Below are positions 1 through 64,000 of a stretch of DNA of 64,000 bases, piece by piece (the first letter of the stretch is position 1; every line of letters begins with the position of its first letter). The translations under genes and the position numbers were made by a program. The DNA is taken from contig NZ_CP108106.1 in assembly GCF_041435195.1 (NCBI RefSeq), positions 558,001 to 622,000 on the forward strand. The letters are read 5' to 3'. The stretch comes from Streptomyces sp. NBC_00224 (GTDB lineage: Bacteria > Actinomycetota > Actinomycetes > Streptomycetales > Streptomycetaceae). Under the pieces are notes generated by a model. The model saw only the letters and a program-made list of their open reading frames with translations. It was not told the origin of the DNA and ran no database searches.

Positions 1-2
1 CC

Positions 3-71
3 GCGCTCAACCACCTGCTGGAGTCCTTCGCCACCGCGTCAGCCCACCGGCACGGCTGCCCCGCCACCTGA
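3..71 (+). CDS. 3' end of a gene that begins before the window
   Basis: An open frame runs from the left edge to a TGA at 69-71 and encodes about 22 residues (ALNHLLESFATASAHRHG and a few more). Composition is coding-like, but the piece is too short to assign a family. It may equally be an open frame by chance. Confidence 0.35.
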   Translation, partial: ALNHLLESFATASAHRHGCPAT

Positions 72-379
72 CCGGGGCACACAGATGTGCTGCCGCAGAG
101 ACCCCGATCGCTGCCGAGCGCCCCGGCCCCGGAGCGACCCGGTAGGCGCTGGGGTGTCATCCAGGACATCGACCGCTCCTGCGGCGGCACTCTCGACGTG
201 CAGCCGACGGCGATCACCGAGGCTGACCGCAGGCCACCCCGCCTTCACGACCAACCCCTCCAGCCGCCCAACTGCCCTGCGACGACCAGGACGACCGCCC
301 TGCAGCCTGACTGCGGAGCCATGGCGGGCGCTGACGTCACAGCCGACCGAGGGCCGCTCATCCACTACGCTGCAGCCTC
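72..379. other. intergenic stretch without a supported gene
   Basis: Open frames exist on both strands here because of the high GC content, but none has a ribosome binding site, a recognisable domain or coding-like residue use. It presumably holds the promoter of the oxygenase gene that starts at 380; I see no clear operator or terminator. Confidence 0.5.
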
Positions 380-1078
380 GTGACGCTACTTTCCGTGTCG
401 AACGGGCGGCTTCGCACCGTTCAACTGGCAGGCGACGCGGCCGCCGCCCTCTTGCGCTCAGAGGGCTACCTGCCGCTGCCAGGCCTGCTGACCACAACAG
501 GCCTGTCCGTGCTGCGTGAGGACGCGGAGCGCCTGGAACAGGCCGCCCGACGCCGGGACTTCACCATGGCAAGCATGGGCGGCTCTCCACGGCACATGAC
601 GACCCTCGGCGGCCACGACATCGCCAAGGCGTCAAACCTCGTCCCCGAGTTGTACGCCGACCCGGAGCTCCTGGCGCTCATCTCCGGACTGATCGGGCAG
701 AGGCCGCTCCCGGTGCCCGACCAGGTGGAACGGCACGTGCTGAACATCCTCCACCGCGAGGGCGACACCCACGGCGCGCACACCGACGACTACCCCTACG
801 CCCTCGTGATCTTCCTGGAGGCGCCGTCCTCGCCGGAGGACGGCGGGCTGCTGGAGTACGTCTGTGACGCCGCCTCCCTGCGGGACCTCACCGCCGGCCC
901 CGCGCGCACCGCCCACCACCGCGCCGGCGACGCATACCTGCTGCGCAGCGACACCACCGCGCACCGCGTCACCCCGCTCACCCGCGCCGGAGTGCGGCGT
1001 ACCGTCCTCAACTTCGCCTACACCACGCCTGGTGCCGTCCCGCAGACGACGACGTCGGCGCGCCGCCTGTACGCCTGA
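380..1078 (+). CDS. Fe(II)/2-oxoglutarate-dependent oxygenase, HalD/BesD-like
   Basis: This 232-residue protein looks like a non-haem iron 2-oxoglutarate enzyme of the family that contains the amino-acid halogenase BesD and related hydroxylases. The metal-binding facial triad can be read as H134-T135-D136 and H195, with R206 or R207 placed to bind the 2-oxoglutarate carboxylate. BesD-type halogenases have Gly in place of the Asp so that chloride can bind iron; here the Asp is present, which predicts hydroxylation. The segment around HTDDYPYALVIFLEAP is the most conserved-looking part. The start is a GTG at 380 without a strong Shine-Dalgarno site. The FAD oxidase at 1274 follows on the same strand 195 bases later, so the two may act on the same amino acid or amine. 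The substrate is unknown. Confidence 0.75.
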   Translation: MTLLSVSNGRLRTVQLAGDAAAALLRSEGYLPLPGLLTTTGLSVLREDAERLEQAARRRDFTMASMGGSPRHMTTLGGHDIAKASNLVPELYADPELLALISGLIGQRPLPVPDQVERHVLNILHREGDTHGAHTDDYPYALVIFLEAPSSPEDGGLLEYVCDAASLRDLTAGPARTAHHRAGDAYLLRSDTTAHRVTPLTRAGVRRTVLNFAYTTPGAVPQTTTSARRLYA

Positions 1079-1273
1079 CGTCCACGGGCCGGCCCGACCG
1101 CCCGAGTTCCGCGGCAACCCCGGCCCGCGTCATCCGGCCGTGCACGCGACAGAATCCGCCAATCCCGCACGGTGAGTGATGTTCCGGCGTTTTCCGGAGA
1201 ACCTCCAGGGCACTGCTCGGCAAGGGACCTTGTCAGACGACGCCCGTGCCCGGTTCGCCAGCGACATCGATCC

Positions 1274-2578
1274 ATGAGGAGCATCGTGGTGCGCCACGCC
1301 GAGGTCGCCGTTGTCGGCGCGGGGATGTTCGGTTCCGCGGCGGCCAAGTACCTCAGCCGCGCGGGCGCGGACACCGTCGTGATCGGTCCCGCAGATCCCG
1401 CGTACCGGACGACCGTCCGGCTGCCGGAGTTCGGCGCCCATCAGGACGAGTCCCGGATCGCCCGCTGTCTGGGCTGGGATCGGTTCTGGGGCACCGTGGA
1501 CACGCGCTCGACCGCCCGGTACCGGGACATCGAGGCCGAGTCCGGCATCAGCTTCTTCCACGAGTGCGGTTCTCTCGCGCTGGCGGCGAACTCGCTCGGT
1601 GACCACACCCGGGACATGCTCAGCACCGGGCGGGAGGACGGCGTCGTGGTGGAGCGGCTCTCGGACGCGGAGGTGCGAGGGGAGTTCCCCGAACTGTGCC
1701 CGCCCCCGATCGCCGGCGGTGTCGACGCCCTCCTGGAGCGCAAGAACGCCGGCTACATCAATCCGCGGCGACTGGTGAGGTCCCAGCTGGAGCTGGCGGC
1801 GACAGCGGGGGCACGGCTGCTCCGGGGATCTGTGACCTCCGTAGGCAGGGACGAGAAGACCGGCCTGTGGTGCGTACGCGGGGAAGGCGCCGCCGGCGGC
1901 CCCTTCTGCGTCGGCGCCGAGAAAGTCCTCGTCGCGGCAGGTGCGCTGATCAACCACAACGACGCTCTCCCCCAAGGCCGCCAGCTCGACCTGCAGGTCT
2001 TCACCGAGCCCAACCTGCTGTTCGAGGTCGACGCGCCCCAGCGCGAACGTCTGCGGGACCTCCCCACGGTCGTCACCATCGACCCGACCGACTCGGGCGA
2101 CGACAACATGTCGGCCTATCTGCTGCCGCCGGTCCAGTACCCCGACGGCAGGTGGTACTTGAGGATCGGACCAGCGATGCAGCCCCTCGTCGAGGAACTG
2201 CGGGCGGCACAGGAGATCCTCGCATGGTGCACGCGGCAGACCATCACGCCGCGACAATCCCAATTCCTCCTGCGGATGACACGCATGCTGCTCCCCCACC
2301 TGGAACCGGTCTCCGTCCGCGAGGCGTGCTGCGTCGTCGACAAAACCCCCTCCCGCTACCCCTACCTCGGTCACCTGGACGACGGCCTGTCCGTGGCCGT
2401 CGGTGGCAACGGCCACGGAGCCCGCGGATCCGACGAGATCGGCCGGCTCGCCTCGACCGTCGTACTGGGCGAACCCTGGGACTTCCCCCTCCCGCAGAAG
2501 ACGTTCGCTCCCGCCGCCGCGCCCATGGCACAGCCGGACCGCCCCTCCTACCTGAAGCCGCCCTTCGGCCTGTGCTGA
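1274..2578 (+). CDS. FAD-dependent amino acid/amine oxidase, SolA-like
   Basis: The product (434-435 residues) resembles the DAO fold family that includes N-methyltryptophan and sarcosine oxidases (SolA/MSOX). The N terminus carries a dinucleotide-binding beta-alpha-beta motif, VVGAGMFGSAAAKYL, and the C terminus has the FAD-contacting stretch VAVGGNGHGARGSDEIG. Such enzymes oxidise a C-N bond and release H2O2. I chose the ATG at 1274 because it puts the FAD motif about 15 residues from the N terminus as in the family; the frame is open upstream to 1172 but that part is arginine-rich and unlike coding sequence. A GTG at 1289 is an alternative start. It sits just downstream of the oxygenase gene, suggesting a two-step amino-acid tailoring or catabolic pair. 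Confidence 0.8.
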   Translation: MRSIVVRHAEVAVVGAGMFGSAAAKYLSRAGADTVVIGPADPAYRTTVRLPEFGAHQDESRIARCLGWDRFWGTVDTRSTARYRDIEAESGISFFHECGSLALAANSLGDHTRDMLSTGREDGVVVERLSDAEVRGEFPELCPPPIAGGVDALLERKNAGYINPRRLVRSQLELAATAGARLLRGSVTSVGRDEKTGLWCVRGEGAAGGPFCVGAEKVLVAAGALINHNDALPQGRQLDLQVFTEPNLLFEVDAPQRERLRDLPTVVTIDPTDSGDDNMSAYLLPPVQYPDGRWYLRIGPAMQPLVEELRAAQEILAWCTRQTITPRQSQFLLRMTRMLLPHLEPVSVREACCVVDKTPSRYPYLGHLDDGLSVAVGGNGHGARGSDEIGRLASTVVLGEPWDFPLPQKTFAPAAAPMAQPDRPSYLKPPFGLC

Positions 2579-3180
2579 CGAGTCCCGGCAGGCCACGGCA
2601 GCCGTCGCGGGGTCGCGGGGCGGGCGCCACGGCGCCGTACTGGCAGCGACCTCGGTGGTGCTCGCCGCCGGGCGGGTCCCGGGGCCGACCTGGGTGGCGG
2701 CCACCGTGGGTGCGTTCGTCGCGTGTGCGGCCATAGCCGGGAAAAGGGTCGTGAAAACTCTGGGAACACGGCTGGCCGAGCCCGTCGAACGAGTCGTACG
2801 CCGGTCCGCCGCGAGGAACGCGCTCCTCGGCCCACGGGTACCCACGAGCGGCAGCGACACTCGCGGACATCGAAATCGGCCCCGGAGAGCCGCTGCTCGC
2901 TCTGCTCCGGCGCGCACGGCCGCCGAGTCGACCGACGGCCCTCCTCACCCGCAGCCAGCACTCCCCGCGGGCCTCCTACGGCGAACAGTGCCTCGCCGAC
3001 CAAGGCGACGCGACCGGAGCCGTGGAGTGGAACTCCCTGGCTGACAGGCATACTTCGCCCGGCTCGCTCGCTACGGCAACTACCGAGGAACACCACGGAC
3101 GTTGGCGATCCTCGCGGCGCTGCTGGTAGCGCAGAGCAGCACTCGGGCGCTAGCTGGACGCTAAACATTCTGTTCAGCGT
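2579..3180. other. decayed or non-coding stretch
   Basis: No intact gene is supported. A plus-strand frame from 2655 begins with a hydrophobic, coding-like segment (VAATVGAFVACAAIAG) but soon turns into arginine/proline-rich shadow sequence. Around 2970-3030 another plus frame reads ASYGEQCLADQGDATGAVEW, which looks like tetratricopeptide-type coding sequence without start or end. These may be remains of one or two lost genes. Confidence 0.4.
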
Positions 3181-3193
3181 CCGTAGGGAGACA

Positions 3194-3499
3194 TCACTCC
3201 TCGGGCAGTTCCACGATCACCAATGTGCCCCGGCTCCCGGGACGGACCGTGTGGGCAGCTCCTGCCGCCACCATGAACAGCTCGCCCGCCCGCACCGACA
3301 CCGGCGTGCCGTCCACCTCCAGCTCCAGCCGGCCGTCGAGGACCAGCAGAGCCTCGGCGGCCCCATGGCTCTCCTCCTCGACCGGCAACTCATTCATGCG
3401 CAGTACCTTCACGCAGGCCGCCCCCACCATGCCCAGCTTGCGAGAACTCCACGCCTCCGGCAGACCGGCCGCCGTCTCCGCAAGGTCGACCGCACTCAT
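3194..3499 (-). CDS. small cupin-domain protein
   Basis: A 101-residue single-domain cupin. The C-terminal two thirds form the beta-barrel signature: SHGAAEALLVLDGRLELEVDG followed by PVSVRAGELFMVAAGAAHTV, with G-rich turns and His residues in metal-ligand positions (the H of ESHGAAE and the H of AAHTV). Small cupins of this kind bind a metal and act as isomerases, dioxygenases or sensors; the sequence does not show which. The ATG at 3499 was chosen because AGGAGG lies 8-13 bases upstream of it; the open frame continues 33 bases further but without such a site. No operon partner is evident. Confidence 0.75.
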   Translation of the reverse strand: MSAVDLAETAAGLPEAWSSRKLGMVGAACVKVLRMNELPVEEESHGAAEALLVLDGRLELEVDGTPVSVRAGELFMVAAGAAHTVRPGSRGTLVIVELPEE

Positions 3500-3744
3500 G
3501 ACACACCCCTCCTCACGGACCCGGCCGGTCATGCCGAAAGGGCCCGCACATAAAGATCAATGGATGCCTTGAAAACTACCTGACCAGGGAAAACAACTGG
3601 TCGACCGTTCGGTAAAACCTGTCGCCGGGGCCAGACCGAAGCCAGCCCCCGGCCCCCGGCCCCCACCAGAGGCTCATCCATGACCCGGTCAACGATCCGA
3701 GATGAACCACTAGCATCCCCACCCCCGCACCCGGGGCCGACAGA

Positions 3745-4020
3745 TTCAAACGCAAGCCGTACAGCCCGGAGATCATGCGCTCGATGGCCCCGCGGAAAAC
3801 CCAGGCCGCTGCCGTGTGGCTCACCGCGTCGGGCGATCATCGGGCGGATGCCGCCTGCCCACCGCAGACGACAGTACCTGTCGTGGCCGTAAGCGCGGTC
3901 GGCGAACAGCGTGTCGAGGCGGCGCCCGGGGGCGTCCGACCGTACCCGGCCGGGATCTTGTCGAGCAGGGGCAGCAACTACGTGACATCGTTGCGGTTTC
4001 CGCCGGTCACCGCATCGGCG
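3745..4020 (-). pseudogene. IS5-family transposase, C-terminal relic
   Basis: Reading the minus strand in two frames gives the C-terminal core of an IS5-family DDE transposase: VTGGNRNDVT, an in-frame TAG at 3978-3980 where the family has Gln, then LLPLLDKIPA, LFADRAYGHDRYCRLRWA, PMIARRGEPHGSGLG and, after a frameshift near 3815, GAIERMISGLYGLR. The order matches that of intact family members. The N-terminal half, inverted repeats and the other end of the element are not visible. It is a dead fragment. Confidence 0.75.
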
Positions 4021-4135
4021 ACACCCTCGGGCTCGCGGAAGCCACCATCAGCGCGAGGACCGAAGGCTCACCTGTCCCGGTGGTTTGACCTCGGTCATGC
4101 ATGGCGGGCGCGGCGGTCGAGCAGAACACCTCCTT

Positions 4136-4921
4136 GTGGAGATCTGGCTGTTGAACCATCTGTCCACCGCCTCCCTCACCCTGATCACGGTCGGCGGCAT
4201 CGTCGCCCTGGCATTGACAGGCAGCCTGCTGACCTACCGTTTACATCCCGCAATCGCCGAGGGCGAACACAACGACATGATCGGCGCGGGACTTGGCATG
4301 TTCGCTGCCATTTACGGGATCATCCTGGCCTTCGTCGTCGTCACCCTGTGGACCCAGGCGGACGAAGCCGAGATGGTCGTCGCCAATGAGTCGGCCCACC
4401 TGGCGCAGATGGTCCGCGACTCCCAGGCCTTCCCGCCCGCCCAGCGCGCCGACATGGAGCACGCCGTCAGCGACTACGCTCACGCCGTGGCGGAGGTGCA
4501 GTGGCCCCTCATGCGAAAGGGCCGCCCCAAGTACGGCGCCACAGAACGAGCCATGGAAGACATGTTCGCCACGCTGAACTCATTCGAGCCGAAGACAGAG
4601 CGCCAGAAGGCTTTCTACCGCGAGACCATCAGCGACATCAACAAGGTCGTCGCTGAGCGCCGGGCCCGGATCACCAAAGCCCAGCAGTCGCTGCCGGAAC
4701 TGTTCAAGATATTGGCGTACGGAGGCGCGCTCGTGATCATCCCGCTCACGTTCCTGTACGGCAACAAGAGCCGACGAGTACGGCTGCTGTTCGTCGGCTC
4801 GGTCGCCGCGCTCGTCGGCTTCACCCTGCTGCTCGTCCTCGTGCTCGACCACCCGTTTTCCGGGGACATCAGCGTGCAGCCGGACGCGTTCAAGGAAGGC
4901 GTGCTGGCAAAGTTCTGGTGA
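4136..4921 (+). CDS. DUF4239 family membrane protein (bestrophin-like)
   Basis: About 261 residues with two hydrophobic segments near the N terminus (LITVGGIVALALTGSLL and GMFAAIYGIILAFVVVTLW) and two near the C terminus (ILAYGGALVIIPLTFLYG and LLFVGSVAALVGFTLLLVLVL) enclosing a mostly helical, charged middle domain rich in Glu and Arg. This layout is that of the DUF4239/bestrophin-like family found widely in Streptomyces; the function is unknown. The GTG at 4136 starts the family-typical VEIWLLNHLST N terminus; an ATG at 4097 and a TTG at 4085 in the same frame are less likely. No ribosome binding site stands out. Confidence 0.75.
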   Translation: MEIWLLNHLSTASLTLITVGGIVALALTGSLLTYRLHPAIAEGEHNDMIGAGLGMFAAIYGIILAFVVVTLWTQADEAEMVVANESAHLAQMVRDSQAFPPAQRADMEHAVSDYAHAVAEVQWPLMRKGRPKYGATERAMEDMFATLNSFEPKTERQKAFYRETISDINKVVAERRARITKAQQSLPELFKILAYGGALVIIPLTFLYGNKSRRVRLLFVGSVAALVGFTLLLVLVLDHPFSGDISVQPDAFKEGVLAKFW

Positions 4922-5152
4922 TCGGCCGGCTGCGGGTGAGGTCCGGTTGACCGCTGCAAAGGATGGACAGGGGCTACTGATCCATCCGGGGCGGTGTCGG
5001 GCCCACCCCCCGCCTGGATCCGTATGGCAGCTCACTGCGGCCCGACGCGCGTCAACGAACGCGCCGGCACCTCGCAAGGGGGCTCGGTACTCGCTGTGAC
5101 TTCGCCTTCATGAGCGGGCGTTGCGCGCCGGCCCCGTGACAGAGTCTTCCTC

Positions 5153-5743
5153 ATGCAGATATCCAGGTACAGATACGTTGTCGCAGGCCTCCTCCTGAGC
5201 GCCGCCCTGGCCCTGACTGCCTGCGGCCAGCAGCGCACCGGCCCCACAGCGGCTGGCTCCGCCCTCTCGCCCTCGCCCACGGGCTCCCCCGTCGGCCCCG
5301 GGCGCGGAAACGTGGAACCCGACTCCCACGATGGAGCCCCGCACTACCGCGAGAACAACGGCTTCAAGATCCCCAAGGACATGTCCCCCAACAGCGAAAA
5401 GATCGCCAGGGCCGAGGCCGATCGCATCGAACCCGTACTCAAGCGCCTCTGGGACGACAAAGTCTGGGACCCGACGCGCGTGCGAGCAGCGCTGCTCCAG
5501 CTCGGCTACCGCAGCGAAGGCCCCGACAGCGAGCAGGGCCGTGGAACGCTCGTCGTGCAGGATATGGGCGAACGGCTCGGACTCACCGACACTCACCCCG
5601 TCAGGCCCGAGGGCGCCCGCATCGCCCTGCGAGTCCGCAACGACGCCTGCGTCACCGCGTTCACGCAGCCCACCAACTACCTAGTCAAGGTCAACGGCCC
5701 GTTCCTGGAGAGCGGCTGCTTCGAGCCACGCGGCGGTCACTGA
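5153..5743 (+). CDS. lipoprotein of unknown function
   Basis: A 196-residue protein with a type II signal peptide: basic MQISRYRYV, hydrophobic core, and lipobox LTAC so that Cys24 would be lipidated. A Ser/Pro/Gly-rich linker follows (to about residue 60), then a compact domain (KIPKDMSPNSEKIARAEADR ... VTAFTQPTNYLVKVNGPFLESGC) with paired cysteines near the end. I do not recognise the mature domain. It is most likely an extracellular membrane-anchored protein. The gene stands alone, with about 230 bases of intergenic DNA upstream. Confidence 0.75.
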   Translation: MQISRYRYVVAGLLLSAALALTACGQQRTGPTAAGSALSPSPTGSPVGPGRGNVEPDSHDGAPHYRENNGFKIPKDMSPNSEKIARAEADRIEPVLKRLWDDKVWDPTRVRAALLQLGYRSEGPDSEQGRGTLVVQDMGERLGLTDTHPVRPEGARIALRVRNDACVTAFTQPTNYLVKVNGPFLESGCFEPRGGH

Positions 5744-6019
5744 GCACCGGGACGACGTGGGGGCGGGTGAGCCCCCAGCCCGGGTCACCCTGCGGGCCCC
5801 GCGACTTCCCGGAGAACTCCGAACTGTCGTGGCTGTGCAAGATCCACCAGGACTCTGGTGGCCATGAAGCTGATGCTGCGCATGGGCTACGTGTGCCAGC
5901 ACTGCCAGCGCGAGCGCACCCGCCCTCGTCAGTGGCTCCCCGCCGTACCGGCACCGGCGGGACGTGCAGTCCCCCGAGCCGGGGCGACCTCCGGTGACTG
6001 GCCGGACGCTGAGCGAACC

Positions 6020-6418
6020 CTACTGGGAGTTGACCCGCAGGCTCTGCTTGGCCAGTTCGTAGGCCGGGAGCATTTCCTTGTGCTCGTTGGTGTCCATGCC
6101 GCCCAGGTGCAGGACCACCGCGCCGCTCGAGGTGATGACGGCCAGGGCGTGCTCCTGCTTCGACTCGTCGAGGAGCTTGCTGTACGTCTCGTACTGCGGG
6201 GCAAGCTGGAACCGCTGAGCGGGAAGCTCGTGAGGCTGACGGGCCGCGGATGGCTGCGTAAACTGCCCGACGGTCGGTTCACCACCCGCCGGTGAACCGG
6301 CACGCTGCCGTCCGGAGCGGTGCTGATGAAACTCCTTAATCGGCCGTCTGCCGGGCCGCTGGGCACCCTGCTGCCAGGCGAGCACACCAGAGCACGTCAA
6401 GTGCCCAACTCCTGTCAT
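6020..6418 (-). CDS. hypothetical protein, possibly chimeric
   Basis: The last 65 residues (from FQLAPQYETYSKLLDESK to the end at AKQSLRVNSQ) are clearly coding-like: mixed hydrophobic strand AVITSSGAVVLHLGG and acidic/basic helices. The first 70 residues are Arg/Gln/Ser-rich and overlap, on the other strand, the relic ending at 6295, so the N-terminal part is probably not original. ATG at 6418 has a GAGAG sequence upstream; a TTG at 6442 is possible. The conserved piece is probably the 3' end of a truncated gene. Function unknown. Confidence 0.4.
   Translation of the reverse strand: MTGVGHLTCSGVLAWQQGAQRPGRRPIKEFHQHRSGRQRAGSPAGGEPTVGQFTQPSAARQPHELPAQRFQLAPQYETYSKLLDESKQEHALAVITSSGAVVLHLGGMDTNEHKEMLPAYELAKQSLRVNSQ
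6205..6295 (+). pseudogene. relic of a winged-helix C-terminal domain
   Basis: The plus strand reads SGKLVRLTGRGWLRKLPDG and RFTTRR to a TGA at 6293-6295. This is the same ending as seen in the small helix-turn-helix proteins at 18482-18883 (RLGRLTRQGFLTQPGRGRY) and 26046-26261 (KVKRLVERGWLAEERPG). The rest of that gene is absent here. It is a short truncated copy of a recurrent, apparently insertion-element-associated family. Confidence 0.5.
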
Positions 6419-6496
6419 CCGTTCACTCTCTTTTGATGGCAAATGAACGCTTCAGGCTTAGATTGACACTTTGGTCCATTCTGTTCCAGGTGGAGT

Positions 6497-6509
6497 ATGA
6501 CAGTGTCAT
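6497..6509. promoter_or_regulatory. 13-bp palindrome in the region upstream of the DUF11/RTX gene
   Basis: ATGACA-G-TGTCAT is a perfect inverted repeat in an AT-richer stretch (6430-6520) lying between two divergently oriented genes. It could be an operator, but no consensus for a named regulator is matched and the distance to the ATG at 6717 is over 200 bases. Confidence 0.25.
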
Positions 6510-6716
6510 GCTGACGTCAACGACCGCTACGCACCAACTCACCTGACTCCTCAGGCAGCTGCACCCCTCGGCCCAGCCCCCGCCCGGCCGCAGCAGGCCC
6601 AAGTCGAGCCGTCACACGGTTATTGGCCCGTCGCGTCGTTGTCCGTACCACTGCGGATTCCCAGGGGGCTGCTGGTCCCCGCCGACACGGTGCGGACACG
6701 GAAAGGGGACACTCTG

Positions 6717-8705
6717 ATGTCTTCCATCCTGCCCAGCGGCTTACCGCTCCACAGGCTCGGCCGCCGACTGAACGCCCTGCTCTCCGTCCTCGCGCTGCCG
6801 AACGGGAGAACACGATTGAACCGGCGAGGGGCCCAGCTCCACACCGGACAACTGAACGCGCTGCACCGGTCGCAGACCACGGGCCGCAACTTCGCGGCGC
6901 TGGTGATGGCACTGCTCCTGGCGGCGGCCTCCGCTCTCGCACTGCCGACGGCCATGGCGTCCGCCGCGCCGGTGACGGCGGCCCTGGCTCCGGGGCTGAC
7001 GTTGGCGAAGTCGGCGTCGCCGACCACGGTCTCGGCCGTGGGTGAAACGGTGACGTACTCCTACGTGGTGACCAACACCGGCGACGAGCCCTTGACCAAT
7101 GTGACGGTCACGGACACGCTGACGGCCCCCGCAGGCCCGCCAGTTTCCGTCACCTGCCCACAATCCACGCTGGCCGCAGGCGAGTCCATCACCTGCACAT
7201 CCTCCCCCTACACGGTCACGCAGGCGGACGTGGACGCAGGCCAAATCAGCAACACCGCGGTCGCGGAAGGCACACCTCCCTCCGGCACGCCGGTCCAATC
7301 GCCGCCGTCCACGGTGACGGTGCCAGTAACGGCGACTGCGGGAATCACGGTGGCGAAGTCGGCGACGCCGACCACGGTCTCGGCCGCCGGTGAAACGGTG
7401 ACGTACTCCTACGTGGTGACCAACACCGGCAACGCGTCCCTGACCAATGTGACGGTCACGGACACGCTGACGGCCCCCGCAGGCCCGCCAGTTTCCGTCA
7501 CCTGCCCACAATCCACGCTGGCCGCAGGCGAGTCCATCACCTGCGCATCCTCCCCCTACACGGTCACGCAAGCAGACGTGGACGCGGGACAGATCAGCAA
7601 CACCGCGGTCGCGATGGGCACACCCCCGTCGGGCACGCCGGTCACCTCACCGCCGTCCACCGCGACAGTGACGGTAACGGTGGTGACCCCGTCTCCGACC
7701 GTCACCGCCGTCAGCCCGACCTCCGGGCCCACCGCGGGCGGCACCATCGTCACCATCACCGGCACCGACCTGACCGGCGCCACCTCCGTCACCTTCGGAC
7801 CCGGCAACCCGGCCACCGCCGTGTCCTGCTCGGCGACCTCCTGCACCGCCACCTCGCCCGCGCACGCCGCCGGCACCGTCGACGTGCAGGTCACCACCCC
7901 CGCCGGCACCAGCGCGACCAGCGGCGCCGACCAGTTCACCTACCTCACCCCCAACGCCGACCTCGCGTCCGCCGTCACCGACTCGGCCGACCCGGTCTCC
8001 TTGGGCGACCCCCTCACCTACACCCAGACCGTCACCAACAACGGCCCGGCCACCGCAACGTCGACCACCTCCGCACTGACCCTGTCCGGCTCCTCCGCCA
8101 CGATCGTGTCCGCGACTAGTTCCCAGGGCTCGTGCACTATCAGCGCGCCGACGGTCAACTGCACCCTCGGTACCCTGGCAGGCGCCGCATCGGCGACGGT
8201 CACTGTGGTGGTCGAACCGCAGGCGACCGGTACCGTCACCGCCACCGGCGCCACCACCTCGGCCGTGGCCGACTCCACCCCGGGCAACAACTCCGACGTC
8301 GAGACCACCACGGTCAACAACGGCCACGGCTGCACGATCACCGGGACCAGCGGCAACGACACACTCAACGGCACCAATGGGGCCGACGTGATCTGTGGCC
8401 TCGGTGGCGACGACATCATCAAGGCCGACAACGGCGACGACATCGTCTACGCCGGGCCCGGCAACGACACCGTCTACGGCGGCAACGGCGCCGACACCCT
8501 GTACGGCGAAGCCGGCAACGACAACCTCGACGGACAGAACGGCAACGACACCCTCGTCGACACCTCCGGCACCGACACCCTGATCGGCAACCTCGGCAAC
8601 GACAGCATCAACGTCCAGGACGGCACCGGCGGCGACACCGCCAACGGCGGCTCGGGCACCGACACCTGCACCGCCGACCCCACGGACACCACCACCAGCT
8701 GCTGA
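6717..8705 (+). CDS. secreted DUF11 / TIG / RTX-repeat surface protein
   Basis: A 662-residue extracellular protein. The basic N-terminal region is followed by a hydrophobic signal segment (LVMALLLAAASALALPTAMA, residues about 63-82). Then come two almost identical DUF11 domains (about residues 95-210 and 211-326), an IPT/TIG immunoglobulin-like domain (SPTVTAVSPTSGPTAGGTIV onward, about 326-411), a third, divergent DUF11 domain (about 412-534), and a C-terminal block of RTX-type GGxGxD calcium-binding repeats (GGDDIIKADNGDD, GGNGADTLYGEAGND, about 539-661). RTX nonapeptides fold on binding Ca2+. It probably acts as a cell-surface or released structural/adhesive protein; no enzymatic domain is seen. 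ATG 6717 has AAAGGGGA at a good distance; the frame is open to 6639. A strong terminator follows. Confidence 0.8.
   Translation: MSSILPSGLPLHRLGRRLNALLSVLALPNGRTRLNRRGAQLHTGQLNALHRSQTTGRNFAALVMALLLAAASALALPTAMASAAPVTAALAPGLTLAKSASPTTVSAVGETVTYSYVVTNTGDEPLTNVTVTDTLTAPAGPPVSVTCPQSTLAAGESITCTSSPYTVTQADVDAGQISNTAVAEGTPPSGTPVQSPPSTVTVPVTATAGITVAKSATPTTVSAAGETVTYSYVVTNTGNASLTNVTVTDTLTAPAGPPVSVTCPQSTLAAGESITCASSPYTVTQADVDAGQISNTAVAMGTPPSGTPVTSPPSTATVTVTVVTPSPTVTAVSPTSGPTAGGTIVTITGTDLTGATSVTFGPGNPATAVSCSATSCTATSPAHAAGTVDVQVTTPAGTSATSGADQFTYLTPNADLASAVTDSADPVSLGDPLTYTQTVTNNGPATATSTTSALTLSGSSATIVSATSSQGSCTISAPTVNCTLGTLAGAASATVTVVVEPQATGTVTATGATTSAVADSTPGNNSDVETTTVNNGHGCTITGTSGNDTLNGTNGADVICGLGGDDIIKADNGDDIVYAGPGNDTVYGGNGADTLYGEAGNDNLDGQNGNDTLVDTSGTDTLIGNLGNDSINVQDGTGGDTANGGSGTDTCTADPTDTTTSC
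7000..7695 (+). repeat. two tandem 348-bp near-identical repeat units
   Basis: Two consecutive 116-codon DUF11 units. Stretches of about 100 bases (for example 7096-7197 and 7444-7545) are identical or nearly so, with a constant offset of 348 bases, while the third DUF11 domain downstream is divergent. This indicates recent duplication or gene conversion. Confidence 0.85.
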
Positions 8706-8727
8706 CCAACGACAACACAACAACAAA

Positions 8728-8755
8728 GGGGCCGCCAGCGAACGCGGGCGGCCCC
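8728..8755 (+). terminator. intrinsic-type terminator hairpin
   Basis: A perfect 9-bp GC stem (ggggccgcc / ggcggcccc) with a 10-base loop starts 23 bases after the stop codon of the DUF11/RTX gene. There is no U-tract, as is common in Streptomyces. Confidence 0.7.
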
Positions 8756-8856
8756 CGTGCATCCCCCCCATCGCGTGACACCAGCCCCCCAGCACCCCAG
8801 CCGCCTGCCGCCGTACACCAGCCGACGTCGCACCTTCCTGGCTTGGCCGTGTCCTG

Positions 8857-8964
8857 GTGTCCTGCGCCAGAGATCCGTTGGCAGAAGCGGGCGAGGGAGC
8901 CGAGGATTTCCTCGGCCGTCTTGGTCACGATGAACGGTTTGGGGTTGGTGTCCCACTCCTTGAC
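8857..8964 (-). pseudogene. IS630-family transposase, C-terminal relic
   Basis: The minus strand reads VKEWDTNPKPFIVTKTAEEI followed by LGSLARFCQRISGAGH, the typical C-terminal end of Streptomyces IS630-family DDE transposases (an N-P-x-P-F-x-W-T-K-T-A-x-x-I-L pattern, with Val here replacing the usual Trp). Upstream sequence in all frames lacks the catalytic core. It is a truncated remnant. Confidence 0.6.
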
Positions 8965-8989
8965 CTGGTGCGGATGTCGGCTTAGAGAG

Positions 8990-9510
8990 TTTGCACGTTG
9001 TGGTGTGTGCCGCGGCGGATGTTCTGATCCGTGAGGAGGCCGGACCACCGCTCGCCCTGTGATCAAGCCCAGCCTTCACGAACGCTTCCCGCCGGGCATC
9101 GTGATCCACCACACTCATGGCAACGGCCTTCGTCCTGGTCACGCGCACCCCATGGTCGGAGCATCCGATCAGGTATGAAGGCCGCCCTCACGTCCGCTGA
9201 ACTGCGGAAACGCCTCTCAAGTTCGAGTCACGTTCGACGCCGGGCGACATACCGCGCCGCAGGACCCGCATGTCCTCTACGGGCCCGTCCGCGCTCTTCG
9301 GCACGGTAGTGGCCTCTCCTCTTCGCCAGCCAGGGCCGACGGCGCGGTATGGCCCCCGCGGCAGCGGCGAGTTCCCCTCCGCGCCTGGCCTGCGAATGCT
9401 CGGCCTTGAACGGAATGCGACACCGTATTCGTAGGCACGGCCGCGCACCGGCGCCTTCGAAGCCGAGGCGGAGGGCGGCCTGGACGCCGTCGCCGTCACG
9501 TGACCGGACT
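8990..9510. other. stretch without a supported gene
   Basis: Several overlapping open frames occur on both strands, all Arg/Ala/Pro-rich and without conserved motifs or ribosome binding sites. I see no repeat, RNA gene or clear promoter. It lies between a transposase relic and a decayed gene and is probably debris. Confidence 0.45.
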
Positions 9511-9511
9511 T

Positions 9512-9790
9512 CGCTCCGCTGCTCCACGCGACCGTCGAAGGAACGCCGCCGCACCGCGAGCCGCTGCAGATCAGCGCCTGGTCGCACCAACGGCAGTGGT
9601 CGATCCGCGGTACGGAGTCGTTTCACGGCGTGGCCCTCATCGACGGCGAGACGGACGACCTGGCCCAGGTCGCTCGGGCCGTCCGGGCGTGGTGCGATGG
9701 GGTGGCCCTGGGGGACATCTGACAGGCGGCGCCCTTCGTGCACCTGACCGGCCGGTTCGAAGTCCCCGACAACGATCCCCCGCGCTCGAC
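9512..9790 (+). pseudogene. decayed DUF6193-like gene fragment
   Basis: The plus strand reads LLHATVEGTPPHREPLQISA, then WSHQRQWSIRGTESFHGVAL and ETDDLAQVARAVRAWCDGVA up to LGDI, an in-frame TGA, then QAAPFVHLTGRFEVPDNDP. The continuity across the stop and the style match the C-terminal half of DUF6193-type proteins of Streptomyces. The TGA replaces an expected Arg codon (CGA). The 5' half is missing. The assignment rests on memory of the family's pattern. Confidence 0.5.
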
Positions 9791-9859
9791 CGCCGCGGAA
9801 GTTCCGCCGATGAGTTTGCGGCGGCTGCACGGTCTACCCGTCGACGAAAGGAGCACACC

Positions 9860-10465
9860 ATGCGCAAGATCATTGTTTGCACGTTTCTGACGCTCGACGG
9901 CGTCATGCAGGCGCCGGGCGGTCCGGACGAGGACGCTGAGAGCGGGTTCAAGCACGGCGGCTGGCAGAAACCGGTGGCCGACGACGAGGTCGGCACGGCG
10001 ATTGCCGGTTGGTACGAGCACTCCGACGCGATGCTGCTCGGCCGCAAGACGTACGAGATCTTCGCGTCGTACTGGCCGACCGCCGATCCCGAGAACCCGT
10101 TCACCGATCGGATGAACGGCATGCACAAGTACGTGGCGTCCCGGACCCTGACGTCCGTCGAGTGGCAGAACTCCACGCTGCTGGAGGGCGACATCGTCGA
10201 TGCCGTGCGCAAGCTGAAGGCGTCCGACGGCGGCAACATCAACGTCGTCGGCAGCGGAGACCTCGCCCAGACCCTCATGCAGCACGGCCTCGTCGACGAG
10301 TACCGGCTGACCATCCACCCGGTGATCATCGGCACCGGCAAGCGGCTGTTCGCCGACGGAACGATCCCCACTGCGCTGGAGCCAGTCAGCGTCTCGACGA
10401 CGAAGGGCGGCACCATCGTCGGCGTCTACCGGACAAACGGTAAGCCCAGCTACGACAGCTACTAG
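9860..10465 (+). CDS. dihydrofolate reductase family protein (RibD C-terminal domain)
   Basis: A 201-residue single-domain protein of the RibD C-terminal/DHFR-like family. It begins MRKIIVCTFLTLDGVMQAPG, has the typical LLGRKTYEIFASYWP helix (NADPH-binding fold), the central VVGSGDLAQTLMQHGLVDEY segment and the strand LTIHPVIIGTGKRLFADG. Stand-alone members are common in actinobacteria and probably NADPH-dependent reductases of unknown substrate; this is not riboflavin-pathway RibD, whose deaminase domain is absent. ATG 9860 is preceded by AAAGGAG (9847-9853), which decides the start over the longer open frame reaching back to 9500. Confidence 0.85.
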   Translation: MRKIIVCTFLTLDGVMQAPGGPDEDAESGFKHGGWQKPVADDEVGTAIAGWYEHSDAMLLGRKTYEIFASYWPTADPENPFTDRMNGMHKYVASRTLTSVEWQNSTLLEGDIVDAVRKLKASDGGNINVVGSGDLAQTLMQHGLVDEYRLTIHPVIIGTGKRLFADGTIPTALEPVSVSTTKGGTIVGVYRTNGKPSYDSY

Positions 10466-10470
10466 TGTCA

Positions 10471-10520
10471 TGCGCTGCGGGAGTGCCGCCGATGGCGACC
10501 GGCGGAACTCTCGCAGCGCA
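10471..10520 (+). terminator. long imperfect hairpin after the DHFR-like gene
   Basis: Arms 10471-10490 and 10501-10520 pair over 18 of 20 positions (tgcgctgcgggagtgccgcc against its complement) with a 10-base loop, starting 5 bases after the stop codon. A terminator is the simplest reading. Confidence 0.6.
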
Positions 10521-11090
10521 GCACGAGTGCTCCACGTCGCCCGTGCTGGCGGCCACCAGCACACTCCGGATCACCCCCAGCGCTGGAAGACGGGCTCGAA
10601 CGCCCCTCCTCCCGCGCCGCCTTGAGCAAGCGGGCCTCCCACTCCTTCGCCCGCGAGCGGCGACCTCCTCCTCGCCCGGCGCCCCCGGCTCCCGCCGCCA
10701 TTCAGCGACCATCCGCTCCGCCCGCCACAGCGACAACAGCTCGGACTCGATCTCGGTCTCGATCTCGGCGTGCAGACGGGCATGCACCGACAACTCCTGG
10801 ACCAACCACACCTCCCGTCGCCCCTCCGACGGCGGCAGACCAGCCGGTACAGGCGGCTCCCCCACCAACCGGTTCACCACCTCGCGACCGTGATCAACCC
10901 CGGCACCGCTGTCCGCCCCTCGCCTGCTCGGACAGGCCACGGGTCACATGCGCCGCCAGGGCCTCCCTGGGTGCTGTTTCTCGGCGGTGAGTTCGGTGAT
11001 GCGGAAAGCGCGTTCACCGCGGGAACTGTGGGGGGTGTCGAAACATGGCCCTTCGCCCCATGGCGGGCACGGAGCTGGGCCAGCGAATGA
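10521..11090 (-). other. possible frameshifted hypothetical gene
   Basis: The minus strand contains coding-like pieces in more than one frame: VVNRLVGEPPVPAGLP, EGRREVWLVQELSVHARLHA, EIETEIESELLSLWRAERMV and, after a frame change, RAKEWEARLLKAAREEG. Together they suggest a helical, charged protein that has lost its frame. No family is recognised and no clear start is visible. The plus strand offers nothing better. Confidence 0.3.
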
Positions 11091-11114
11091 CGCCAGCGGA
11101 GGGGTCCGCTGGCG
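11091..11114 (-). terminator. terminator of the small-gene pair
   Basis: A perfect 10-bp stem (cgccagcgga / tccgctggcg) with a GGGG loop lies 11 bases beyond the stop codon of the 63-residue gene (read on the minus strand). Confidence 0.65.
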
Positions 11115-11124
11115 GCAAGTCCTA

Positions 11125-11316
11125 CTAGTGGTCGTCGGCGGCCTCGGGGCCGGTGCCCAGCGGGCGGCGGCCACTGCGCGCGGGGCCGGCCGGAGGCTGA
11201 ACGGGGCTCCTGGGGCCAGCGGGCGCGCGCTCGACTGTGGTGCGGCGCTCGTCCGTGCGGGACTGCTCGTGGTCGGTGCGGGGTCCGGTGCCCAGCGGGC
11301 GGCGCGTGGTGCTCAC
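11125..11316 (-). CDS. small protein with RRPLGTGP motifs (second of a pair)
   Basis: A 63-residue, Arg/Pro/Thr-rich, probably disordered protein that starts MSTTRRPLGTGP and carries the same RRPLGTGP motif again near its C terminus (residues 50-57). Its GTG start at 11316 overlaps the TGA of the preceding small gene in a GTGA arrangement, so the two are translationally coupled. The neighbour begins with the same motif (TSTRRPLGTGP). A hairpin terminator follows, so the pair looks like a real transcription unit despite its low complexity. I do not know the function; similar short motifs may serve as docking peptides. Confidence 0.5.
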   Translation of the reverse strand: MSTTRRPLGTGPRTDHEQSRTDERRTTVERAPAGPRSPVQPPAGPARSGRRPLGTGPEAADDH

Positions 11317-11516
11317 GGGGTGGAGTCTTCCAGGGGCTCGGGGCTCAGCACGCCCCGTTTCCGGAGATCGTCGACGTCGGGGAGGTGGGCCTGGCCCAGG
11401 GGGCCGGTGTCCAGATCGGCCTGGGTTGCGTGCACGCGGTGGCGGGGCTCGGCGGGCGGCACCGGCGGCTGCGGTGTCTGCGGGCCGGTGCCGAGGGGGC
11501 GACGGGTGGAGGTCAC
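11313..11516 (-). CDS. small protein with RRPLGTGP motif (first of a pair)
   Basis: A 67-residue protein beginning MTSTRRPLGTGPQTPQPP, followed by a more ordered-looking segment (HATQADLDTGPLGQAHLPDV and DDLRKRGVLSPEP). It starts with GTG at 11516; the ribosome binding site is weak. It is transcribed divergently from the small gene at 11577, leaving 60 bases between the start codons. Function unknown. The shared N-terminal motif with the downstream gene suggests duplication. Confidence 0.5.
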   Translation of the reverse strand: MTSTRRPLGTGPQTPQPPVPPAEPRHRVHATQADLDTGPLGQAHLPDVDDLRKRGVLSPEPLEDSTP

Positions 11517-11576
11517 GGCGGGAGTATTCCACCTGGGCTTTTGCCCACCAATTCGAACACGCGGCCCAATGTCATC

Positions 11577-11804
11577 ATGGCGACTTTTCCCCTCCCCCAT
11601 GATCTCGCGACAGACCAGGTGGCGCGGTACGACGCGTACCGGCGGCTGACCGATCCCGCGCCGGACGGGACCGCGGCCGCCCGGCGGAGCCTTGAGCGGC
11701 TGGCTGTCCTGATCGCCGCCCATCCGTACTGGGACCCGGACGGTCCCTCGGCCGCGGCCCGGACGGCCCTGCACGAGCAGGCGCGGCGGGAGGCGCAGCC
11801 GTGA
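11577..11804 (+). CDS. small conserved-looking hypothetical protein
   Basis: A 75-residue mostly helical protein: MATFPLPHDLATDQVARYDA, then RRLTDPAPDGTAAARRSLER and LAVLIAAHPYWDPDGPSAAA. The pattern of alternating hydrophobic and charged residues is coding-like and unlike the surrounding shadow frames. ATG 11577 has no strong ribosome binding site. It is divergent from the RRPLGTGP pair; the arrangement hints at a small module (regulator or plasmid-derived trait), but no family is recognised. Confidence 0.55.
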   Translation: MATFPLPHDLATDQVARYDAYRRLTDPAPDGTAAARRSLERLAVLIAAHPYWDPDGPSAAARTALHEQARREAQP

Positions 11805-11881
11805 CCTGACGGGACAACGGACGGCCGTTGACGGGCTTAATTTGTTTGCCGCCGGCCGACCCGGTCCGATAGACAGCTCGC

Positions 11882-12424
11882 ATGCTTCGAGGCAACAAGA
11901 TCGGGCTGCGGGCCCGGCACGAGGAGGACATCCCCATCCTGCGGGCCGAGCTCTACGACGACGTGGCCAACGCCTCGCGGGCCGAGAGCGGGCCGTGGCG
12001 GCCAGTCACGCCCGGCTCGAAGGACCCGCGGCTCGTGGTGGACGACAGCCAGCATGGAAGCGTCCCGTTCTCCGCAGTGGAGCTGGACGGCGGCGCGCTG
12101 GTCGGCACCGCGACCCTGTGGGGCATCGACACCCACAACCGGACGGCGCACATCGGCCTGGGACTGCTGCCGTCCTCTCGCGGCAAGGGCTACGGCACCG
12201 ACGTGGTCGCGGTGCTGTGCCACTACGGCTTCGTCGTGCGCGGCCTCCAACGGCTGGCGATCGAGACGCTGTCGGACAACGCCGCGATGCTCCGCTCCGC
12301 CGAGCGCAACGGCTTCGTCCGCGAGGGCGTGCTGCGCTCCTCGGCCTGGGTGATGGGCGAGTTCCTGGACGAGGTGCTGCTCGGCCTGCTCGCCCAGGAC
12401 TGGAAGGCGGAGTCGAGGGCCTAG
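11882..12424 (+). CDS. GNAT acetyltransferase, RimJ/RimL type
   Basis: A 180-residue GNAT-fold enzyme: it starts IGLRARHEEDIPILRAELYD, has the acetyl-CoA pyrophosphate-binding stretch LLPSSRGKGYGTDVVAVLCH (motif A, R/Q-x-x-G-x-G/A as RGKGYG), and the motif B region NAAMLRSAERNGFVREGVLR. RimJ/RimL relatives acetylate N-terminal or side-chain amines of proteins or small molecules; the substrate cannot be read from sequence. It starts at ATG 11882 and is followed by a strong bidirectional terminator. Confidence 0.85.
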   Translation: MLRGNKIGLRARHEEDIPILRAELYDDVANASRAESGPWRPVTPGSKDPRLVVDDSQHGSVPFSAVELDGGALVGTATLWGIDTHNRTAHIGLGLLPSSRGKGYGTDVVAVLCHYGFVVRGLQRLAIETLSDNAAMLRSAERNGFVREGVLRSSAWVMGEFLDEVLLGLLAQDWKAESRA

Positions 12425-12440
12425 GCTGCTGCGCACGACT

Positions 12441-12480
12441 ACAGGGCCCCGGCCGACGGTGACGTCGGCCGGGGCCCTGT
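12441..12480. terminator. bidirectional terminator between convergent genes
   Basis: An 18-bp perfect stem (acagggccccggccgacg and its exact complement) with a GTGA loop. It sits between the stop codons of the acetyltransferase (plus) and the YncE/phosphoesterase gene (minus) and should stop both. Confidence 0.9.
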
Positions 12481-12496
12481 GTCTGCATTCACTGCG

Positions 12497-15256
12497 TCAG
12501 TCGCGATCGGCTGACGGGATGTAGGCGCCCGGCACGTCCTCGGGCGCGTAGATCTTCTTCTCGCCGGGATACGGCTTCGCCCACTCGTGCGTCTGGTACC
12601 AGGTGAAGTGGTTCATTTGCGCGGGGTTGGCGAAGTCGGGCTTGGCGTCGGGTCCGGTGAGCCGCTGGTGCGACTTCCAGGTCTCCCATTGCGCCGCGAG
12701 CTTGTGCATGTCCGCGGGCACCTTCGCCGTCGGGGCGGCCGCCGCGGCGGGGTTCTGCGGCGCCGGGGCGTCCTCGCCGCAAGTGGGCGGGACCGTCAGA
12801 CCCCCCGTCAGCGAGGTGCGGTTGGGCAGCGCGCTGAACGGGGTGAGGTCCGGCGTGGCGGTGAACGCCGCGGCCATCGGGCTGGCCGCGCTGTCCTTCT
12901 GGTTCATCGGGTGGATCCCGAGGATCTGCTCGATGGTGCGGATCATCGTGATCTGCGAGTAGTAGTGGCTGTCGACGACGCCGTGCTTGGCCCAGGGGCT
13001 GATGATCTGGATCGGGGCGCGGTGGCCGTCGACGTGGTCCAGGCCGGCCTGGGAGTCGTCCTCGACCACGAAGATCGCGGAGTCCTTCCAGTACGGGCTG
13101 TGCGAGATCGTGTCGACGAGCCGGCCGGTGGCGAGGTCGTTGTCGGCGACCTGGGCGGCCGCGTTCGGCGGTCCGCCGGTGTGGTCGCTGGAGAGCCAGA
13201 ACATGTTCAGGTTCGCCGGCCCGTTCTTCTCGAAGTCACGCTTCCAGATCTCGTACCGGTAGATGTCCGGCACGCTGGTGTCGAACTTCGCGAAGCCGTG
13301 CACCGACACGTCGTTGAGCGAGGGGATCGGCGAGGACGAGACCAGGGGGTAGGCGGTGTCCTGTCCGGTCGAGCGCATGTTCTTGGTGTCGCAGTACAGG
13401 TTCTGCCAGCTCGCGCCCGCCGGCTTGGTCAGGAACTGCTGGAACTCGCCGAAGTCCCGTACGGACTGTCCGGCGGCCTGGGCGCCGGTCCACAGGAAAC
13501 CGGTCCGCTGGTGGCCGAGGGCGTCGTCCTCGGTGTCGTAGCTGCGCGCGTACTCACCGGCCATGGACTCGGTGTACTCCGGGTTGTCGGCCTGCATCAG
13601 CCAGTTGTGCCCCTCGGCCGAGTTCGTACCGATGTCGTACGTGTTGTCGTAGAGCCCGAACTGCTTGGCCAGCGCATGCTGGTTGGGGGTCACGTTCTCG
13701 CCGAACTCGGCCAGCGCCGGGGCGCCGTTGCCCTGCGGCAGGTCCCCGTAGACCTGGTCGTAGGTCCGGTTCTCCTTGACGATCAGGAAGACGTGCTTGA
13801 TCGTCGACGGGTCACCGAGCCGTACGGGGACGGGCACCGGCTGCGCGTTGCCCTGGCCGTGCGTGACCGAGCCGGGCGTCCAGCCGTTCTGCTCGAAGAC
13901 CTTGGCCGTCTGGGCCTTGATGATGCTGTCCTTGGGCAGGAGGAACCGCTGCAGGCTCGATGTCGTGTCGTGGGTGCCGTGTCCGGCGCTGTTGGAAGGG
14001 CGGCGCGCGTCGATGCCACGGGTGTTGGAGACCAGCACCTCGTTGCCGACGGTGGTGATCTCCGCGGGGAAGTAGTCCGTGGGGAGCAGGCCGACATAGC
14101 TGACCGGCTCCTGCGGGGTGGTGTAGCGGTAGACGGCGACGGCGTTGGCCCGGCCGAGCGTCACCAGCAGGCGGCCGTCGCGGGAGAACGTCACCGCGTT
14201 GGGCTCGTAGCCCACGGACGCCTCCGGCCACGGCCTGGTGGAGATCGTCTGGACGACCTTGTCCTTCGCCGGGTCGATGACCGAGACGTCGTTGGTCGCG
14301 GTGTTGGTGACGAACACAGCGCCCTTCTTGGCGTACACGGCCGTCGGGTGCAGACCGACGTCGATGCTCGCGACGGCGGCACTCGGGTTCGCCACGTCGA
14401 TGACGCTGACCGTGCCGGTGGTGGTCGCCGCGGTCACCGGGTCCGCGGGCACCTGGGTGTCGTAGGAGTTGACCGTGGTCTCGCCGGGCCGCGCCGGTCG
14501 GCCGCCCTCGTTGCTGACGTACAGCTTGGAGCCGACCAAGGCCATGCCGCGCGGGGCGTTGCCCACGGCCCAGCTCTGCTGGACCGCCCCGGTCGCCGCG
14601 TTGATGGCGGCCACCCGGTTCTGGCCGTTGACCGCCGCGTACACGGTGGAGCTGTCGGGCGAGAACGCCGCCGCGCCCACCAGCGCGTGCTTGGGGCCGT
14701 CCGCCGGGATCTTGACGGCCACGGGGCCGGCGAGGCTGCCGTCCGCGTTGACGGTGAACTTGGTGTAGCCGTCGGTCTGGCCCAGCCACAGCTGCTTGCC
14801 GTCGGGCGAGTACGTCGGGCCTTCCTGGCCCACGTCGTTGCCGCTGATGCGCAGGTCGGCCGATGCGGAGTTGCCGATGCGCTGCTGCAGCTTCCCCCTC
14901 CGCAGGTTCACGATGTCCAGCGCCAGCCCCCCGTCGGCGAGCGAGGCCGCGAAGTGGGTGCCGTCCGGGCTGACCGTGGACGACATGATCTTGCCGTTGT
15001 TGATGACGAAGCGGGCACCGAACGGGGCGATGAACTGGTCGCTGGAGATGACCTGGCCCTGCTGGGTGACCTGGCCCACCTGGGCCGTGCCGAACTGGTC
15101 GGTCCGGGCGAAGGCGGTGCCGGCCAGAGCGAGGGCAACGGCGGCGACGCCTGCCGTTGCCAGGGGGGTTCGCCGGCCGGGGCGTCTGCCGATACGCCTG
15201 CCGACAGAGCCGGAGCGCCTCTCCTCGGCACTCCGACGGCGACGTGTGACCTGCAT
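12497..15256 (-). CDS. secreted YncE-type beta-propeller / alkaline-phosphatase-fold phosphoesterase
   Basis: A 919-residue bifunctional-type protein. A basic N terminus and hydrophobic stretch (PLATAGVAAVALALAGTAFA) make a signal peptide. Residues about 60-400 contain repeated YncE/surface-layer propeller motifs (VSPDGTHFAASL, TGAVQQSWAVGNAPRGMAL, VSVIDPAKDKVVQTIS). The second half is a PF04185-type phosphoesterase of the alkaline phosphatase superfamily: VFLIVKENRTYDQVYGD near the nucleophile region, EGHNWLMQADNP, and the metal-site stretches AIFVVEDDSQAGLDHVDGHR and IQIISPWAKHG. The substrate is probably an extracellular phosphate ester. ATG 15256 lies 4 bases after the stop of the ABC permease gene, so it is the last gene of that operon. 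The pairing of an exporter with a secreted phosphatase is not explained by known pathways. Confidence 0.85.
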   Translation of the reverse strand: MQVTRRRRSAEERRSGSVGRRIGRRPGRRTPLATAGVAAVALALAGTAFARTDQFGTAQVGQVTQQGQVISSDQFIAPFGARFVINNGKIMSSTVSPDGTHFAASLADGGLALDIVNLRRGKLQQRIGNSASADLRISGNDVGQEGPTYSPDGKQLWLGQTDGYTKFTVNADGSLAGPVAVKIPADGPKHALVGAAAFSPDSSTVYAAVNGQNRVAAINAATGAVQQSWAVGNAPRGMALVGSKLYVSNEGGRPARPGETTVNSYDTQVPADPVTAATTTGTVSVIDVANPSAAVASIDVGLHPTAVYAKKGAVFVTNTATNDVSVIDPAKDKVVQTISTRPWPEASVGYEPNAVTFSRDGRLLVTLGRANAVAVYRYTTPQEPVSYVGLLPTDYFPAEITTVGNEVLVSNTRGIDARRPSNSAGHGTHDTTSSLQRFLLPKDSIIKAQTAKVFEQNGWTPGSVTHGQGNAQPVPVPVRLGDPSTIKHVFLIVKENRTYDQVYGDLPQGNGAPALAEFGENVTPNQHALAKQFGLYDNTYDIGTNSAEGHNWLMQADNPEYTESMAGEYARSYDTEDDALGHQRTGFLWTGAQAAGQSVRDFGEFQQFLTKPAGASWQNLYCDTKNMRSTGQDTAYPLVSSSPIPSLNDVSVHGFAKFDTSVPDIYRYEIWKRDFEKNGPANLNMFWLSSDHTGGPPNAAAQVADNDLATGRLVDTISHSPYWKDSAIFVVEDDSQAGLDHVDGHRAPIQIISPWAKHGVVDSHYYSQITMIRTIEQILGIHPMNQKDSAASPMAAAFTATPDLTPFSALPNRTSLTGGLTVPPTCGEDAPAPQNPAAAAAPTAKVPADMHKLAAQWETWKSHQRLTGPDAKPDFANPAQMNHFTWYQTHEWAKPYPGEKKIYAPEDVPGAYIPSADRD

Positions 15257-15260
15257 GGAG

Positions 15261-16619
15261 TCATCCCTTCGGGGTGGCGGAGAGCAGCTCGACATTGCCG
15301 TCGAACTGCCAGAGCGGGTTCGGCGCGTCCCCAGTGGCGGTCCGCACCAGGAAGTAGCCGTTCACTTCCTTCGGCCCGTCGCCGTCGGCCACGAACCGCC
15401 CGTCCGCGCCGACATCGAGCTGGTACACGGCTTGTCCGGTGGCCTCGACACCGGGGAGGTGCCAGGAGACGACGCAGCGCCAGTCGTTGCCCGGCCCGTG
15501 GGCGCCGGTCCTGACGTTGCCCTTGGTGCACGCCGCCGTGGCCTTCAGCTGCGCCTCGGTGACGGCGGGCCGGTTGAGCTGCTCGGTCTGCGTGCGATAG
15601 AGGTGGGCGAATTCCGTGGCGAGCGAGCGCTGCACCTTCTCCTGCTCGATGCCGGAGCCGCCGGCCGTCGTCGCCGCCGCGACGACGGCCACCGTCCCGG
15701 CGAGCAGCCCGGCGAACGGCAGCACCGCGATGGTGAGCCCGCGACGCCCCGGGCCGTCGTGCGCCGGGTTGGTGAAGTCGCGGCGTACGAACAGGAGGTA
15801 GGCCAGCGCGCCGGCGGTCACGGCCCACAGCAGACTCACCACGACGCCGATCAGGAGCGGGCTGCCCTGCGCGGGGCTGGTGAACAGTCCGTTCCAGGCG
15901 ATGAACGCGTAACCGGGCAGGGCCAGGCGTACGGCTACGGGCAGCGGCAGGATCTGGGCGAGCTGCATCGCCAGCGCGACGAGAACCGGCAGCAGCAGTC
16001 CCATCGGCGAGCGCCCCAGGGTGACGGAGCCGAGCAGTCCGATCGCGGCGAGGGCCAGCGTCGGGGCCAGCACGCAGACCCAGGCGAGCACGACCTTCCA
16101 AGCGGCGTCCGACGGTGCCACCGCGTGCCCGTCGAGGCCGACGAGTGGATGGTTGCCGACCGCCGCGAGCCCGCCGACCGTACTGGAACAGGCCAGGCCC
16201 ACCACGAGCACCAGGATGACGCTGAGACCGGCCAGAGCCTTCGCCGCGAAGATCCGCCGGGGTGAGCGCACCGCCACGATGAGATGGCGCCAGGTCCCCA
16301 ACCGGTCCTCGCAGGCGAACACATCACCGGCGACCACCGAGGTGAGCAGCGGCAGCGCCCAACTGCCGGAGAACCCGAGCGTCACCAGCGGTCCGGCCCA
16401 CCCGGTCGCGTGCATCCAGCGGCCGAAGAGCGTGTCCGTGGGGAGCGTGCTCTGCTGGGCCACCAGGGCGACGAAGGCACCCGGCACGAGCCAGCAGGCG
16501 AGCACCAGCAGGCGGATACGCCACTGGGAGACGAGCTTGACCAGCTCGAAGCGGTATGCACGCGCCACCGGGACGCGGTGGGCGGCGGAAGCGTGGGGGG
16601 CGGCGACGGTCGTGGTCAT
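15261..16619 (-). CDS. ABC-2 type transporter permease with extracytoplasmic C-terminal domain
   Basis: A 452-residue membrane protein. The first 300 residues contain about six hydrophobic segments (RLLVLACWLVPGAFVALVA, ALAGLSVILVLVVGLA, VVLAWVCVLAPTLALAAIGL, LLIGVVVSLLWAVTAGALAY) as in ABC-2 permeases; a further one (VLPFAGLLAGTVAVVAAATT) leads into a soluble tail of about 120 residues with two Cys (TAACTKGN, DWRCVVSW). That tail is unusual for ABC-2 permeases and probably faces the outside. Its ATG overlaps the TGA of the ATPase gene (ATGA at 16616-16619), indicating coupling in one complex. Confidence 0.8.
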   Translation of the reverse strand: MTTTVAAPHASAAHRVPVARAYRFELVKLVSQWRIRLLVLACWLVPGAFVALVAQQSTLPTDTLFGRWMHATGWAGPLVTLGFSGSWALPLLTSVVAGDVFACEDRLGTWRHLIVAVRSPRRIFAAKALAGLSVILVLVVGLACSSTVGGLAAVGNHPLVGLDGHAVAPSDAAWKVVLAWVCVLAPTLALAAIGLLGSVTLGRSPMGLLLPVLVALAMQLAQILPLPVAVRLALPGYAFIAWNGLFTSPAQGSPLLIGVVVSLLWAVTAGALAYLLFVRRDFTNPAHDGPGRRGLTIAVLPFAGLLAGTVAVVAAATTAGGSGIEQEKVQRSLATEFAHLYRTQTEQLNRPAVTEAQLKATAACTKGNVRTGAHGPGNDWRCVVSWHLPGVEATGQAVYQLDVGADGRFVADGDGPKEVNGYFLVRTATGDAPNPLWQFDGNVELLSATPKG

Positions 16620-17635
16620 TTTCCGGGCTCCTGCGGCTCGATCGGCTGCTGTCGCACGATCGACTTCTCGGTGAGCGGCTCGGTGAGCGGCTCGGTGAGC
16701 GGCTCGGTGAGCGGCTCGGTGAGGGAGAGGAAGGCGGTTTCGAGCGGCGAGGCCACTGGGGCGAGCTCGCGCAGCGCGATGTCCGCGTGGACGAGCCGCC
16801 TCACCAACTCGTCGAGGGCAGGCACCAGGGCGCGCACGACGAGCACGCCGGAGTCGCGTCGCCCCTCGGCGTCGTCGACGGTCCGGGTCCCGTCCGTCTC
16901 GTCCGCCAGCAGCCGGGCAGCCGACGGGTCGGAGGTGATGAGCCGGTAGTCGAGTTCACGGTTCTCGGCGGCGAGCTTGCCGAGCGGGCCGGAGAAGACG
17001 ACCCGTCCGGTGGCGAGGATCGTGACCTCGGAGCACAGCGCTTCGACGTCGTCCATGCGGTGGCTGGAGAGCACGACGCTGGTTCCGTCGGCGGCGAGCC
17101 GGGTCAGGACACCGTGCACGTGTCTCTTTCCTGCCGGGTCGAGGCCGTTGGCCGGTTCGTCGAGGACGAGCAGCCGGGGCTTGGTGAGCAAGGCGGCGGC
17201 GAGCCCGAGCCGCTGGCGCATACCGAGGGAGAAGCCGCGGGCCCGGTCGTCGGCGACATCGGTGAGCCCGACCTCGTCGAGCACGTCGTCGATCCCCGCC
17301 GTCCGCGCGTCGTGGCCGCGCAGAGCTGCCAGGGCGGCGAGGTTCTGCCGGGCGGTGAGCGAGGGGTAGAGGCCGGGTCCGTCCACGAAGCCGGCGACCC
17401 CGTCGGGAGCGGCGAGCTCGCGCCCGACCGGCGTCCCCAGGATCTCCAGCCGGCCACTGTCGGCGACGGCCAGTCCCAGCAGAAGCCCGAGCAAGGTCGT
17501 CTTGCCCGCGCCGTTCGGTCCGACCAGGCCATGGATCTGCCCCTGCGCCACATCCAGATCGACGCCGTCGAGTGCGATGACGTCGCCGAAACACTTGGTG
17601 ATCCCACGGGCCTGCAGCGCCGGCAGTGTGTCCAT
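16616..17635 (-). CDS. ABC transporter ATP-binding protein
   Basis: A 339-residue nucleotide-binding subunit. It shows Walker A (GPNGAGKTT), the signature region (FSLGMRQRLGLAAALL), Walker B (RLLVLDEPANGLDP) and the switch His (VVLSSHRMDD), so it should be active. The C terminus after about residue 310 is a tandem LTEP tetrapeptide repeat (see 16667-16726). ATG 17635 is preceded by AGAAGGG; the frame is open further upstream to 17815 but that stretch is not domain-like. It forms an operon with the permease and the secreted phosphoesterase; the natural substrate is unknown. Confidence 0.85.
   Translation of the reverse strand: MDTLPALQARGITKCFGDVIALDGVDLDVAQGQIHGLVGPNGAGKTTLLGLLLGLAVADSGRLEILGTPVGRELAAPDGVAGFVDGPGLYPSLTARQNLAALAALRGHDARTAGIDDVLDEVGLTDVADDRARGFSLGMRQRLGLAAALLTKPRLLVLDEPANGLDPAGKRHVHGVLTRLAADGTSVVLSSHRMDDVEALCSEVTILATGRVVFSGPLGKLAAENRELDYRLITSDPSAARLLADETDGTRTVDDAEGRRDSGVLVVRALVPALDELVRRLVHADIALRELAPVASPLETAFLSLTEPLTEPLTEPLTEPLTEKSIVRQQPIEPQEPGK
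16667..16726 (-). repeat. 12-bp tandem repeat inside the ABC ATPase gene
   Basis: Five consecutive copies of ctcggtgagcgg (four exact, the last with changes) encode LTEP repeats near the C terminus. As a multiple of three it changes protein length without breaking the frame, so copy number is likely to vary between strains. Confidence 0.9.
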
Positions 17636-17649
17636 GAATCCCTTCTTCC

Positions 17650-18009
17650 AGAAGAACCCCCAACAGAACATAGAGACGACACAAGACGCGGGCAGGGTAG
17701 GCCAGTTGAAGCCACAAGGAACGGAAGGAGACCGGCACCTGACGCACCGACAGCGAACGGGATCCAGCGCCGGAGATCCCGCGGAACGCCGACAGTCCGC
17801 GGCCGGAACGACCACGGACTGTAGGTCTGTGCACGCGGGTCATGTGGGGACCCGCGCGGGAGGTACGGAGGTCAGTGAGCGTCTTCAGCGGTAGCCCTCC
17901 AGTGTGAGAGGTCGCTAAGTCCGATCTCCCTCGGTTCGTGATCGCTCGATCGTGGTACGGATCGTCGCGCAGGCCGCCTGCTGGGCATGTCCATGTTGAG
18001 GTGCGAGGC
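17650..18009. other. intergenic stretch upstream of the ABC operon
   Basis: No gene is supported. It should contain the promoter of the minus-strand ABC operon and the left edge of the insertion relic that follows. I could not define either precisely. Confidence 0.4.
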
Positions 18010-18430
18010 ATGGAGCGAGAGCCGTACCTCAGCGACTTATCGGACGAGCAGTGGGCGTGGATCGAGCCGATGGTCACGGCCTGGAAGCAGGACAGGGGGG
18101 CGCGGTCGGCGACCGGGGGGACCCCGGGGCCTCCGATCTGAGGGAGGTCGTGAATGCGATCTTCTATCAGAACCGGACGGGCTGTCAGTGGCGCTATCCG
18201 CCCCATGACTTCCCGGCCTGGTCGGCGGTGTCCTACTACTTCGGCCTGTGGCGCGAGTTCGGGCTTGACCAGCGGATTCAGGAACTCCTGCGCTGCTGCC
18301 AGGTGCGGGAGAGAGCCCGGCGATTAGAGGACCCGTCCCCCCGTGATCATCGACACCCAGTCCGTGCGCGCGGCCGCGGGTGTCCCGAAGACCACGACGG
18401 GACTGGACCCTCGATCGCGAACATGGCCCG
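18010..18430 (+). pseudogene. IS5-family transposase, N-terminal relic with frameshift
   Basis: ATG 18010 starts MEREPYLSDLSDEQWAWIEP, the usual N terminus of Streptomyces IS5-family transposases. After a frame change in a G-rich run near 18090-18125 it continues SDLREVVNAIFYQNRTGCQW, RYPPHDFPAWSAVSYYFGLW and REFGLDQRIQELLR; a further frame change gives VIIDTQSVRAAAGVPKTTTG, which contains the first catalytic Asp of the DDE triad. Homology stops near 18430, so the C-terminal half is lost. Not functional. Confidence 0.8.
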
Positions 18431-18481
18431 TCGTCTCACCACACCCGCCCCCACCTGGCGCGACAGCCTCGGGCTGGCCGC

Positions 18482-18883
18482 GTGAACGTCATCGAGCTCC
18501 TGGCAGACCTCCAGGCCCAGCACGACGAGACCACGGCGCGGGCCGGTGAACTACGCGACCAGATCGAGCACTTGACCGCCACCCTGGCCGAGGCCGAGGC
18601 CCGACTCGCGAACCTGGCCACCACCACCCGGAAGGTCATCGCCGAACGCGTCCCACCCGGGACCGAGCCCGACCCACCCGAGACAAACACCGCTTACCAG
18701 GCCATCGTGAACGTCTTCAACCAGCACCCCGGCCAGCCATTCAGAGCCCGTGAGCCGCACGAATTCCTCGGCATGCCCACCGACGAGGCGGCCGTCAACA
18801 TCACCCGCAGCCGCCTCGGACGCCTCACACGCCAGGGCTTCCTCACCCAACCCGGACGAGGCCGCTATCAGAAACGGACTTAA
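18482..18883 (+). CDS. coiled-coil / winged-helix small protein
   Basis: A 133-residue protein with an N-terminal coiled coil (residues about 1-55, ELLADLQAQHDETTARAGEL and RDQIEHLTATLAEAEARLAN), a short linker, then a winged-helix-like domain (AYQAIVNVFNQHPGQPFRAR ... ITRSRLGRLTRQGFLTQPGR). Proteins of this layout recur beside insertion elements in Streptomyces, and truncated copies occur in this window at 6205-6295 and 26046-26261. Function is unknown; DNA binding is likely. The GTG at 18482 starts the coiled coil. Its stop overlaps the convergent acetyltransferase stop by four bases. Confidence 0.6.
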   Translation: MNVIELLADLQAQHDETTARAGELRDQIEHLTATLAEAEARLANLATTTRKVIAERVPPGTEPDPPETNTAYQAIVNVFNQHPGQPFRAREPHEFLGMPTDEAAVNITRSRLGRLTRQGFLTQPGRGRYQKRT

Positions 18884-19473
18884 CGCCGCACTTCGCGGGC
18901 CGGAATCGGCCCAGCCGACAGCCGCCAATCTCGCCTGAGCAACCCGAAGACCCACGAGTCGGATACCTCGCCGTTCACCACGCAGTCTTCCCGCAACGTC
19001 CCTTCCCGCACGAAACCGATCTTCTCCAGGACCCGGGCAGATGCCACGTTGCGCGTATCGGTCTCGGCCTGAACCCGATTCAGGTCCAGCGTGTCGAACG
19101 CCCACTGCAGCACGGCGTGCGCGGCCTCCGTCGCGTAGCCGTGGCCCCACATCGCATCATCGAGGACATAGCCCAACGACGCACTGCGGTAGTCCGGGTT
19201 CCATCCGGTCAGACCGCACCAGCCGACGAAGGCCCCGTCAGAAGCACGGTCGATGGCCACCCGCGCCCCGGTGCCTTCGTCCGCCATCTTCCGGCACATG
19301 TTGATGAAACGATCGGCGCGGGCCCGTTCGGTCCACGGCGGGGAGTCCCAGTAGCGCAGCACGTAGGTGCTGCTGTGCAGCGCGAAGAGGGAGTCCGCGT
19401 CGGCGTCGGTGAAGGGCCGCAGCCGCAGGCGAGCGGTGTGCAGTATCGGGGTGGCCAAAGTCATGCGCACCAT
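18880..19473 (-). CDS. GNAT acetyltransferase, RimJ/RimL type
   Basis: A 197-residue GNAT enzyme with family N terminus LHTARLRLRPFTDADADSLF, motif A region LGYVLDDAMWGHGYATEAAH and motif B NVASARVLEKIGFVREGTLR. The acetyl-CoA loop is present (WGHGYAT, matching x-G-x-G/A), so it is probably active on a protein N terminus or small amine. ATG 19473 or 19464 may be the start (MVRMTLATP); neither has a strong ribosome binding site. It is distinct in sequence from the acetyltransferase at 11882. Confidence 0.85.
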   Translation of the reverse strand: MVRMTLATPILHTARLRLRPFTDADADSLFALHSSTYVLRYWDSPPWTERARADRFINMCRKMADEGTGARVAIDRASDGAFVGWCGLTGWNPDYRSASLGYVLDDAMWGHGYATEAAHAVLQWAFDTLDLNRVQAETDTRNVASARVLEKIGFVREGTLREDCVVNGEVSDSWVFGLLRRDWRLSAGPIPAREVRR

Positions 19474-19615
19474 GTTGCGTCCTCATGGGGCGGGCAGAAC
19501 ACCGAATATCCGATCCCGGTCCGGTCCTCACGACCAAACACCTGCGCCGTGCGCCCGGCCACAAGTTGTGAGTACGCGTACTCGGGCTGAGCCTGTTCCG
19601 TAACCTCTGAACCCG

Positions 19616-20431
19616 TCAGTTCAGCAGGGCAGCCGTGAAAACATCGCGTTGAGCCACCAGCCACCCCTGGATGCGGTCCCAACGTTCCCAACCACCACGC
19701 TCGGACAAGGCCTGGGTGTAGACGGGGTCACCATCGGTCACTCGGTCGGCGACGAAGGCCCGGCAGGATGCGGTGGCCTGTTCGATGACGTCAGGCAGGT
19801 CAGCGCGCTCCTGCGGGGAGAGGCCGTAGCTGTCGGCGAGGATCCGCAGTCGCGTCGGGGCGTCCAGTCCCCCGGGATGGACAGCTGCCGCAGACGCGGG
19901 ATCGAGCATCGGAACCCAGTAGCGGGCGGTCATGGCAACATCCCACACTGCTCGGCCGGGAGCCGCCAAGTCGAAATCGATCAGGGCTACGGCATGGCCA
20001 TCGCGGAAGACGACGTTGTCCGGACACACATCGTTGTGGCACAGCATCGTTCCTCCCGCAGGGTCGGCCAGAGATCGGGGCCACTCGGCGCATGTGTCAA
20101 CCGCGATGGCCGCGCTGGCGTCGTGCAGGCGCCGCAGCAGGCTTCCCACAGACCTCAACGCGGTCTCAGTCATCACCCAGCGCGGATACGGCGGTAGAGC
20201 GACGTTACCGGGGATGTAGGTCAGCTGCTCGCGGCCGTCCGCGGTGAGACGGACCGGCCTCGGCGCTGCGTCGAACCCGTGTTCTGCGAGTGCGAGGAGA
20301 TGAGCGTGGAGGGCGCGCGCGGTGCGCGGCGCCGGGCGTTCCACCACGGCACCGTGGCGGAAGACCGCGCCCTCGTTCATCATGCCACCCACCAGCGCTT
20401 CGCCCTCTGCCATCTCGCCCTCAGTCGTCAT
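19616..20431 (-). CDS. aminoglycoside phosphotransferase (APH) family kinase
   Basis: A 271-residue APH/choline-kinase-fold protein. The catalytic loop is CHNDVCPDNVVFRDG (Brenner-type HxDxxxxN with Asp as base) and the metal-binding motif is LIDFDLAAPGRAVWDVAMTA. The N-lobe is short. Such enzymes phosphorylate aminoglycosides, homoserine, choline or other small molecules; here the substrate is not evident and resistance is only one possibility. The ATG at 20431 (MTTEGEMAEGEALVGG) fits the family; the open frame extends to 20611 but with Arg-rich non-family sequence. Confidence 0.8.
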   Translation of the reverse strand: MTTEGEMAEGEALVGGMMNEGAVFRHGAVVERPAPRTARALHAHLLALAEHGFDAAPRPVRLTADGREQLTYIPGNVALPPYPRWVMTETALRSVGSLLRRLHDASAAIAVDTCAEWPRSLADPAGGTMLCHNDVCPDNVVFRDGHAVALIDFDLAAPGRAVWDVAMTARYWVPMLDPASAAAVHPGGLDAPTRLRILADSYGLSPQERADLPDVIEQATASCRAFVADRVTDGDPVYTQALSERGGWERWDRIQGWLVAQRDVFTAALLN

Positions 20432-20566
20432 GTCGATCACGCTACCGTCAGGTCGATCACGCGTGGGACGGTCCCGAAATGTGCTTCGAACTAGGTCGCT
20501 CACCTGGATATTTACCGGACGCCGGGGCGTCCTTCGCCTGATCATGTGCTCCGACCAAGGACACAC

Positions 20567-20785
20567 GTGACCACGACGAAGGCCGTGAAGGTGAGTTTGC
20601 TGCTTGATCATGTTCCGGGTGAAGCGCTCGCGAAGGCGTCATGCTTCCGGGAGGGCTCATTCGACTGCCTGACCGCGCGCGGGGACGAACTGTTCGACCT
20701 CGCCGACGCGTTGCTGTGCGCGGACGGACCGGCTACGGCGCCGGTGGACCTGACGCTGGTGGCCGGACACCGGCGCGTGTCGGCG
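20567..20785 (+). pseudogene. 5' fragment of a putative transposase (NF041680-like)
   Basis: GTG 20567 begins TTTKAVKVSLLLDHVPGEAL, then CLTARGDELFDLADALLCAD and APVDLTLVAGHRR. This is the N-terminal start of a Streptomyces putative transposase family in which the next residues are usually GHGALYD. The reading is lost after the HRR and the remaining 350 or so residues are absent, so it is a truncated relic. Family name from memory. Confidence 0.6.
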
Positions 20786-21052
20786 TACAAGTGAAGATTC
20801 GTTCATGTGTACGCCGAGAACCCCGACCTACAAAAGCGTTCAACACGGTCAGCCTCCCAGGCACCGCCGACAATCAACCAGCGCAACCACGCCACCCCGT
20901 CACGCTCCTGGAGGCGTACTTCCCGGTGCCGCCTCCCCTTTCGAGAAGCCTCGGCCGATCGGCTGGCTCGATCGGCCGACCGGGCGCTCGTGGCGGCGGT
21001 CCGGAGCGTCGTGCCCCGGCGGTGTCCGGCACGTGGGAGACAGTGGGCCCCA

Positions 21053-21720
21053 TGCCAGAAGCCTTCGCCGGGTCAGGGGCGCCCCGCCGCACCCTCCTGA
21101 CGGCTGTCGCCCTCACCCCGCTCGCGATGGCCGGCTGCTCCGCGGAGGGCCCGACCGCCGCCTCGGCCGACGGCCCGGAACCCGGGCCGAAGGACGCCCT
21201 GATCATGGTGATCCGACCTGCGAAGAAGCTGCACGCCGGGGACACCGGCGAGGACGCGGAGGGCACTGAGGACCCCGGATTACTGGCCGGTCGCGATCGG
21301 CGCCGGGCCGAGGAACTGCACGGGGCTCTTCCCGCCCGTTTAAGGCGCGACGCCGCCCCGCCCCGCGGTCGTCCTTCGCGACCGGCGGACCGGCCGGGGC
21401 CCGCGCCCGCTGCCTCCAGACGGTCGAACCGCTGACCGCCGCCCTGCGCACCCGCGTGCGCGGTGAGCCCGCCGTCGGCGCCGAGGAGGCCCTGGCCCGC
21501 GCCGCGCCAGCCGCCCCCGTGCCCGTCCTCGTCTGCTGGGAACACACCGGCAAGCCTCCCGCCTGATCCAGTCCCTTGGCGTCCACCAGGTGCTCGGCAT
21601 CCCCGCCGCCTAGCCCGACCGCTATGAACTGATGTGGGTGTTCACCCGCCAGCAGGGCCGGTGGAGCTTCCGCAAACTCCGCAGCGCCTGCTGCCAGGGG
21701 ATGCCAAGCACGTCGAGCGT
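21053..21720 (+). pseudogene. decayed lipoprotein gene, possibly histidine-phosphatase-like
   Basis: ATG 21053 starts a lipoprotein signal (RRTLLTAVALTPLAMAGCSA, lipobox MAGC) and continues DALIMVIRPAKKLHAGDTGE. The frame then breaks; further pieces in other frames read ARCLQTVEPLTAALRTRVRG, VPVLVCWEHTGKPPA, LIQSLGVHQVLGIPAA, a TAG where Trp is expected, then PDRYELMWVFTRQQGRWSFR. The order of pieces suggests a secreted phosphoglycerate-mutase/histidine-phosphatase relative with at least two frameshifts and one stop. The family call is tentative. Confidence 0.55.
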
Positions 21721-21758
21721 CGTCCGACGTTCTCCGACCGGCAGAAGGGTGCAGGAAA

Positions 21759-23810
21759 ATGAACGGTGGCGAGCCGACGGCGCCGGCCGAACGAAGGGGC
21801 CGACGCAGCATGGCGCTGTGGTGGGGACCGCGGGTCATGTTCGTCGGCGGCGCCGTGCTGCTCGTCGTGGAGTCGAGCCGCGGAGTGCCCCTCTCGGAAC
21901 TGCGGCTGGCCCTGTACGTCTTCGGTGCCTGCAGTGCCGTCTTCATCGTGCGACAGCTGTGGGTCGGGCATCAGCAAGGGCCAGGCGGAAACCCCCCGCG
22001 CTGGCTGGTGCGCGCCGCCGCGTTCCTGACCGCCGCAGGAGTGCTGGTACTCGTCGCCCCCCTGGCGGGTTTCGAGGGGGACGCCCTGCCGCTGGTCGGC
22101 TCGGTCCTGCTGCTGCTCGGTCTGGGCTGGTTCGTCGAAGCGTGGCGGGGAGCCAAGCTCGGCCAGCAGAGGAACGCCCTCCTGTGGTGGGGTGTGGCCC
22201 TGTGCGCCCTGACCGCAGTGACGGCGATCTCAGCTGCCTTCCTGCTGCCCAAGGCCAAGGGCGGCCTCTTCCTGTCCCTGCTCATCGCCCTCGGCCTGGC
22301 CCTCTTCGTAGCTCTGCCGCTCGGGCTCAACGTCCTGTCCGAGTGGGGAGTGCGCCGACTGCGCCGGCGCAGCTCTGCCGCGGGAGACGACGCCGGTGTC
22401 GGTATCGTCGGGTACTTGGGCATTGCCGGGATCGTCCTGACCGTCCTGGCCGTCGCATATCTGGGGTATCTGGACTGGGTACTGGCCGCGGTCCTCGCCG
22501 CCATGGCGCTGGTGCTGGTGTTGGCCATCGTCTCCAACACGCACGCAGACATCGCCCTCGTCCTCGCGGCGCTCTGCATGCTCGCGGCGGCTCCCCCCGA
22601 GCACCCCACACCACAGGCCCTCCTTCCCGCCGGAGGGCAGCGCGTCCTCGTGGCGATCGGCGACTCCTACATGTCGGGCGAGGGTGCGAGCAGTTACTTC
22701 GAGGGAACCGACGACGGCGGCCGCAACGAATGCCGGCGCTCGCCTTCCGCGTACGCGGTGGGACTCGCCACGGGAGACCGGCGCTTCGACCGCGTGCTGT
22801 TCCTCGCGTGCTCCGGGGCGCGGACCTACAACGTCATCGCGAAAGCCGATGCACGCTTCCTCCAAGTGCAGGAGGGGAGGCCGGGCCCCAAGATCGAAGC
22901 GCAGGGGGACGAGCCGGGTACCCAGATCGATCAACTCACCAGTCAGGCATCCTCGTTCCACCCCGCACTCGTCATCGTGGCGCTGGGAGGCAACGACGCC
23001 GGCTTCGCCATCCTGGGAGAAGCGTGCATCGCGCCCGGCGACTGCGAGGACCAGGAGTCGGCGTTCACAGGCAACCTGCCGAAGGTACGGGGAGCCCTCG
23101 CCGCGACGTTCCGCTCGCTCAGGAAGGCCCTGCCAGCCGACGTGCCCATCGTGGCGGTGCCCTACCCGCAGCCGCTCGCCACAACCGGCAGATGCACCGG
23201 AGTGGCCCTGACGAAGACCGAACGGGGCTTCATCCACCGGTTCGTGGACCAGGTCGACAAGACGATGTCCGACGCCGCGACCGAGGCCAAGGCGGGCATC
23301 GAGTACCTGGCCGAGATGAAGGACAGCCTCAAGGACCACCAGCTCCAGCTGTGCCAGGGGAGGAAAAGCAAGGCCGGTATCAACTTCGTGGACATCGCAT
23401 CGGTCAACGGCCTCACCTCACAGCGGTTCAGCCCGGCCAAGTGGATCCACAACAGCCTCCACCCGAACGAGCGCGGCCACGAAGCCATGCGCGACACCTT
23501 CACCACCTGGCTGAACAACCACCCCGGACTGCTGGAGCATCGCGCGCCCACGGCGCAGGGGCAGACCACGAACCAGGCCCTGCCGGCACCCGAGCCCGAA
23601 TGCAGCATGACCCGCAACGCCGGGAACCCGCACTGTCAGAACCGGATCCGCGCCTGGGAGCTGGAGCAAACCCGCGGGCGCTGGCCGTGGCTGGTGCCCG
23701 TGCTGCTCGCACTGGCCGTTCTGTGGGTCGCGAGCATCGCCGTCTTCAGCCTGCTCCCCGGAAGGAAACCACCCCACAGGGATCCCGCCTCCTCAGCGCA
23801 GGCGAGGTAG
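21759..23810 (+). CDS. membrane-anchored SGNH/GDSL hydrolase
   Basis: A 683-residue protein. The first 290 residues contain about eight hydrophobic segments (for instance VMFVGGAVLLVVESS, FLTAAGVLVLVAPLAGF, LFLSLLIALGLALFVALPLG, VLTVLAVAYLGYLDWVLAAV). A soluble SGNH hydrolase domain follows: block I VLVAIGDSYMSGEGASSYFE with the catalytic Ser, block III VALGGNDAGF, and block V WIHNSLHPNERGHEAM with the Asn/His. Cysteines in the domain suggest it is extracytoplasmic. One C-terminal membrane helix (LVPVLLALAVLWVASIAVFS) closes the protein. It may be an esterase or deacetylase of wall or exported polymer. ATG 21759 has AGGA close upstream. Confidence 0.85.
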   Translation: MNGGEPTAPAERRGRRSMALWWGPRVMFVGGAVLLVVESSRGVPLSELRLALYVFGACSAVFIVRQLWVGHQQGPGGNPPRWLVRAAAFLTAAGVLVLVAPLAGFEGDALPLVGSVLLLLGLGWFVEAWRGAKLGQQRNALLWWGVALCALTAVTAISAAFLLPKAKGGLFLSLLIALGLALFVALPLGLNVLSEWGVRRLRRRSSAAGDDAGVGIVGYLGIAGIVLTVLAVAYLGYLDWVLAAVLAAMALVLVLAIVSNTHADIALVLAALCMLAAAPPEHPTPQALLPAGGQRVLVAIGDSYMSGEGASSYFEGTDDGGRNECRRSPSAYAVGLATGDRRFDRVLFLACSGARTYNVIAKADARFLQVQEGRPGPKIEAQGDEPGTQIDQLTSQASSFHPALVIVALGGNDAGFAILGEACIAPGDCEDQESAFTGNLPKVRGALAATFRSLRKALPADVPIVAVPYPQPLATTGRCTGVALTKTERGFIHRFVDQVDKTMSDAATEAKAGIEYLAEMKDSLKDHQLQLCQGRKSKAGINFVDIASVNGLTSQRFSPAKWIHNSLHPNERGHEAMRDTFTTWLNNHPGLLEHRAPTAQGQTTNQALPAPEPECSMTRNAGNPHCQNRIRAWELEQTRGRWPWLVPVLLALAVLWVASIAVFSLLPGRKPPHRDPASSAQAR

Positions 23811-23864
23811 GGAGCCGAGCAGCTCGCCCGCCGCCAGTGGACCGGCATCGCCGGCCACTTGAAG

Positions 23865-23894
23865 CGTCACCCGGCCACCCGCCGCGGCGTGAAC
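23865..23894. repeat. 30-bp exact repeat, copy 1
   Basis: Identical to 26043-26072 and in the same orientation. In the minus strand it encodes FTPRRVAG and a stop, the ending of the winged-helix gene at 26046-26261, so this is a leftover 3' end of another copy of that gene. The two copies flank the DUF3995/DUF6463/TetR block. Confidence 0.8.
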
Positions 23895-23925
23895 TCACCC
23901 GCGGCCGGCAGCTGTGTGAGCGCCG

Positions 23926-24546
23926 TCAACCAATCCCGGTGACCAGCGAGGCCGAAGACAGGAACAACGCGCCCAGGGCCCCCACGCATCCGTAAACCCG
24001 CACTTCACGCCGGTCATCGTGGCGGCGGACATAGTTCGTGGCGGCCGCGGCGAAGGCCAGGCCGCCGGCAATGAACCACGGCCCCCACAGGTAGAGGTAC
24101 CAGCGGGTCAACCCGGCCAGATCAGGCGCGACTGCGCGCGCCCCGGCCTCGACCAGCATTCCGTGGACAACGAACAGACATCCGTGCCAGACGAGCAGCA
24201 GCGTCGCGCCACCGCCACAGAACACCAGGAGCCGACCCGTCCACGTGCCGCGACGGCGCGTCAGGCCGATACCGACCAACGCCCCGAAAAGCTTCAGAAA
24301 ACCGGTCACCCACAAGACGGCCAGGAACCACGTCACCCGGTCGTCAGCAAGCTTCACCAGCGACGGAGCCACCGTCGACCGCGCGCCGAAGGTGCCACCC
24401 AACGCCCAGAGGAAACTGGGGACCGCGAACAGAAACCCCCATGCCGCAACGGCGAACCCGGGCCACCTGCCCAGACGGAGGCGGAGGCGGAGCGCCCAGC
24501 TCGCGGCCGGACGCACTGGATTGTCCAAAGAATGCTTGCTCGTCAC
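23926..24546 (-). CDS. DUF3995-like membrane protein
   Basis: A 206-residue integral membrane protein with about five hydrophobic segments: WPGFAVAAWGFLFAVPSFLW, WFLAVLWVTGFLKLFGALVG, LLVFCGGGATLLLVWHGCLF, YLYLWGPWFIAGGLAFAAAA and GCVGALGALFLSSASLVTG. The pattern PSFLWALGG and WGPWFIAGG resembles DUF3995 proteins; function unknown. GTG 24546 is favoured because the upstream part of the open frame (to 24741) is Arg/Pro-rich; GGTGGAG precedes it. It lies 217 bases downstream of a DUF6463 gene on the same strand, so both may be controlled by the TetR gene at 25215. Confidence 0.7.
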   Translation of the reverse strand: MTSKHSLDNPVRPAASWALRLRLRLGRWPGFAVAAWGFLFAVPSFLWALGGTFGARSTVAPSLVKLADDRVTWFLAVLWVTGFLKLFGALVGIGLTRRRGTWTGRLLVFCGGGATLLLVWHGCLFVVHGMLVEAGARAVAPDLAGLTRWYLYLWGPWFIAGGLAFAAAATNYVRRHDDRREVRVYGCVGALGALFLSSASLVTGIG

Positions 24547-24763
24547 GGCTCCACCGTTGCCGAACCTCGATGACAGGGCGTCGTCCGCGCGAACGGCCAG
24601 CCCCCCGCCCGGGGGAGCCGCCCTTGGACACGCCAGCGACTGACAGTCAGCGCCGCATCGCCCACACCACAGTCGGATCGATGGCATTGCCCGTGGCCGG
24701 CTCCACAACTCACCCTGAACGGCTGAAGGGTCAAGGAACAAGCTCTGCGCTCAGGAATGGCGC

Positions 24764-25195
24764 TCACGACCGCCGCCCCCTGGACGCAAGAATCAGCAGC
24801 ACAGCCGGCACCAGACCCAGCGGGAACCCCGACGGTCCCAGGATCCACCCGGCCAGCACCACCCAGCCCGCCAGGACCCATCCCACGTAGCGCGGGACCT
24901 CCTGGCCGGTGCGGGCCATCCGCGACAGCAGCAGGCCCAGCAGAATCAGCGGCACCGCGAAGCCGCCCGGCAGCGCCCAGAACAGACGCACCGTCTCGGC
25001 GTGGGTGTCGGGGTCCGCGCCACGCAGCTCGCCCGACAGCCAGCCAGCCCATTCCGACCGGGACTCGACGGCAAAGAGCGCGGTGTGGAGGCCGCCGATG
25101 GACACGGCACTGCGGCCTGCCCACAGGGTCAGGGTGCGGGCACGAGTGCTGCCGCCCGCGGAAGAAGTTTCGATACGTCCAGTTCCGATACTCAT
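24764..25195 (-). CDS. DUF6463 family membrane protein
   Basis: A 143-residue protein with four hydrophobic segments (AVSIGGLHTALFAVESRSEW, LFWALPGGFAVPLILLGLLL, YVGWVLAGWVVLAGWILG, LGLVPAVLLILASRG) matching the short DUF6463 family. Function unknown. ATG 25195 stands only 19 bases from the divergent ATG of the TetR gene, a standard arrangement for a regulator and its target, so repression by that TetR protein is likely. Confidence 0.75.
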   Translation of the reverse strand: MSIGTGRIETSSAGGSTRARTLTLWAGRSAVSIGGLHTALFAVESRSEWAGWLSGELRGADPDTHAETVRLFWALPGGFAVPLILLGLLLSRMARTGQEVPRYVGWVLAGWVVLAGWILGPSGFPLGLVPAVLLILASRGRRS

Positions 25196-25214
25196 GGTTC
25201 CGTATGATGGGGCA
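25196..25214. promoter_or_regulatory. 19-base divergent gap between the DUF6463 and TetR genes
   Basis: Only 19 bases separate the two start codons, so the promoters and the presumed TetR operator must overlap the coding starts. ATACG/CGTAT-type half-sites occur at 25173-25177 and 25201-25205, too weak to define an operator with confidence. Confidence 0.35.
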
Positions 25215-25802
25215 ATGCAGCCTCCGAAGCAACCCACCGGCCGCCCGCGCGAGACCCGCGTGGACGCCGCAATCCGCGACGCGGTACGCGAGTTGGTGCC
25301 ACGCGTGGGATACGCCGGCCTGACCATGGACGCCATCGCCGCCAAGGCAGGCATCGGCAAAGCGGCCATCTACCGCCGCCACACCTCACGCGGCGAACTC
25401 GTCTTCTCCGTCCTCGTCCACGGGAGAAAATCGCAGCCCCTGCCCGACACCGGAACACTCACCGGCGACCTCACCGCGCTCGCGAACCTGATCCTGGGGA
25501 TCTTCTCCGACCCGGTGACCGCCGCAGCCACCCCCGGGCTGCTCGCGGACCTGCAGCAGCAGCCCGACATCGCCGCGCGGTTCCAGGAGACCTTCATCGC
25601 CGAAGAACGCGCACAGATCACCGCGTTGCTGGAACGCGCCCACCAACGAGGAGAACTGCCCACACCGGCAGACCCCGTATTGGTGCACGCCGCCGTACTC
25701 GGCACCGCGTACGCCTGGTTGTTCCTCCTCGCCCAGCCACCCACCCCCGCCCTCGCGTCGCGCATCGCCGCGCTCGCCGAAGCCGCCGCTCGGGGCAATT
25801 GA
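25215..25802 (+). CDS. TetR family transcriptional regulator
   Basis: A 195-residue TetR-type repressor. The N-terminal helix-turn-helix is clear (DAVRELVPRVGYAGLTMDAI, AAKAGIGKAAIYRRHTSRGE), followed by an all-helical C-terminal ligand domain of the kind seen in TetR_C proteins (PGLLADLQQQPDIAARFQET, VHAAVLGTAYAWLFLLAQPP). ATG 25215 has GATGGGG upstream. By context it probably controls itself and the divergent DUF6463 gene (and perhaps DUF3995). Confidence 0.9.
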   Translation: MQPPKQPTGRPRETRVDAAIRDAVRELVPRVGYAGLTMDAIAAKAGIGKAAIYRRHTSRGELVFSVLVHGRKSQPLPDTGTLTGDLTALANLILGIFSDPVTAAATPGLLADLQQQPDIAARFQETFIAEERAQITALLERAHQRGELPTPADPVLVHAAVLGTAYAWLFLLAQPPTPALASRIAALAEAAARGN

Positions 25803-26042
25803 CCGACGGCGCTATCGAACGGAATCCTGGTCGCAGAGGGAGCCTCGGCATCCTCCCGGACCTGAACGATCAGGAGGATGCCAAACCCCAGGGGCGTGGT
25901 CTGCGTTGGTAGCCGTTGTCGTACCAAGAGGTTTGCCTGGTGGTCGAGCGAGGGTTCCCGGTCGGATGGTCTTCCGGTGGCACGGGCATGAAGGCAGGGC
26001 CTCCTGCACCGCTCGTGGGTGTCACCCGCCACCAGTCCCGAA

Positions 26043-26072
26043 ACGTCACCCGGCCACCCGCCGCGGCGTGAA
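26043..26072. repeat. 30-bp exact repeat, copy 2
   Basis: Identical to 23865-23894, 2178 bases away. It covers the last codons and stop of the winged-helix gene. Confidence 0.8.
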
Positions 26073-26261
26073 CACCCCAGGACGCTCCTCGGCCAGCCAG
26101 CCCCGCTCCACCAGCCGCTTCACCTTCGACCGCACCCCCTCGACCGTCGTCGGCGCCACCTCCAGGCTCAGCCGTCCGGTCAACTCCCGGGCCCGCAGCC
26201 CGGCCCCACCCGCCTCCGGCACGCCCACCAGCCGCTGATAGTCCGGCGCGACCGCCTCCAC
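26046..26261 (-). CDS. small winged-helix protein, probably truncated
   Basis: A 71-residue product: YQRLVGVPEAGGAGLRAREL, TGRLSLEVAPTTVEGVRSKV and KRLVERGWLAEERPGVFTPR. It corresponds to the C-terminal winged-helix half of proteins like that at 18482-18883; the coiled-coil N terminus is missing, and an in-frame stop lies upstream. It could be a short functional DNA-binding protein but is more likely a relic of an element-associated gene. Confidence 0.45.
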   Translation of the reverse strand: MEAVAPDYQRLVGVPEAGGAGLRARELTGRLSLEVAPTTVEGVRSKVKRLVERGWLAEERPGVFTPRRVAG

Positions 26262-26357
26262 CCCCAGGCCCGGCGCCTCTCAAAGAGAGCCGGCACCGCA
26301 CGTCAGAGCCTGCCTGGTCCGGGCTCAGGCCGAGACGGATCCCGGCGACAGCGGCAC

Positions 26358-27986
26358 CTACGGAGTGTCCACGGCCGTACTCGTCCACGGGGCGCGCAGC
26401 GCCTTCTTGTCCACCTTTCCGACCTTGGTCATCGGCAGCTGGTCGAGCAGGACCGTCTTGCGGGGCGTATACAGGTCCCCCAGCTCGGCGGTCACCGCGG
26501 CGCCGACCGCGTCCGGGTCGACGTCAGCGCCCTCGGCCGTGGCCAGGAAGATCTGTACCGCCTCCCCGTAGTCCTCGTCCGGCACGCCCAGCGCCGCCGC
26601 GTTGCGCACACCGGGGAGCGTGAGCAGGAAGTCCTCCAGGAGGCGGGAGTAGACGTTGTCGCTGGTGCTGCCGGTGACGATGATGTCCTTGGCCCGGTCG
26701 ACGAGATAGAGGTATCCCTCGGCGTCGAGATAGCCCATGTCCCCGGTGCGCAGCCAGCCGCCGTAAAACGCCTCCGCGGTGCGCTGCGGGTCCTCGTAGT
26801 AACCGAGCATCACGGCCTTGCCCCGCACGCACACCTCGCCGATCTGCCCGGCGGGCAGCACCGCCGTGCCGTCTTCGCCGCGGATCTCGATCTGGGTGTC
26901 GGATATCGCGCGGCCGCAGCTGCGCCAGAGCTCGGGCCGGCGGGCTGCCTGCACGGCGAGGTCCTCCGCGTCGAACGCGGCGATGCCGAGCGCCTCCGAC
27001 TGCCCATAGCCCTGGCTGAGCACGGGCCCGAAGACCTCGACCACCTGCTGGAGCCGGCTGGGCGAGGAAGCCGCGCCGCCGACGACGATCCGCCGCAGCA
27101 CAGGCAGCGCTCCCACCTCGCACTGTGGGTGGTCGAGCAGCGCGTACAGCATGGGCGGTACGAACATGGTGGCGGTGATCCGCTCCTCGCGCAGCACCTC
27201 CAGGGCCGCGCCCGCTTCGAACTCGGGCAGCACGACAAGGGCGCATCCTGTCACCAGCGCCTGAAGCGACGTGAGGTGGCCACTTGCGTGCGTGAGCAGC
27301 GTGGAGACGAGTACCCGGTCCGTACCCGGGTCCATGGCCGGGAAGAACCCCACAGAAGGAGCGTTGCCCCCGTCGGCCGCCACGCCATCCATCAGCACGT
27401 CGTACAGCCGGTGGCTGTGGGCTGCGAGTTTGGGGCGGCCCAGGGTGCCGCCGGTGTACAGGACGGTGACGGCCTCGTCCGCTGCCGGGGCGGACACGCC
27501 CTCGGGACGCGTCACAGGGCACTCGGCCGCCACGGCCAGCAGATCCGTACACCGCTGCTCACACGGACCGACACTGAGCAGCACAGGTGCATGGACACTG
27601 CGGCCGGCCGCGTCAGCGGCACGCGCCGCGAACACCGGATCGGTCACCACAACGCGCGCCTTCGACTGCTCGACCAGCGCGGCGAGTTCACCCGGCCCCG
27701 GCTCGGGCGGCAGGAACACCACACGGCAGCCGATCAGATGCACCGCAAGCTGCACCAAGACAGAATCCACATGGTTGGCCAGGAACAACCCCACACCGTC
27801 ACCGGGCACGAGTCCCTGCCGCCTCAACGCGTGCCCCAAACTGAACAGCCGCTGCCGAGCCTCCCTGCGGGTCAGCCGCAACTCACCCTGGACGAGCGCA
27901 TCGGCGTCCTCGTCCTCGTGCCAGTGCTCCAGGATGTGCTCCAGGTACGTCCGCGCCCCAGATGCTTCCTGCAAATTAACGATCAT
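26358..27986 (-). CDS. AMP-forming acyl-CoA synthetase / adenylating ligase
   Basis: A 542-residue ANL-superfamily enzyme. Core motifs are present: VTVLYTGGTLGRPKLAAHSH (A3, ATP-binding P-loop), QGYGQSEA (A5), LRTGDMGYLDAEGYLYLVDR with AKDIIVTGS (A7-A8), and near the C terminus MTKVGKVDKKALR (A10, with the catalytic Lys). The N-terminal domain has LGHALRRQGLVPGDGVGLFL. The enzyme activates a carboxylic acid as acyl-AMP and passes it to CoA or a carrier; the acid cannot be read from sequence. No carrier protein, PKS or NRPS gene is adjacent. Start ATG 27986 (MIVNLQEASGART) or the GTG at 28007; neither has a clear ribosome binding site. Confidence 0.85.
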   Translation of the reverse strand: MIVNLQEASGARTYLEHILEHWHEDEDADALVQGELRLTRREARQRLFSLGHALRRQGLVPGDGVGLFLANHVDSVLVQLAVHLIGCRVVFLPPEPGPGELAALVEQSKARVVVTDPVFAARAADAAGRSVHAPVLLSVGPCEQRCTDLLAVAAECPVTRPEGVSAPAADEAVTVLYTGGTLGRPKLAAHSHRLYDVLMDGVAADGGNAPSVGFFPAMDPGTDRVLVSTLLTHASGHLTSLQALVTGCALVVLPEFEAGAALEVLREERITATMFVPPMLYALLDHPQCEVGALPVLRRIVVGGAASSPSRLQQVVEVFGPVLSQGYGQSEALGIAAFDAEDLAVQAARRPELWRSCGRAISDTQIEIRGEDGTAVLPAGQIGEVCVRGKAVMLGYYEDPQRTAEAFYGGWLRTGDMGYLDAEGYLYLVDRAKDIIVTGSTSDNVYSRLLEDFLLTLPGVRNAAALGVPDEDYGEAVQIFLATAEGADVDPDAVGAAVTAELGDLYTPRKTVLLDQLPMTKVGKVDKKALRAPWTSTAVDTP

Positions 27987-28225
27987 GAATACATGCAAGC
28001 ACGCCACCCAGGAGCCGTGACCTCGCAGGGAGCAACTTCAGCCATCAGCAACTGGAGCACTATATTCCGATATGGGACGGTTACTCGGCTCTCCGGCCCA
28101 GGGTGCTGTGCATCTGGCCTCAACAAGATCAAGACTGTTCGCGCAACGGTCATGCCACAGGAGGCAGCGGCGGCGCGCCACCCTGCGAAACCGCCACCCC
28201 ACCGCCGCCCCCACTCTTGCCCTAC

Positions 28226-28242
28226 CTATCGAATATCGATAG
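28226..28242. promoter_or_regulatory. 17-bp palindrome upstream of the DUF2975/XRE pair
   Basis: CTATCGA-ATA-TCGATAG is a perfect inverted repeat in an AT-rich patch 33 bases before the GTG at 28275, at a core-promoter position. It is a good candidate operator for the Cro/CI-type protein encoded by the second gene of the pair (autoregulation). Confidence 0.6.
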
Positions 28243-28274
28243 ATTTACATCGTGATTCGATGGAAGGGTAGGTC

Positions 28275-28766
28275 GTGGGAAAGCTGACCGTACGTGCGCT
28301 GCGCGCCGTGCTCGTGGTGGTGCTCACCGGAACCGCGTTCGTACAGGCAATGATGGTGTGGACATTGGTCAGTGGGAGCGACCCGGAGGACGGGTCGCTC
28401 CCACTGACCGCGCTGCGCGTGATCACGATCCTGGGCATGGTGTCGGTCCAGGTCGCCCTGGTCTGCATCTGGCGACTGGTGACGATGGTGCGACGCGGAA
28501 CCGTGTTCTCCCACGCCGCCTTCCGGTACGTGGACGGAGTGATCGGCGCGATCGTGGCGGCTGCCCTCGTATGGTTCGCCGTCACGGCCGTAAACGCACC
28601 GGGCCAGCGCGACGACCCGGGCGTCACCGTCATCATGGGCGGGATTGGCGTAGCCATCCTGGGGGTTGCACTCCTCGTGCTCGTACTGCGGATGCTGCTC
28701 GCCCAAGCCGTCGCGCGCGACGGCGAAGCGGCGCAGATGCAGGCCGAGCTGGACGAGGTGATCTGA
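28275..28766 (+). CDS. DUF2975 family membrane protein
   Basis: A 163-residue protein with four hydrophobic segments (LRAVLVVVLTGTAFVQAMMV, VITILGMVSVQVALVCIWRL, YVDGVIGAIVAAALVWFAVT, GIGVAILGVALLVLVLRMLL) as in DUF2975. Members are nearly always encoded with a small Cro/CI-type regulator, as here; the stop codon overlaps the next start (TGATG). Function is unknown, often proposed to be stress- or membrane-related sensing. GTG 28275 follows GGAAGG at 28262-28267. Confidence 0.8.
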   Translation: MGKLTVRALRAVLVVVLTGTAFVQAMMVWTLVSGSDPEDGSLPLTALRVITILGMVSVQVALVCIWRLVTMVRRGTVFSHAAFRYVDGVIGAIVAAALVWFAVTAVNAPGQRDDPGVTVIMGGIGVAILGVALLVLVLRMLLAQAVARDGEAAQMQAELDEVI

Positions 28767-28987
28767 TGCCGATCACCGTCGACATCGACGTGATGCTGGC
28801 CAAACGCAAGATGTCCGTCGGCGAGCTCGCGGACCGCATAGGGATCACTCCCGCCAACCTGGCGGTACTCAAGAACGGCCGCGCCAAGGCGGTGCGCTTC
28901 GCGACACTCGCCGCGCTCTGCGAGGTACTCAAGTGCCAGCCGGGCGACCTGCTGCGCTGGGAGGCAGAGGACGCCGCAGGCCAGTGA
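28766..28987 (+). CDS. small XRE (Cro/CI) family transcriptional regulator
   Basis: A 73-residue single-domain helix-turn-helix protein: MLAKRKMSVGELADRIGITP, ANLAVLKNGRAKAVRFATLA and ALCEVLKCQPGDLLRWE. It is the YozG-like partner that accompanies DUF2975 proteins. Its ATG overlaps the DUF2975 stop codon by one base. The 17-bp palindrome at 28226-28242 is the probable operator. Confidence 0.9.
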   Translation: MPITVDIDVMLAKRKMSVGELADRIGITPANLAVLKNGRAKAVRFATLAALCEVLKCQPGDLLRWEAEDAAGQ

Positions 28988-29429
28988 CGCGTGGACGCGC
29001 CGGTAGCCGTACGTCTGCCGCGAGTCGGAGAAGACTTCGAGGACAGCGGACCTCCTCAAGGGCTACTGGTTTTTCGGGGTGGGGTCGGTCGGGGTTGATG
29101 GTCAGGCCGGTGCCTGCGAGGAGGCCGTCGATGATGTCGGGGCGCTGCTCGATGCGGCGTAGGCCGCGGTGGAGGGTACGGATGAGATGGCCGATATCGG
29201 TGAACGCGGTGTTGGCCAGTGGCCCTCGTCGCAGCAGCGAACACACAGCTTCAGCCCACCACCTTGCGCTTATCACATAACTCCGGCGTACCGCAGGGAT
29301 CAAGCCCCGTCACCACCCGACCCCACCCCGAAGAGATCAGTAGCCCAGCCGGCACGATGCAGGGCCGCCAAGCTCTCCAGCGAACGTCGCGTCGACCTTG
29401 AGCAGGTGGCCATGCGGGGTCAGGGAGGA
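28988..29429. other. decayed stretch with an unrecognised minus-strand frame
   Basis: On the minus strand about 29240-29060 reads LANTAFTDIGHLIRTLHRGL and RRIEQRPDIIDGLLAGTGLT, which is coding-like and may be the C-terminal end of a lost (perhaps transposase) gene. The remainder shows no gene. No promoter or RNA is evident. Confidence 0.35.
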
Positions 29430-29595
29430 TCAGTGGGCGGAGTACCCGCCGAACCGCATGATCTTCTCGGTCAGATAGGGCGAGACCTCCGCCGGGTCCT
29501 CAGGTTCCACCTTCCAGCCCTCGGCCTGCAACTCGCGCACCGCTTGGGCGATGTCCAGGGTGTTCTGGAAGATCAGGCATTCTCGGAACTACGAG
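29430..29595 (-). pseudogene. Tn3-family transposase, C-terminal relic
   Basis: The minus strand reads FRECLIFQNTLDIAQAVREL, QAEGWKVEPEDPAEVSPYLT and EKIMRFGGYSAH, ending in TGA at 29430-29432. This matches the C-terminal end of actinobacterial Tn3-family transposases (NTLDI, SPYLT, RFG-YS pattern). Only about 54 codons are left. Confidence 0.7.
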
Positions 29596-29634
29596 TTGCG
29601 ATGATCGGGGCCGACGCCAGACCGACATGCCCGG

Positions 29635-30318
29635 TCACCCACCGATGAAGCTCACTGTTTCTGTCATGTCAGCCCGCCCGGTACGCAGCCGTGGCGCGCC
29701 CTCCTTCTCGAATCCCACCGAGACACCGCAGAACAGCACGAGCCCGTCATCGGCTCCGACGATCTGGCTGACGGTCTTGCGATACATCGTCCACATCACC
29801 TGAGGGCAGCTGTGCAGCCCTTCCGCCCTCAGTAACAGCATGACCGTCTGCAAATGCATCCCCGCGTCCCCCCACTGCCCGGGCCCCATCGTCCGGTCGA
29901 GGTAGCAAAACAGCACGACCGGTGCCCCGAACGCCTCCGAGTTCAAGGCGGCGATCTTCATGGGCCTGTCGGGGTCGTCGCGCTCGATCCCCAGCGCTTC
30001 GTACCGCTGGGCAGCCGCGGCGGAAAAACGGTCCACATACGGCGAGGTCAGTTCGGCCGGGTACATCGGATACTCCCGCTCATCCCCCGGGTCTCCCGCC
30101 AGTGCCCTGGTCGTTGCGCGCCTCTTCAGCTCGGCCAAGGGCTCGCCGGTCACGACATACAGATGCCACGGCTGGAGGTTCCCGCTCGACGGAGCCCGCG
30201 TCGCTGCGGCCAGCACACGTTCGAGTATCTCTTTGGATACCGGCTCATCGCTGAACGCCCGCACAGCCCGGCGACTGTCCACAGCTTCATACACATCCAC
30301 GTCTGCTCTTCCCTTCAC
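29635..30318 (-). CDS. nitroreductase family FMN enzyme
   Basis: A 227-residue nitroreductase. The FMN-binding N terminus is typical: VYEAVDSRRAVRAFSDEPVS and AAATRAPSSGNLQPWHLYVV; the C-terminal half has AGMHLQTVMLLLRAEGLHSC and VLFCGVSVGFEKE, with the usual Gly-x-x-x-Gly region. Family members reduce nitroaromatics, quinones or other electrophiles with NAD(P)H. GTG 30318 is preceded by coding-like relic sequence; no operon partner. It probably arrived or survived between two mobile-element relics (Tn3 and integrase). Confidence 0.85.
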   Translation of the reverse strand: MKGRADVDVYEAVDSRRAVRAFSDEPVSKEILERVLAAATRAPSSGNLQPWHLYVVTGEPLAELKRRATTRALAGDPGDEREYPMYPAELTSPYVDRFSAAAAQRYEALGIERDDPDRPMKIAALNSEAFGAPVVLFCYLDRTMGPGQWGDAGMHLQTVMLLLRAEGLHSCPQVMWTMYRKTVSQIVGADDGLVLFCGVSVGFEKEGAPRLRTGRADMTETVSFIGG

Positions 30319-30319
30319 T

Positions 30320-30691
30320 CAACGCCAACCACCTCTCTACCGTCTTCAGCACGCACACGAGGCAACAGGTGATCCGGATCGCACTTCGGATCTGCGGCAG
30401 GCGGCAGCGCTGTTCCTCGGCCTGTCGATGCGATCGGCGGCAGCGGATGCAGGCGTGTTCGTGGATGCAGGGGGTGCCGAACGCGCGGCCGCATGCGCCG
30501 ATGGAGACTTTGCGGCGCTCGAAGTGGCCGAGGAACTCCTGCCATTCCTCGTCGGTGGGGACGCGGTATTCCTCGCTCGGGCGAAGGGACCGGCGGCGGG
30601 CCAGGAAGGCCATGTGCGCCTGAATCGCCTCTTCGGGGTAGACGGCTAATGCTGGAGTCGGGTAATGGAACTGTCCGAATGCCTCAGCCAT
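30320..30691 (-). pseudogene. tyrosine-recombinase/integrase, C-terminal relic
   Basis: The minus strand reads TPALAVYPEEAIQAHMAFLA, RRRSLRPSEEYRVPTDEEWQ and EFLGHFERRKVSIGACGRAF, then GTPCIHEHACIRC. This is the distinctive C-terminal extension of large Streptomyces site-specific integrases (EEYRxPTDEEWxEFLGHFERRKV and the C-x-R-C cysteine cluster). The catalytic domain with RHR and Tyr is absent, and the end is scrambled after the cysteine pair. It marks a lost integrated element. Confidence 0.7.
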
Positions 30692-30860
30692 TGCGGACCC
30701 ACGAGGTGAACTCGTCGGCGAGACCGGGCGGGTTGGCGGCCTCGGTCTGCCGGGCGACCGCCTCGTAGTACTCCAGCTCGTGGACGATCACCGGCACGGT
30801 TCGGCCGACAGATCTTTCGATGACGCCGGTCGTATGGAGGGTTCGGGCGAGCTGGCAGCA
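30684..30860 (-). other. coding-like fragment of unknown family
   Basis: The minus strand reads ARTLHTTGVIERSVGRTVPV, IVHELEYYEAVARQTEAANP and PGLADEFTSWVRNG to a stop at 30684. It looks like the end of a real protein, but upstream the frame is Thr/Arg-rich shadow sequence, so the gene is truncated. Family not recognised. Confidence 0.35.
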
Positions 30861-30934
30861 GGTCTGGACGAGGGCCGTCGTCCTCGTTGCTCGATGAGGA
30901 AGGAGACAGCGTAGTTGTCGCCGGCGCCGGCGGC

Positions 30935-31320
30935 CGGGATGTTCTTCGCGGAGGACGTGGGACTGTCGGTGGCGACTGTCCGGACGTACCCGGTGGGTGG
31001 CGACGAAATGGCCGACCGAGCGCCGGGTGGCGGGGGTGTCGTGGGAGGTCCACAAGGTCCTCGCCTCCGCTGCTGACCCGTTCGAGGTGATCGCGCATCC
31101 GCCGCCAAACGAGCGGACGGGCCGCCGGGCGTGGGACGGGGACGCAGCGAAACGGGCGGTGGGGTGGAAGGCGTCGGTGCCGGTGACGGTCGAGGAGAAG
31201 GTGGAGGCGGTCACCGAGCTGGTGCGGGACGAGGCGGTGGCCTGCCGTGTCGCGGTCGCCCTCCTGAAGCGCCGGAGGGTCGTGTTCGTGGCCATGCGGG
31301 ACGGTTATCCGGACTACGGG
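30935..31320 (+). pseudogene. decayed DUF6192 (RacO-like) gene
   Basis: Plus-strand pieces read FFAEDVGLSVATVRTY, then in a second frame VATKWPTERRVAGVSWEVHK, VLASAADPFEVIAHPPPNER, TGRRAWDGDAAKRAVGWKAS and VPVTVEEKVEAVTELVRDEA. This series matches the order of conserved segments in DUF6192/RacO proteins of Streptomyces (ERR-AGVS--VH, NERTG-R-W, A-R-VGWK, VTV-EKVEAV). A frameshift near 30990 and loss of both ends make it non-functional. Confidence 0.6.
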
Positions 31321-31350
31321 CTGGCCGGCTGGCCGGCTGGCCGCGTGAGT

Positions 31351-31890
31351 TTAGCGTCCGGAGTCTCGCCCGGCGTGCATCGTCTCCACGGAGAGGACAG
31401 GATCAAGAGGCGGAACAAGGGTCTTGGTTGCGGCAGCGACGAGGTGCTCTGGTGCGGGGCCCGCCTGAAGGGCGGTCACGTATTCGATGACTTCGGCATG
31501 GGTCAGGCTCGGGACGCGTTGCCGTAGCAGGTGCATAGCGATGATCCGGCCTTGGTCAGCCGTCGCTCGGCGGAGTTCGTCGTGTAGGTCGTCGACGGCC
31601 GTGCGCGTGGGCTCCTTCCGGATGCGCTGGCGGTAGTCGGCCTCCCACTCGCCGGTGGCATAGGAGACCGGGCCGATCTGGTGGAGGCCACCGTCAATTC
31701 GGTCGACCAGATAAGGGCCGTTTCCGCCCAGAAGCTGTCCCGGGTCCCGGGTCCGGAGGTACTCCTCGGTCTGGTAGGAGACGATCCAGACCAGCTCGTG
31801 CGCTTCCACCCCGGACACCACCAGGCGCCCCGCATAACTGCGGTCCAGGTCTTCCTGGGCTATGCGCTTGGCGTACTCACGGTCGATCAT
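31351..31890 (-). CDS. YrhB/Imm35-type domain protein
   Basis: A 179-residue soluble protein. The N-terminal 85 residues (IDREYAKRIAQEDLDRSYAG ... WIVSYQTEEYLRTRDPGQLL, GNGPYLVDRIDGGLHQIGPV) have the YrhB/Imm35 layout: a helix, then strands with W-I-V-x-Y and N-G-P-Y-L-V-D-R. Imm35 proteins act as immunity factors in polymorphic toxin systems. The C-terminal 95 residues (IRKEPTRTAVDDLHDELRRA, VPSLTHAEVIEYVTALQAGP) are helical and unassigned. No toxin gene is beside it, so it may be an orphan antidote. ATG 31890 is favoured; 31902 and 31950 are also in frame. Confidence 0.65.
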   Translation of the reverse strand: MIDREYAKRIAQEDLDRSYAGRLVVSGVEAHELVWIVSYQTEEYLRTRDPGQLLGGNGPYLVDRIDGGLHQIGPVSYATGEWEADYRQRIRKEPTRTAVDDLHDELRRATADQGRIIAMHLLRQRVPSLTHAEVIEYVTALQAGPAPEHLVAAATKTLVPPLDPVLSVETMHAGRDSGR

Positions 31891-32049
31891 GCCCGGCAGC
31901 ATCCCGCATGGTTCCTCGTACGCCCAGTGGTTTCCGTGCTCGGTGGTCATGAGGGTGGTCGCGCGGCGACGGACACCCCGAGGTCAGTAACGCCGTGGCC
32001 GTCGCCGCGGGCGCGTCGCAGGCTTCGGTCGAGGGCGGTGAGCTTCACC

Positions 32050-32330
32050 TTGGCTTTGGTCAGATCGCCGCCCTCCAAGGGCACCAACACCTCGTCGACG
32101 CCCTCGCCTACAGCCCGGACCACACCCTGCTGAGCGGCAGCGACGACCATACGGCGAAGCTGTGGGACATCAGTCACCTCCCCCAACACCCTGAGCTGGG
32201 CGAACTGGCCAGACACGCCGACATCGTCACAGGCGTCGCCTTCGCCTCCCATGACCACACGGCGGCAACCAATGGCGTGGACGGCGTGGTGAACATCTGG
32301 GACGTGACCGACCGCGCCCAGTGGGCCCGC
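32050..32330 (+). pseudogene. WD40-repeat gene fragment
   Basis: The plus strand reads ALQGHQHLVDALAYSPDHTL, LSGSDDHTAKLWDISHLPQH and HADIVTGVAFASHDHTAATN, ending GVVNIWDVTD. These are two WD40 units with the GH...WD spacing, cut off on both sides and followed by unrelated shadow sequence. It is the remnant of a larger WD40 protein. Confidence 0.65.
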
Positions 32331-32603
32331 CATTCCCCGGCCTCGACTACGCCCCGCCCTGCCCGCGCCGCACGTGACCCGGACCGGCCGCAACCTGGGA
32401 GCGTTCGAAGGGAAATCCTCAACGGGAGTGCCCTTGCCCATGGTGCCAACGCCACAAGAATCCGCCTACCCCGCCAACCCGCTGATCGGCCGTCAGGCCA
32501 CCGCCTCGCGGATACCTCATACATCGGCTCTACCGCGACGACTGCCCCTGTCAAACTCCACGGCATCACGGCCACAAGCTCAGCAGACACTCCCTTTCGG
32601 GGG

Positions 32604-33521
32604 TCAGCCGACGATGCGGAACCGCAGTTTGAACAAGGTGAGCGCATCGAGCCCGAGCCCTTCGGTGAGGAAGGCGCCGAAGCTTCCGTAGTCGGCCAGC
32701 GCCTGCGCCCTGAACGCCCCCAGGTAGCTGCTGTGCACCTGAAGCAAAGGGTCAAGCAAGGCCGGGTCCTGCATGAACCCCGCGGCTTTGAGCTGACTCT
32801 TCAGCGCAGCGTCCGATGCCGCACGGAGTTCGTTGCTCAGGAGGTAGTCACCCTCGGATGTGGAGGCCGGCACGCCGACCGCGCGCAGGATCGTGTCCGC
32901 GAGGATTCCCGTGCGGTCCTTGCCGGCCGAGCAGTGGAACATCGACGGCTCGTTCGCGTTCGCCACGGTGCGGATCGCTGCCCCGAGCGCGGCTCGGTTC
33001 GCCGGGTTGGTGACGAAAGCACGGTAAAGCACATCCATCCTCGCTTCGGCCTTTCCTCCGCCGAGTTGCTGCTGCTGGTACACGGGGTCCTTGCTGCGCA
33101 CCACCATGCCGATGAACGCGAACAACGACGTGTCGTCGATCGGCTGGACGATGGAGGTCACGTCGGCCGGAAGTCGGTCGGCTCCGTCAGCCTGCATCTC
33201 GGGCGCGGTACGCAGGTCGATCACGCTGCCCAGCCCCAGGGCAGCGAGCGCGTTCACGCCCTCGGGCGGCAGCTTCGACAGGGTCTCCGAGCGGTACAGC
33301 ACACCCCAGCGGGTGGTCTTGCCGTCGTACGTGCGGTAGCCGCCGATGTCCCGGGCATTGACCGTGCCCGGTACCGCCAACACCCGCGAGCTCGTGACCG
33401 TGCTGTCGGCGGGGCGGGCGTGGTTCGCAGGCGGGGACGCCTGCGCCGTACCGGCTGCCAGGGGTATCACCAGGGCCAGGGCGAGCACAGACGTGCTGAT
33501 GGCGCGTCTCATCGGTGCCAC
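32604..33521 (-). CDS. secreted tyrosine-protein phosphatase (Y_phosphatase3 type)
   Basis: A 305-residue protein with a Sec signal peptide (AISTSVLALALVIPLAAGTAQA). The mature part carries RVLAVPGTVNARDIGGYRTY near its start and the catalytic P-loop FHCSAGKDRTG (C-x5-R), as in the PTP family represented by bacterial PtpB/Y_phosphatase3 enzymes. General acid and substrate loop regions lie in VTSIVQPIDDTSLFAF. It probably dephosphorylates extracellular phospho-tyrosine or inositol/sugar phosphates. GTG 33521 is chosen over ATG 33512 because GGAAGGAG is 7 bases upstream of it. Confidence 0.85.
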   Translation of the reverse strand: MAPMRRAISTSVLALALVIPLAAGTAQASPPANHARPADSTVTSSRVLAVPGTVNARDIGGYRTYDGKTTRWGVLYRSETLSKLPPEGVNALAALGLGSVIDLRTAPEMQADGADRLPADVTSIVQPIDDTSLFAFIGMVVRSKDPVYQQQQLGGGKAEARMDVLYRAFVTNPANRAALGAAIRTVANANEPSMFHCSAGKDRTGILADTILRAVGVPASTSEGDYLLSNELRAASDAALKSQLKAAGFMQDPALLDPLLQVHSSYLGAFRAQALADYGSFGAFLTEGLGLDALTLFKLRFRIVG

Positions 33522-33529
33522 GAGAGGGC

Positions 33530-34700
33530 TCCTTCCATGGGGGGAGCCGGGAACGTAGCGCGTGGATCTTGTGCCTGGAAGGCTCACGCATGAAACAACA
33601 GCCCCGCCACGCGCCGTGACCACCCGTCAGTTCCGCAACGCACCGTTCCGGTTATGAAGGCAGCGGCGTCAGATACCGGCTGAGGACCTGAAGACGATCG
33701 GCCGACGGACATCAACCAGCTCGGCGAGGTCGCACCGGCGTCCGGCCAGCACGGCGCCACCTGGATCTGCCAGGTCGGATCCACCAACTCCGGGTCGCGC
33801 TCGGCACGGACGGCGCGGGCGCCACGGGCCGGCAGCCACCACGGCCTGGCCCGCTTGCCCAGGCCGCCGGCCGCGCCGGACGCGGGATGGCGATGCGGAT
33901 GACCGCCGCGACCGTCGAACACAGCCGCGCCATGCCGCCCACCCCCATCGCCGAACCCGAAGCACCGTCCACCTCAACACCGGCACCGGAGCGGGCGCCG
34001 AACTCCTGGACGTCCTCGCCTCCCACGTCCTTACCCGCGGCGTCTCCCCCGTGGGCCGGATGCGCCAGGCACCTGCGCACGCGGACCGGTGGCCGGCCAC
34101 CCACACCACCCCCGCCGCGGAAGTCCGCATCGCGCAGCTGACCGTCATGGAACCCGCCGGGACACTCTTCTACATCGGAACCATCGCTTCCCCGCCCCAG
34201 TGAACCGCCGCAGTCGAGCAGTACGGGTGGAACGTGCCGTACGTCGGGAAAATCGGACTCACCCAAAACCCCGCCGCCGACCAGAAAGCCAAGCGCCGTC
34301 CCATACGGGAAGCCGCCGCGAACAGCCGGTTCGTCAGCGCTCGAATCCTCGTCCACCACCTCGACTGACCGCATCACCCACCCACGACACGGCACGAAGG
34401 ACAGCCTCCAGAGGTACTCGTGCTCCTTGGCCAAACGTAGGGCGTTGAATCGCGTTCCTACTGCAAAAGTCCGGCTGGAATTATTAGGGCAGGGAAGGAA
34501 CAGAGTATCGACGCTATCGCCATCCTGTACCAGATGCCGATCTGCGCTAACCGTGCTTCCCTGGAAGGGATTGCCGCGGCGCTATCGATGGCCCCCTGTC
34601 GAGCTGGAGTCCATCAGCCACAGTCGCAGAGCCCTGGAGCGGGCCTGCTCGACGAGCCAACGTCTTTCTCACCTCCCTCGTAGAGTCACGAGAGGAGCAT
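33530..34700. other. long stretch of decayed sequence
   Basis: No intact gene is supported in about 1.1 kb. Plus-strand pieces in changing frames are coding-like: DINQLGEVAPASGQHGATWI (about 33705), TGTGAGAELLDVLASHVLTR (about 33975), RIAQLTVMEPAGTLFYIGTI (about 34130) and EQYGWNVPYVGKIGLTQNPA (about 34215). They may belong to one frameshifted gene of unknown family. The last 250 bases before 34705 are AT-richer and should hold the promoter of the lectin gene. Confidence 0.4.
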
Positions 34701-34704
34701 CATT

Positions 34705-35277
34705 ATGCGCAAAAACAATCGGACTCGCCGTCTTTTGACGGCCTCGACAGCTCTTGTAGCCGGGGGCATCATGCTCTGGCCCGATGCCGCGGTTGCGCAT
34801 CCGGCCTCTCCCGACACCCCGGCAGGGATAACGGGAGACTTCCAGCTCGTCAACGCGGGGACCGGCAAGTGCGCGACGGTTGCGGGCGGTGTCTCGACCG
34901 AAAACAACCTCGAACTCGTCCAATTCAACTGCGACACACATCCCTCACGCCGCTGGTCCATCACCAACAACAACGGCAACGGCAGGCAGTTCGTCAATGG
35001 AAAGACCCGAAAGTGCGCGACAGTTGCGGGCGGCGTCTCCACCGACAACAACGTCGAACTCGTCCAATTCAACTGCGACACGCACCCCTCTCGCCGCTGG
35101 TTCGTCACCAATTGGAACGGCAGCTCATACCAGCTCGTGAACGCGCAGACCCGCAAGTGCATGACGGTCGCCGGAGGTGTCTCCACCGACAACAATGTCC
35201 CGCTCGTGCAATTCACCTGCGACACAGACCCCTCGCGCCGTTGGATCCTACGGCGCGTAGGCGTGCCCATCGACTGA
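34705..35277 (+). CDS. secreted ricin-type beta-trefoil lectin
   Basis: A 190-residue protein with a Sec signal peptide (RRLLTASTALVAGGIMLWPD, cleavage after AVA) and one ricin B-type trefoil made of three about 42-residue repeats: FQLVNAGTGKCATVAGGVST, RQFVNGKTRKCATVAGGVST and YQLVNAQTRKCMTVAGGVST, each ending in a Q-F-x-C-D-T-x-P-S-R-R-W motif. Each repeat has a pair of Cys. It should bind galactose- or xylose-type glycans outside the cell. No catalytic domain is attached. ATG 34705 follows GAGAGGAG. Confidence 0.85.
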   Translation: MRKNNRTRRLLTASTALVAGGIMLWPDAAVAHPASPDTPAGITGDFQLVNAGTGKCATVAGGVSTENNLELVQFNCDTHPSRRWSITNNNGNGRQFVNGKTRKCATVAGGVSTDNNVELVQFNCDTHPSRRWFVTNWNGSSYQLVNAQTRKCMTVAGGVSTDNNVPLVQFTCDTDPSRRWILRRVGVPID

Positions 35278-35730
35278 AGCAGCGCTGGCGTACTGGGCGA
35301 GCACCCATCGGGGCGGGTGGCCGGGGCCGGTCGGGCAGGTGAAGACGCGGAGGTCGCGGTCACGGTCACGGCCGAAGCGAAGCCGAGTGGGTGGGAAACA
35401 GGCCAGCCGCTCCGGATCGAGTCCTGTCCCCGCAGAGACGGGTCGCGATCCTCCAGCGGCATCCAGCTTTGCGAGCCGGCGTCCATCTCATCACCGACGG
35501 CCGTCAGCAGCAATCGCATGGGCGTTGCGCAGGATTCGCAGTCGATCGCCATCGGTCCTGTCGACGCCCAGCTGGGACAGCCCCCTACCCGCCGGCCAGG
35601 CGGGATCGACAAGTCGCCCTGGTAGCTGGCGGCATCGGCACCGTGTTCCAACGTCTGGGCCTCGGCCCACGCGTCGATGCGCGCGATCAACGGGGCAGGC
35701 CTCAAAGCCCTCGTGAAGACAGCCAACGCA
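35249..35730 (-). pseudogene. decayed gene, perhaps DUF1963-like
   Basis: The minus strand reads IARIDAWAEAQTLEHGADAA, PPGRRVGGCPSWASTGPMAI and CESCATPMRLLLTAVGDEMD, then after a frame change near 35430 RLACFPPTRLRFGRDRD and LRVFTCPTGPGHPPRWVLAQ. The C-x-x-C site, the GG-P-W phrase and the final TCP-G-GHPPRW phrase look like one protein domain of the YwqG/DUF1963 or similar type. Start and frame are lost, and the 3' end overlaps the lectin gene. Confidence 0.4.
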
Positions 35731-35752
35731 GCCTGACCTGCAACAGGTGAGG

Positions 35753-36136
35753 TCACCACAGGTGGAGGAAGCTCCGGACATCGTCGTAGCCGTCGAGGGC
35801 CCGACCGTCCACATCCGACGGGTCTGCCTCGGCCCGCGCCGCCAGCGACTCTGCCAGGGCACGGGCCTCATCGCTGAGATGCCCAAAGCGTCGAGCGGTA
35901 TGGCCCAGGCACAGCCCAGCCAGCCCGAGCAGCGGACTACCCGACACAGCCCGCGTCCCGACCTGCACGCACCAGTGCTCGATGAACCCCGCGTCGTCGT
36001 CGTTCAAGGCGGTGCCGACCAGGACTCCCGCCGCCTCGCCCTCGGTCGAGCGGTCACGCAGAGCCTGCTCCAACGTCTCGACCACCGCCCCGTGAGGCAG
36101 CGCGGGAGGGTTCTCGAAGCTCAGATGAGAATGCAC
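35753..36136 (-). CDS. small helical (HEAT-like) hypothetical protein
   Basis: A 127-residue soluble protein: HGAVVETLEQALRDRSTEGE, GFIEHWCVQVGTRAVSGSPL and LGLAGLCLGHTARRFGHLSD, ending LDGYDDVRSFLHLW. Repeated helix pairs with L-G-L-A-x-L-x-L-G-H-x-A-R suggest HEAT-like folding as in some small immunity-type proteins. No partner toxin is adjacent, so the role is unproven. ATG 36136 is the only good start. Confidence 0.55.
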   Translation of the reverse strand: MHSHLSFENPPALPHGAVVETLEQALRDRSTEGEAAGVLVGTALNDDDAGFIEHWCVQVGTRAVSGSPLLGLAGLCLGHTARRFGHLSDEARALAESLAARAEADPSDVDGRALDGYDDVRSFLHLW

Positions 36137-36140
36137 CCCG

Positions 36141-36318
36141 CGAGACTACGCGGACCGTATCCAACGGCTGCCTGCCGCGGACCCGTTCGGCAAGACGGGG
36201 CGAACGTTGCTTGATGCGGCACTGGCTACCGCTGCACAGCTCGCCCGCGCACAGCACATCCGCAACATCGTCGCCCGCAAGATCGACGAGCAGCGGCGGG
36301 ACGTCGCCTTGTCGTAAG
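36141..36318 (+). other. coding-like fragment of unknown family
   Basis: The plus strand reads DYADRIQRLPAADPFGKTGR, TLLDAALATAAQLARAQHIR and NIVARKIDEQRRDVALS to a TAA at 36316-36318. It looks like the end of a real helical protein without a start codon or ribosome binding site. It may be the 3' end of a disrupted gene. Confidence 0.35.
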
Positions 36319-36446
36319 GCGGCCACCTCGCTCACCCTGGCTGAACCCGTGTTCCGCTCAGTGGACCAGCCGCTGGACGGTCGGTCTCCGCCCCAACCAC
36401 CATGTCTACATTGTTCGCGCACGCCTCGTGGTGAAAGGGCAGTGTC

Positions 36447-37439
36447 ATGCGAAAAAGATCAAGAAGAGCGTACGAACGCATCGGTCAGCTGGTCAGGAAT
36501 CTGCGGGCAAGTCTGGTGGCCTCTATGGCGATTGCGGCACTACTGGCCGCGGTGCCCGGCCCCGCCACGGCCGCGCCCCAGCAAGGTGTCGGCTACTTCG
36601 GCTCCTCGATTGCCGCGGCTCGCAACGCGGACGGCCGACTGGAGCTGTTCGGCGTCAGTAGCGACGGAGACGTTTGGCACCGCTCGCAGACCTCTCCCGG
36701 TGGCGGCTATGCGAACTGGGAGAAGTTGGGCGGCCCCTTCGTCGCCGTCGCCGCCGAGGCCAACGCCGATGGGCGGGTGGAACTGTTCGGCGTCAATAAC
36801 GCCAGGGGTGTGTGGCACCGCTGGCAGACCTCCCCCGGTGGCAGCTGGTCCGGCTGGGAGCAATTCGACGGCGAGCTCACGTCAGTTGCCGCGGCTCGCA
36901 ATCAGGACGGCCGACTGGAACTGTTCGGCACCGATCGCACCCATGGTGTGTGGCACCGCTGGCAGCGGTCCCCCGGCGGCGGCTGGTCCGGCTGGGAGAA
37001 GTTCGACGGCGGGTTGTCCCAGGTTGCCGCCGAGACCAATGCCGATGGGCGGGTGGAACTGTTCGGCGTCGATCACACCGAGGGTGTGTGGCACCGCTGG
37101 CAGACCTCCCCCGGCGGCAGCTGGTCCGGCTGGGAGAAGTTCGACGGCGGGCTCACGTCAGTTGCCGCGGCTCGCAATCAGGACGGCCGGCTTGAGCTGC
37201 TCGGCACCGATCACACTGAGGGCGTGTGGCACCGCTCGCAAACCTCCCCCGGCGGCGGCTATGCGAACTGGGAGAAGCTCGACGGAGGGTTGACCCAGGT
37301 TGCCGCCGAGACCAATGCCGATGGGCGGGTGGAACTGTTCGGCGTCGATCACACCGGGGGCGTGTGGCACCGCTCGCAATGGTCCCCCGGCGGCGGCTAC
37401 TCGAACTGGGAGAAGCTCGACGGTGTGTTGAGGCCCTGA
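36447..37439 (+). CDS. secreted six-repeat beta-propeller lectin-like protein
   Basis: A 330-residue protein with a signal peptide (LVASMAIAALLAAVPGPATA) and six 46-residue repeats from residue 55 on, each with the pattern N-x-D-G-R-x-E-L-F-G-x-D, G-V-W-H-R-x-Q-x-S-P-G-G and W-S-G-W-E-K-x-D-G-x-L. This is a propeller of the PLL/tachylectin-like type, in which each blade can bind a sugar (often fucose). Repeats 3-6 are close at DNA level (138-bp units). ATG 36447 has the sequence AAAGGGCAG upstream. The same W-H-R/S-P-G-G style is seen in the C-terminal half of the PIG-L protein at 47029-49191. A terminator hairpin follows at 37455. Confidence 0.8.
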   Translation: MRKRSRRAYERIGQLVRNLRASLVASMAIAALLAAVPGPATAAPQQGVGYFGSSIAAARNADGRLELFGVSSDGDVWHRSQTSPGGGYANWEKLGGPFVAVAAEANADGRVELFGVNNARGVWHRWQTSPGGSWSGWEQFDGELTSVAAARNQDGRLELFGTDRTHGVWHRWQRSPGGGWSGWEKFDGGLSQVAAETNADGRVELFGVDHTEGVWHRWQTSPGGSWSGWEKFDGGLTSVAAARNQDGRLELLGTDHTEGVWHRSQTSPGGGYANWEKLDGGLTQVAAETNADGRVELFGVDHTGGVWHRSQWSPGGGYSNWEKLDGVLRP

Positions 37440-37454
37440 CAAGGCTCGGGCTGC

Positions 37455-37492
37455 GTTCCTCCGGCCGGGCCTCCGCGTCCGGCCGGAGGAAC
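37455..37492 (+). terminator. terminator after the propeller lectin gene
   Basis: A perfect 14-bp stem (gttcctccggccgg / ccggccggaggaac) with a 10-base loop starts 16 bases past the stop codon. Confidence 0.85.
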
Positions 37493-37494
37493 GT

Positions 37495-37591
37495 TCACGC
37501 CCTCCCACTCGCCATCAGTCAGGTCCGCCCAACGGAGATCGGCACCGGCCAGGTGCAGTTCGCGGAGATCGATCTCCTCACGGCTACTCAT
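37495..37591 (-). pseudogene. pentapeptide-repeat fragment
   Basis: ATG 37591 on the minus strand starts SSREEIDLRELHLAGADLRW and ADLTDGEWEGVNV. A(D/N)LxxAxL-type pentapeptide repeats are visible for about five units, then the frame runs into the lectin terminator. Probably the truncated end or start of a pentapeptide-repeat protein. Confidence 0.35.
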
Positions 37592-37711
37592 GTACTCACG
37601 GGACTGGGGTCGGGAGCCCGTGAGCGCCGCCTGTGGGTCGGCGCTCGGCCGGACGGGCAGCGGCTCCTCGTCTGTGCGCGCAGACGAGGATAGAGTGCCG
37701 GGCGCGCGCTC

Positions 37712-37915
37712 GTGGATGGAGAAACCCAGCACTCACGCGGCGTCGGTGACCACTTGTTCCGGGGCGTCCTGGACCATCTGTTCAACGATGGTGTCCAGGA
37801 CAACAAGATCGCCCTGGAGGGCGACGGGGCCCAGGATGCGGTGGGCGCGGCCTTCGCCACGCTCACCCTGCCCGACGCGAAGCTCCCGATCGTCACGCCG
37901 CGCTCACGGAACTGA
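37712..37915 (+). other. coding-like fragment of unknown family
   Basis: The plus strand reads MDGETQHSRGVGDHLFRGVL, DHLFNDGVQDNKIALEGDGA and QDAVGAAFATLTLPDAKLPI to a TGA. Residue use is coding-like and unlike shadow frames, but no start signal or family is seen. It may be the end of a disrupted gene. Confidence 0.35.
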
Positions 37916-37957
37916 CCGAACGCATCGGGCCGGTTCACGGTACGTACCAGCCGGATG

Positions 37958-39799
37958 TCAGCCCCCTTGCCGTGGTCGTCGCGGACCGCCCGCGAGAGGG
38001 ACACCGGTGCGCCGGGCCTGCTCAACGGATGCGGTGGAGCGGCTGCTCCGGGCGGCCTCCTGGGGGATCCGCGCGGGCTGCACGGGCTGGTCGGGCGGCG
38101 GGACGTATCCGGGCAGGCGCAAGGTGCCCCAGACGTAGGGATCGGCCTGGGCGCTACCGAACGGAGACCAGGCCAGGCGCGTCTGACCGGTGCGGTCCGC
38201 CGTGTCGGAGTCGTAGAGGAGGATATTGACCGCCAGGCGCTCAGGATCGGCGGGGGCGGGCAGGCCGTCGAGCGGAATCCTGACCTCGACCGCGTACCCC
38301 TTGTACGGATCGGTCACGGCGGAGGCGACGGCCAGGCCCGGGGCGGTGCGGCTCGCGGGTCCCTGCCAGTTGTCGGCGTCGCGTTCCGCGCAGGGTCCCC
38401 TGCTGTCCTTGGTGAAGGGCAGGATGCCCGTCTTGAAAGTGGTCGAGGTGTCGTCGGAGCGGCCTTGCGGGTCGAGGGCGATCTCGACGGCGTCGGTGCG
38501 CCAGTGGCGTTTGCAGTCGGCCGCGGCGTCCAGGGCGTACCCCTTGATGTCGTCGGCGACGCGGACGAACACATACAGGTCATCGCCCTGGCGCGAGAAG
38601 CGGACGTCCGCCGCGCAGTCCTTCTCGTCGGCACATCGCTCGCCCTCCCAGTGGGTGAGCCGCAGCGCCGGGCCGGGGTACTCCCCCAGTCCGGCGACAC
38701 CGTCCACGACGGGAGCCTCGGCCACGGAGGGCACACTGGCGGAGGGGTTGGCCGGATACGCAGGCTGGGCGTCATTGGCGAGCCAGGGCATCCGCATCCG
38801 CCGGGCCCAGGCGCGGAAGTCGGCGTACAGCGGGCGCAGGCCCGGCTGTTCGCGTGTGACGGGAGTCTGTGGTGTACGGCTGTCGGCCAGGACGGTGAAC
38901 CACTCGCAGGGCAGCTTCACCCGTGGGGTTTCGACCGTCGGCGGCAGGGAGGCGAAGCCCTGGGTGGCGTACTCGCGGGTGGCGTCCCGCTCGATCTGCG
39001 CCCAGGTCCTGCCCGAGTGTCTGCGCGCTGTCGTGCCGGTCCATACACCGATGACGGGGAGCCCGGTGTGCGGGTCCTTGGCCTGGTACTTGCCGCACTT
39101 CTCCCCCGCGGGCCCCGGGAAACCGCCGTTCGTGGCGAGCAGTCGGGACGGTTTCCAGGCCGGGTACTTCTCCCGGGTGATCTGCCCGGGGAACGCGGTC
39201 GGGTCGCCTGCGAGCTGGAACGCCTCGACAGCCAGCCGTGCCGCCTCCTGGTGTCCGCCGTGCTGGTGGAACGGGCGCGGATCCATGACCACCACTTCGC
39301 GCGGGGTGGTCGCCCGGATCAGCCGGACGAGCCGCGAGAGCGTGTCCGTCGCCGGCTGGGGCGACGGGTTCCAGACCGTGGCGGTCAGCGGAGCGGAGAG
39401 TGTGTACCAGAAGTCCGGCTTGTCGAGATAGAACACGTTACGGATGCCGGCCCGCCGTACGGCCTTGCGCTCCTCGCCCTCACGGATCAGGCCGAGAGCT
39501 GCCCCCTCTTCGGTGCCGACCGCGTTCCCGCCGCCCTCGCCCCGGGTGATGGTGACGACGCCGGTGCTCAGGCCTCGCCGCTCCTGCCACTGGCCGAAGG
39601 TGGCCAAGGATGACGACTCGTCATCGGGGTGGGCTCCGACGAACAGGACATCGGTGTGCGCCGGATCCGTCCTCCCCAAGGAGTCGGTCGGCACCGGACC
39701 CGCCCGTGCCGTGTCTGCCGCCAGGGGCAGCACGCTGGCGACCACGCCGAGCACCGTGCACCCCGTCCACAGCATCTGTCGGACCCCGCATCGCAGCAA
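37958..39799 (-). CDS. secreted PIG-L family deacetylase with C-terminal sugar-binding-like domain
   Basis: A 613-residue protein. Signal peptide TGCTVLGVVASVLPLAADTA; PIG-L/LmbE deacetylase domain with the zinc motif VGAHPDDESS (H57, D60) and HQHGGHQEA further on, predicted to remove N-acetyl groups from GlcNAc-type sugars. Residues from about 355 (APVVDGVAGLGEYPGPALRL, YVFVRVADDIKGYALDAAAD, YAVEVRIPLDGLP) form a CBM9/DOMON-like beta-sandwich. The C-terminal 40 residues are basic and proline-rich. TTG 39799 has GGGAGGG at a proper distance; an ATG at 39775 is the alternative. It is the only gene on this strand nearby. Confidence 0.85.
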   Translation of the reverse strand: MLRCGVRQMLWTGCTVLGVVASVLPLAADTARAGPVPTDSLGRTDPAHTDVLFVGAHPDDESSSLATFGQWQERRGLSTGVVTITRGEGGGNAVGTEEGAALGLIREGEERKAVRRAGIRNVFYLDKPDFWYTLSAPLTATVWNPSPQPATDTLSRLVRLIRATTPREVVVMDPRPFHQHGGHQEAARLAVEAFQLAGDPTAFPGQITREKYPAWKPSRLLATNGGFPGPAGEKCGKYQAKDPHTGLPVIGVWTGTTARRHSGRTWAQIERDATREYATQGFASLPPTVETPRVKLPCEWFTVLADSRTPQTPVTREQPGLRPLYADFRAWARRMRMPWLANDAQPAYPANPSASVPSVAEAPVVDGVAGLGEYPGPALRLTHWEGERCADEKDCAADVRFSRQGDDLYVFVRVADDIKGYALDAAADCKRHWRTDAVEIALDPQGRSDDTSTTFKTGILPFTKDSRGPCAERDADNWQGPASRTAPGLAVASAVTDPYKGYAVEVRIPLDGLPAPADPERLAVNILLYDSDTADRTGQTRLAWSPFGSAQADPYVWGTLRLPGYVPPPDQPVQPARIPQEAARSSRSTASVEQARRTGVPLAGGPRRPRQGG

Positions 39800-40165
39800 G
39801 GCAGCCCTCCCTTCACCGGCAGTGTGCGACGAGCGGCGCCCGATGTCATCAGCGAACGCACGTCATCAAGCCAGCCTGCCAGTCAGCGGCTGCTCCCCCT
39901 CGCACCGCGAGTGACACATCCTCACGCGTCGCAGTGCGGGGACGCATTCGAAGCTGATCGAATCCTTCGACAGCGGACACGGGCGCACTGTTGAATAAGG
40001 GTCCGGCTCGTTTCGAGTGACTGGCTGAGCTGGGCTTTTGTGTGAGTGGGCTGGTGGCGGGGCCGGGGATCGGCATTCTCGGTAGCGTGACCATCTGCTG
40101 CATGGGGTGTCCATGCGTCCGGCTGGTCCGTGCGCGGGCTTTCGACGGAGAGTGATGAGGCTGCA

Positions 40166-40570
40166 ATGAGTGAACTGACGAAGCCCGCGGTCGACGTCCC
40201 GGAGGGTGACGCTCCTACCGAGCTGACCATCCGGGACCTGGTCGTCGGGGACGGGGCTGAGGTGAGGCCGGGCATGGTGGTCAGGGTCCACTATGTCGGG
40301 GTGACCTTCGAGTCCGGGAAGGAGTTCGATGCCTCCTGGGACCGGGGCGAGCCGTTCAAGTTCGCCCTGGGCAGTGGCAGGGTCATCAAGGGCTGGGACC
40401 GGGGGGTGAAGGGGATGAAGGTCGGCGGTCGGCGCGAGATCATCGTTCCCCCGCGTCTCGGCTACGGCAATCAGTCGCCCTCACCGTTGATCCCGGCGGG
40501 CTCGACCCTGGTCTTCGTGGTGGACCTGCTCGACTCGTATTCCAACACGGCCGGGTGGAGCAACGCCTAG
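40166..40570 (+). CDS. FKBP-type peptidyl-prolyl cis-trans isomerase
   Basis: A 134-residue single-domain FKBP without signal peptide, thus cytoplasmic. Conserved FKBP residues are visible: VRVHYVGVTFESGKEFDASW, GEPFKFALGSGRVIKGWDRG and KVGGRREIIVPPRLGYGNQS, then IPAGSTLVFVVDLLD. It should catalyse proline isomerisation in folding. ATG 40166 matches the family length; the frame is open to 40130. A hairpin at 40648-40669 may terminate it. It lies directly before the DUF4157-deaminase gene, but 385 bases separate them, so they are probably separate units. Confidence 0.9.
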   Translation: MSELTKPAVDVPEGDAPTELTIRDLVVGDGAEVRPGMVVRVHYVGVTFESGKEFDASWDRGEPFKFALGSGRVIKGWDRGVKGMKVGGRREIIVPPRLGYGNQSPSPLIPAGSTLVFVVDLLDSYSNTAGWSNA

Positions 40571-40647
40571 CGACCCAGGCCGCTCCTCCCCTGCGACGTG
40601 CTGCGTCGCCTCCAGGGTTTGGTACCGCCGTGCTCCTCGCTGCCGCT

Positions 40648-40669
40648 CCTGCTTCCGCCTGGAAGCAGG
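40648..40669 (+). terminator. terminator-like hairpin after the FKBP gene
   Basis: A perfect 9-bp stem (cctgcttcc / ggaagcagg) with a GCCT loop, extended by a further GCCG/CGGC pairing across a small bulge, 78 bases past the stop codon. Confidence 0.6.
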
Positions 40670-40955
40670 CGGCGTGGAGTCACATCCCCTGGTGGCGCAC
40701 ACCTTGGCCGAGAGCGCAGCAGTAGTCCCGCCCGTGCCGGCGGACGCCCCTGACGGGGCACCAGAGCGGTGCTGTACGGGCCATGGTGACATGCCGGGCT
40801 GCCCCAAAGGCTGCCCCCGCGGCACTGTCCGCTCGCAGAGCCGGCGACTACAACGGTTACGACAGGGAGCCGCGGCCGAACGCTGATCCCCTCACCGCGG
40901 TGCTGCCGGTACTGCTGATCGGCTGCGATTCGAGCGATCAGGATCGGGACATGCC

Positions 40956-42662
40956 ATGCGCGCGCACGTAGAAGACCCCGGAGAGAAAAACGGGAGCAAG
41001 GCACGGCCTCCGCGCCGGGCGGTGTCCGTGCCCGGGAATACGGCACACGTCCCGAGGAGCGCCTCCGAGGTCACGGCACTGAGTGGCCAGGTGGGCAACC
41101 GTGTCGTCGCACGCCTGTTGAAGGAGGAGCGGCACACCCACGGTGCCGGCTGCGGTCACGACGGCGTCGAGGACGGTACTGCGAAGGCGCAGAGCGCTCT
41201 GATCGCCGAGGCGATCAGGTCGGAGAGCAGCCAGATCCCCGATCCGCTGCGCGGCAAGGCCGAGTCCTTCTTCGGCAACGACTTCTCCCGTGGCCGCCTC
41301 CATGACGGTCCAGTGGCCCAGCGCGCCATCGAGGCCATGGGCGCCCGGGCCCTGACCATCGACAACCACGTCTTCCTCCCTCCGCCCGGGGCCCGGGACT
41401 TGGCGCTCATCGGGCACGAGTTCAGCCACCTCAACAACAATCTCAACGGAAAACCCGAGACGGGCACCGACAACGGCGCCGGGCTCAAGGTCACCAACCC
41501 CAACCAGCCCTCCGAGCGGACAGCGGACACGGAGGGCGACAACTTCGCCGCGGACGTGGCCACGGCCCCCTCGGCCACCGCGCAGCGCTCGGTGGCCGCG
41601 GACTCCGGCGCCGAGCCGGTGCGGACCGAGCTCGTACAGCGCGCCGCGCGACCGCAGGGCGACGCCATGGACGTCGACCACTTCGGGTCCGACGAGGACT
41701 TGGACGAAGCCATGACTGACGCGTTCGACCGCCAGGACGCGGTCGACGCGGCAGAGCTGGACCGCCTCAAGAAGCTGGGCCTGGGGGGACGGCATCGAGA
41801 GTTCCTCCGGCTGTTGCGCGGCCATTTCTCCGCGTCGGGCGGCAAGTGGAAGATCGAGAAGTCGACGCCTGAGGGCGACTTCGAGGCCGCGACCAAGGAA
41901 AAGGGCAAGGTGAAGGCGCACAGTTACGAGGACCAGCCACAGGTCCGACGGCTGCGGTGGATCTCGACCGTCATCAAGGAGTATCTGACGACCGTGAAGC
42001 TCCCGCCGATCGAAGTGCAGGCGGCGATCGACGATTCGGGACGGCTCATCGTCGCGGCCAATGACAAGAGCGCCAATGACCACCTGGTCGAGCTGGCCGC
42101 GAACGGCGGCGCCACGGATTCCCTGGGGCACATGCTCGGCAACGCCGCGCGCCCCCAGGCGCGGGCGGGCAGCGCGATGGACGAAAGGGCCAGGGTCGAC
42201 CGGGTCAACCGGCACTTCGACCAGGCGTCCGACATGCACAGCGGCGCGGCGCCGGTGCCCGCTGCCCTGCGGACCGCTCTCGCCCAAGGCATGGTGGTCG
42301 CCGCCGGAGGCGCGTCGGGGCAGCACGCGGAGCTCCGCATCTTCGCGAGCAACAACGGCAAGACGCCGCCGTATCTGGGCGGAACCAAGAGGCCGTGTGC
42401 CACCTGCTTCGCCGCCCTCTACCCCCATGGCTCGCCCAAGGGCGGCGACGGGAAGGAGCTCGTGCGCCCGGGAAGGTTCTATTCCAGGGAGGACGCCAAC
42501 CGGACGGTCCCGGGATACAAGGACAGCACCACGGTGTCCCCCAAGGACCGGGCACAGCAGGTGTTCGCCTGGATCGACAAGTCCGTCGCTCATACGCATG
42601 ACTCCTATGCGCGCAACAACGCGCTCCTTCGGGGGCAGGGCTCGGAGTCGGATTCGGACTGA
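40956..42662 (+). CDS. DUF4157 protein with C-terminal deaminase-like domain (putative toxin/effector)
   Basis: A 568-residue protein of two parts. Residues about 95-200 match DUF4157: SFFGNDFSRGRLHDGPVAQR, ARALTIDNHVFLPP and LALIGHEFSHLNNN, with an HExxH zinc-protease-like site at H154-E155 and H158. DUF4157 is widely linked to extracellular contractile injection systems. Residues about 350-550 look like a nucleic-acid/nucleotide deaminase fold: strands IEVQAAIDDSGRLIVAANDK, then GQHAELRIFAS (H457-A-E459) and RPCATCFAALYP (P480-C481-x-x-C484), the zinc and proton-shuttle motif of cytidine-deaminase-superfamily toxins. There is no signal peptide. No immunity gene is evident next to it. ATG 40956 is the first start; its ribosome binding site is weak. 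Confidence 0.75.
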   Translation: MRAHVEDPGEKNGSKARPPRRAVSVPGNTAHVPRSASEVTALSGQVGNRVVARLLKEERHTHGAGCGHDGVEDGTAKAQSALIAEAIRSESSQIPDPLRGKAESFFGNDFSRGRLHDGPVAQRAIEAMGARALTIDNHVFLPPPGARDLALIGHEFSHLNNNLNGKPETGTDNGAGLKVTNPNQPSERTADTEGDNFAADVATAPSATAQRSVAADSGAEPVRTELVQRAARPQGDAMDVDHFGSDEDLDEAMTDAFDRQDAVDAAELDRLKKLGLGGRHREFLRLLRGHFSASGGKWKIEKSTPEGDFEAATKEKGKVKAHSYEDQPQVRRLRWISTVIKEYLTTVKLPPIEVQAAIDDSGRLIVAANDKSANDHLVELAANGGATDSLGHMLGNAARPQARAGSAMDERARVDRVNRHFDQASDMHSGAAPVPAALRTALAQGMVVAAGGASGQHAELRIFASNNGKTPPYLGGTKRPCATCFAALYPHGSPKGGDGKELVRPGRFYSREDANRTVPGYKDSTTVSPKDRAQQVFAWIDKSVAHTHDSYARNNALLRGQGSESDSD

Positions 42663-42962
42663 CCTGCGACAAGCGACACCGCGCGCCGCGGTCGCCACCG
42701 GTGACGACGGGACTGTTCCGGCAGTACGTCCGCATCTGGACGCGCCACTCGCAGCGCAGCGAAGTCGGCGTCAAGCAGCGCGAGTCGCGGGTCGATCCGG
42801 CGCGGCAGGGCGGCCGGTTGTGCACGGAAATCCAACCGTCGTGCGCGCAAAGTCAACGACGCCTCACGTGAAACTGCCTCACGTCGAGACGAGAACAGCA
42901 CCCCACTTCGCCCGGGCGGGACTGCTGCACGGGGGACCATCGTGACAAGAGGATCGGTACAC
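42663..42962. other. intergenic stretch
   Basis: No gene is supported between the deaminase-like gene and the decayed secreted-protein gene. I see no intact frame on either strand that could be an immunity gene for the preceding protein, and no clear terminator. Confidence 0.5.
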
Positions 42963-43250
42963 ATGCGTGGAGTGAGAAAAGCACTCGTCGTTCTCGTGGC
43001 GGCTTCCACGGTAACGCTCATGGCCAGCACATATGCGTCTGCCGGTGACGAGAGATGGGAAGACGCAGGTTGGTACTCAACCGGTGCGGGTGCTCCGCAG
43101 GGCACGATGTACGGCCCGACGGATCTGTCCGGCAACCAGGCGTGCTTCCGCGAGGACGGCGACCAGCGGCGTTCATCAAGATTGCCGTCAGCGAGGCGGC
43201 CTCGGCCGTCACGGGGTAGAGCCACCTGCAGGCCCGGCGACCGGCGGTGG
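42963..43250 (+). pseudogene. small secreted protein gene, frameshifted
   Basis: ATG 42963 begins a signal peptide (RKALVVLVAASTVTLMASTY) and the mature start GDERWEDAGWYSTGAGAPQG ... LSGNQACFREDGD. Then the frame breaks; a second frame gives AFIKIAVSEAASAVTG and a stop. Small secreted proteins of this style are common in Streptomyces. The gene is inactive as read. A sequencing or assembly error cannot be excluded. Confidence 0.45.
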
Positions 43251-43452
43251 CGAGCAAGTTCACCTCGGAGGACAAGGCCCGGGTGGTCGAACTCGGGCCA
43301 GACTGGCGACCGTACGGCGACACCTTGACTGACCGAGAGGCGGCCCCATACGCCTGTGACAGAACGAAGACGTCACGGAGGACCGCCTGTGACTCCGTGC
43401 GAGATACAAATACTTCCGACCACATACACCGCGCCACTTCAGGGGGAACACC

Positions 43453-44142
43453 GTGAAGTACACCCGCAGCACCGCTCTCGCCGCCATCGGCGTCGCCGCC
43501 ACCCTCTCGCTCACCGCCTGCGGCAGCGACGGCTCCGCGAAGGACTCGTCCTCCAAGGACTCCTCGTCCACGTCTTCTTCACCCGCGAACGGTGGCTCGC
43601 AGCCGGAGGGCGGCTCTAGCTCCCAAGGTTCGCAGGCCGGTGACGCGAAGTCGGGCTTAGGCGAAGACACCGAGTCGCGCCCCGGCGCCGCGAACGGCGC
43701 AACGAAGACCGGCGGCAAAGCGACGACCGGCGGCAAGGTCACCTTCTGCAAGACGAAGGACCTGGCCATCGACGCCAGCAACGCCGCGCCCGACAAGAAC
43801 TCCGGCAGGATCGACATCACCATGATCAACCGGGGCTCGACCACCTGCTCGGCAACCGGCTTCGCGGGCGTCGACATCAAGGACGCCGACCACACCTCGA
43901 ACCCCATCGAGCGCGGCCACGCCCAACCCCGTATCACCACCCTCAAGCCCGGCGACGCCGCTGTCTTCGACCTCGCCTACGACATCGACACCACCGGCCA
44001 CAGCCTCGCGTCCCCGACCAACATCCTGGTGACGCCCCCGAACGAGACCCACACCGTGAGCCTGAAGTGGCCCGCGCGCGCGGGAAAGATCAAGGGCGCC
44101 TACACCAACGTTGAGGTCTACCCCACCCACACGACCAAGTAG
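43453..44142 (+). CDS. DUF4232 family lipoprotein
   Basis: A 229-residue lipoprotein: signal peptide STALAAIGVAATLSLTAC with lipobox LTAC (Cys23), a Ser/Gly/Lys-rich linker to about residue 90, then the DUF4232 domain (VTFCKTKDLAIDASNAAPDK, IDITMINRGSTTCSATGFAG, ITTLKPGDAAVFDLAYDIDT) with its conserved Cys pair and C-terminal strands. DUF4232 domains occur in many actinobacterial surface lipoproteins; no activity is known. GTG 43453 follows AGGGGGAAC. It stands alone. Confidence 0.85.
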   Translation: MKYTRSTALAAIGVAATLSLTACGSDGSAKDSSSKDSSSTSSSPANGGSQPEGGSSSQGSQAGDAKSGLGEDTESRPGAANGATKTGGKATTGGKVTFCKTKDLAIDASNAAPDKNSGRIDITMINRGSTTCSATGFAGVDIKDADHTSNPIERGHAQPRITTLKPGDAAVFDLAYDIDTTGHSLASPTNILVTPPNETHTVSLKWPARAGKIKGAYTNVEVYPTHTTK

Positions 44143-44164
44143 AGGTGGTGACCGCGGCCAGCCC

Positions 44165-44450
44165 GGTGGCTACTGACCTTGGCGGCGCGCCAGTTCGGCA
44201 GCTGGTCACCGTGCTGCGGCGCAAGGGTGCGGACACGCTCTGCAGGGTCGGCCGTGGAGCCTTCCGCTGGAAGACCGGCTTCTGCTGCTCCCGGCTTACT
44301 GGCGAGCGATATTGACGATGCGCCAGCTGGCGCCGCTGTTCGGGATCTTCGAAGTCGGCAGCCCACCGGATCATCGACCGCCTCGGTCCTACGCTCGCGT
44401 TCCAGCCCCGCAAGCAGTTCGCCAAGGCGAGGGCGGGCGAGCCCCGGGCC
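44165..44450 (+). pseudogene. IS5-family (IS112-like) transposase relic
   Basis: Plus-strand pieces in several frames: RKGADTLCRVGRGAFRWKTG, TMRQLAPLFGI, SKSAAHRIIDRLGPTLAFQP and RKQFAKARAGEPRADAAG. The order matches an IS5-group transposase (the segment TMRQLAPLFGIS-SAA-RIID-LGP-LA--PRK-F is characteristic). At least three frame changes occur and the catalytic region is missing. Confidence 0.6.
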
Positions 44451-44897
44451 GACGCCGCTGGCGGGTGTCCCAGGAGCGGGTTCCTCAACAGACCACCTTC
44501 ACCGCAGCGATCGGCGAGACGGCATCGGTGAGATCGACGACGAGCGGCTCGTCGCCGGTGACCTGATTGCCGTTTCCCGTTGAGGAGTCCGCGGCAACTA
44601 AACGGGCTCGGCCGCCTGCGGCGTGGGCCAGCCGGCCATGACTGTGGCCTGTTGACTCCTTTCGGCGCAGGTTCGGGGACGGCATGCTCGTTGATCTGTG
44701 AACGGTATGCAGCGGACTCACCTCAGGATCTCTGCGCGGGCCGTGGCCGGGAGACCACGGGTGGAGCACTGATGAGGACGGAACACCGGGCCGGCGTCCG
44801 TTCATGCCTGGGGCAGGAGCGGGCGGTGGGCCATGGCGGCCTGCCGCGTCCAGTCGGCCCGAGGGGGGCCGCCGGGGCAGGGTCGTAGCCCTCATGA

Positions 44898-44912
44898 AAG
44901 GGGAAAATCCCC
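44898..44912 (+). promoter_or_regulatory. hairpin covering the ribosome binding site of the glycine-rich gene
   Basis: GGGGA-AAA-TCCCC lies directly before the ATG at 44913 and includes the only Shine-Dalgarno-like run (AAAGGGGA, 44897-44904). If it folds it would hide the site, so it may tune translation of the gene. Confidence 0.4.
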
Positions 44913-46220
44913 ATGTCACACAGAACTCTTTGCACGAGCGAGAGCAGATGGTCGACAGCGCGGCTACGCCGGGGCGGCCTGACCAGGCGGCTGACCACAC
45001 GGGTTCTGCCCGGCACGATGGCGCTCGCGCTCGCCGGCGCCGGGCTGGTCGCACTCGCGCCACCGGCGCTGGCGCTGGCCGCGACGACGGTCGCCTTCTC
45101 CTACACCGGCAGCGGCCAGTCCTTCACCGTGCCCGCCAGCGTGTACTCGATCAGCGTGGACGTCTTCGGTGCCCAGGGCCAGGACGGGCCCGAGGGCGGC
45201 AGCACGGGCGGACTGGGCGGGGAGGCCCAGGGCAACCTGACCGTCACGCCGGGACAGGTCCTGCAGATCAACGTCGGCGGCTCGGGCGGCTATGGCGGCG
45301 CGGGCGCCGCGGGTACGGGCGTTGAACCCGCCACCGGCGGCGGTGCCGGAGGAGGCGCCTCGGATGTACGCCAGGGCGGCAACGGCCTGAGTGAGCGGAT
45401 GCTGGTGGCCGGTGGCGGCGGAGGCGGAGGCAACTGGATCGGCAGCGCCGTCAGCGGGGCCGGCGGCAACGGAGGCGGCGCCAGCGGTACCGCCGGCGGC
45501 AACGGGAGCGACGGGGCAGAAGGCGGCGGGGCAGGTACCGCCAGTGCCGGCGGTGGCGGTGGGCTCGGCGCGAACGGTGCCCCTACCGCAGCAGGCGGAG
45601 CCCCAGGCCTCGGAGGTACGGGCGGCGCCGGCGCCAGCGGGGCCGGCGGAGGAGGCGGAGGCGGGGGCTGGTTCGGCGGCGGAGGCGGCGGAGGCATCAT
45701 GAGCAGCCCCTCCGCCACCGTCGGCTCAGCAGGCGGCGGAGGAGGCAGCGGGTACGGTCCGGCCGGCACCGTCTTCCACAGCGGCGTGCGCTCGGGCGAC
45801 GGCTTGGTGAGTATCACTTACGCCCCAGCCGCTGCGGACATCGATGTGCACATCACAGCCCAGCCGCGTCTGGGCATCCTGGTGCCCTACCTCCGCTACA
45901 CCCTGACGGCCAACAACACCGGACCGGACACCGCCACCTCGGCCACGATCACCGCATCCCTGCCCCGGGGCACGAGCGCGACCGGCCTGTCTGCCGGATG
46001 CACCACCGGCGCAGGGACCGTCACCTGTACCTACGAGGCCATCGCCAAGGGTGCCGGCACGGCCAAGTCCTTCGATATCCCCCTGCATCTGCTCTCCCTG
46101 GGCCGCGTGTCGGTGACCGGCACACGCACCGCGTCAACTCCCACCGACCCCAACGCCGCCAACGACAGCGCCACGGCCAACTGCACCGTGATCTCCATCC
46201 TCCTGGCCACCTGTTCCTGA
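44913..46220 (+). CDS. secreted glycine-rich protein with C-terminal DUF11-like domain
   Basis: A 435-residue secreted protein. The signal region is TMALALAGAGLVALAPPALA. Residues about 60-140 form a beta-sandwich-like start (VAFSYTGSGQSFTVPASVYS, ISVDVFGAQGQDGPEGG), then a long low-complexity glycine block (about 140-310) rich in GGGG, GAGG and GTGG runs; the last 125 residues (VHITAQPRLGILVPYLRYTL, DTATSATITASLPRGTSATG) are a DUF11-like domain ending in a Cys. Glycine-rich domains of this type form fibrous or matrix surfaces. ATG 44913 directly follows a hairpin that includes the ribosome binding site. Confidence 0.75.
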   Translation: MSHRTLCTSESRWSTARLRRGGLTRRLTTRVLPGTMALALAGAGLVALAPPALALAATTVAFSYTGSGQSFTVPASVYSISVDVFGAQGQDGPEGGSTGGLGGEAQGNLTVTPGQVLQINVGGSGGYGGAGAAGTGVEPATGGGAGGGASDVRQGGNGLSERMLVAGGGGGGGNWIGSAVSGAGGNGGGASGTAGGNGSDGAEGGGAGTASAGGGGGLGANGAPTAAGGAPGLGGTGGAGASGAGGGGGGGGWFGGGGGGGIMSSPSATVGSAGGGGGSGYGPAGTVFHSGVRSGDGLVSITYAPAAADIDVHITAQPRLGILVPYLRYTLTANNTGPDTATSATITASLPRGTSATGLSAGCTTGAGTVTCTYEAIAKGAGTAKSFDIPLHLLSLGRVSVTGTRTASTPTDPNAANDSATANCTVISILLATCS

Positions 46221-46238
46221 CACCGAAAGGCCGCGCAG

Positions 46239-46267
46239 GGTGGGCCCGAGCGAGGGCTGGGCCCACC
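46239..46267 (+). terminator. terminator of the glycine-rich gene
   Basis: A perfect 9-bp stem (ggtgggccc / gggcccacc) with an 11-base loop begins 18 bases after the stop codon. Confidence 0.7.
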
Positions 46268-47028
46268 CCCAGGCACGGGTGTGGAGGTGAAGGAGCCCAC
46301 CGCCGCAGGCCTCGTGAGAACAACCATGCCAGCGGCCACCGACAACTCCGCCCAGCCTCCCGGGCCTACCACGCGACCTACGCCTCTCATGGCAAGAACA
46401 ACAGCCAAGCCCCCGCCCATGGTGAAGGCATGGAGAGCGGGTGGTGATCGCACCAACCGCACGCCAGCGCCTGGCGCCCCACGACGACTCGCCCGCATCG
46501 CTCCTGGGCCACACCAGCCACTCGTGTACCGACAGCACGAGGGGAGGCACCAGTAGACGGCGTGGTCGACGCCCGCACCGCAGCCATCCACCGCCGCATC
46601 TCACGGGAGATCACAGGGGCTGGCCGGCGGATGCCGCCGAGACAGCCCGCCCGCTGGGCCGTACGACCCTGACGTGCTGAGCCCGGTGGGCGCTGTAGGG
46701 TCCCGCATCCCACGCCGGAGGCCACCGTGGCGACCTGGGGTTCTCCAACCTGTCTCACCGCGACCTCCACCAACATGCCCACGACGGCCACCTCGCCCAG
46801 TGGCCACCACGGCCGGACAGGGCAACTTAACAACTTCGCATGACAATGTCCGGACAACTGTTACATCGCCGATGGAATACCTACGTGCACTCCTCATAGC
46901 GTCAGCTTTGCCGCTCACGCCCAAGCGCCGCCCATCAGCTCGACCCACACCCGCCGGCCCGGGACGGGACAACGCCGTGCTGCGCCTCGGGCAGACCACC
47001 GTGCCGGTGCACGCCTCTTCCTGGAGTC
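46268..47028. other. 760-base stretch without a supported gene
   Basis: Frames on both strands are low-complexity shadows. A 10-bp palindrome (TGTCCGGACA, 46847-46856) lies in an AT-richer patch before the PIG-L gene and might be part of its promoter region. Nothing else is recognised. Confidence 0.45.
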
Positions 47029-49191
47029 GTGCTCGCCCGCGTCCCGCCCGTACGCCTCGCCCGCCCAGTCACCCGCGAAAGACCTCCCGTGCCGCCACAG
47101 CCCGCTCGCCGCGCCCTCATCGCCGGTTTCATAGCCCTTTCCGCGGCGATATCGGCCTGCACTCCCGCCTCGTCGACGCTTGCTTCTCCGCCGGTCCACA
47201 AGCGCGGCACGGTGCTGGCCGCCCGGGACGGTTCGAGCGGTGTCCGGGTCATGCAGATCCTCGCCCACCCGGACGACGACCTGTACTTCATGAACCCCGA
47301 GCTCCAGCAGTCCATCGACGCCAACGACCAGCTCGTCAGCGTCTATGTGACCAGCGGTGAAGCCGAGGGCTTCAACAAGATCCCCGGCCGCAAATCCCCC
47401 AAGCCCAGCGTCGCCAACTACTCCGGTGCCCGCCGCCAGGGCCTGCGCCAGGCGTACGCGTTCATGGCGACCGGCGACACCAAGGCACCCTGGGCCAGAC
47501 AGGTCACCACCCTGCCCGACGGCACCCCCATAGAAGTGGACGCCCTGAGCCACCACCCCGGCATCCGGCTGATCTTCCTCGGTGTGTCCCAGCACTCCTC
47601 CACCCACGGCGCCCCCAACCGCGATCTGCGGCGCCTCTGGGAGGACCCCCACACGGTCACGCGGACCCTGGTGGGCACCGGCTCCCCCGTCCGGGCGTCG
47701 CACACGGTCACCCGCGCCGGGCTGATAGACGCGCTGGTCCACCTCATGGACAGCTACCGGCCCACACTCGTCCGCACGATGGACCCCGACCCGGACATGC
47801 AGGTCCGCGACGCGAAGCACCGCGCCCACCACGACCAGCGCGGCTACTCGGACCACCCCGACCACACCGCCGCCGCGCTGTTCACCTACGCCGCCCTCGA
47901 CCGCTACAGGGCCCCCCACGCCGTCACCGCCTTCCGCGGCTACTACAACGAGCGCTGGCCGCAGGGCCTCCCCGCGCAAATCATCCGCGGCAAGGCCAAC
48001 GTCCTCAACGCCTACGGAGGCTCCCCGCAGGGCTGCGACGACAAGGCGTTCGGCGGCTGCGGTGACTACGACGTCGGCCGGGACCGCTCGTACGGCACCG
48101 GCTGGCTCCAGCGCACCTCGCTGCGCTACCCCACCGCCGCCCCGCAGCTGCGGCAGGGCGCCGACGGGCGGCTGACCGCGTTCGCCGTCCTCGGCGGGCA
48201 GGCGGCCATGTGGCAGGAGACCGAGCCCGGCGGCGGACGGTGGACCGCGCCGAAGCTGCTGGCCGGAAAGGGACTGCTGCCGGGCCTGACGGCTTCGCTG
48301 ACACGGGACGGCCGCTGGCAGCTGTTCGCCGAGCGCGTCGCCTCCCTCGGCGCAGCGGCGAAGGACAACCGGCGCGAGATCGTCATGACGGAACAGCCGC
48401 GCCAGGGCGGGCCGTTTCGCGCCTGGGTCTCGCTGGGCGCCCCCGACCGCGACCCCGAACACGGCCGCCGGGTCGGCGGGCCCGTCGTGACCCGCGGCGC
48501 CGATGGCACCACCTGGCTGTTCGTACGCAACTGGGCCAAGGGGGTCTCCGTCCGCAGCCAGCACGCCGGCGGCACCTGGAGCAACTGGTCGGACCTGGGC
48601 GGCGCCGAAGTCCAGGAGGGGCTCAGCGCCGTCACCGACGCCAAGGGGGTCGTCCATGTCTTCGGCGCCGGCCACCACACCGTTCGCCACTGGGTGCAGC
48701 GGAGCCCGGGGGGACCGTTCGTCCTTGCACCCACCGGGCTGCCGGCCCCAGCCGATCCGCCCACCGCGCTGGCCCGGCCCGACGGCTCGCTTCTCCTGGC
48801 CTTCCGCGCGGCCAGGACCGCCCGTCTGCTGGTGCGCACCCTCCCAGCCGGTGGCGGAGCATGGCGCGACGAACGCGTCGACCTGGGCAGCCGCGGCTAC
48901 GGCGCGCTCGCCCTGCACTCCATACCCGGCGGAGTCCTGCTGGCCGCCCGCAACAACGACGGCGGTACGAGCCTGGTCACTCTGGGCACCGGGCGCCCCC
49001 CGCATTGGAGCACCGTCCCCGGAGCCGTCGTCGGCGCGGCCTCCCTGGCAACCGACTCCGCCAACCGTGCCGTCCTCGCCCAACTTGCCCCTGACGCGAC
49101 ACTCCACACCCGCGCCATACCTGACGGCATCCCTGTCGAGCAGGAAGACCGTCAGCGCGGGAAGTCCGTGGATCAGGCCGCGAGTTGGTAG
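47029..49191 (+). CDS. PIG-L deacetylase lipoprotein with C-terminal propeller
   Basis: A 720-residue secreted protein. The N terminus has a lipoprotein-like signal (RRALIAGFIALSAAISAC, Cys44). The PIG-L/LmbE domain (residues about 70-330) has the zinc motif ILAHPDDDLYFM (H80, D83), the SVYVTSGEAEGF strand, and DHPDHTAAALF further on. The C-terminal 350 residues are a propeller with repeated LRQGADGRLTAFAVLGGQAA, RGADGTTWLFVRNWAKG and VTDAKGVVHVFGAGHHTVRH units related in style to the lectin at 36447. It probably removes N-acetyl groups from surface sugars bound by the propeller. GTG 47029 gives the shortest form with a complete signal peptide. Confidence 0.8.
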   Translation: MLARVPPVRLARPVTRERPPVPPQPARRALIAGFIALSAAISACTPASSTLASPPVHKRGTVLAARDGSSGVRVMQILAHPDDDLYFMNPELQQSIDANDQLVSVYVTSGEAEGFNKIPGRKSPKPSVANYSGARRQGLRQAYAFMATGDTKAPWARQVTTLPDGTPIEVDALSHHPGIRLIFLGVSQHSSTHGAPNRDLRRLWEDPHTVTRTLVGTGSPVRASHTVTRAGLIDALVHLMDSYRPTLVRTMDPDPDMQVRDAKHRAHHDQRGYSDHPDHTAAALFTYAALDRYRAPHAVTAFRGYYNERWPQGLPAQIIRGKANVLNAYGGSPQGCDDKAFGGCGDYDVGRDRSYGTGWLQRTSLRYPTAAPQLRQGADGRLTAFAVLGGQAAMWQETEPGGGRWTAPKLLAGKGLLPGLTASLTRDGRWQLFAERVASLGAAAKDNRREIVMTEQPRQGGPFRAWVSLGAPDRDPEHGRRVGGPVVTRGADGTTWLFVRNWAKGVSVRSQHAGGTWSNWSDLGGAEVQEGLSAVTDAKGVVHVFGAGHHTVRHWVQRSPGGPFVLAPTGLPAPADPPTALARPDGSLLLAFRAARTARLLVRTLPAGGGAWRDERVDLGSRGYGALALHSIPGGVLLAARNNDGGTSLVTLGTGRPPHWSTVPGAVVGAASLATDSANRAVLAQLAPDATLHTRAIPDGIPVEQEDRQRGKSVDQAASW

Positions 49192-49365
49192 TTGTGCTGG
49201 TCAGAGGTGGGATGGAGACGTCCGTGCTTCCGGGCGCGGTGGAAGGTCCAAGACTGATCGAAGCCACCGTTGTCGTTCAGGGCGGGGAGTCTGAGCACGG
49301 CCCCGGCACCGGCCAGACGCCCCGCACACGAGACTGGCCGTGCAGACGCGGAATCCCCCGGCAGC

Positions 49366-49527
49366 TCAGCCACCCGATCCCCCGGCGACCGAGGCCCCGG
49401 TGATGGACTGCATCACCTGCGCGATCATCTCCTGCAGCGGCACGCTGTCCCGGTTGCCTAGGACGACACCAACCCAGCCGGTGTACGGGTAGATGTTCCA
49501 GTTGGCGCTGACCCGCCGCTGAAGGGG
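49366..49527 (-). pseudogene. C-terminal fragment of a class C beta-lactamase-like serine hydrolase
   Basis: The minus strand reads VSANWNIYPYTGWVGVVLGN, then RDSVPLQEMIAQVMQSITGA, ending in TGA at 49366-49368. N-W-N-I-Y-P-x-T-G-W-V-G-V-V-L-x-N is the usual last strand/helix pair of these hydrolases (often ...GVVLSNYD). Only the last 50 or so codons remain. Confidence 0.55.
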
Positions 49528-49815
49528 ACCTCATGGGGTGGTCCGGGCTCACCCGCGCCCGCTACCCCGACCCCGCCCACACCGAGCGGGCCTTCAACCC
49601 GATCGGCGAGGTCCACGCAAGACTAGTCAGTGACCGCCCGTGACTCGGCCCGGATGTAGGCGTTTCTTAGGTGGTTGCTCATCGCATCTCGGCCACGCAT
49701 GGCGGCCCCGTACCGCGGCCTGCGCCGGCCTCGTCCATCCATCGAGCCGCACAATCTTCCCCAGCCCACCGCCGAGTTGGTGACCAGCGGGAAGGGGAAG
49801 ACGGAGAGGGGAAGC

Positions 49816-50628
49816 ATGGAGGATCTGCCCAGGTCGGCGACGGAGCCTGATGGCTGCGTGGTCGTGCGCGTGCTCAGTTACAACATCCGCTCGATGCGCG
49901 ACGACATCGCCGCCCTCGCCCGCGTGATCCGGGCCTGTCGGCCCGACGTGGTCTGCGTTCAGGAGGCGCCGCGGTTCTTCCGCTGGCGCAAGGCCGCTGC
50001 CCGTCTCGCCCGGTCTTCCGAGCTCGTGTACGTGGCGGGCGGCGCCACCGCCTCCGGCCCCATGATCCTCTCCTCGCTCCGCGCCCACGTGGAGCACACC
50101 GAGGACATCCTGCTGCCCCGCACCCCCGGCCTGCACCAGCGCGGCTTCGCGACCGCCGTGCTGCGGTTCGGCCAAGCCCGCCTCGGCGTGCTCAGCTGCC
50201 ATTTGAGCATCAACGACCAGGAGCGCTACGAGCAGGGCCAACTGCTCCTGGAGCGGCTGTCCGCCATGGACGTGCCGCACGCGGTCGCTGCGGGCGACCT
50301 CAACGACCGGCCCGACGGCCCGACCTTCGGCCTGCTCGCGGGCGCCCTGCAGGACGGCTGGGCGACGAAGCCGTGGGGACGGGAGCACACCACCCGGCTC
50401 GGCGACCCACTGCAGCGGATCGACGCCGTCTTCGCCACACAGGGGGTTCAGGTGCTGGGATGCGGAGTGCCGATGGGGCTCCCCGGAGTCTCGGAACGAG
50501 ACCTGCGAGCAGCCACGGATCACCTGCCAGTGCTGGCCGCTTTGCGAGTACCCCCCGTCCTGCAACCCGACACGTGGCTCGAACAAGCCAGATCGGTCCC
50601 TGCCCCACACACCCAGCACGAAGACTGA
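49816..50628 (+). CDS. endonuclease/exonuclease/phosphatase family protein
   Basis: A 270-residue single-domain EEP enzyme (DNase I/AP endonuclease fold). The conserved metal and catalytic motifs can be read: LSYNIRSM (Asn), VVCVQEAPRFF (Glu, metal), SCHLSINDQERYEQGQLL (His), AAGDLNDRPDGPTFGLL (Asp/Asn) and ATDHLPVLAAL (Asp-His pair). There is no signal peptide. It could be a nuclease or a lipid/inositol phosphatase. ATG 49816 has GAGAGGGGA upstream, which beats the longer open frame to 49675. It converges on the metallophore operon, with 5 bases between the two stop codons. Confidence 0.85.
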   Translation: MEDLPRSATEPDGCVVVRVLSYNIRSMRDDIAALARVIRACRPDVVCVQEAPRFFRWRKAAARLARSSELVYVAGGATASGPMILSSLRAHVEHTEDILLPRTPGLHQRGFATAVLRFGQARLGVLSCHLSINDQERYEQGQLLLERLSAMDVPHAVAAGDLNDRPDGPTFGLLAGALQDGWATKPWGREHTTRLGDPLQRIDAVFATQGVQVLGCGVPMGLPGVSERDLRAATDHLPVLAALRVPPVLQPDTWLEQARSVPAPHTQHED

Positions 50629-50633
50629 TTCGG

Positions 50634-52172
50634 TCAGGGACGCAGATCCGCAGCCAGGCGGGCCGAGCCTGCCACGAGTGAAGCGGTGAACTCGTGCCGC
50701 GGCGCGGTGAGCACCTGCCGTGCCGGTCCCTGCTCGATGAGCTCACCGCCGTCCAGTACGGCGATCCGGGCGGCAGCCGCTGCGGTGTCGAGGTCGTGGG
50801 TGATCAGGACCAGGGCCAGTTCGGGTCGGTCACGCAGCAGGACGGCGAGCGTGTCCAGGAGGCCGCGCCGGGTGACCGTGTCGAGGCCGGAGGTGATCTC
50901 GTCGCAGATCAGCACCCTCGGCCGGGCGAGCAGGGCCCGGGCGAGCGCGGTCCGTTGGAGTTCGCCGCCGGACAGTTGGCCGGGTCTGCGCCGCACCAGC
51001 TCCTCCGTGAGGCCGAGGCCGGTCAGGGTGTTCAGGGCCTCGGCACGAGCCTCTCGTCGGTGCGCTCCTCGCAGCCGTACCGCCGTGCGCGCCACCTGGT
51101 CGACGACCGGTCGGTATTCGTCGAACGCAGCCCTCGCGTCCTGGAAGACGTACTGGACCCCGGCCAGTTGTTCACGGGTCCGGGCGCGCAGACTGCGCGG
51201 GAGCGGGGTGCCGTCGAGCTGGACCTCGCCCCCGTAGTCCCGGTGGAGTCCGGCCAGGCAGCGGGCGAGCGTGGTCTTGCCGCTGCCGGAGCGGCCGACG
51301 ACGGCCAGGCACTCGCCGGCGCGGAGGGTGAGTTCGGGGATGCGCACCACCTCGTTGATACAGGCACCGTCGCGGTGCCGGGCGGTGAGGCCACGTACCT
51401 GGAGTGTCGCGTGTCCATCGCGCGCGGGCGGGCTGTCACCCGTCTTCCCTTCCGCTGCCAGGAGTTCGGCGGTCCAGGGGTGTCGCGGGGCGAGCCACAG
51501 TTGCTTCGCGGGAGCCGCCTCCACCACTCGGCCGCCGCGCATGACCAGAACCTCGTCGGCAAGGGCCCGGACGACGTCCAGGTCGTGGCTGAGCAGGACC
51601 ACGGCGATGCCCTGTCGGGTGACCGCAGCCAGCTGGTCGACGATGTGACGCTTCGTCAACACGTCCTGTCCTGTGGTCGGTTCGTCCGCGACCACCACCC
51701 TGGCGCCGAGCAGCAGTGCCTGTGCCAGGACGGCGCGCTGCTGCTGGCCGCCCGATAGCTGGTGCGGATAGCGGCGCAGCAGGGACTCGCCCTCCGGGAG
51801 CTGCGCGGCCGAGAGAGCGTGCAGGATGCGCGTTCGGGCGGCGGCCCGACGCTCACCTCTGGGCAGGCTCCGCACCTGCTCGCGGGCGATGTCGCGCAGC
51901 AGTGCGCCGACCCGGCGTGCGGGGTTGAGGACGGCGCCCGGGTGCTGGGGTACGTATCCGACGAGGCCGTTGGACACGCGGACGTCGCCGGTCACCCGGG
52001 CGCCCGCCGGGTACTCGCCGAGCAGCGCGAGGCCCGTGGTCGTCTTGCCGCTGCCGGACGCGCCGACGAGCGCGGTGACCTTCCCGGGCAGGACGTGAAA
52101 GCTGACCCCGTCGACGATCGGCCGGCCGTCGATCTCGATGCGTAGGTCCTTGACCTCAGCGACCGCGTTCAC
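50634..52172 (-). CDS. dual-domain ABC transporter ATPase, Opp/Nik type
   Basis: A 512-residue protein with two nucleotide-binding domains in one chain. Each half has Walker A (GASGSGKTT; GRSGSGKTT), signature (LSGGQQQR; LSGGELQR) and Walker B (VVVADEPTT; VLICDEITSG). It energises the importer built by the two permeases upstream (OppB- and OppC-like) and the SBP. Fused ATPases of this kind are frequent in actinobacterial peptide/nickel-type importers. GTG 52172 overlaps the permease 3' end by 17 bases. It is the last gene of the ten-gene operon. Confidence 0.9.
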   Translation of the reverse strand: MNAVAEVKDLRIEIDGRPIVDGVSFHVLPGKVTALVGASGSGKTTTGLALLGEYPAGARVTGDVRVSNGLVGYVPQHPGAVLNPARRVGALLRDIAREQVRSLPRGERRAAARTRILHALSAAQLPEGESLLRRYPHQLSGGQQQRAVLAQALLLGARVVVADEPTTGQDVLTKRHIVDQLAAVTRQGIAVVLLSHDLDVVRALADEVLVMRGGRVVEAAPAKQLWLAPRHPWTAELLAAEGKTGDSPPARDGHATLQVRGLTARHRDGACINEVVRIPELTLRAGECLAVVGRSGSGKTTLARCLAGLHRDYGGEVQLDGTPLPRSLRARTREQLAGVQYVFQDARAAFDEYRPVVDQVARTAVRLRGAHRREARAEALNTLTGLGLTEELVRRRPGQLSGGELQRTALARALLARPRVLICDEITSGLDTVTRRGLLDTLAVLLRDRPELALVLITHDLDTAAAAARIAVLDGGELIEQGPARQVLTAPRHEFTASLVAGSARLAADLRP

Positions 52173-52989
52173 GCCTGTTTCCTCTTTTCCGGTGAGGTTT
52201 CTCCAGTACGGCGTCGAAGAGCAGGTTGCTCCCCATGGTCAGGGCGACGATCAGCAGGGCGGGAACCACCACGGCCCAGGGCTGGACGAACAGCCCTGTA
52301 CGGTTGCGGTCCACCATCACCGCCCAGTCGGAGGCGTCCGGCTCGACGCCGACGCCGAGGAATGCCGCCGTGGCCACCAGGTAGAGCACGCCGGTGAGCC
52401 GTACGCCCGCGTCGGCGGCGAGTGTGCGCGCGATCGACCTGCCGACATAGCCGACCGCCATGCGCCACCACGTCTCGCCCTGCATGCGCAGCGCTTCGAC
52501 GGCCGGGCGGGAGGCCGTCTCGGCCGCGGCCGCGCGGACGATCCGCGCGGCGTCCGGGAAGTTGACCAGGGCCACGAGCAGTGAGAGGCCCACCGCCCCC
52601 GGCGAGAAGGCGGCGGCCACCAGCAGGATCAACAGCAGGGACGGCACCGCGAGCAGCACGTCCACGGGCCGCATCAGCAGCTCTTCGAGCCATGTCCGGT
52701 GGGTGAGCGCGCTGACGAGTCCGAGCGGCAGGGCCACCAGGTAGGACAGGGCCGTCGCGGCCAGGGCGACGAGGACCACGGACCGCCCACCGAGCAGCAC
52801 TTGCCGCCCTACGTCCCGGCCGACGAAGTCGGTGCCGAGCCAATGTCCGCCGCCGAGTGTGAAGGAGGGCGCTCGTGGCCCGGGCTCGCCTGCGAGGAGC
52901 GGCCCGAGCAGCGCCAGAGCGAGCGGTACGGCGACGATCACCAGGCCGAGCACGAAGCGTCCCGGAGGGAGTGCGGAACCCGGCTTCAT
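52156..52989 (-). CDS. ABC transporter permease, OppC/NikC-like
   Basis: A 277-residue inner-membrane permease with the N-terminal helix (FVLGLVIVAVPLALALLGPL), the OppC-type HWLGTDFVGRDVGRQVLLGG phrase and EAA-like loop (EALRMQGETWWRMAVGYVGR), then LYLVATAAFLGVGVEP and further helices. Together with the next permease it forms the channel of the importer. Its ATG overlaps the TGA of the OppB-like gene (ATGA, 52986-52989). Confidence 0.9.
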   Translation of the reverse strand: MKPGSALPPGRFVLGLVIVAVPLALALLGPLLAGEPGPRAPSFTLGGGHWLGTDFVGRDVGRQVLLGGRSVVLVALAATALSYLVALPLGLVSALTHRTWLEELLMRPVDVLLAVPSLLLILLVAAAFSPGAVGLSLLVALVNFPDAARIVRAAAAETASRPAVEALRMQGETWWRMAVGYVGRSIARTLAADAGVRLTGVLYLVATAAFLGVGVEPDASDWAVMVDRNRTGLFVQPWAVVVPALLIVALTMGSNLLFDAVLEKPHRKRGNRRERGR

Positions 52990-53939
52990 GCCGCCGCCCC
53001 CGCCCGCGGCGCGAAGCGGTGGACGACCAGGTCGGCGCCCAGATTGAGGACGACGGCGGTCAGCCCGAAGATCACCGCGAGACCCTGCACCACGGGGACG
53101 TCCCTTTCCGCGACCGCATTCATCAGCACCGTGCCCAGCCCGGGGATCACATACAGCGCCTCCACGACGATGACCCCGCACAGCAACCAGTCGACCGTGC
53201 GGGCGAGTTGCTGGGCGGCCGGCGCGATGGTGTTGGGCAGCGCGTGCGTGTAACGGATGCGGGCGCCGGAGATTCCGTAGCGGCGGGCCTGGGCGACGTA
53301 CGGCGAGGCCAGCGCGTCGATCATGCCCGCACGTACCAGGCGCGCCAGCGAACACACCGGCCGCGACAGCAGGACAAGGAGGGGAAGGACCAGCGCCGTT
53401 GGGTGGCCGAGCAGATCGGTGCCGTATCCGACGGCGGTCGGTGGCAGCCAGTCCAGACGCAGGGCGAACACGGTGACCAGCAGCGTGCCGAAGGCAAACT
53501 CCGGGACCGCGTACACGCCGAGTGTCACCGAGCTGACGAGCCGGTCCGGGAGCCGCCCCTCGTGGCGGGCGGCCAGCACCCCGAGGCCGACGCCAATCGG
53601 AACCAGCAGCATGATCGTGAGCACGGCGAGCAGCACGGTCGGCCCGAAGCCGTCCGCGATGTACGAGCTGACGGGCCGCCCCGAGGCCAAGGATGTGCCG
53701 AAGTCGCCGTGCAGCAGCCCGGCCGCCCAGTCCGCGAGGCGTTCGTGCGCAGGCCGGTCCAGGCGCAGCGTCTCGCGGATGGCCGCGATCCGCTCCGGGT
53801 CGGGCTGGTCGCCGGCGAGGGCGACGGCGGCATCGCCCGGCAGCGCCTCGGTGAGGGCGAAGACGAGCAGGACGACGGCTGCCGTCTGCGCCCCGCCGAG
53901 CAGCAGTCGCCGGGCGAGCCAGGAGCGTAGTGCGCTCAC
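52986..53939 (-). CDS. ABC transporter permease, OppB/NikB-like
   Basis: A 317-residue permease: N-terminal helix ARRLLLGGAQTAAVVLLVFA, the typical LPGDAAVALAGDQPDPERIA region, HGDFGTSLASGRPVSSYIAD, about six membrane segments and the EAA loop (YVAQARRYGISGARIRYTHA, LPNTIAPAAQQL). It starts with GTG at 53939, overlapping the SBP stop. It pairs with the OppC-like permease. Confidence 0.9.
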   Translation of the reverse strand: MSALRSWLARRLLLGGAQTAAVVLLVFALTEALPGDAAVALAGDQPDPERIAAIRETLRLDRPAHERLADWAAGLLHGDFGTSLASGRPVSSYIADGFGPTVLLAVLTIMLLVPIGVGLGVLAARHEGRLPDRLVSSVTLGVYAVPEFAFGTLLVTVFALRLDWLPPTAVGYGTDLLGHPTALVLPLLVLLSRPVCSLARLVRAGMIDALASPYVAQARRYGISGARIRYTHALPNTIAPAAQQLARTVDWLLCGVIVVEALYVIPGLGTVLMNAVAERDVPVVQGLAVIFGLTAVVLNLGADLVVHRFAPRAGAAA

Positions 53940-55528
53940 GCGAGCCAGACCTTGTCGAAGCGTGCCCAGTCGAGGGAGTTGGCGGGTGCCTTCTGCTCGA
54001 CGCCCCGGACACTGCGGGCGGTGCCGAGGATCCAGTCGGCGAAGCCCCAGATCAGGAAGCCGCCCTCGGTGTGCAGGCGGCGCTGCATGCGCTCGTAGAT
54101 GGCGGCGCGCACCTTCTTGTCCTTGGTAGACTGTGCCTGCTGGTACAGGGCGTCGAAGTCCTTGTGCCGCCAGTGGGTTGCGTTGGTGGTCGACCCGGTG
54201 AGCAGGCGCTGGGAGATGTGGGACTCGATGGGCATGGCGCCGGAGCGGTAGGAGGCCAGGGTCCCGGAGTCGAGGATGTCCCTCCAGTAGCTTTCCTTGC
54301 TGCCGGTCCTGATCTCGATGCTCACTCCGGCCTTTGCCGCCTGGTCGCGGAAGATCGCCGCAGCCTCCGTGAACCCGGCCGCGACCGGGGAGGTGTCGAG
54401 GGTGACCTTGAGCTTCTCGGCTCCGGCCTGCTTCAGCAGCTCGCGGGCCCGGTCGAGGTCCTGTTCACGCTGCGGCAGGCTCCCCGCGTAGTACTCATAG
54501 CCCTTACCGAACAGGTCGTTACCGATCCCTCCGGCGCCGGACAGGGCGCCGTCGACCAGTTCCTTGCGGTCGGCGATCAGGTAGAACGCCTCGCGGACCC
54601 GCGTGTCGTCGAACGGAGGCCGGTCGGTCTTCATGACGAAGCCCTGCATGGCGCTGTTGCGCAGTCGGACGATCTGGATCTGCCCCTTGTCCTCGTGGGC
54701 GCGAGCGGTGGCGGGGTTGAGTTCGTGGGCGTACTCGACCTGCCCGCCGAGCAGGGCGTTGGTGCGCGCCGACTCCTCGTTGGCGACGACGAACTCCAGC
54801 TCGTCGAGGTACGGGGCACCGTCCCAGTAGGCGTCGTTGCGCTTGAAGACGGCGGATTTGCCGGGCGCGAAGGACACGAAGCGGAACGGGCCGCTGCCGA
54901 CCGGCTTCTTGTCGAAGTCCTGAGCGCCGTCGGGGACGATGTACGCGCCGAATGCGGCCAGTACGTTGGGGAATTCGGCGGTCGGGCGTTTGAGGACGAA
55001 CTCGATGGTCCGCTCGTCCAGAGCGCGGCTGGCCTTCAGGTCGATGGGCTCCAGCGACGCCTTGGCGCGGAACGCCTTCGCCGGGTCGGTGATGCGGCGG
55101 TAGCTGTAGAGGACGTCCTGGGCGGTCACCGGCTTGCCGTCGTGGAAGGCGGCCTTGCGCAGGGTGACCTTCCAGCGGTCCAGGCCGGCGTTCGGCTCCC
55201 AGGCCGAGGCGAGCCGGGGCTGCGCGGACAGGTCGGATCCATAGTCGGCGAGCTTGTCGAAGAGGGCTTTGGCACGAGCGGCATCGGCGAAGAGGTTGAC
55301 CAGGTGCGGATCGAGGGTCTCGCTCGCACCGCCGCCTGCGAAGGCGGCGCGCAGCCGTCCGCCGCGCTGGGGCGTGCCGTCTGCCTTGGCGGGGTCAGCG
55401 GCGGTGCCGGAGCCGGCGCAGCCTGCGAGGGCGAGCGCCCCGAGTCCGGCGGCGCCGCCGGCGGCGGCGAGGAAGCCCCGGCGGCGCAGGCCGGGCAAGC
55501 GGGAGTCGTTGACGGGGACGTCGTTCAC
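53936..55528 (-). CDS. solute-binding lipoprotein, ABC family 5 (peptide/nickel type)
   Basis: A 530-residue extracellular binding protein. The signal has two adjacent Arg (RRRGFLAAAGGAAGLGALAL, Tat-like) and lipobox LAGC. The mature protein has the SBP family 5 features: LRAAFAGGGASETLDPHLVN, WKVTLRKAAFHDGKPVTAQD, VLYSYRRITDPAKAFRAKAS, and a C-terminal LLKQAGAEKLKVTLDTSPVA. Family 5 proteins bind peptides, nickel or metal-chelate complexes. Being encoded with a biosynthesis set, it should take up the finished, metal-loaded product. GTG 55528 follows AAGGACA. Confidence 0.9.
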   Translation of the reverse strand: MNDVPVNDSRLPGLRRRGFLAAAGGAAGLGALALAGCAGSGTAADPAKADGTPQRGGRLRAAFAGGGASETLDPHLVNLFADAARAKALFDKLADYGSDLSAQPRLASAWEPNAGLDRWKVTLRKAAFHDGKPVTAQDVLYSYRRITDPAKAFRAKASLEPIDLKASRALDERTIEFVLKRPTAEFPNVLAAFGAYIVPDGAQDFDKKPVGSGPFRFVSFAPGKSAVFKRNDAYWDGAPYLDELEFVVANEESARTNALLGGQVEYAHELNPATARAHEDKGQIQIVRLRNSAMQGFVMKTDRPPFDDTRVREAFYLIADRKELVDGALSGAGGIGNDLFGKGYEYYAGSLPQREQDLDRARELLKQAGAEKLKVTLDTSPVAAGFTEAAAIFRDQAAKAGVSIEIRTGSKESYWRDILDSGTLASYRSGAMPIESHISQRLLTGSTTNATHWRHKDFDALYQQAQSTKDKKVRAAIYERMQRRLHTEGGFLIWGFADWILGTARSVRGVEQKAPANSLDWARFDKVWLA

Positions 55529-55584
55529 GTGGGTGTCCTTGCTGTGTGAGCCAATATCGGCGTGGGGGCGACGGCTTGTGGGGT

Positions 55585-56376
55585 TCAGCGGGCGTGCGTG
55601 AGGCGGGCGACGAGATGGAGCCGGTCGGCATCGGCCGTGGAGGCCGGCAGGTCGCCCTCCCGCCACTGCGGCTCCGTACGAGGACCGGGCCCGTCGTACA
55701 GGGCGAGCACCTCGAAGCCGTGAACAGCGAGCACGTGGCGCAGTTCCTGAGGGAAGAGCAGCCGCCACGCGGAGCGCTGCTCGACCGGTGGCGATCCGTC
55801 GTCGGCGGTCCATACACGGGTGCGGCGCAGCAGTTGCGCGGCACGGTCCACGCGCAGGGTGGTGGTGGACCGGTAGGCGGTGCCCTGCCAGGTGAAGCCG
55901 TTGCGGGACGGGCGGTCCAGGAGTGCCGTCCGGCCGAGGAAGAAGGCCCCATTGCGCATCTCGGCGACGAGCAGCCCGCCGGGTGCCAGAGACCGGCGGC
56001 AGGAGGTCAGGAAGCCGTCGAGTTCGTCGTTGGTGTGGCAGTACAGCAAGGCACTGTCCAGGCACACCACGGCGTCGAAGAACCGTTCTGCCAGGTCGAA
56101 TCCACGCAGGTCCGCCCGGATGTACTGAGGACCGGGGTGGTGCACGCGGGCGTGCTCCAGCATCGCCTCGGACAGATCCGCGCCGACGACCGTCCGGCCG
56201 ACCTGGTGCAGATATGCGGCGTCCCGGCCGGTGCCGCATCCGATGTCCAGAACCCGCGGCCCGGCCCCGTGCCGTCGCAGACAGTCCTCGGCCCAGCGCC
56301 CCGCCAGGCGCGCCTCGTCGGGGAAACGGGCTTCGTACAGGACCGGGTTGTCGGTCAGCAGGTTTGTGCTGCTCAT
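55585..56376 (-). CDS. SAM-dependent methyltransferase, class I
   Basis: A 263-residue methyltransferase with SAM motif I VLDIGCGTGRDAAYL and the following VVGADLSEAMLEHARVHHPG, FFDAVVCLDSALLYCHTNDE and SLAPGGLLVAEMRNGAFF motifs. The C-terminal half (RSAWRLLFPQELRHVLAVHG, FEVLALYDGPGPRTEPQWRE) is typical of small-molecule methylases. In the operon it probably decorates the amino-acid product. It starts 10 bases after the MFS stop codon. Confidence 0.85.
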   Translation of the reverse strand: MSSTNLLTDNPVLYEARFPDEARLAGRWAEDCLRRHGAGPRVLDIGCGTGRDAAYLHQVGRTVVGADLSEAMLEHARVHHPGPQYIRADLRGFDLAERFFDAVVCLDSALLYCHTNDELDGFLTSCRRSLAPGGLLVAEMRNGAFFLGRTALLDRPSRNGFTWQGTAYRSTTTLRVDRAAQLLRRTRVWTADDGSPPVEQRSAWRLLFPQELRHVLAVHGFEVLALYDGPGPRTEPQWREGDLPASTADADRLHLVARLTHAR

Positions 56377-56386
56377 GGGTGTCTCC

Positions 56387-57646
56387 TCAGGCCGGCACGG
56401 GTACGGGCGCCGCTTGGGCGGGAAGTACTCGCCGGCGGTGCAGCCAGGCGACGGCGGTGGCGGAGGCGAGTCCGAAGGCCAGGCAGCACGCCCAGGGCAG
56501 CCACTGCGCTCCGGTGCGCCGACCGGCGTCCATGGACCAGCCGACGACCGTGTTGCCGACGGCCGCGGCGATGCCCGAGACCACGTAGAACAGCCCGAAG
56601 TAGGTGCCGGTGAGCTCCGGGCGGCCGAAGCGGGGGATCAGCTCCATGACGAAGGGCTGGGCGATCATGACGCCCAGGTAGAGCAGCAGCGCCCCTGCCA
56701 GGACCGGCAGTGCGCCGAGCGCCGCGTCGCCGACGCCGCCGTGCGCTGTCCCGGCTCCCGCCACCGTCATCGGCGGTATGAAGGACAGCCCCATCAGCGT
56801 GAGCCCCGCGCTGATCCATCGCGCCCGGCTGCCTCTGCTCTTCAGTGCCCGTGTAATGGGCAGTTGCAGCAGAAGGTTGGTGAGGGTGCCGACGAGGAAG
56901 ACGATGCCTGCCGCGCCGTCCCAGCCGGTGGCCCGGCGCGCGCCGTCCGGCAGCAGCAGATACAGCTGGTTCTCCATGGTGAACATACCGACCATGGCAA
57001 CGGCGAACGCCACGAAGCCGCGGTTGCCGATCACCTCTCGCCAGTCCCCCAGGACGCTGTTCGCGGACGGTGTGACCTTGCGCGCCGGAAGCACAACGGC
57101 CTGGGCGACCGTGAGCGCTGCGAAGATCCCGGCCGCGGTGAGCGCGGAGGCGCGGAAGTCGACCAGCAGCAGGGCGCTGCCGAGCAGCGGCCCTATCAAG
57201 GCACCGGTGGTCGCGAAGACGTTGAACAAGGCGAACGCCTCGGCCTTCTGCTCCCCTGCCTCCAGGGCGAGATACGCGCGTACCGCCGGGTTGAACAGCG
57301 CCCCGGCCAGCCCGCTGAGCACGGAGGCGGCCAGCAGCACCGTCAGTCCGTCGCCGAGGGCGAAGAGCCCGAAGCCGACGGTGCGCAGCGCGCATCCGGC
57401 AATGATGACTCCGCGCGCTCCCAGCCGGTCCGATGCCGATCCGCCGATGAGGAACAGGCCCTGCTGGCTGAGGTTGCGTACGCCGAGAACGATGCCGACG
57501 ACAGCGGCCGACAGCCCGAGGTCCTCGTTCAGATGCACGGCGAGGTAGGGAATGAGCAGGTAGAAGCCGGTGTTGACGCCGAGCTGGTTGACCAGGAGGA
57601 GCCGTATCGCGAGGGGGAAGCCGCGTATCTCGTGCCATGTCTTCAC
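56387..57646 (-). CDS. MFS transporter (putative exporter)
   Basis: A 419-residue protein with 11-12 hydrophobic segments: AIRLLLVNQLGVNTGFYLLI, GVRNLSQQGLFLIGGSASDR with the MFS motif A (GGSASDRLGARG), VLLAASVLSGLAGALFNPAV, LFNVFATTGALIGPLLGSAL, and GTYFGLFYVVSGIAAAVGNT. In an operon with biosynthetic genes and a re-importer it is the natural candidate for export of the apo-product. Its ATG at 57646 overlaps the epimerase stop codon. Confidence 0.9.
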   Translation of the reverse strand: MKTWHEIRGFPLAIRLLLVNQLGVNTGFYLLIPYLAVHLNEDLGLSAAVVGIVLGVRNLSQQGLFLIGGSASDRLGARGVIIAGCALRTVGFGLFALGDGLTVLLAASVLSGLAGALFNPAVRAYLALEAGEQKAEAFALFNVFATTGALIGPLLGSALLLVDFRASALTAAGIFAALTVAQAVVLPARKVTPSANSVLGDWREVIGNRGFVAFAVAMVGMFTMENQLYLLLPDGARRATGWDGAAGIVFLVGTLTNLLLQLPITRALKSRGSRARWISAGLTLMGLSFIPPMTVAGAGTAHGGVGDAALGALPVLAGALLLYLGVMIAQPFVMELIPRFGRPELTGTYFGLFYVVSGIAAAVGNTVVGWSMDAGRRTGAQWLPWACCLAFGLASATAVAWLHRRRVLPAQAAPVPVPA

Positions 57647-58698
57647 GCGTGTTCACTCTCCGCTTCGATACGCGGGCGCACGCCGAGGCCGGGGTGGTGG
57701 CTCGTCCGTACGGTGCCGTCGGCGCCGCCGATGCCGGTCCACGGGTCGTGGGCGAGCAGGAGGTGCCCGTCGAGGTCGATCCACCGGGCTCGGTCGGCGA
57801 GATGCACGGCGGGGGCGATGCCGAGCGTGCTGGCGGTCAGACAGCCGAGCATCAGATCGGTGCCGGTACCGGCGATCAGTTCGGCGATCCGCAGTGCTGC
57901 ACTGACGCCGCCGCACTTGGCGAGCTTGACGTTGATTCCCTCGACCCGCCCGGCCAGTCGGCGAGCGTCCTCGTAACCGACCGCGTCCTCGTCGGCGATG
58001 ACCGGCAGCGGCGAGCGTTCGGCGAGTCGTGCCAGCGCCTCGGGGTGGCCGGGTTCGATCGGCTGCTCCACGGCCTCGATTCCCAACTCCGCGAGGCGGG
58101 GCAGGAGTCGCTCCGTCGTGGCAACCGTCCAGGCTCCATTGGGGTCCAGGAGCAGTCGAGCGTGGGGAGCCGCGGCACGCACGGCCCGTACGCGCTTCAG
58201 GTCGTCCTCGGGGTCCGGTGCCCCGGCCTTGATCTTGAGGACCGAGAAACCGTCCCGTACCAGGCGGGCGGCCTCGGCTCCGGCCCGTATCGGCGACGTG
58301 ATGCCGATGGTGCGGGCGGTCGCGGCGGACGGCCGGGCGGAGGTACCCAGCAGTGCGTGGACCGGGATGCCTGCGCGCTTGCCCAGGAGATCGAGCAGCG
58401 CGGACTCCACGGCCGCGATCACGGCGGGCGGTGTGCCTTCCCGGCCTCCGTTGCGCAGGGCCTCCAAGGCACTCCCCGGTTCGGCGAAGCGTGTCAGCCA
58501 CTGGGACTCCGCGTGCAGCAGACGTCCGAGTGTGTCGGCATCGAGGCCGTAGTACACGCTGGTGACGGCCTCTCCTCGGCCGAGTTGGCCTTCGTGTTCG
58601 ACGAAGAACCAGACGGCGTCGCGGGCCGCCATCGTTGAGCGGGATATGCGCAGCGGCTCGGTGAGTTGGAGACGCACGGTGCGCTGACTGACTTTCAC
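57643..58698 (-). CDS. enolase-superfamily enzyme, dipeptide-epimerase-like
   Basis: A 351-residue protein of the mandelate racemase/muconate lactonizing group. The barrel carries the catalytic pattern of dipeptide epimerases: KIK (K155, K157), LLLDPNGAW (D185), EQPIEP (E211), IADEDA (D236) and NVKLAKCGGV (K258). The N-terminal capping domain (ISRSTMAARDAVWFFVEHEG, AVTSVYYGLDADTLG) is complete. Family members invert the alpha-carbon of dipeptides or of N-acyl amino acids. Here it would set the stereochemistry of an amino-acid-derived chelator. GTG 58698 has GGAAGAG upstream and overlaps the preceding stop. Confidence 0.85.
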   Translation of the reverse strand: MKVSQRTVRLQLTEPLRISRSTMAARDAVWFFVEHEGQLGRGEAVTSVYYGLDADTLGRLLHAESQWLTRFAEPGSALEALRNGGREGTPPAVIAAVESALLDLLGKRAGIPVHALLGTSARPSAATARTIGITSPIRAGAEAARLVRDGFSVLKIKAGAPDPEDDLKRVRAVRAAAPHARLLLDPNGAWTVATTERLLPRLAELGIEAVEQPIEPGHPEALARLAERSPLPVIADEDAVGYEDARRLAGRVEGINVKLAKCGGVSAALRIAELIAGTGTDLMLGCLTASTLGIAPAVHLADRARWIDLDGHLLLAHDPWTGIGGADGTVRTSHHPGLGVRPRIEAESEHA

Positions 58699-59786
58699 GG
58701 GCTCTCTTCCAAACGTGGGGTTCGGCTGTGCAGCGGGTCGGTGACGGCGCGGCACCGGGCCCAGCCGGTGGCCTCGACAGCCCGCGGATGCGGGATCTCG
58801 ACCGGGCGAGTGGCGGCGGTGGCCGGTTCGAGCCCGTGAGCGGCGGTGAAGTCGTCGTCGTAAACGCTGCCGAGATAGCGGTGCGGCCCGTCGGGGAAGA
58901 CGGTGGCGACGACGGCTCCCGGGTGGACACGAGCGGCCCAGGCCGCCACGAGCGCGACGGCTCCGGTGCTCCAGCCGCCGCTGACGAAGTTACCGACGGC
59001 GAGCTTTCGGCAGGCGTCCGCGGCCTCGGCCGGGCCGACCCAGTGGACTTCGTCGAAGGCTTCGTAGGCGACGTTGCGCGGATGGATGCTGCTGCCCAGG
59101 CCGCGCATCAGACGCGGCCTGGCCGGCTGGCCGAAGATCGTCGAGCCGGTGGCGTCCACACCGATCAGCCGGAGCCCGGGCCAATGCCTGCGCAGCGGTC
59201 CGACCACACCGGCGCTGTGGCCGCCGGTACCGACGCTGCACACCAGCACGTCCAGGTGGTCGAGCTGTACGGCCAGCTCGGCGGCGAGGGAGGCGTAACC
59301 GGCGATGTTGTCGGGGTTGTTGTACTGGTCGGGCCAGTAGGCGTCCGGCAGCGTCGAGAGCAGTTCGCGCAACCGGGCCAGCCGGGCGGCCTGCCAGCCG
59401 CCTTCGGCCGCCGCGCGGTCGACCAGCTCCAGCTGGGCCCCGTATGCGCGCAGCAGTTGTCGCATCGAGGGCTCCAGCTCTGTGTCACCGACCAGAACGA
59501 TCGGATGCCCGAGAGCCTGGCCGGCGAAGGCCAGCCCGATGCCGAGCGTTCCGGACGTGGACTCCACCACCGGGGCCCCGGGCCGCAGCTCGCCGCGCTC
59601 CTTCGCGCCGAGCAGCATGGACACGGCCGCTCGCGCCTTCATGCCGCCGACGCCGAGACCTTCCAGCTTGGCCCAGAAGCCGGGCTGCGGGCAGGGCAGG
59701 TCGACGGTGATGCGGGCGAGGGGGGTCCGGCCGAGCAGGGTGAGCAGTTCGCGGTTGCCCGCGGGGCTGAGGACGGCCGTGGTCAC
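58695..59786 (-). CDS. PLP-dependent cysteine-synthase-fold enzyme, SbnA-like
   Basis: A 363-residue fold-type II PLP enzyme. The Schiff-base Lys is in GLGVGGMKARAAVSM (K50), the substrate loop is ESTSGTLGIGLA, and the phosphate-binding loop is SVGTGGHSAG. It resembles SbnA-type enzymes, which join O-phosphoserine and glutamate to N-(1-amino-1-carboxy-2-ethyl)-glutamate on the way to 2,3-diaminopropionate. No SbnB-like dehydrogenase gene is in the operon, so the coupled amino acid itself may be the building block. GTG 59786 overlaps the DUF364 gene stop. Confidence 0.85.
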   Translation of the reverse strand: MTTAVLSPAGNRELLTLLGRTPLARITVDLPCPQPGFWAKLEGLGVGGMKARAAVSMLLGAKERGELRPGAPVVESTSGTLGIGLAFAGQALGHPIVLVGDTELEPSMRQLLRAYGAQLELVDRAAAEGGWQAARLARLRELLSTLPDAYWPDQYNNPDNIAGYASLAAELAVQLDHLDVLVCSVGTGGHSAGVVGPLRRHWPGLRLIGVDATGSTIFGQPARPRLMRGLGSSIHPRNVAYEAFDEVHWVGPAEAADACRKLAVGNFVSGGWSTGAVALVAAWAARVHPGAVVATVFPDGPHRYLGSVYDDDFTAAHGLEPATAATRPVEIPHPRAVEATGWARCRAVTDPLHSRTPRLEESP

Positions 59787-60634
59787 AGGGCGGCTCCGGA
59801 GCGCTCACCGGCGCCGTAGCGGTGGATGGTCCCGGGCCCGCCGTCGAGCCAGAAGAAGGGGTACGGCTCCGCGCACACCGCGCTGACTCCGGCGCCGATG
59901 AGGCGCGGCAACACCGCGCTGCCGGTCTGGGCGAACATCACCAGCGGCTTGCCGTGCCGCAGTGCGTGTTCGCGCAGCGGCTCGAAGCTTCCGTTGCCGA
60001 GCGTCATACCCGAAGCGAGGACGGCGTCGCAGCGCTCCAACTCCGCCAGCGCGTCGGTCCGTACCGGCTCGCCCCACTCCGTGGTGCCGCCCTTGAAGTC
60101 GCAGGGTATGTACGCCAGTCCACGCGCCCGCAACGCCTCCAGCAGCGAATTGACCACGCCGACCACGAGCACGGTGCGCCCTGGGCCGACGTCGAGCAGA
60201 CCGGTGACGGCCTTGGCCCTCGCCCGGGACTTCTCCAGCGAGCTCCCGGCGGGGAGCGGACACGGCCGGGCGCCGCTCGCGGAACGATGGGGAAGCACGT
60301 GCATCAGGTAGGCGTCCAGTGCGGCCACCCGTACCGGCAGCAGTTCATGCGCCATGAGCCGGGCGACGTCCACGCCGACACAGTCGTCGACGGCGCCGTC
60401 GGGGAGCCCACCGGGCTCGACCGCGCACGAGCCCACGGCTTCGGCCAGCCTCAGGCTGAGCACTTCGTTGCGGTAGCAGCCGCCGCGCCCGTCGTGCCGT
60501 ACGGCCTGGCGCGTGGTGAACGCCATCGCGATCCGCTCGGTCCTCGGGTCGGACCCGAAATCACCGCGGAGCACACGGTCGACGAGTTCGTCGTACGAGG
60601 CCGCGGTGAGGTTCGCGTGGGTGACGGCGGTCAT
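59783..60634 (-). CDS. DUF4213/DUF364 family protein (putative heavy-metal chelation)
   Basis: A 283-residue protein with the two-domain DUF4213-DUF364 layout: the N-terminal part (SYDELVDRVLRGDFGSDPRT, CVGVDVARLMAHELLPVRVA) and a Rossmann-like C-terminal part (VLVVGVVNSLLEALRARGLA, RCDAVLASGMTLGNGSFEPL, KPLVMFAQTGSAVLPRLIGA, EPYPFFWLDGGPGTIHRYG). The family is linked to heavy-metal chelation in the domain databases, without proven function. Its place between the SbnA-like enzyme and the ATP-grasp ligase, with four-base overlaps on both sides, argues for a role in chelator biosynthesis or metal handling. Confidence 0.8.
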   Translation of the reverse strand: MTAVTHANLTAASYDELVDRVLRGDFGSDPRTERIAMAFTTRQAVRHDGRGGCYRNEVLSLRLAEAVGSCAVEPGGLPDGAVDDCVGVDVARLMAHELLPVRVAALDAYLMHVLPHRSASGARPCPLPAGSSLEKSRARAKAVTGLLDVGPGRTVLVVGVVNSLLEALRARGLAYIPCDFKGGTTEWGEPVRTDALAELERCDAVLASGMTLGNGSFEPLREHALRHGKPLVMFAQTGSAVLPRLIGAGVSAVCAEPYPFFWLDGGPGTIHRYGAGERSGAAL

Positions 60635-61887
60635 CGGCCGACCACCTTCGGGCAGAGCGCCGAGAGCAGCGTCTCGACCCGGTCGCGAGCCGCGAGGCCC
60701 TCGGCGTCGCCGGCCATGACGTGGCCCAGGTACTCGTTGTTGCTGCCCGCCTCCTTGACGGCTGTTCCGGGCTCGGCCAGCTGGATCTCCAGCACGTCCG
60801 TCGCCGTGCGCACGTCGTCGGCGCCGTCGATGGACTCCAGCACTCCCTCGGTGTCCGGCACCAGGAACCCGATGGCGGCACTGTGCAGGCCGGTGGCTCG
60901 TCGGCGCAGGTCCGGTTCTCGGCCGAGGGCCACATCTACGCAGGCGGCGGCGAGATCGACCCCCGTCACATGACGGACCAGTTCGGTGATGCGGTTGCCG
61001 GCGGGGCGGGGGTTGACCTCGACCACCCGGGGCCCATCGGCTGTCAGCTTGATCTCGGTGTGTGCCACGACCCCGTCCAGTCCGAGGGCCTTCAGCGCCT
61101 GAACAGCCGTCTCCGCGGCCGCCTCGGCGTCGGCGGCAGCGAGCGCCGCGGGGAACATGTGGCCGGTCTCGATGAACGCCGGCGCCCCGCCGACGCTCTT
61201 GTCGGTCACCCCGACCACCTGCGCCGTTCCGGCGAACGACACGGTCTCGACGCTGACTTCCGGCCCCCGGAGCAGTTCTTCGAGCAGGACCACGGGCTCA
61301 CGGCGCTGGCCTCGCGCGTTGACGGTGAAGTCCGCGAGCGCCCGGTAGGCGCGGGCCAGGTCCGACTCGTCGTCGACGCGCCGGACGAACATCCCGGCGC
61401 ACAGGTCCACGGGTTTGAGCACGAGCGGGTAGCCGATCTCCCGCGCCGCACCGGCGGCCTCGGCCCAGTCCGCGCAGACCGCGTAGCGGGGCCCCGGCAC
61501 TCCGGCCTCGGCAAGGACACGGCGGGTCGCGTCCTTGCGGCACGCGTTCTCGACCGCCGCGGAGGAAGGACCTGGCAGCCCCAGACGGCCGGCGATCCGT
61601 GCGGCCGTCGGGAGGTAGTAGTCGCAGGAGGTGATCACCCCGTCGAAGCCCAGCACACCGTGGGCGCGCTCGACCAGGGGCAGCAACGTCCCGACTTCGT
61701 TGGTGTCGGCGGTCAGCACATTGTGCGCCGCGAGCAGCGGGTGCGCGGTGCCCTCAGGAGCGGAGCGCAGGTAGTGGTGCAGATCACGGGTGAGGAACGT
61801 GAACTCGTGCCCGCCCTCGCGGATCGCTCTGGGCAGCAGCCTGCTCATCGATCCGACCCAGCTCTCGACCATCAGCAGATGGGACAC
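60631..61887 (-). CDS. ATP-grasp ligase (amino-acid/peptide type)
   Basis: A 418-residue ATP-grasp enzyme: N-terminal GFDGVITSCDYYLPTAARIA with GLPGPSSAAVENACRKDATR, the ATP-binding lid YPLVLKPVDLCAGMFVRRVD, the central VVLLEELLRGPEVSVETVSF, and the metal-binding HTEIKLTADGPRVVEVNPRP. It should form an amide or peptide bond between an amino acid carboxylate and an amine through an acyl phosphate, with no NRPS. It is the first gene of the operon; the Fur/Zur-like box at 61996-62014 lies about 110 bases upstream of ATG 61887. Confidence 0.85.
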   Translation of the reverse strand: MSHLLMVESWVGSMSRLLPRAIREGGHEFTFLTRDLHHYLRSAPEGTAHPLLAAHNVLTADTNEVGTLLPLVERAHGVLGFDGVITSCDYYLPTAARIAGRLGLPGPSSAAVENACRKDATRRVLAEAGVPGPRYAVCADWAEAAGAAREIGYPLVLKPVDLCAGMFVRRVDDESDLARAYRALADFTVNARGQRREPVVLLEELLRGPEVSVETVSFAGTAQVVGVTDKSVGGAPAFIETGHMFPAALAAADAEAAAETAVQALKALGLDGVVAHTEIKLTADGPRVVEVNPRPAGNRITELVRHVTGVDLAAACVDVALGREPDLRRRATGLHSAAIGFLVPDTEGVLESIDGADDVRTATDVLEIQLAEPGTAVKEAGSNNEYLGHVMAGDAEGLAARDRVETLLSALCPKVVGR

Positions 61888-61995
61888 GGCTTCCTCTTCT
61901 CAGAACGCGGGATGAACGCATGACGCGTCGGCAGCACCGCAGCACCCGCCCGGGGCCGCTCGGGGCTGCTCGGCTTGACGCAGCCACACGTTATC

Positions 61996-62014
61996 GACAA
62001 TCGTTTTCATTGTC
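61996..62014. promoter_or_regulatory. Fur-family operator-like box, Zur-type candidate
   Basis: GACAATCGTTTTCATTGTC contains a perfect 6-7-6 inverted repeat (GACAAT / ATTGTC) in an AT-rich island. It matches the classical 19-bp Fur box at 13 positions, and the 15 bases read on the other strand (TGAAAACGATTGTCG) match the actinobacterial Zur core TGAAAATGATTTTCA at 12 positions. It is between the divergent start codons of the ten-gene operon (61887) and the peptidase gene (62021), so it may control both. The named metal is an inference. Confidence 0.7.
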
Positions 62015-62020
62015 ATCTGA

Positions 62021-63559
62021 ATGCCTGTCGACTCTCTGAATGCGAGACCCGTGACTCCCGCTGCACGCCACCGGGCCGTTCTGTCCGCCCTCGCGGCCAC
62101 CATCGCCGCCCTGGCCCCGGCCACCCCTGTCCAAGCCACCACCACCCCGGCACCATCCCCGCGTTTCGGTCCCTGCCCGGAGTCCGTACCGGCCCCGGCC
62201 TCTCCCGCGCAGGTGGAGTGCGGATCGCTGAGCGTCCCGCTCGACTGGGAACGCCCGGACGGCGAGCACATCCGCATCGCCGTCTCGCGCGTACGCGCGT
62301 CCGGACCGCCCGAGGAGCGGCGCGGCATTCTGCTGGTGAACCCGGGCGGACCCGGCGGGCCGGGGTTGGCCTACGCCGTCACCAAACGGGCCAAGCTGCC
62401 CGAGAGCGTGCGCCGCGCATACGACGTCATCGGCTTCGACCCACGCGGCACCGGGCAGAGCGCGCCCGCGGACTGCGGCCCGATGGGCGGACTCTTCGAC
62501 CGCCCCGGACCCGAGCCCGTACCGTCGGGCCGCGCCGCGGAAAAGGCGCACCTCGACTCGTTGAGGCGTATGGCGGACGACTGCGCGGCCGGCGTCGGCG
62601 ACGCGCTGGTGCATCTGTCGACCACTCAGACCGCCCGGGACATGGACGCCATACGCTCCACACTCGGCGAACGGCGGATCGGCTTCCTGGGCATCTCCTA
62701 CGGCAGCTACCTCGGCGCCGCCTATGCCGCCCTGTTCCCGCAGCATGTCGGCCGTATGGTGCTCGACAGCGTCGTCGGCCCCTGGCAGTGGTACGACTTC
62801 GACCTGCGGCAGAGCCGGGCATTGCTGCGCCAGCGCGATGTGTTCTTCACCTGGGTCGCCCGGCACGAACAACGCTTCGGCCTCGGCGGCAGCGCCGGTC
62901 AGGTCCGTTCCGCCTACATGCGGGCGCGTCAGGAACTCGCCGCCCGCCCCGTGGACGGCATCGGTCCTGCCGAGTTCGACCGTGCCGTGTACCGATCGCT
63001 CGGCCGCACGGAACGCTGGGAGGACCTCGCGGCGGGCATCCATGCCTACCTGCACGACGGCAGCACCGAACTCCTGCGCCCCGCCGCCCCCTTCGACGGC
63101 GCCGCGTCACGTACCTATGAGTCCGCGAACCGCGTCGTGAAGTGCGCTGACGGGCCCGGCCCGACGCCGGGCCGCGTCACGGCCGACCTCCGGCGCCTGC
63201 GGCGTCTCGACCCGCACCCGATCGTCACAGGAATCGAAGCCTCGGCTTGCTCGTACTGGCACCACATACCCACCCAGAACACCCGGCTCGGCGGCCCCGA
63301 GGTGCCCCCGGTGCTGCTGATCGCCTCCGAACACGACCCCGTCACACCCGTCGAGGGCGCCCGGCAACTTCGGAAGCGGCTGCCCGGCTCGCGCCTGGTC
63401 ACGCTCTACGACGACTACTCGCACGGCGTCTTCGCCAGCCGGGGCAACGCGTGCGTGGACGGCACCGCCGCCGCGTATCTGATCGACGGGACCGTCCCGT
63501 CGACGGATGTGCACTGCGCGGGCCCCGGCCTTCCGGCGCTTCGGGTCCCCAGCGAATGA
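62021..63559 (+). CDS. secreted alpha/beta hydrolase, tripeptidyl aminopeptidase (TAP) type
   Basis: A 512-residue secreted peptidase (502 if GTG 62051 is the start). Signal peptide AVLSALAATIAALAPATPVQ; family start CGSLSVPLDWERPDGEHIRI, oxyanion region LLVNPGGPGGPG, nucleophile elbow FLGISYGSYLGAAYA (G-x-S-x-G), acid region LLIASEHDPVTPVEGARQL and catalytic His in YSHGVFA, all matching Streptomyces TAP/SlpD-like enzymes. It removes N-terminal tripeptides or acts as an exopeptidase. It is divergent from the metallophore-like operon and the Zur-like box lies directly before its ATG, so metal-responsive control is possible. Confidence 0.85.
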   Translation: MPVDSLNARPVTPAARHRAVLSALAATIAALAPATPVQATTTPAPSPRFGPCPESVPAPASPAQVECGSLSVPLDWERPDGEHIRIAVSRVRASGPPEERRGILLVNPGGPGGPGLAYAVTKRAKLPESVRRAYDVIGFDPRGTGQSAPADCGPMGGLFDRPGPEPVPSGRAAEKAHLDSLRRMADDCAAGVGDALVHLSTTQTARDMDAIRSTLGERRIGFLGISYGSYLGAAYAALFPQHVGRMVLDSVVGPWQWYDFDLRQSRALLRQRDVFFTWVARHEQRFGLGGSAGQVRSAYMRARQELAARPVDGIGPAEFDRAVYRSLGRTERWEDLAAGIHAYLHDGSTELLRPAAPFDGAASRTYESANRVVKCADGPGPTPGRVTADLRRLRRLDPHPIVTGIEASACSYWHHIPTQNTRLGGPEVPPVLLIASEHDPVTPVEGARQLRKRLPGSRLVTLYDDYSHGVFASRGNACVDGTAAAYLIDGTVPSTDVHCAGPGLPALRVPSE

Positions 63560-63584
63560 GTTCTCAGCGAAAAGGAGTTACCCG

Positions 63585-64000
63585 ATGACCGATGCCCCGC
63601 AGGACGCCCCGCACCCCTCGTACACCGTGCGCCCCGCCACAGTGGCCGACGCGGAGGGAGCGCGCCGCGTGATGCTCGACACCTTCTACCGGGAGTTCGG
63701 CTACGGCTACGTACCCCAATGGCACCGCGACGTCGTCGACATCGCGGGCACCTACCTGGACGACCCCCGGCATCTGCTACTGGTGGCGGTGCACGGCGGC
63801 GAGGTGGTGGCCACGACCGGCGTGCGATCGGTCGGCCCGGTCCATCCGCCGCACCCGCGCCGGCTGGCGGAGCGCTACCCGCCGGGCACGACCGCGCAGC
63901 TGGTCCGGGTCTACGTCAAGGCCGAGCACCGGCGCCACGGCCTGGCACGGACCCTGGTGCGCAGAGCATGCCACTTCGCCGCCACCACCCCGGGCTACGA
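63585..64000 (+). CDS. GNAT acetyltransferase (3' end outside the window)
   Basis: The first 138 residues of a GNAT-fold protein are present: YTVRPATVADAEGARRVMLD, YLDDPRHLLLVAVHGGEVVA and the acetyl-CoA motif LVRVYVKAEHRRHGLARTLV (R-R-H-G-L-A, motif A). The gene runs off the right edge. ATG 63585 has AAAGGAG 9-15 bases upstream, and it begins 25 bases after the peptidase stop, so the two are probably one operon. Confidence 0.85.
   Translation, partial: MTDAPQDAPHPSYTVRPATVADAEGARRVMLDTFYREFGYGYVPQWHRDVVDIAGTYLDDPRHLLLVAVHGGEVVATTGVRSVGPVHPPHPRRLAERYPPGTTAQLVRVYVKAEHRRHGLARTLVRRACHFAATTPGY

Follow-up and report, generated by a model that had tools for sequence, protein, structure and literature searches.

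The window, the 64,000-nucleotide stretch of Streptomyces sp. NBC_00224 DNA analysed here, contains ten intact open reading frames, all on the minus strand between 50634 and 61887, which by their arrangement appear to form one operon (genes A to J). Neighbouring genes overlap by 4 bases at the A/B, B/C, C/D, D/E, G/H and H/I junctions and by 17 bases at I/J, and are separated by 10 bases at E/F and, given the lipoprotein start at 55528, by 56 bases at F/G. Protein families were assigned with Pfam and NCBIfam models, which supported the family calls of the initial annotation, including DUF364; the DUF4213 domain that it also placed in gene B gave no Pfam match at E <= 0.001.

Gene A (60631–61887) encodes a 418-residue protein of ATP-grasp fold with an L-amino-acid-ligase C-terminal domain; PF13535 (ATP-grasp_4) and PF18603 (LAL_C2) are both above cut-off, and the nearest solved structures are the L-amino acid ligase BL00235 (3vot) and BacD. 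The product of gene B (59783–60634, 283 residues) passes the gathering score of the DUF364 model (PF04016) and has its two-domain fold, the same fold as the DUF364 proteins Dhaf4260 (3l5o) and PH1506 (3npg) at 14% identity. Gene C (58695–59786, 363 residues) encodes a PLP enzyme of the PALP family that is SbnA-like: its nearest solved structure is SbnA (5d87) and its best NCBIfam model is also SbnA (TIGR03945), at 238.9 bits, under the cut-off of 349.95. Its PLP lysine is invariant in 100 of 100 aligned sequences, and the position aligned with SbnA residue 185 is Gly in all 100. Gene D (57643–58698, 351 residues) specifies an enolase-superfamily enzyme of the dipeptide-epimerase type (MR_MLE) that aligns with solved dipeptide epimerases and their relatives, its best NCBIfam model being the N-acetyl-D-Glu racemase DgcA, below cut-off. 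The KxK, Asp/Glu/Asp, second Lys and DxD residues are constant in 96 aligned rows, with one row gapped at 3 of the 8 columns; we take Asp/Glu/Asp to be the metal ligands and the other three to be dipeptide-epimerase motifs. An MFS protein of 419 residues (gene E, 56387–57646; PF07690, MFS_1, E 1.1e-30), which probably works in the direction of export, is followed by a SAM-dependent methyltransferase of 263 residues (gene F, 55585–56376; PF13649, E 8.6e-20) in which the SAM-motif residues do not vary across the 94 aligned sequences. The catalytic residues are intact.

The remaining four genes encode an importer. Gene G (53936–55528) encodes a solute-binding lipoprotein of SBP family 5 (PF00496, SBP_bac_5, E 4.1e-79), its start best placed at the GTG at 55528, with RRxFL and LAGC as signal features and a nearest paralog in its own genome at 30% identity. 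Genes H (52986–53939) and I (52156–52989) encode ABC permeases of the Opp/Nik B and C types (both PF00528, BPD_transp_1), and gene J (50634–52172) encodes a 512-residue fused double ATPase with two ABC_tran stretches. The top NCBIfam models of all four importer proteins are nickel-type (NikD for gene J), each below cut-off; Cnt models, like SbnA and NikD, are matched only below cut-off. Among the Pfam and NCBIfam matches of the ten proteins there is no nicotianamine-synthase-like or opine-dehydrogenase family, the ten contain no NRPS module or IucA/IucC synthetase domain, and the operon includes no SbnB-like gene.

The initial annotation had described ten tightly packed genes, which the intact frames and mostly 4-base overlaps bear out, and had proposed a search of Streptomyces for conservation of their order. 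Of 80 named loci, 72 show the complete A–J order and 8 are interrupted by assembly ends or gaps; the order is also retained in 19 of 20 further loci, the named and unnamed sets having some species in common. Every uncut locus examined has both the Zur box described below and the dedicated importer, apart from L056, a relative with genes A–D and the box in which E and G–J are missing. A close DUF364 ortholog was found in 98 of 392 sampled Streptomyces genomes, counted by hand with at most six candidates scored per genome. The DUF364 survey figures of 5/98 versus 72/294 were also hand-counted, with phylogeny not controlled; two weak matches were excluded from 74, and a second match was seen for three of the five. 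The exo/endonuclease-phosphatase and PIG-L genes beyond gene J have no match in any of the 19 loci holding 2.9–4.4 kb past J. On the other side of the operon, a divergent gene on the plus strand (62021–63559, alternative in-frame GTG start at 62051) encodes a TAP-like alpha/beta hydrolase (PF00561 and PF08386) that is probably secreted, and it has its operator region in common with the operon. In 52 of the 92 loci (out of 100) with more than 1.5 kb upstream, the hydrolase accompanies the operon at a distance of 86–276 bp from gene A, and every hydrolase match found (53) is in divergent orientation. As a companion of the operon it is new here; the initial annotation did not mention it.

Operator, promoter and related clusters

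A core operator, TGAAAACGATTGTCG (61995–62009, minus strand), lies ahead of gene A within a predicted HrdB-type promoter (61988–62016, minus strand), in which the putative −35 (ATGACA, 62011–62016) and −10 (TAACGT, 61988–61993) elements are separated by a 17-base spacer that holds the box. In a matrix of the 96 distinct promoters among 100 collected, the −10 element has frequencies of T 1.00, A 0.86 and T 0.85 for TANNNT, and the box is recognisable in 96 of 96, with a best match of 13–19 of 19 letters and at least 17.4 bits. The published Zur motif of S. coelicolor is a 15-bp 7-1-7 palindrome, tGaNNatSatNNtCa (PMC5472717), of which the window box is a member, agreeing at 9 of 11 specified letters with 2 mismatches. 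Taken alone the window box is unconvincing, because a pattern search of its own genome with the 15-base core found 16 places versus 12 for a reversed control. Closely similar boxes of the same motif class are found at the znuA-zur locus of the same genome, whose Zur matches that of S. coelicolor (3mwm) at 264 bits.

The matrix was trained on operon promoters only and then used on other genes. It finds a site in 29 of 29 znuA upstream regions, nine at 28–30 bits and the rest at 1.9–17.9; these are 29 of 30 fetched loci (L255 was dropped for a split hit) from 36 genomes with a match, and the regions of L246 and L254 each carry a 28.4-bit site. Among 20 other DUF364 clusters it detects 19, and it also picks out two genes for ribosomal protein L28, a known class of Zur target. 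Over 779,540 bases from 40 loci, matches of at least 14 bits fall at the heads of DUF364 clusters, ahead of a FecB-type gene in one such locus and directly ahead of L28; no more than three other places reach 1.9 bits. No iron box was found (best match with 9 mismatches), and the best match to the Nur pattern, in the version used, has 4 mismatches. By its sequence, then, the box is a Zur site seated within the −35/−10 spacer, and its match to the Zur-type boxes of the znuA and L28 promoters makes zinc a likelier metal than nickel or iron. Where the initial annotation had seen a Zur/Fur-type palindrome within 50634–62014, the Zur type is confirmed at a position inside that interval.

Two more types of Zur-box cluster carry a DUF364 protein and an SbnA-like enzyme, as does the operon (type I), and were sampled as 20 hand-chosen loci, matches of this kind being present in over 70 genomes; L070, which has no box, is the sole exception among them, and half have FecBCD-type importers. 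Type II clusters encode an MFS protein and mostly a methyltransferase-like protein; some also have PhyH, and some an Opp importer of the type I kind. In type III clusters a FecBCD importer is combined with a GHMP kinase. The transport and tailoring genes of both types are unlike those of type I. The type III DUF364 relatives carry generic names only among the best 120 listed.

A proposed zincophore pathway and its alternatives

The operon probably encodes a Zur-repressed, NRPS-independent zincophore pathway, the best reading of its gene content being one that is not opine-type, and its complement of genes for making, exporting and importing a product speaks for this interpretation. So do the gene order and the box, both conserved beyond chance, the likeness of the box to those at znuA, the lack of an iron box and the intact catalytic residues. 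Weighing against it are the sub-cut-off scores of the SbnA, NikD and Cnt models, the want of an established reaction for DUF364, the reduced gene set of L056, the different transport and tailoring genes of types II and III, and the boxless locus L070. We infer the chemical steps, their order, the product, its metal and the response to zinc as follows. When zinc is plentiful, Zn-Zur would sit between −35 and −10 and block transcription, and a shortage of zinc would allow the ten genes to be expressed. The SbnA-like enzyme (C) would join an activated serine, probably O-phosphoserine, to the amine of an amino acid to form a secondary amine of the diaminopropionate type that bears carboxylates, and because the operon has no SbnB-type dehydrogenase this adduct would be retained, not cleaved. 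The DUF364 protein (B) may work on this same unit; the ATP-grasp enzyme (A) would add an amide bond, the enolase-type enzyme (D) would epimerise the resulting dipeptide and the methyltransferase (F) would methylate the dipeptide product. After export by the MFS protein (E), the zinc complex would be bound by the Tat-type lipoprotein (G) and imported by the Opp/Nik-type transporter. For DUF364, the accessible sections of one structural study propose a role in chelator biosynthesis from structure and genome context, and give no established reaction (PMC2954201).

The recurrence of the DUF364 and SbnA-like pair in two other Zur-box cluster types suggests that it is a common biosynthetic core. There is perhaps an even chance that an undescribed class of zincophores, NRPS-independent and under Zur control, is built around this pair and comes in at least three Streptomyces architectures; in that case DUF364 would act on a common aminopropionate unit, and the type I product would combine a methyl group with a peptide bond and an inverted stereocentre. 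We know of no described zincophore with that combination of features.

Diaminopropionate could instead end up in a peptide-like antibiotic or antimetabolite made by the same enzymes, with zinc only timing production and the importer serving peptide uptake or product recycling. Gene A is related to BacD, which, like similar L-amino acid ligases, makes dipeptide antibiotics, and ATP-grasp and SbnA-like pairs occur in L132 and L133 with no DUF364 match in the stretch read, that of L133 adjoining an NRPS-like protein. We consider an antibiotic unlikely, however, since no resistance gene is evident among the ten, importer and box are retained together in all uncut loci but L056 (box only), and the other Zur-box clusters, of which half have FecBCD-type importers, share the core. 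A chelator for nickel, cobalt or another metal, taken up by an importer of the NikABCDE/Opp type, would account for the nickel-type best models of the importer proteins, all below cut-off, and DUF364 neighbours in other phyla are described as spanning several metals (PMC2954201); this too seems quite unlikely, as the box fits Zur sites and matches the Nur pattern only with 4 mismatches. Very improbable is a catabolic or recycling operon that takes up D-amino-acid dipeptides or cell-wall peptides and uses them through the epimerase, ligase and PLP enzyme: the sub-cut-off DgcA match of gene D, the Opp-type importer and the adjoining TAP-like hydrolase are in keeping with it, but a ligase that spends ATP, together with a methyltransferase and an exporter of the MFS type, would fit it poorly and the Zur box is conserved.

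If the zincophore pathway is real, about a quarter of Streptomyces species (98/392 sampled) carry another, uncharacterised family of zincophores, where few chemical families of secreted zinc chelators are known; the enzyme set would yield direct, assayable predictions, and DUF364 would be placed in the context of a reaction. Aminopolycarboxylates that bind zinc are of practical use too, as illustrated by EDDS, a biodegradable EDTA substitute (PMC9252823), and aspergillomarasmine A, which inhibits metallo-beta-lactamases through zinc sequestration (PMC8319579). A limited search of the open-access literature found no published description of the operon, and the earlier suggestion that it was possibly not described before still stands.

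Comparison with known systems

The coelibactin cluster of S. coelicolor is NRPS-based, whereas the ten genes here contain no NRPS domain; the likeness is that of a metallophore cluster in the same genus under the control of Zur. That control is described in PMC6103462 and PMC5472717. The opine-type zincophores staphylopine, pseudopaline, bacillopaline and yersinopine use an MFS or other exporter and an Opp- or FecCD-type importer (PMC7438024), a make-export-import layout like that of the operon. Their core enzymes, the nicotianamine-synthase-like CntL and the opine dehydrogenase CntM, are however missing from the ten genes, and the pathway is predicted not to be staphylopine-type because none of the ten proteins matches either family. 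SbnA, of staphyloferrin B biosynthesis, provides both the nearest solved structure and the best family model for gene C, but the score is below cut-off (238.9 versus 349.95), the operon is without an SbnB-like gene and Gly occupies the position of SbnA residue 185. Dhaf4260 and PH1506 differ in their setting, in that the SbnA-like partner and Zur box found here go unmentioned for them in the accessible sections of PMC2954201.

Closer in chemistry is aspergillomarasmine A synthase, which as a single enzyme converts O-phosphoserine and aspartate to a zinc-binding aminopolycarboxylate (PMC8319579). It offers a chemical model for gene C, likened by described chemistry and not by sequence, and differs in being fungal and in acting as one enzyme without ligase, epimerase or DUF364. 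Aminopolycarboxylic-acid metallophores have been named as a class (PMC10486106), and the [S,S]-EDDS of Amycolatopsis japonicum is a Zur-controlled member of this chemistry made by neither an NRPS nor an NIS pathway (PMC4993170). The operon resembles EDDS in its Zur control, seen for the operon at the level of the operator, and in a predicted aminopolycarboxylate zincophore, whereas neither a ligase of the ATP-grasp type nor a dipeptide epimerase would be expected for EDDS, which is compared here by its description and not by its genes. EDDS biosynthesis reportedly includes an SbnA-like step. Of the initial interpretation, metal regulation of the Zur type and the distinction from staphylopine, for which Pfam and NCBIfam revealed no CntL- or CntM-type family among the ten, have held, and the distinction from EDDS has held in part: Zur control is common to both and an SbnA-like step probably is too, but the ligase and the epimerase would set the operon apart.

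Gene content and conservation of the operon

The host genome, assigned to Streptomyces from its relatives, comprises 9.18 Mb in three contigs, and the window (contig 1, 558001–622000) carries the operon as ten minus-strand genes running from 61887 down to 50634. Gene A, the first transcribed, encodes an ATP-grasp/LAL_C2 protein (60631–61887, minus strand, as are all that follow), followed by genes for a DUF364 protein (B, 59783–60634), an SbnA-like PLP enzyme (C, 58695–59786), an enolase-superfamily enzyme (D, 57643–58698), an MFS protein (E, 56387–57646), a methyltransferase (F, 55585–56376), a family-5 solute-binding lipoprotein (G, 53936–55528), two permeases (H, 52986–53939; I, 52156–52989) and a fused double ATPase (J, 50634–52172). 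At seven of the nine junctions the neighbouring genes overlap, by 17 bases in one case and by 4 in the other six. The gene list of the initial annotation, DUF364 included, was correct except for DUF4213, which was undetected at E ≤ 0.001.

Of 392 Streptomyces genomes, 172 have a DUF364 match and 98, the host included (a hand count from the match list), carry an ortholog of about 70% identity or higher; below this group, the next matches among those listed fall at 45% or less. The initial annotation proposed looking for a conserved gene order in sequenced Streptomyces, and this order is indeed widespread. All ten genes are kept in order in 19 of 20 loci fetched from the high-identity group, the sole exception being L056 (3712–9338), which retains the operator box and genes A–D, lacks E and G–J, and has a weak match to F. 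In that locus a different methyltransferase comes after A–D. When each species was represented by a single genome, 504 relatives emerged, and the best 80 were all Streptomyces apart from one Wenjunlia record; the complete ordered set was found in 72 of these 80, and the remaining eight are truncated, L166 by a stretch of Ns and the others where their contig ends. Phylum-wide, the DUF364 profile at E ≤ 1e-20 matched 6 of 396 sampled genomes and 1 of 236 genera, and gene A matches of at least 74% identity were likewise confined to the genus. The two genes 3′ of the operon in the window had matches in none of the 19 loci that reach 2.9–4.4 kb past gene J.

A probable Zur-type operator

The 15-base box (61995–62009, minus strand) recurs at the operons of relatives, where 96 distinct promoters give the consensus (A)TGACA-ATGAAAAYGATTATCGA-TANNNT, the box lying in the 17-base spacer between a −35 and a −10 element. 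The published S. coelicolor Zur motif is tGaNNatSatNNtCa (PMC5472717), and the window box fits 9 of its 11 specified letters. The znuA gene of the host carries TGGAAACGATTGTCA and TGAAAATGACTGTCA at its 5′ end and is followed by one of the four Fur-family genes of the genome, whose product matches S. coelicolor Zur (3mwm) at 264 bits.

A position-weight matrix built from the operon promoters only was then run on other sequence. All 29 sequences upstream of znuA yielded a site, scoring 28–30 bits in the nine from another family of the order and 1.9–17.9 bits in the 20 from the genus. Among 40 loci (779,540 bases; merged matches of at least 14 bits counted), sites occurred at all 20 operons of the window's kind (type I), which are the training set, and, outside it, at the cluster head in 19 of 20 other DUF364 clusters; in L070 the matrix scan found no Zur-type box. 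L062 had another site ahead of a second FecB-type gene. Two further sites each lay immediately 5′ of a ribosomal L28 gene, one (L043:15446–15773, identified by Pfam) directly 3′ of the last operon gene and the other (L062:19012–19298) 82% identical to it; the Zur regulon of S. coelicolor includes rpmB2 (L28) (PMC6103462). Lowering the threshold to 1.9 bits added only three places. Because the ten-gene operon promoters trained the matrix, it is the znuA, L28 and other DUF364 cluster sites that constitute independent evidence. Against this, a core-pattern search of the genome placed the window box as 1 of 16 places, versus 12 for the reversed control. Judged from sequence, we conclude that the operon box is a Zur box and that the signal would be zinc rather than iron or nickel, the matrix cross-matches, those at L28 included, being the strongest single argument.

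In the 5′ leader (61888–61993, minus strand) and many orthologous leaders a GC-rich hairpin seems possible; a weak arm-pairing signal was seen in 45 of 96 leaders, and these operon leaders gave neither an RNAalifold consensus nor an Rfam match. A TAP-like alpha/beta hydrolase gene (62021–63559, plus strand) diverges from the operon, as it does in all 53 hydrolase matches found, 52 of them 86–276 bases from gene A among the 92 loci whose upstream sequence exceeds 1.5 kb. Since its start adjoins the operator, the hydrolase is probably under the same control. Its N terminus, judged by eye, resembles a signal peptide, and the protein is probably secreted; its substrate could be the predicted metallophore, or it could release peptides that carry metal.

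Other DUF364 clusters and ATP-grasp relatives

In the 20 low-identity DUF364 loci fetched (L059–L078), a gene C match of 26–32% identity lies near DUF364 in every case; genes A, E and F had no match at E ≤ 1e-5 in any of the 20, and gene D had a weak match in one. The PALP family was confirmed in L061, L065 and L067, and SbnA was the best NCBIfam model, below cut-off, for the two PLP enzymes run against that database (L065, 135 bits; L078, 129 bits). From a few annotated representatives, with the remaining loci mapped by tblastn, two types of ten loci each can be distinguished. Type II has DUF364, PLP and MFS genes, with a putative 255-aa methyltransferase in seven loci, PhyH in three and an Opp-type importer in three; type III has FecB, FecCD, ABC, DUF364, GHMP kinase and PLP genes. 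All of these loci except L070 carry the Zur-type box. The Opp-type importers of L061, L064, L065 and L070 (type III) are 44–51% identical to G–J; the closest G paralog in the host genome is 30% identical. A second DUF364 match occurs in 5 of 98 genomes with the ten-gene operon, versus a low-identity-group match in 72 of the 294 others (p = 7e-6, uncorrected for phylogeny), as if one DUF364 system per genome sufficed. We infer that the products of all three cluster types have one unit in common, which DUF364 would make together with the SbnA-like enzyme.

ATP-grasp genes 37–38% identical to gene A, with SbnA-like genes (37–38%) beside them, were seen in L132 (genome G657) and L133 (genome G095), with no DUF364 match within the stretch read. 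L133 has two additional ATP-grasp matches, and a 1361-aa AMP-binding/PP-binding/thioesterase protein (L133:10963–15048) adjoins its ATP-grasp and SbnA-like genes; its product is possibly another diaminopropionate-type compound. In the host, two ATP-grasp matches of equal score and identity (C1:72505–73326 and C1:8839053–8839874) mirror each other on opposite strands of the 8,912,376-base contig, pointing to inverted repeats at the contig ends, each at least about 73 kb long.

Comparison with known systems

The source names of the 120 listed gene A relatives are generic ("ATP-grasp domain-containing protein", "biotin carboxylase", "carboxylate--amine ligase"), and we found no description of the ten-gene operon in the open-access library searched, from which most subscription papers are absent. 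As the initial annotation held for staphylopine-type systems, the operon is unlike opine-type systems, whose core enzymes were not found among the ten proteins; nor do the ten genes include an NRPS or NIS enzyme. In its predicted mode of working, the operon resembles Zur-controlled zincophore systems. EDDS, described as Zur-controlled and neither NRPS nor NIS (PMC4993170), is the nearest in spirit, a likeness drawn from that description.
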